From positions 1 to 9,886 of the forward strand of contig JAKACB010000026.1 of NCBI GenBank assembly GCA_021796445.1: 9,886 bases of DNA, written 5' to 3'. This DNA comes from Nanobdellota archaeon (GTDB taxonomy: Archaea > Nanoarchaeota > Nanoarchaeia > Parvarchaeales > Parvarchaeaceae). The translations under genes were made by a program, and so were the position numbers. Each line of letters begins with the position of its first letter. Position 1 is the first letter of the stretch. Shown piece after piece: positions 1 through 9,886 of this stretch. Below the pieces are notes generated by a model that saw only the letters and a list, made by a program, of their open reading frames with translations, made no database searches and was not told the DNA's origin.

Positions 1-1884
1 GTAATTTGTGTAGTTTATTTCCCTGCTAAACATGCTTGAGTAGTTAACTTTGTTAGTGGATACTGCTGATACACTATTATTCATTGAATAAATGCTATTC
101 AATATTACTCTGTCAAAACTTACCAACTCAGAAATATTAAAATTGCAGCTATTTACATCCTTGTAATTAGTTATATTATTTGTTATTGTATCTAGTTTAT
201 ATTCTGTAAAAGGGATAGAGGAGATATTCAAAGAATCATAAATGTAATAAGGTTTACTTGGCAAAATTGTAATATTCTGATATCCTAAGCAGTTTGGGCC
301 CACATACAAATTATAGGTATAATTATCAGGGCCGTTTTCAAGCGATACTTGGTAATCTCCTTGCTCTAAACTTAAAAGAGGCGGTTTCGATAAAGTTTCT
401 CCTGAAAAAACAGTATCATTTCCTTTAAGCAGACCAAAACTTAAATTTTGCCCTCCCTCAAAAAAGAGGTTTACCGGGAGGTACTTAGTTAAGTTCAAAC
501 TCTCTATGCTTATATTTGAGGTATTGCTGAGGACTACTTTTGAAGCATTATAATAATGAATTAATGGATTACTGCCTGACAAATATAAATAAAGATTTTT
601 AATCGAATTATTTACTGAGAAGACCGAATCATTGAAGGGCTGTGTCTCTAAAAAACTATTATCATTGTAATTTCCTTTTAAATTTATATAAATTCCATTT
701 AAACTGCAACCTAAAAGCGATTGAATTTTAACCAGGATTTGATGGTTTTGCGTTTTATTGGAATACTTTGCTGAATAGTTGATGTTATAGTTATTCTGCT
801 TAGCTGGATCCATGTTATAATTTTGTATGGAGTCTGACAGCAGCCTATCGTTTGCTTTGAACAAAAATACATTCCCATTGCCGCCATAGCCGAGATTAGA
901 GGTAGTATAAGAGGGAGGTAACTTAAAGGAGCTATCCAAATAAATTCTGCCGCCACTTACATTAAAAGTGCCATTATTGATAAATGAGCCTGAAATTACC
1001 TGGATTACTCCGCCGCCGCCTGCGCCTATAATCCCATACGCAAGAAAGTTATCTGCGTTTTTGATAGTTGAATAGTTTATTGACTGACCTTGATTGTAGA
1101 TGGTGCCTGTGTTATTAAAGGCCTTAGAAATTATTACCAGAGGTAATACCCCACTGCTGCCACGCATAAAAAAGGAAGAATTAGTTACGCCGTTATAAGA
1201 TGCCCCGCCGGCGCTGTTCAGTAAACTCAAATTGAAAGAATAATTAGAAAGTGTGGAATAAACATGATAACCTGAACTATTAATTATTGGATATAACATA
1301 TGGTTTTGGTAACTAGTAACTTGACCTATTCCTCTATTTGTCAGAGTATACCCTCCATCACATTGACTATAATTAGCCAAACTTCCTCCACCACTTCCTG
1401 CAAAAGAGTATGGAAAACTTCCTCCTATACAAATACCATAGCCATTTGCATACCCTCCATTGTTTAGATAATTTTCATTAACAATAGAGCCGTTGTTTAG
1501 AAAATAGCTAAAATTAAGGAAAAGGGGTTTTTCTAAGATTAAAGTACCGTAATTCTCAAGGACATGGCCGCTAAGAAGTGTTGCATTTATTGTGGCATTT
1601 CCTTCGTTTATTATCTTACTTATATTTAAAGTAGAATTTCCAGTAATACTAAACGTATTATTTATAAACAAACCTTTTGCGAATATAGTTTTAGAAACCA
1701 AAGAAATAGGGCTTTGAACAATTACCCACTGGTAGGTACAAACAAAATTTGAGGAATTCGTTAGAGTTATATTTTGATTATAGCAGGAAATGCCATTGCT
1801 GTTTCCAAAGCTTAAAAATAAGATAAATATTACTAAGATGGACACTACAAAACCAATTATCACGTTAATATTTTTATTTGCCAT
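1..1884 (-). CDS. Large Asn-rich secreted or membrane-anchored surface protein (C-terminus beyond window)
   Basis: I translated the reverse strand by hand from the ATG at 1884. All 628 codons to base 1 are open, so the gene continues past the left edge. Residues 9-27 form one hydrophobic segment (IIGFVVSILVIFILFLSFG), a signal peptide or anchor, placing the rest outside the cell. The remainder is rich in Asn, Ser, Thr, Tyr and Gly, with about 36 N-x-S/T sequons, as expected of an archaeal surface glycoprotein. Seven cysteines fall at about 34, 49, 152, 175, 393, 532 and 580, so disulfides are possible. Short strand-like units such as INNGTFNVSGG and LENYGTLILE, plus glycine loops near 163-168 and 287-292, suggest a parallel beta-helix. 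No enzyme motif or named family was recognised. It diverges from orc1/cdc6 across the putative origin and has its own TATA box and Shine-Dalgarno. Start choice is supported by both. An S-layer, adhesin or envelope role is inference. Confidence 0.85.
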   Translation of the reverse strand, partial: MANKNINVIIGFVVSILVIFILFLSFGNSNGISCYNQNITLTNSSNFVCTYQWVIVQSPISLVSKTIFAKGLFINNTFSITGNSTLNISKIINEGNATINATLLSGHVLENYGTLILEKPLFLNFSYFLNNGSIVNENYLNNGGYANGYGICIGGSFPYSFAGSGGGSLANYSQCDGGYTLTNRGIGQVTSYQNHMLYPIINSSGYHVYSTLSNYSFNLSLLNSAGGASYNGVTNSSFFMRGSSGVLPLVIISKAFNNTGTIYNQGQSINYSTIKNADNFLAYGIIGAGGGGVIQVISGSFINNGTFNVSGGRIYLDSSFKLPPSYTTSNLGYGGNGNVFLFKANDRLLSDSIQNYNMDPAKQNNYNINYSAKYSNKTQNHQILVKIQSLLGCSLNGIYINLKGNYNDNSFLETQPFNDSVFSVNNSIKNLYLYLSGSNPLIHYYNASKVVLSNTSNISIESLNLTKYLPVNLFFEGGQNLSFGLLKGNDTVFSGETLSKPPLLSLEQGDYQVSLENGPDNYTYNLYVGPNCLGYQNITILPSKPYYIYDSLNISSIPFTEYKLDTITNNITNYKDVNSCNFNISELVSFDRVILNSIYSMNNSVSAVSTNKVNYSSMFSREINYTNY

Positions 1885-1895
1885 ATTTGCTAATT

Positions 1896-1904
1896 CAACT
1901 CCTT
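1896..1904 (-). promoter_or_regulatory. Shine-Dalgarno site of the surface-protein gene
   Basis: Minus strand AAGGAGTTG lies 11 bases before the ATG at 1884 and pairs with the archaeal 16S 3' end. It decides the start codon. It is also one of only two clear ribosome binding sites in the window; most other genes appear leaderless. Confidence 0.6.
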
Positions 1905-1940
1905 AGAAAAGACTAATATTTAAACCTTTCCATTTAATTA

Positions 1941-1950
1941 TTTTTATAAA
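1941..1950 (-). promoter_or_regulatory. TATA box of the surface-protein gene
   Basis: On the minus strand this reads TTTATAAAAA. A start of transcription about 26 bases downstream would fall near 1920, giving a leader of roughly 36 bases that includes the Shine-Dalgarno at 1896-1904. A second TATA-like stretch (TTTAAATAT, about 1916-1924) is closer, but transcription from it would begin inside or after the Shine-Dalgarno, so it is less likely to be the main one. Confidence 0.5.
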
Positions 1951-1981
1951 GTAGTAAAATATACAATATATAATAGCTGTA

Positions 1982-2010
1982 AGAGACACCTATATTTCCA
2001 GTGGAAACGA
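1982..2010 (-). repeat. Origin recognition box 1 (ORB)
   Basis: Contains the perfect inverted repeat TTTCC-AGT-GGAAA at 1995-2007, followed on the plus strand by CGAA as in described archaeal ORBs. On the conserved side it carries AGAGACACCTATA (from 1982). The 14 bases ACACCTATATTTCC (1986-1999) recur exactly at 2069-2082, and AGAGACACCTA (1982-1992) recurs inverted at 2190-2200. Read on the minus strand, the order is dyad, four A/T bases, then GGTGTCTCT, which stands where other archaea have a run of G. Confidence 0.8.
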
Positions 2011-2040
2011 ATTGGTTTGTAATCGAAGCAATACGTGACA

Positions 2041-2052
2041 TTTCAACGGAAA
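2041..2052 (-). repeat. Possible mini-ORB
   Basis: TTTCAACGGAAA here reads TTTCCGTTGAAA on the minus strand, a degenerate copy of the dyad TTTCCAGTGGAAA without the AGAGACACC flank. It lies between ORB 1 and ORB 2. Resemblance is partial and could be chance in A/T-rich DNA. Confidence 0.35.
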
Positions 2053-2055
2053 TTT

Positions 2056-2068
2056 TTTCTTGTGGAAT
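2056..2068 (+). repeat. Possible mini-ORB
   Basis: TTTCTTGTGGAAT matches the dyad TTTCCAGTGGAAA at 10 of 13 positions and abuts ORB 2 directly. It could be an extra initiator site in a tandem pair with ORB 2, but it lacks the conserved flank. Confidence 0.35.
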
Positions 2069-2095
2069 ACACCTATATTTCCTATGGAAGGTATA
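2067..2095 (-). repeat. Origin recognition box 2 (ORB)
   Basis: Shares ACACCTATATTTCC exactly with ORB 1 and continues TATGGAA against AGTGGAA, so the dyad here is TTTCC-TAT-GGAAG (2078-2090). Its centre is about 83 bases from that of ORB 1, in the same orientation. It borders the A/T-rich unwinding region. The outer flank is AATACACC rather than AGAGACACC. Confidence 0.75.
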
Positions 2096-2171
2096 TTATT
2101 ATATTTATTATAATTCTATATAGAATATAGGATAGTATATAGCTATATTGATAACTTATTTTATTTAAATA
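2092..2171. other. A/T-rich duplex unwinding region
   Basis: About 80 bases with very few G or C, lying between the inward sides of ORB 2 and ORB 3. It includes two perfect palindromes, ATTCTATATAGAAT (2113-2126) and ATATAGCTATAT (2137-2148). This is the place where duplex melting would be expected if the origin call is right. The palindromes could instead be simple low-complexity by-products. Confidence 0.6.
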
Positions 2172-2200
2172 CATTCTCCATAAGAAACGTAGGTGTCTCT
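2172..2200 (+). repeat. Origin recognition box 3 (ORB), inverted relative to 1 and 2
   Basis: The reverse complement begins AGAGACACCTACGTTTC and continues TTATGGAGA, matching ORB 1 in the 11-base flank AGAGACACCTA exactly and in most of the dyad (TTTCTTATGGAGA against TTTCCAGTGGAAA). The GGTGTCTCT part points outward, towards orc1/cdc6, while those of ORB 1 and 2 point the other way, so the boxes bracket the A/T-rich region. Confidence 0.75.
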
Positions 2201-2260
2201 GTATTATTAGTTAAATAGAGTTATTTAAATAAAGTTATATAACTAAATTTGCTAATAGTA

Positions 2261-2268
2261 TTTAAATG
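2261..2268 (+). promoter_or_regulatory. TATA box of orc1/cdc6
   Basis: TTTAAATG, preceded by AGTA, is centred about 31 bases before the ATG at 2296, so transcription would start only a few bases before the start codon and the mRNA would be nearly leaderless. No Shine-Dalgarno is visible. A second TTTAAATA lies at 2224-2231, within an 11-base direct repeat TTATTTAAATA (2161-2171 and 2221-2231). Confidence 0.5.
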
Positions 2269-2295
2269 AAGAAAGATACAATAATTTACTAAGAT

Positions 2296-3564
2296 ATGGA
2301 AACCTTTCAATCCGATAATGACCTTTTCCAGAAAACAGATACTAATAAAATAAACAGCGTTGATCCAATAACAATATTCAATGAGTTTCTTACCAGTAAA
2401 CGCATATTTAAAAACAAAGAGGTTTTGTCTTCTTCCTTTATCCCGGATGAAATAATGCACAGAAATACAGAAATAGCCGTCATGTCGAGAATCATGGCCC
2501 CTAGTTTGATATTTGAAGACATTTCTAATGTTTTGGTTTACGGGTTTTCAGGAACCGGTAAATCCTTAGTTACAAAATATGTCGGTAAGAAATTAGCAAG
2601 CTCCGCAGAGGAGAAAAAAGTAAACGTACTTCCCGTTTATATGAACTGCAGGTTGGAAAACAATAATACAGAATATAGATTGATAGCAAATTTATGTGCC
2701 GTTTTTAACATAAATGTTCCGGAAAGTGGTCTTTCAGTAAATAGTTTATATAAGAGGCTTATAAAAATAATAGATGCCGAAAGCACCTATCTTATTCTCA
2801 TCTTGGACGAAATAGAAAAACTTATACAGCATGCAGGCGATGGTGTATTGTACAGTCTTCTTAGACTGAATGAATCTCTTAAGCATGCAAAGATCTCTAT
2901 AATTGGTATATCAAATAACATTGACTTAAAGGCTTCTCTAGATCAAAGAGTAAGAAGTTCTTTAAATCCTGTTGAAATCATCTTCAAGCCATATAATGCA
3001 GAAGAGATATTCAATATCTTATTGACTCGTTCAAAAGAAGCATTTTATGAAAATGCAATAAGTGAGGGGGTTCTAAGGAAATGCGCGGCGATAGTTGCAC
3101 AAGAACATGGAGATATAAGAAAGGCTCTGGATCTGTTAAAGGTTGCAGGGGAAAGGACACAACAGCTTGGTAAATCTGTTATAACTGAAGAGGAATTGGA
3201 TAACGCTGCAGAAGCTCTCGAACAAAATATAACCGAAGGTATGATTAAATCTATGACTAGGCAGAGCAAATGCATACTTCTTTCTATCATTTCAGTTGCA
3301 AGGAACAAAAGAATGGGCAGAGTGTACAGCGGAGAGGTTTATGATACCTATCTTAAACTTTCCGAAAAGTTCGGACTTAAGAAACTGACATTTAGACGCA
3401 TTTCCGACTTAATTGCAGACATGGATTATAATTCTTTAGTCATGTCTCGTATAAAGAGTCATGGTAGATATGGCAGAACAAGGGAATTAAACATCGCATT
3501 CTCTCCTTCCATAATAAACAAGGCAGAGATGATAATAAAAGAAGAGTTAAATATTACTACTTAA
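2296..3564 (+). CDS. cdc6: Orc1/Cdc6 replication initiator (AAA+ ATPase)
   Basis: Binds origin recognition boxes and loads the MCM helicase. At 422 residues it is the usual full length. Visible in order: N-terminal region with the family-typical HRNTEIAVMSRIMAPSL (about 56-72); Walker A GFSGTGKS (83-90); Walker B LILILDE (166-172); sensor 1 GISNN (204-208); an arginine pair in DQRVRSS (216-222), the expected arginine-finger region; sensor 2 GDIRKALDLL (272-281); and a C-terminal winged helix (about 325-410) whose wing reads SHGRYGRTREL, as in archaeal homologues that grip ORB DNA. All ATPase motifs look intact, so it should be active. It follows the putative origin directly, the standard archaeal arrangement, and probably binds those boxes and may control its own promoter. 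Transcribed alone; the next gene has its own promoter and Shine-Dalgarno. Confidence 0.95.
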   Translation: METFQSDNDLFQKTDTNKINSVDPITIFNEFLTSKRIFKNKEVLSSSFIPDEIMHRNTEIAVMSRIMAPSLIFEDISNVLVYGFSGTGKSLVTKYVGKKLASSAEEKKVNVLPVYMNCRLENNNTEYRLIANLCAVFNINVPESGLSVNSLYKRLIKIIDAESTYLILILDEIEKLIQHAGDGVLYSLLRLNESLKHAKISIIGISNNIDLKASLDQRVRSSLNPVEIIFKPYNAEEIFNILLTRSKEAFYENAISEGVLRKCAAIVAQEHGDIRKALDLLKVAGERTQQLGKSVITEEELDNAAEALEQNITEGMIKSMTRQSKCILLSIISVARNKRMGRVYSGEVYDTYLKLSEKFGLKKLTFRRISDLIADMDYNSLVMSRIKSHGRYGRTRELNIAFSPSIINKAEMIIKEELNITT

Positions 3565-3583
3565 TAAAAGCATAAAACTAAAG

Positions 3584-3594
3584 GCTTAAATACT
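3584..3594 (+). promoter_or_regulatory. TATA box of the gene at 3647
   Basis: GCTTAAATACT lies just after the orc1/cdc6 stop. A start of transcription about 26 bases on (near 3615) leaves a leader of about 32 bases containing the Shine-Dalgarno at 3629-3634. Confidence 0.5.
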
Positions 3595-3628
3595 AGTTCA
3601 TTTCATGAGACATTATATCTAAATAAAT

Positions 3629-3634
3629 GGAGGT
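3629..3634 (+). promoter_or_regulatory. Strong Shine-Dalgarno of the gene at 3647
   Basis: GGAGGT ends 12 bases before the ATG at 3647, with a further AGGGG nearer the start. It fixes this ATG over the earlier out-of-frame ATG at 3605. It is the best ribosome binding site in the window. Confidence 0.65.
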
Positions 3635-3646
3635 AATAGGGGATTT

Positions 3647-3997
3647 ATGGGATTAACTGATTTAATAAGGGATACAAGCGATAAAGATGTAATAGAGCCT
3701 GCGAAGACAATAAGTAAATATGGTGAGAAAGAGGAGTTATTGGATAAGACCTACAAAAAAGGACTGAAAGTATTGGCTTATAATCGTAAAACAGAGAAAT
3801 TAGAGACGTTTTCTTTAAATTATTCAGGCGTATTGAAGTTAAAATTTAAGGGCTTTGTAAAAATCGATGAAAGACAGTATAAAGATTGGTCAAGTCCTAT
3901 ACCTTTTTACGTTTATACCTGCAAATTAAACGGCAAAAAGACATTTATGGCCGATTACCCGCATGGATACGAAGGCAGATTAGACTGCAAATTATAG
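3647..3997 (+). CDS. Unknown small soluble protein, well-supported start
   Basis: A 116-residue protein I do not recognise. The first 40 residues are charged and probably helical (many Lys, Glu and Asp); the rest alternates hydrophobic and charged residues (KVLAYNRKTEKLE, GVLKLKFKGFVKI, FYVYTCKL), suggesting a small beta-rich domain. Two cysteines (92, 114), no signal peptide, no membrane segment, Lys-rich overall. The strong TATA box and Shine-Dalgarno make it a real gene. Its last six bases overlap the end of the convergent gene at 3992-4309. Position right after orc1/cdc6 hints at nothing firm. The phrase KVLAYNRKTEKLE faintly resembles intein or hedgehog-type strands, but no other splicing motif is present. 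Confidence 0.7.
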   Translation: MGLTDLIRDTSDKDVIEPAKTISKYGEKEELLDKTYKKGLKVLAYNRKTEKLETFSLNYSGVLKLKFKGFVKIDERQYKDWSSPIPFYVYTCKLNGKKTFMADYPHGYEGRLDCKL

Positions 3998-4309
3998 TTT
4001 ATAAAGTTTTACGGCTTCTAATAGCTCCTGTCTGAGCTTTTCACCCTTAGAATTGATTCTATCAAAAGCATTTGCAATTTTGTCTTGTTTAAGATAACGG
4101 AGCCATGCTGAGAAGTGTTTGCCCGCGTTATGAAATTCTAGGGATTCTACCGGTAAAGTCCTTATTAACCCTTCAAAACCATTTAATGTGCCTGCTCTAC
4201 CAACTTCTTTTCCATCCTTCAATCTAAAAACAAATTCTTTGCCCTGTTCAGCAGCTATATCTTTGCTTTGCCCTTTTTCATATTTCTTAATAAATGCGTT
4301 TACCGACAT
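3992..4309 (-). CDS. Small protein, possibly DUF5752-like
   Basis: A 105-residue soluble protein. A first half with the strand FVFRLKDGKEVGRAGTLNGF (27-46) is followed by a helix-rich half with LEFHNAGKHFSAWLRYL (57-73) and a long Lys/Glu-rich helix (84-102). The layout of a strand with DGxEV, then FHxxxxHFxxWL, then a helical end recalls small archaeal proteins of the DUF5752 type from memory; H60, H65 and W69 would be the conserved points. This resemblance is tentative and no activity is known to me. The ATG at 4309 sits about 28 bases after a good TATA region and has no Shine-Dalgarno, so the mRNA is probably leaderless. Its end overlaps the convergent gene at 3997 by six bases. Confidence 0.65.
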   Translation of the reverse strand: MSVNAFIKKYEKGQSKDIAAEQGKEFVFRLKDGKEVGRAGTLNGFEGLIRTLPVESLEFHNAGKHFSAWLRYLKQDKIANAFDRINSKGEKLRQELLEAVKLYKL

Positions 4310-4330
4310 AATTAGTAATACGCTTACTCA

Positions 4331-4344
4331 TATTTATATTTAAA
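4331..4344 (-). promoter_or_regulatory. TATA box of the gene at 4309
   Basis: Minus strand TTTAAATATAAATA is centred about 28 bases before the ATG at 4309, the spacing for a leaderless transcript. It directly adjoins the stop of the upstream membrane-protein gene (ends 4346), so the gene can be expressed apart from that operon. Confidence 0.55.
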
Positions 4345-4345
4345 A

Positions 4346-4672
4346 TCACTTTTCTTTGGTTTTAATGTTGGGTATAAAGGTAACAAAAAATAAGGCAAGG
4401 AAGAAATATACCGCTAAAGTGGGGTATTCCCAGAAAAGTGTTTGGTTATTAACTAGAAATTCTACTATAGTTATTAAAAAACCGGCTAAGATGGATACCG
4501 CCCCCAATAAGAGGAAAATAAAAGTCAGCGGCAGTTTCCCTTTGTATCCTAAGTATATTTTGGTTAAGAACGCTTCTGGGCTCTTTTTTAATTTGATGGA
4601 TATCCTTAGGCCAAATAATAAGATTATTATAGTCTCTGCTAACAGAACTATTGAATAAATTTCACTGTTCAT
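4346..4672 (-). CDS. Three-helix integral membrane protein, second gene of a two-gene operon
   Basis: A 108-residue protein with three hydrophobic segments at about 5-27, 47-72 and 82-103, a Lys-rich loop between the first two (RISIKLKKSPEAFLTKIYLGYKG) and a short charged tail ending NIKTKEK. No family recognised. Its ATG overlaps the stop of the upstream gene as ATGA (4669-4672), so the two are almost certainly co-transcribed and translationally coupled, and may form one membrane complex. A reading frame on the opposite strand (4356-4658) is a shadow: the minus frame has the membrane-protein profile and the operon overlap. Function unknown. Confidence 0.75.
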   Translation of the reverse strand: MNSEIYSIVLLAETIIILLFGLRISIKLKKSPEAFLTKIYLGYKGKLPLTFIFLLLGAVSILAGFLITIVEFLVNNQTLFWEYPTLAVYFFLALFFVTFIPNIKTKEK

Positions 4673-5049
4673 AAAAATCCCTTAAACCTCTTATACCACT
4701 GCAGTACTGCATACCCTGCAAATCCGACTACGGCTATGCCTATTAAATAACTCCCAAAATCCAAGAGTATAGACCAGAAATTGGCCTGTAAATAGCCAAA
4801 GTTTGATGTTTCCAGTTGACTTAAAGAAGAGATAATTGCTACCGGAACTGCCAATATGCTAGTGTATAAGAGCAGCGAAACTTCTCGGTATGCTTTTTCT
4901 TTATTGTTAAAGAAGGTAAGTAATGGCGCACCATCCTTTCTGTGTTTCATCAGTACATACACAATAGTGCCTACTGTGTAAGTTAAGAATATCCCTCCTG
5001 CAAAGTAAAGGCATAATATAATTAACAATGCGAAATGTATAGCATTCAT
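4669..5049 (-). CDS. Three-helix integral membrane protein, first gene of a two-gene operon
   Basis: A 126-residue protein with hydrophobic segments at about 5-34, 57-76 and 91-118. A charged loop at 35-56 (KHRKDGAPLLTFFNNKEKAYRE) and a basic C-terminus (QWYKRFKGFL) suggest positions facing the cytoplasm. I do not recognise a family; the hydrophobic layout is close to that of its overlapping partner, so the pair might be distant relatives or subunits. The start at 5049 faces the gene at 5095 across a 45-base gap with a palindromic TATA region. No Shine-Dalgarno is visible, consistent with a leaderless mRNA. Confidence 0.75.
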   Translation of the reverse strand: MNAIHFALLIILCLYFAGGIFLTYTVGTIVYVLMKHRKDGAPLLTFFNNKEKAYREVSLLLYTSILAVPVAIISSLSQLETSNFGYLQANFWSILLDFGSYLIGIAVVGFAGYAVLQWYKRFKGFL

Positions 5050-5061
5050 AGAAACAATAGC

Positions 5062-5077
5062 ATTTTAATATTAAAAT
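5062..5077. promoter_or_regulatory. Shared palindromic TATA region for divergent genes
   Basis: ATTTTAATATTAAAAT is a perfect 16-base palindrome in the 45-base gap between start codons at 5049 (minus) and 5095 (plus). Its centre is 25-26 bases from the plus ATG and 20-21 from the minus ATG, the range expected between a TATA box and a leaderless start. One element may serve both directions. Confidence 0.5.
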
Positions 5078-5094
5078 AACCATAGTCTGTTAGA

Positions 5095-5430
5095 ATGGAA
5101 GAAAAAAAAGCAAAAGAATTGGTATTTTACCATATTGGAAAGGTGGTTAAAGTTATCGATAAAAATAATTCTAAAAACCTAGACAAAAAGCACAAAGCAG
5201 TCATAGAAATGTGGGATAATAACATAATAACCTGCGAAATAGGAAATGCGGCTCCAAGAGACAACGATTTTGTAATAGTTCTTTTTAATGGATTAGTTCA
5301 AGCGCAGGGAGTTTTCATGAGGCCCGAAACAGTAACGGATATTCTTTCACCGGAAGCAGGGCAGCAGATCTGGGACAAATACAAAGGATTTTTCGACAAG
5401 TCTAAACCCACACATCCATTTACTGGCTAA
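5095..5430 (+). CDS. Unknown small soluble protein
   Basis: A 111-residue protein with no recognised family. After a Lys/Glu-rich start, residues 10-75 read as a run of beta strands (FYHIGKVVKVID, KAVIEMW, NIITCEIG, NDFVIVLFNGLVQAQGVFM) typical of a small barrel, followed by a helical end (PEAGQQIWDKYKGFFDKS). One cysteine (47), no membrane segment. It starts behind the shared palindromic TATA region and is probably leaderless. The transporter gene follows after 24 bases with no clear promoter of its own, so the two are likely co-transcribed and this protein may act alongside metal transport; that link is inference. Confidence 0.7.
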   Translation: MEEKKAKELVFYHIGKVVKVIDKNNSKNLDKKHKAVIEMWDNNIITCEIGNAAPRDNDFVIVLFNGLVQAQGVFMRPETVTDILSPEAGQQIWDKYKGFFDKSKPTHPFTG

Positions 5431-5454
5431 TCTGTAAATTGATAAAATCTAATT

Positions 5455-6591
5455 ATGTCAGATGAAATAAAAAAGGTTTTGAACTCTGAAAAATTATCCT
5501 ATGAGTTGTATTCAAAACTTGAAAGTATAGAAAGAAATAAGCAGTTGAGAAAGAAACTGAAGGAACTTAAAGAACTAGACGTAAAGCACATCAAAGTATG
5601 GACTGAGATATATACCGAATTAAATATTCCTGTGAAGGAAAAAGCAAATAAAATTGAGCTTTTTCTTTTTGTTTTACTAAGAAGACTGTTCGGCAGCGGC
5701 CTTACATTAAGCGTAATTAATTCTTTGGAAAATAGGAAAGTTTCCGATTTGTCAAAAATTTTTGATATTATACCGGATAAACAAAGAGAGAAGGTAGTCA
5801 ACTACTTAGTCGAAGAGCTTTATCAGGAAAGAATTCTTAAAAAAGAATCCTGGGAAAGCGGAGTTTTATCCCACATAAGAGACGTGGTTTTTGGCATGAA
5901 TGACGGTTTAGTCGAAGTTTTGGCAGCAGTAGCTGGGTTTACAGGCGCCATACATGACAACCTGCTTATAGCAGTTGCAGGCACCATAGTAGGTTTATCT
6001 GGTACTATCTCAATGGCAGTGGGCGCTTATCTTTCCTCTAAATCTGAGAAAGATTTGGAATTTGAGGGCATAACCCGGTTAGAATTAGAGTTACAGGTAG
6101 CTAAGGAAAGATTAAAGGAGGATTTAGAAAAGCATTCTTTGAACTATCAAAAATTTGACAAGTCTTTAGAAGATCTTATTTCAAAATTAAAGAAAGAAAG
6201 AGACCCTATCTATAAAGTACTTGAAAGAGAAAGGAAAAATCCGCTTATGAATTTCATAAGTGGCAACGGTAAAATTTATCAAAGTAATAATTCGGTTAAT
6301 CCCGTAAAAGATGCGTTGTATGTGGGCGTGTTCTACATTTTTGGGGCAATTATACCCTTAATAAGCTTTCTTATCGGTTCTATAATTAAATCTAATACTT
6401 ATTATAATTTAGTGATATCAGTTATTTTGGCGTCTATAGCAATTGCCATTACTTCCCTTATAATAGCCCTTAATTCAAATGAAAAAGTATTTAGGTACAT
6501 AGGGAAAGCGTTAGGGCTTAGTCTTACTGCGGCGTTTGTCACTTTTTTAGTAGGCCACTTGGCTTCCGTTTACCTGCACATTGCCATTTAA
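5455..6591 (+). CDS. VIT1/CCC1-family iron/manganese transporter with N-terminal ferritin-like domain
   Basis: A 378-residue membrane protein. Residues 1-130 match the helical rubrerythrin/ferritin-like domain seen in MbfA-type proteins: E12 in SEKLSYELYSKLE and D42/H45 in the place of the usual ExxH. The VIT1 part starts near 139 with the signature RDVVFGMNDGLVEVLAAVAG (142-161); helix 2 (about 170-195) carries the conserved Met in ISMAVGAYLS; a charged helical region (about 200-262, Glu/Lys-rich) matches the metal-binding domain; helices 3-5 lie at about 286-310, 317-340 and 351-375, with the typical VKDALYVGVFYIFGAIIPL. It likely moves Fe2+ or Mn2+ out of the cytoplasm, protecting against metal overload. 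The iron-binding residues of the ferritin-like domain look incomplete (second site EELYQERI has no His). No Shine-Dalgarno or TATA box is evident, so it is probably read from the gene upstream. Confidence 0.88.
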   Translation: MSDEIKKVLNSEKLSYELYSKLESIERNKQLRKKLKELKELDVKHIKVWTEIYTELNIPVKEKANKIELFLFVLLRRLFGSGLTLSVINSLENRKVSDLSKIFDIIPDKQREKVVNYLVEELYQERILKKESWESGVLSHIRDVVFGMNDGLVEVLAAVAGFTGAIHDNLLIAVAGTIVGLSGTISMAVGAYLSSKSEKDLEFEGITRLELELQVAKERLKEDLEKHSLNYQKFDKSLEDLISKLKKERDPIYKVLERERKNPLMNFISGNGKIYQSNNSVNPVKDALYVGVFYIFGAIIPLISFLIGSIIKSNTYYNLVISVILASIAIAITSLIIALNSNEKVFRYIGKALGLSLTAAFVTFLVGHLASVYLHIAI

Positions 6592-6605
6592 TTGAATTTT
6601 TATGC

Positions 6606-6617
6606 CTAAAAATTAAT
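6606..6617 (+). promoter_or_regulatory. Possible TATA box of nnrE
   Basis: CTAAAAATTAAT is centred about 29 bases before the ATG at 6641 in a 49-base gap. The match to the archaeal consensus is modest. A T-run just before it (6597-6601) could end the transcript of the transporter gene. Confidence 0.3.
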
Positions 6618-6640
6618 AGAATTGATGCTAATTATAAAAC

Positions 6641-7279
6641 ATGGAATATTACAGCATAGAGGAAATAAAGAAGATTGAAGACGAAGCAATAAGGAAGGGC
6701 ATGACTGAAGAAAAGATGATGGATGCTGCCGGTCATTTAGTGGCCGATTTTATACATAGTAATATAGAATTTAATAAAGCAGTTTTTATAGCGGGCACTG
6801 GAAATAACGGAGGGGATACTTTATCAGCAGCTTTCCATTTATTTAATTTGGGCCATTCCGGCATAAAAGTTGTAATAGTTGGAAAAAAAGAAGAGTTGAA
6901 AGAAGGGCCACGGAACTTCCTTTATCTTATAAATGGCATAAAAGATATCCCAGTGAATTTCGCTTATGATTCAACAGAATTAGAAAGCCTAAATGAAACC
7001 ATAAAGAATGCAGATCTTTTAGTTGTTGGTATTTTTGGTATGGGCTTTCATGGAGATCTGCCGGATTTGGCAGAAAAGGCAATCGATTTAATAAATGATT
7101 CAAATGCCAAAAAGGTAAGTGTTGACATACCCTCTGGAATGAACGGGGATACGGGAGAGTTTAGAAAAACAGTAAAGTCAGATTTTACACTTACAATGAT
7201 GACCATGAAAAAGGCCTTTCAAAACCAGCAAGCTTTAACCGTTACCGGCAAAGTTTTCGTCATGGATTTATTAAACTAA
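6641..7279 (+). CDS. nnrE: NAD(P)H-hydrate epimerase (YjeF_N domain)
   Basis: Interconverts the R and S forms of damaged NAD(P)H hydrate so that a dehydratase can restore the cofactor. At 212 residues it is the stand-alone epimerase domain; the ADP/ATP-dependent dehydratase part (NnrD), often fused, is absent here and not seen nearby. Family marks: MMDAAGHLVADF (26-37) at the usual ENAG region, GTGNNGGDTLSAAFHL (52-67) for nucleotide and potassium binding, IFGMGFHGDL (131-140), and DIPSGMNGDTG (162-172). The Asp usually seen in VDAxFGxG is replaced: the sequence reads LVVGIFGMG, with Val129 where that Asp belongs, which may alter potassium binding. No membrane segment. Start at 6641 follows a weak TATA-like region; the next gene, sufS, has its own promoter. 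Confidence 0.9.
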   Translation: MEYYSIEEIKKIEDEAIRKGMTEEKMMDAAGHLVADFIHSNIEFNKAVFIAGTGNNGGDTLSAAFHLFNLGHSGIKVVIVGKKEELKEGPRNFLYLINGIKDIPVNFAYDSTELESLNETIKNADLLVVGIFGMGFHGDLPDLAEKAIDLINDSNAKKVSVDIPSGMNGDTGEFRKTVKSDFTLTMMTMKKAFQNQQALTVTGKVFVMDLLN

Positions 7280-7286
7280 TATAACG

Positions 7287-7311
7287 CTGTTATATTTATA
7301 AATAATAACAG
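7287..7311. promoter_or_regulatory. suf promoter with an inverted repeat around the TATA box (operator-like)
   Basis: CTGTTAT (7287-7293) and ATAACAG (7305-7311) form a perfect inverted repeat, 11 bases apart, exactly bracketing the TATA box TTTATAAATA (7295-7304). The TATA box is about 26 bases before the sufS ATG at 7324, so the mRNA is leaderless. A dimeric regulator bound here would block TBP, which would suit iron- or Fe-S-dependent repression. The regulator is unknown. Confidence 0.55.
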
Positions 7312-7323
7312 TTAGATAGTGCT

Positions 7324-8544
7324 ATGAATAATATGGACATAGAAAAGATACGCAGAGATTTTCCAATTTTGTTTAAAAAGATAAACGGCAATCCTCTAGT
7401 ATATCTGGACAATGCGGCGACTTCTCAAAAGCCATCTGCAGTCATAGAAGGCATTAAGTATTTTTATGAGAACATAAACGCTAACCCTATAAGAAGCATA
7501 CACGGCTTGGCAGAAGAGGCTACAAAGGCATATAATAATGCAAGAGAAAAAGTTGCCGCTTTCATAAATGCAGAGCCTGAAGAGATAGTTTTTGTTAGAA
7601 ACGCTACCGAGGCTATAAATCTAATTTCCTTTGCTTTTCCTTTTAAGAACGGTGACAGGGTTTCAACAACATACATGGAGCACCATTCAAATCTTTTGCC
7701 ATGGCTTCGCTTAAAAGAAAGAGGGATAAATGTTGACATAGTTTCGGTTTCTGACGATTATGAATTAGATATGGATTATTATAAACAGCTGCCTAAAAAT
7801 ACAAGGCTAGTTGCAGTAACCCACGTTTCAAATGTTACCGGTACAGTAAATGATGTAAAGGAGATAACAAAACTTTCGCATGAGCAAGGCTCTTTGGTCC
7901 TTGTAGACGCGGCACAGTCCATACCGCACATGAAATTTAATGTTAAAAATATAGGGGCTGATTTTGTAGCCTTCTCTGGTCATAAAATGCTTGCTCCTTT
8001 TGGTATAGGCGTTTTATACATAAAAAAGGATATAGCAGAAAATTTAAAGCCTTTTTTGACAGGCGGCGAAATGATAAAGGATGTAAGCCTGTCAAGAGTT
8101 ATCTATGAAAACGCTCCGAACCTGTTTGAGGCTGGTACCCAAAATGTTGAAGGCGCTTACGGCTTAGGTTTAGCCGTTGACTATCTAAATGAAATAGGGA
8201 TGGAAAACATAGAGAAATACGAAAATGAGCTCACTGCTTACTTATATGAAAAAGCAAAAGAACTTAATAACATAGAAATATACAGCGGGAAGAGTAAAAG
8301 ATTTGGCGGCATATTCTCATTTAATGTTTCGGGTCTGCATTCACATGATACTGCTTATTTGCTGGATAAAAAAGGAATAGCTATTAGATCTGGTTTTCAT
8401 TGCGCACAGCCATTAATAGAAGATAGACTAAAGTTAGATGGAGCAGCGAGAGCAAGTCTTTACTTTTACAATACAAAGGAAGAAATAGATACTTTCATAA
8501 ATGAATTAAATAATATAGCTGTTAAGTATGGAAAACGACGATAA
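7324..8544 (+). CDS. sufS: Cysteine desulfurase, SufS type (group II)
   Basis: PLP enzyme that takes sulfur from cysteine and leaves it as a persulfide for Fe-S cluster assembly. At 406 residues it has the usual length. Motifs in order: YLDNAATSQKP; NPIRSIHGLA; FVRNATEAINLI; EHHSNLLPW with His121, which stacks on PLP; DAAQS with Asp195 and Gln198, which contact PLP; SGHKMLAPFGIGVLY with the PLP lysine Lys221; FEAGTQNVEGAYGLG; and RSGFHCAQPL with Arg355 and the catalytic Cys360. All catalytic residues look present. The short spacing around Cys360 and the HCAQP motif place it in the SufS/CsdA group rather than IscS. It ends 17 bases inside sufU, so the two are co-transcribed and probably act as a pair. 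SufB, SufC and SufD are not in the window. Confidence 0.95.
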   Translation: MNNMDIEKIRRDFPILFKKINGNPLVYLDNAATSQKPSAVIEGIKYFYENINANPIRSIHGLAEEATKAYNNAREKVAAFINAEPEEIVFVRNATEAINLISFAFPFKNGDRVSTTYMEHHSNLLPWLRLKERGINVDIVSVSDDYELDMDYYKQLPKNTRLVAVTHVSNVTGTVNDVKEITKLSHEQGSLVLVDAAQSIPHMKFNVKNIGADFVAFSGHKMLAPFGIGVLYIKKDIAENLKPFLTGGEMIKDVSLSRVIYENAPNLFEAGTQNVEGAYGLGLAVDYLNEIGMENIEKYENELTAYLYEKAKELNNIEIYSGKSKRFGGIFSFNVSGLHSHDTAYLLDKKGIAIRSGFHCAQPLIEDRLKLDGAARASLYFYNTKEEIDTFINELNNIAVKYGKRR

Positions 8545-8908
8545 ATTCTATGAGTTGGTGGAGCTCTATAGAAATCCGGAACATTACGGTAAGCTTAGAA
8601 AATATAATTATTCTGAAGCAGGATATTCGCCATCATGCGGAGATAAATTTTCAGTGTATCTAGATGTTGAAAACGGTATAGTAAAAGATGCGTCTTTTGA
8701 TGGCAAGGGTTGTGTGATTTCAACGGTTTCGCTTTCAAAGCTATGCAGCTATCTTATTGGTAAACCCTTAAAAGAGGTTAAAGAAATGGAATTGAAGGAT
8801 ATTAAGAACCTGCTTGGCATAGAAGATATAAGTATTTCAAGAGTAAAATGCGCTACCGTCGGATTAGACACTGTAAAAAAGATATATAAAGAAATCAACA
8901 GTAGCTAA
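8528..8908 (+). CDS. sufU: SufU/IscU-like Fe-S scaffold or sulfur acceptor
   Basis: A 126-residue protein of the NifU_N/IscU fold. The metal-site residues are visible: Cys37 and Asp39 in SPSCGD, Cys62 in GKGCVIST, and Cys108 in RVKCATVGLDTV. GxGCxIS is SufU-like. The gap from Cys62 to Cys108 is 46 residues, close to IscU and shorter than in Bacillus SufU (about 62), so the insertion typical of Gram-positive SufU is missing. Lys107 stands where IscU has the His before the third Cys. It takes sulfur from SufS and passes it on, or holds a nascent cluster; which of the two cannot be told from sequence. The start overlaps sufS by 17 bases with no clear Shine-Dalgarno, suggesting coupled translation. 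Its stop lies three bases from the stop of the convergent nuclease gene. Confidence 0.9.
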   Translation: MENDDKFYELVELYRNPEHYGKLRKYNYSEAGYSPSCGDKFSVYLDVENGIVKDASFDGKGCVISTVSLSKLCSYLIGKPLKEVKEMELKDIKNLLGIEDISISRVKCATVGLDTVKKIYKEINSS

Positions 8909-8911
8909 TTT

Positions 8912-9625
8912 TTATTGATAATTCTCCAAAGAATTCGAATCAGCCAGTGCTTGCATACATTCTTTGTAATACGGGCAGTACTTGCATTCCCATACTTTTT
9001 TATTGTCAAAGTAATATTCAGCAGGCGGCAATATTTTATTTCTTAAATGGTAATCCAGGTCTTTGAATCTTTGCATTACTTTTTTGTATTCTTCTTCGTT
9101 GTATTCTACCTTGAACTGCTTTATCTCCAGGTTTTTCTTATCTGCATATACTAAAAGGCCATAATCCGCTTTTTGTGCTGCCAAATACAAAGAGATTTGC
9201 ATCTTGTGCTTAGGATCAGGTTCGTTTACTTTTGCTATATCTCCCGTTGATTTAGCTTCTATTATTATTTTTTTGCCTGTTTTAGTCTCTATATAATCAT
9301 CTATTCTCCCATAGATAGTGAATTTCGTGTTTTCGTCTGCATATGTTATTCTTATTGGCTTTTCCTCTTCTGCCACCGCTAAAGTACTTGATTCTTTAAG
9401 GGCCTTCGCTATAAATTCATGAACGCTGTTCCCCAAAGCAAATATTCTTAGTGCGCTGGTTTCTGTAGGTTTGGATATAAAGTAAGAGTAATAACTTCTT
9501 CGTATGCACATACCTATCTCGCTAGGGTAATAAGCTCCAATTGTTTTTGGTCTTGATTCCTCATTAAGATACTCATCTATTATGCTGCCTACATCCACAT
9601 CTACAAATGAATCATCATTTTGCAT
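8912..9625 (-). CDS. Cas4/RecB-like PD-(D/E)XK nuclease with a probable Fe-S cluster
   Basis: A 237-residue protein from the ATG at 9625. Nuclease motifs: GNSVHEF with His69, GRIDD with Asp109, EAK with Glu123 and Lys125, and QISLY with Gln143 and Tyr147, the PD-(D/E)XK core as in Cas4, AddB and RecB-type proteins. Cys40 in GMCIRRSYY plus Cys214, Cys217 and Cys223 in CKYCPYYKEC match the four-cysteine 4Fe-4S binding set of Cas4-like nucleases. It probably acts as a DNA exonuclease in repair or recombination. No CRISPR array or other cas gene is nearby, so a stand-alone Cas4-like role is more likely than adaptation. An upstream in-frame ATG at 9679 would add 18 residues (MIIVPFDKLFNILFTILV), but the TATA box for the 9625 start lies inside that stretch and it looks like translated A/T-rich DNA, so the shorter form is preferred. 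Confidence 0.85.
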   Translation of the reverse strand: MQNDDSFVDVDVGSIIDEYLNEESRPKTIGAYYPSEIGMCIRRSYYSYFISKPTETSALRIFALGNSVHEFIAKALKESSTLAVAEEEKPIRITYADENTKFTIYGRIDDYIETKTGKKIIIEAKSTGDIAKVNEPDPKHKMQISLYLAAQKADYGLLVYADKKNLEIKQFKVEYNEEEYKKVMQRFKDLDYHLRNKILPPAEYYFDNKKVWECKYCPYYKECMQALADSNSLENYQ

Positions 9626-9647
9626 TACCAATATAGTAAACAAAATG

Positions 9648-9656
9648 TTAAATAAC
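9648..9656 (-). promoter_or_regulatory. TATA box of the nuclease gene
   Basis: Minus strand TTATTTAAC is centred about 27 bases before the ATG at 9625, right for a leaderless transcript. A rival, TTTATTTAATC (9697-9707, minus), would suit the ATG at 9679, so the choice of start is not settled. Confidence 0.4.
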
Positions 9657-9748
9657 TTATCAAATGGAACAATTATCAAAATAGAATAAACTATAGATTA
9701 AATAAACCTGTCTAATCGTTTACCTTGCAATAAAATATGTGCAGTGAA

Positions 9749-9760
9749 ATATTTATATCC
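9749..9760 (+). promoter_or_regulatory. TATA box of the gene at 9781
   Basis: ATATTTATATCC, preceded by GTGAA, is a strong archaeal TATA box centred 26 bases before the ATG at 9781, the exact spacing for a leaderless start. It is the main reason to believe a gene begins there. Confidence 0.5.
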
Positions 9761-9780
9761 TTTACTTTCCATCCAATGAT

Positions 9781-9861
9781 ATGCTATTTAAAGCCTTAAA
9801 CAATAAAGAAGAGGAAAAGCAGAGCATTCCTATACATATTCACACACAACTAAGCACTTAA
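9781..9861 (+). CDS. 26-residue reading frame behind a strong promoter; possible frameshifted start of a longer gene
   Basis: Starting at 9781 the frame reads MLFKALNNKEEEKQSIPIHI and stops after 26 codons at 9861. It is charged and has no signal peptide. Immediately before the stop is (CA)4 at 9841-9848. If one CA unit were absent, reading would pass into HTTKHLNFTVKSKR and stay open to the window end at 9886. So this may be a true micro-protein, a longer gene broken or switched at the CA run, or a sequencing or assembly error near a contig end. No family can be assigned. The strong leaderless promoter favours a real transcript. Confidence 0.4.
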   Translation: MLFKALNNKEEEKQSIPIHIHTQLST

Positions 9862-9886
9862 ATTTTACAGTAAAAAGCAAGAGATC

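Follow-up and report, generated by a model that had tools for sequence, protein, structure and literature searches.

The stretch of DNA analysed here (9,886 bp, referred to as the window) carries an orc1/cdc6 gene of a Parvarchaeota archaeon with a set of repeated boxes directly upstream, and it raises the question of whether this intergenic region is a replication origin of the known archaeal kind and, if so, which of its elements set it apart. The gene (2296..3564, plus strand) encodes a protein of 422 aa that matches the Pfam domains Cdc6_C (72.2 bits) and Cdc6_lid (70.7 bits). The protein is 100% identical to one of Candidatus Parvarchaeota isolate FK_Sedi_A_Bin.204 and 95% identical to a database protein named Candidatus Parvarchaeota, and the solved chains nearest to it are 2v1u_A, the Aeropyrum Orc1, and 2qby_A, which we take to be Sulfolobus Orc1-1. 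An orc1/cdc6 gene of the Orc1-1 kind therefore adjoins the boxes, as in archaeal oriC1-type ORB origins, and the kinship of its product with crenarchaeal initiators, whose DNA-bound structures are treated in PMC9738581, supports reading the locus as an origin. A probable TATA box, TATTTAAAT (2259..2267, plus strand, 29-37 bp upstream of the ATG), likely serves as the promoter element of orc1.

Divergent to orc1 across the putative origin is an Asn/Ser-rich open frame of 628 aa (1-1884, minus strand) with a hydrophobic N-terminus, which runs off the window; it had no match in a Pfam search, and its homologues in relatives are 30-82% identical. Downstream, genes of the VIT1-family, YjeF_N, aminotransferase class V (SufS-like) and NifU_N-like types occupy 5455-8908 on the plus strand. 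Synteny around the locus is preserved among close relatives only, and no viral contig was confirmed.

Upstream of orc1 are three full ORBs, all conserved in relatives. Box 1 (1982..2007, minus strand; 37.3 bits) consists of a perfect dyad TTTCCAGTGGAAA at 1995-2007 and the G-element AGGTGTCTCT (reverse complement) at 1982-1991; box 2 (2069..2090, minus strand; 35.7 bits) has its dyad at 2078-2090 and AGGTGT (reverse complement) at 2069-2074; and box 3 (2175..2200, plus strand; 33.3 bits) has its dyad at 2175-2187 and AGGTGTCTCT at 2191-2200. These scores were obtained with a leave-out matrix made from 23 strong sites of loci L010-L018 only, whose Orc1 proteins are 63-71% identical. With the same matrix, the best match in the window outside the origin reaches 8.1 bits, and 500 order-1 Markov simulations of the 9,886-bp window gave best matches averaging 5.7 bits (s.d. 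3.1, highest 20.2). The first-pass annotation had described three boxes with the ORB dyad, perfect in box 1, and an altered G part kept exactly in two inverted copies; both descriptions are accurate in sequence and position, the exact inverted copies being the AGGTGTCTCT of boxes 1 and 3, and AGGTGT in box 2 is followed by ATTCC. It had overlooked two elements, a further dyad at 2056-2067 and a palindrome at 2114-2125. The former (TTTCTTGTGGAA, minus strand) is degenerate and mini-ORB-like, and lies 22 bp from the box-2 dyad, an offset found in 18 of the 19 loci compared below; box 2 is thus a tandem of a full ORB and a mini-ORB-like dyad with two helical turns between them. The inverted boxes 2 and 3 enclose a stretch of 86% AT (2091..2176), probably the unwinding element, and this arrangement of at least two inverted ORBs, each with dyad and G-element, around an AT-rich stretch is that of oriC1-type origins.

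Genome-wide tests were made in relatives' genomes, and the loci of the order to which the host belongs were counted as 19 (the window and L002-L019), after removal of duplicate loci of the same contigs and of L001, which is near-identical to the window; L007 and L008, although near-copies, were both retained. These 19 loci contain 52 sites of at least 24 bits, in the strand layout --+ in 14 loci and -+ in five. As the order loci are related, their mutual agreement is not independent evidence. When 32 genomes of the order were searched with the full-box pattern, all 34 matches with at most two mismatches adjoined orc1; they came from 17 of the 18 genomes with an Orc1, G147 being the exception. 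The 15 matches with three mismatches were divided between orc1 origins (seven) and other places (eight), and a control pattern gave 11 matches in all. The box thus recurs upstream of orc1/cdc6 in related genomes with the same layout, and because every close match lies beside orc1, it is not a sequence that occurs widely away from origins. Among 25 altiarchaeotal loci (one of them without upstream sequence), isolated ORB-like matches occurred in two, and the palindrome was absent. Box scores, layout and orc1-linked recurrence all agree with the earlier proposal of an ORB origin adjacent to Orc1/Cdc6. Judged from sequence alone, the locus is very likely an orc1-adjacent, oriC1-type replication origin, and the gene at 2296..3564 probably encodes the cognate initiator of the boxes.

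Compositional profiles of relatives' contigs gave discordant results. On a 157-kb contig (G007:C22) the origin ranked 173rd of 195 points for the rise in GC skew; on G006:C9 the purine and AT minima coincided with the origin, but near the contig end; and on G147:C12 the GC minimum was about 6 kb from the origin, so the contigs of the three relatives disagree. Further, Orc1 is absent from 14 of the 32 order genomes. Both the missing skew switch in one relative and these Orc1-less genomes would be expected if the locus were a dormant or captured origin and not the main chromosomal one. However, most Orc1-bearing genomes of the order have one Orc1, the window genes VIT1, YjeF_N, aminotransferase class V and NifU_N look chromosomal, and the Orc1-less genomes are scattered on a tree of MCM from 20 genomes (six changes vs. 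a shuffled mean of 7.0), one of them (G145) having a contig that ends at box 2. We therefore read the missing Orc1 as assembly loss, and regard a dormant or captured origin as quite improbable. The idea that one lineage within the order lost Orc1 was likewise rejected, given the scatter on the MCM tree. MCM itself is absent from six of the 32 genomes; among the Orc1-less ones 11 of 14 have it, among the Orc1-bearing ones 15 of 18. In eight genomes (G001, G004, G015, G094, G130, G132, G138, and G146), the MCM domain matches are split within unusually long open frames (1,075-1,639 aa), as they would be by inteins. In the order, contig ends frequently fall inside the origin or no more than about 1.3 kb upstream of orc1 (e.g., L001, L003, L006, and L143).

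The first-pass annotation placed the peculiarity of this origin in the G-element, which it took for a lineage-specific replacement of the G run of Pyrococcus and Sulfolobus ORBs, separated from the dyad by a few A/T bases and read by a co-evolved winged helix of Orc1/Cdc6. The common ORB motif given in PMC4164010 ends in GAAA[TC][GA]AAGGGGT. Aligned with it, box 1 (GAAATATAGGTGT) keeps the canonical register and has T for the third G, AGGTGT being one base away from AGGGGT; since the register is that of the common motif, the A/T spacer is normal too. The canonical GGGG string is absent from the boxes of the window, where AGGTGT takes its place in the same register. Nor is a G run general in the Pyrococcus family, as the first Thermococcaceae motif given in PMC4164010 ends in CTC without one. 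Because published families differ in this way, we did not take GGGG as defining an oriC1-type origin.

The distribution of the G-element was followed in 89 loci of the phylum outside the order, 81 of which have sites of at least 24 bits. The 143 strong sites outside the order include 85 of GGG type and 47 of GGT type; by locus (86 loci), 44 have GGG only, 22 GGT only, 12 both, and 8 neither. On a tree of 107 Orc1 proteins (two entries with a faulty start codon were left out), the G/T state changes at least 11 times. A tetranucleotide behind the G-element behaves differently: CTCT follows 27 of the 52 strong order sites vs. 1 of the 143 outside, is present in all 19 order loci and outside the order only in L131, and requires two changes on the tree. 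Lineage-specific tails of the G-element have a precedent in the extended G-strings of haloarchaeal oriC1 (PMC3936714). The claim of lineage specificity therefore survives for the CTCT tail and falls for the GGT core: as far as the sequences tell, AGGTGT is a commonplace departure from AGGGGT, and only the CTCT behind it is specific to the lineage. A clade-specific code was rejected, GGT-type sites being common in the phylum, often beside GGGG, and arising repeatedly on the tree.

The supposed co-evolution with the winged helix is dissociated by a single locus, L067, which was assigned to the order by search, is sister to the 19 loci on the tree, and has GGGGT and GGGGG boxes without CTCT. Its Orc1 already contains F366, Y378, and S380, the winged-helix residues of the order, so the winged-helix changes precede the change of the G-element, and co-evolution of the two was rejected. 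The published accounts also place the contact elsewhere. PMC3936714 attributes recognition of the G-string to the AAA+ domain; in the Aeropyrum complex described in PMC9738581, contacts to the dyad come from the winged helix and those to the G-track from the ISM, and the Sulfolobus heterodimer is described there as lacking the ISM contact with the G-track. Four winged-helix arginines (R367, R368, R391, and R394), which presumably correspond to the contacting arginines of PMC9738581, are invariant in the 19 order and 86 other Orc1 proteins. In the ISM loop, position 144 is S in all 19 order proteins and T in all 86 others, including L067; this is one event, and its link to the G-element is only suggestive. 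ISM column 143 is A in 16 of 21 T-type vs. 10 of 44 G-type proteins outside the order (Fisher 8.5e-5, second of 706 tests among those listed), an association that comprises only three independent pairs with relatedness uncontrolled, and that is likewise only suggestive of an ISM role in reading the G-element. Even with CTCT in every order locus and exact outer copies of AGGTGTCTCT in the window, boxes defined by a lineage-specific G-element and a co-evolved winged helix thus appear very improbable, and the G-element is shown not to be a lineage code.

The element that does set this origin apart is the overlooked palindrome TTCTATATAGAA (2114..2125; 20-bp context ATAATTCTATATAGAATATA, 2110-2129), located in the AT-rich stretch 171-182 bp from the orc1 ATG. 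It has the centre TATATA and sits in a nearly invariant block beside box 2 that is common to nine close relatives. Of the 19 order loci, 15 carry it unchanged and four with one mismatch; a match of this quality would arise by chance in comparable AT-rich sequence with a probability of 0.016 per locus, though the loci are related. Its spacing is also kept: the distance between the centres of palindrome and box 2 is 34.5-36.5 bp in 18 loci and 39.5 in one, and that to box 3 is 60.5-62.5 bp in 15, the remaining four deviating by about 8-11 bp, close to one turn of the helix. At that place L067 carries another palindrome. Among the 32 order genomes, 15 have exact TTCTATATAGAA at the orc1 origin, six further copies lie away from it, and its reversed control occurred 11 times. 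We consider the palindrome a probable site of a candidate second origin-binding protein.

Beyond the order, we examined the upstream regions of 87 further orc1 genes in the phylum (those of at least 80 bp; L021 was also left out). Here TTCTATATAGAA ranks first of all 4,096 palindromic 12-mers, ahead of the TA repeats, with eight loci where 0.036 are expected (Poisson 6e-17), and TTCAATATTGAA ranks fourth (four loci vs. 0.05 expected). The pattern TTCWATATWGAA is present in 25 of the 87 regions, compared with a mean of 0.3 and a maximum of 1 in 40 second-order simulations, and wherever these 25 regions hold a strong inverted pair of ORBs (14 loci), it lies between them. A 20-bp matrix, whose training set was 25 of these same 87 loci, scores above the 99% null in 51 loci and above the 95% null in 60. 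Genome-wide, the 12-mer has 63 sites in 119 genomes vs. 55 for its reversed control, with an excess only near orc1. The 20-bp form TATTTTCWATATWGAAAATA, allowing one mismatch, was found in 118 of 371 genomes with about 279 sites, vs. three for the reversed pattern, and with at most 11 sites in any genome; the 371 include the earlier genomes, and 39 of the 118 match-bearing genomes are in both sets. A search for the 20-bp form in the order genomes found none. These patterns bear on whether the palindrome could be no more than an AT-rich structural core for melting that has no protein partner, as its TATATA centre and its 86% AT surroundings might suggest. A melting core would not, however, explain why the C and G of TTC...GAA are kept in relatives as the centre varies as W, nor why the 20-bp form, with its large excess over the reversed pattern, is also found outside origins, and we judge it improbable.

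To see what the 20-bp form accompanies, we examined 70 of 75 listed places, out of the approximately 279 sites; the five left out were three just upstream of orc1, one 0.8 kb from an examined orc1 place, and one where a contig ends. A simple ORF call puts 63 of the 70 in intergenic DNA, and 19 are beside orc1. The flanking genes were identified by scanning 43 proteins, which apart from L222R belong to the 107 motif-facing genes, and the rest were classed by similarity cluster. At the 51 non-orc1 places, the motif is faced by genes for ribonucleotide reductase (L217, L218, L220, and L248), XerA-type tyrosine recombinase (L241, above the NCBIfam cut-off; L208 and L264, by Pfam; L267, by cluster), primase (L213), DnaG (L214), gyrase B (L230) and A (L239), and a RecJ-like DHH protein (L216, below the NCBIfam cut-off). 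Together these account for 13 of the 51 places, where two to three would be expected if one assumes about 30 such genes per 1,000. Other motif-facing genes encode TBP (L245) and TFB (L215), or are unrelated (flippase, seryl-tRNA synthetase, SET protein, and RelA/SpoT-like). Beside orc1, the large subunit of PolD is divergent to it at three motif loci (L203 and L206, by Pfam; L204, by cluster). As separate observations, a tRNA-splicing endonuclease gene lies by the motif at L226, L227, L258, L259, and L261, divergent to RNase Z in all but L226, and the ribonucleotide reductase of L220 (1-1190, minus strand) is an anaerobic NRDD enzyme that combines an N-terminal NrdR-like zinc ribbon and an ATP cone in one protein.

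The promoter-like spacing at the non-orc1 places, where the nearest facing gene start is at a median of 64 bp (49 of the 51), and the many genes there that have no part in replication are what one would expect if the palindrome were only an operator of a transcription factor controlling orc1, with no direct role in the origin. At orc1 the geometry is different, with a median of 192 bp to the start (17 loci), a position between inverted ORBs in every testable locus, and, in the window, phasing to box 2 at a comparable distance from the ATG. An operator pure and simple is, in our opinion, unlikely, and we favor a site with a role in the origin itself.

A candidate for the protein at such a site is suggested by position only. 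A TrmB-family gene is divergent to orc1 across the origin in six of the 19 orc1-linked places (L225, L250, L254, L255, L256, and L266); the product of L255, the sole one scanned, is above the cut-off for Pfam TrmB, and its best NCBIfam match, TrmBL2, is far below. TrmB-family homologues also occur in 26 of the 32 order genomes (E 5e-49 or better, 32-40% identity), on contigs other than that of orc1. Ten order loci were searched for a copy of the palindrome by the TrmB-like gene, as autoregulation would suggest, and none was found within one mismatch. The family is thus a lead as the palindrome binder.

From these sequence patterns we infer a scheme of origin activity in which the adjacent Orc1 would bind the three full ORBs, two on one side and one inverted on the opposite side, and more weakly the tandem dyad by box 2, with its winged helix reading the dyad and its AAA+/ISM face reading the G-element. 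From boxes 2 and 3, Orc1 would then guide MCM to the AT-rich stretch between them, where melting and MCM loading would take place, and the palindrome, in phase with box 2 inside this stretch, would bind a second protein, as the Sulfolobus ucm binds UBP. Related lineages also have the palindrome, in a longer version, at promoters of replication genes. More tentatively, and with slightly less than even confidence, we propose that the palindrome TATTTTCWATATWGAAAATA, which is spread across the phylum and reads ATAATTCTATATAGAATATA in the window, is recognised by a single DNA-binding protein with two roles, marking the origin unwinding region and controlling a regulon of replication genes (ribonucleotide reductase, primase, DnaG, gyrase, and XerA). 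If so, the supply of the replication machinery would be coupled to origin firing in DPANN archaea, and Parvarchaea would have retained mainly the origin site. A palindrome that is nearly fixed in the unwinding region and recurs at replication genes makes the idea of a second protein testable by DNA-affinity purification. Replication origins of DPANN archaea look little studied: among the papers listed by literature searches, no title or abstract opening dealt with them.

Compared with the oriC1-type ORB origins of Sulfolobus, Pyrococcus and haloarchaea, the locus shares the inverted ORBs that enclose an AT-rich stretch immediately ahead of the initiator gene, and the dyad with its downstream G-element in the same register. 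It differs in having AGGTGT for AGGGGT, CTCT on the outer boxes, the tandem dyad at box 2, and the palindrome in the AT-rich stretch. Bacterial NrdR boxes are also AT-rich palindromes before ribonucleotide reductase genes; however, they are pairs of 16-bp palindromes 15-16 bp apart (PMC12176259), and the window has a single palindrome. The haloarchaeal oriC1 described in PMC3936714 likewise contains an extra inverted element inside the ORB pair, which acts there as a replication enhancer, but that repeat is G-rich and directly beside the ORBs, whereas the palindrome here is AT-rich and about 35 bp from box 2. In the ucm/UBP system of Sulfolobus, as reported in PMC12141716, a short conserved motif lies in the unwinding region between inverted ORBs and has further copies in the genome; the palindrome is likewise a conserved motif between inverted ORBs. 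The ucm oligonucleotide in PMC12141716 differs from it in sequence (by eye), over 300 bound sites are reported for ucm, vs. at most 11 sites per genome here, and the function of ucm and its binding by UBP were shown there, the former by mutation, whereas the palindrome is known from sequence. The palindrome is therefore not a member of the ucm family, and at most may work like it. What is of known kind at this locus is the Orc1/ORB origin; what is new is the palindrome in its unwinding region.
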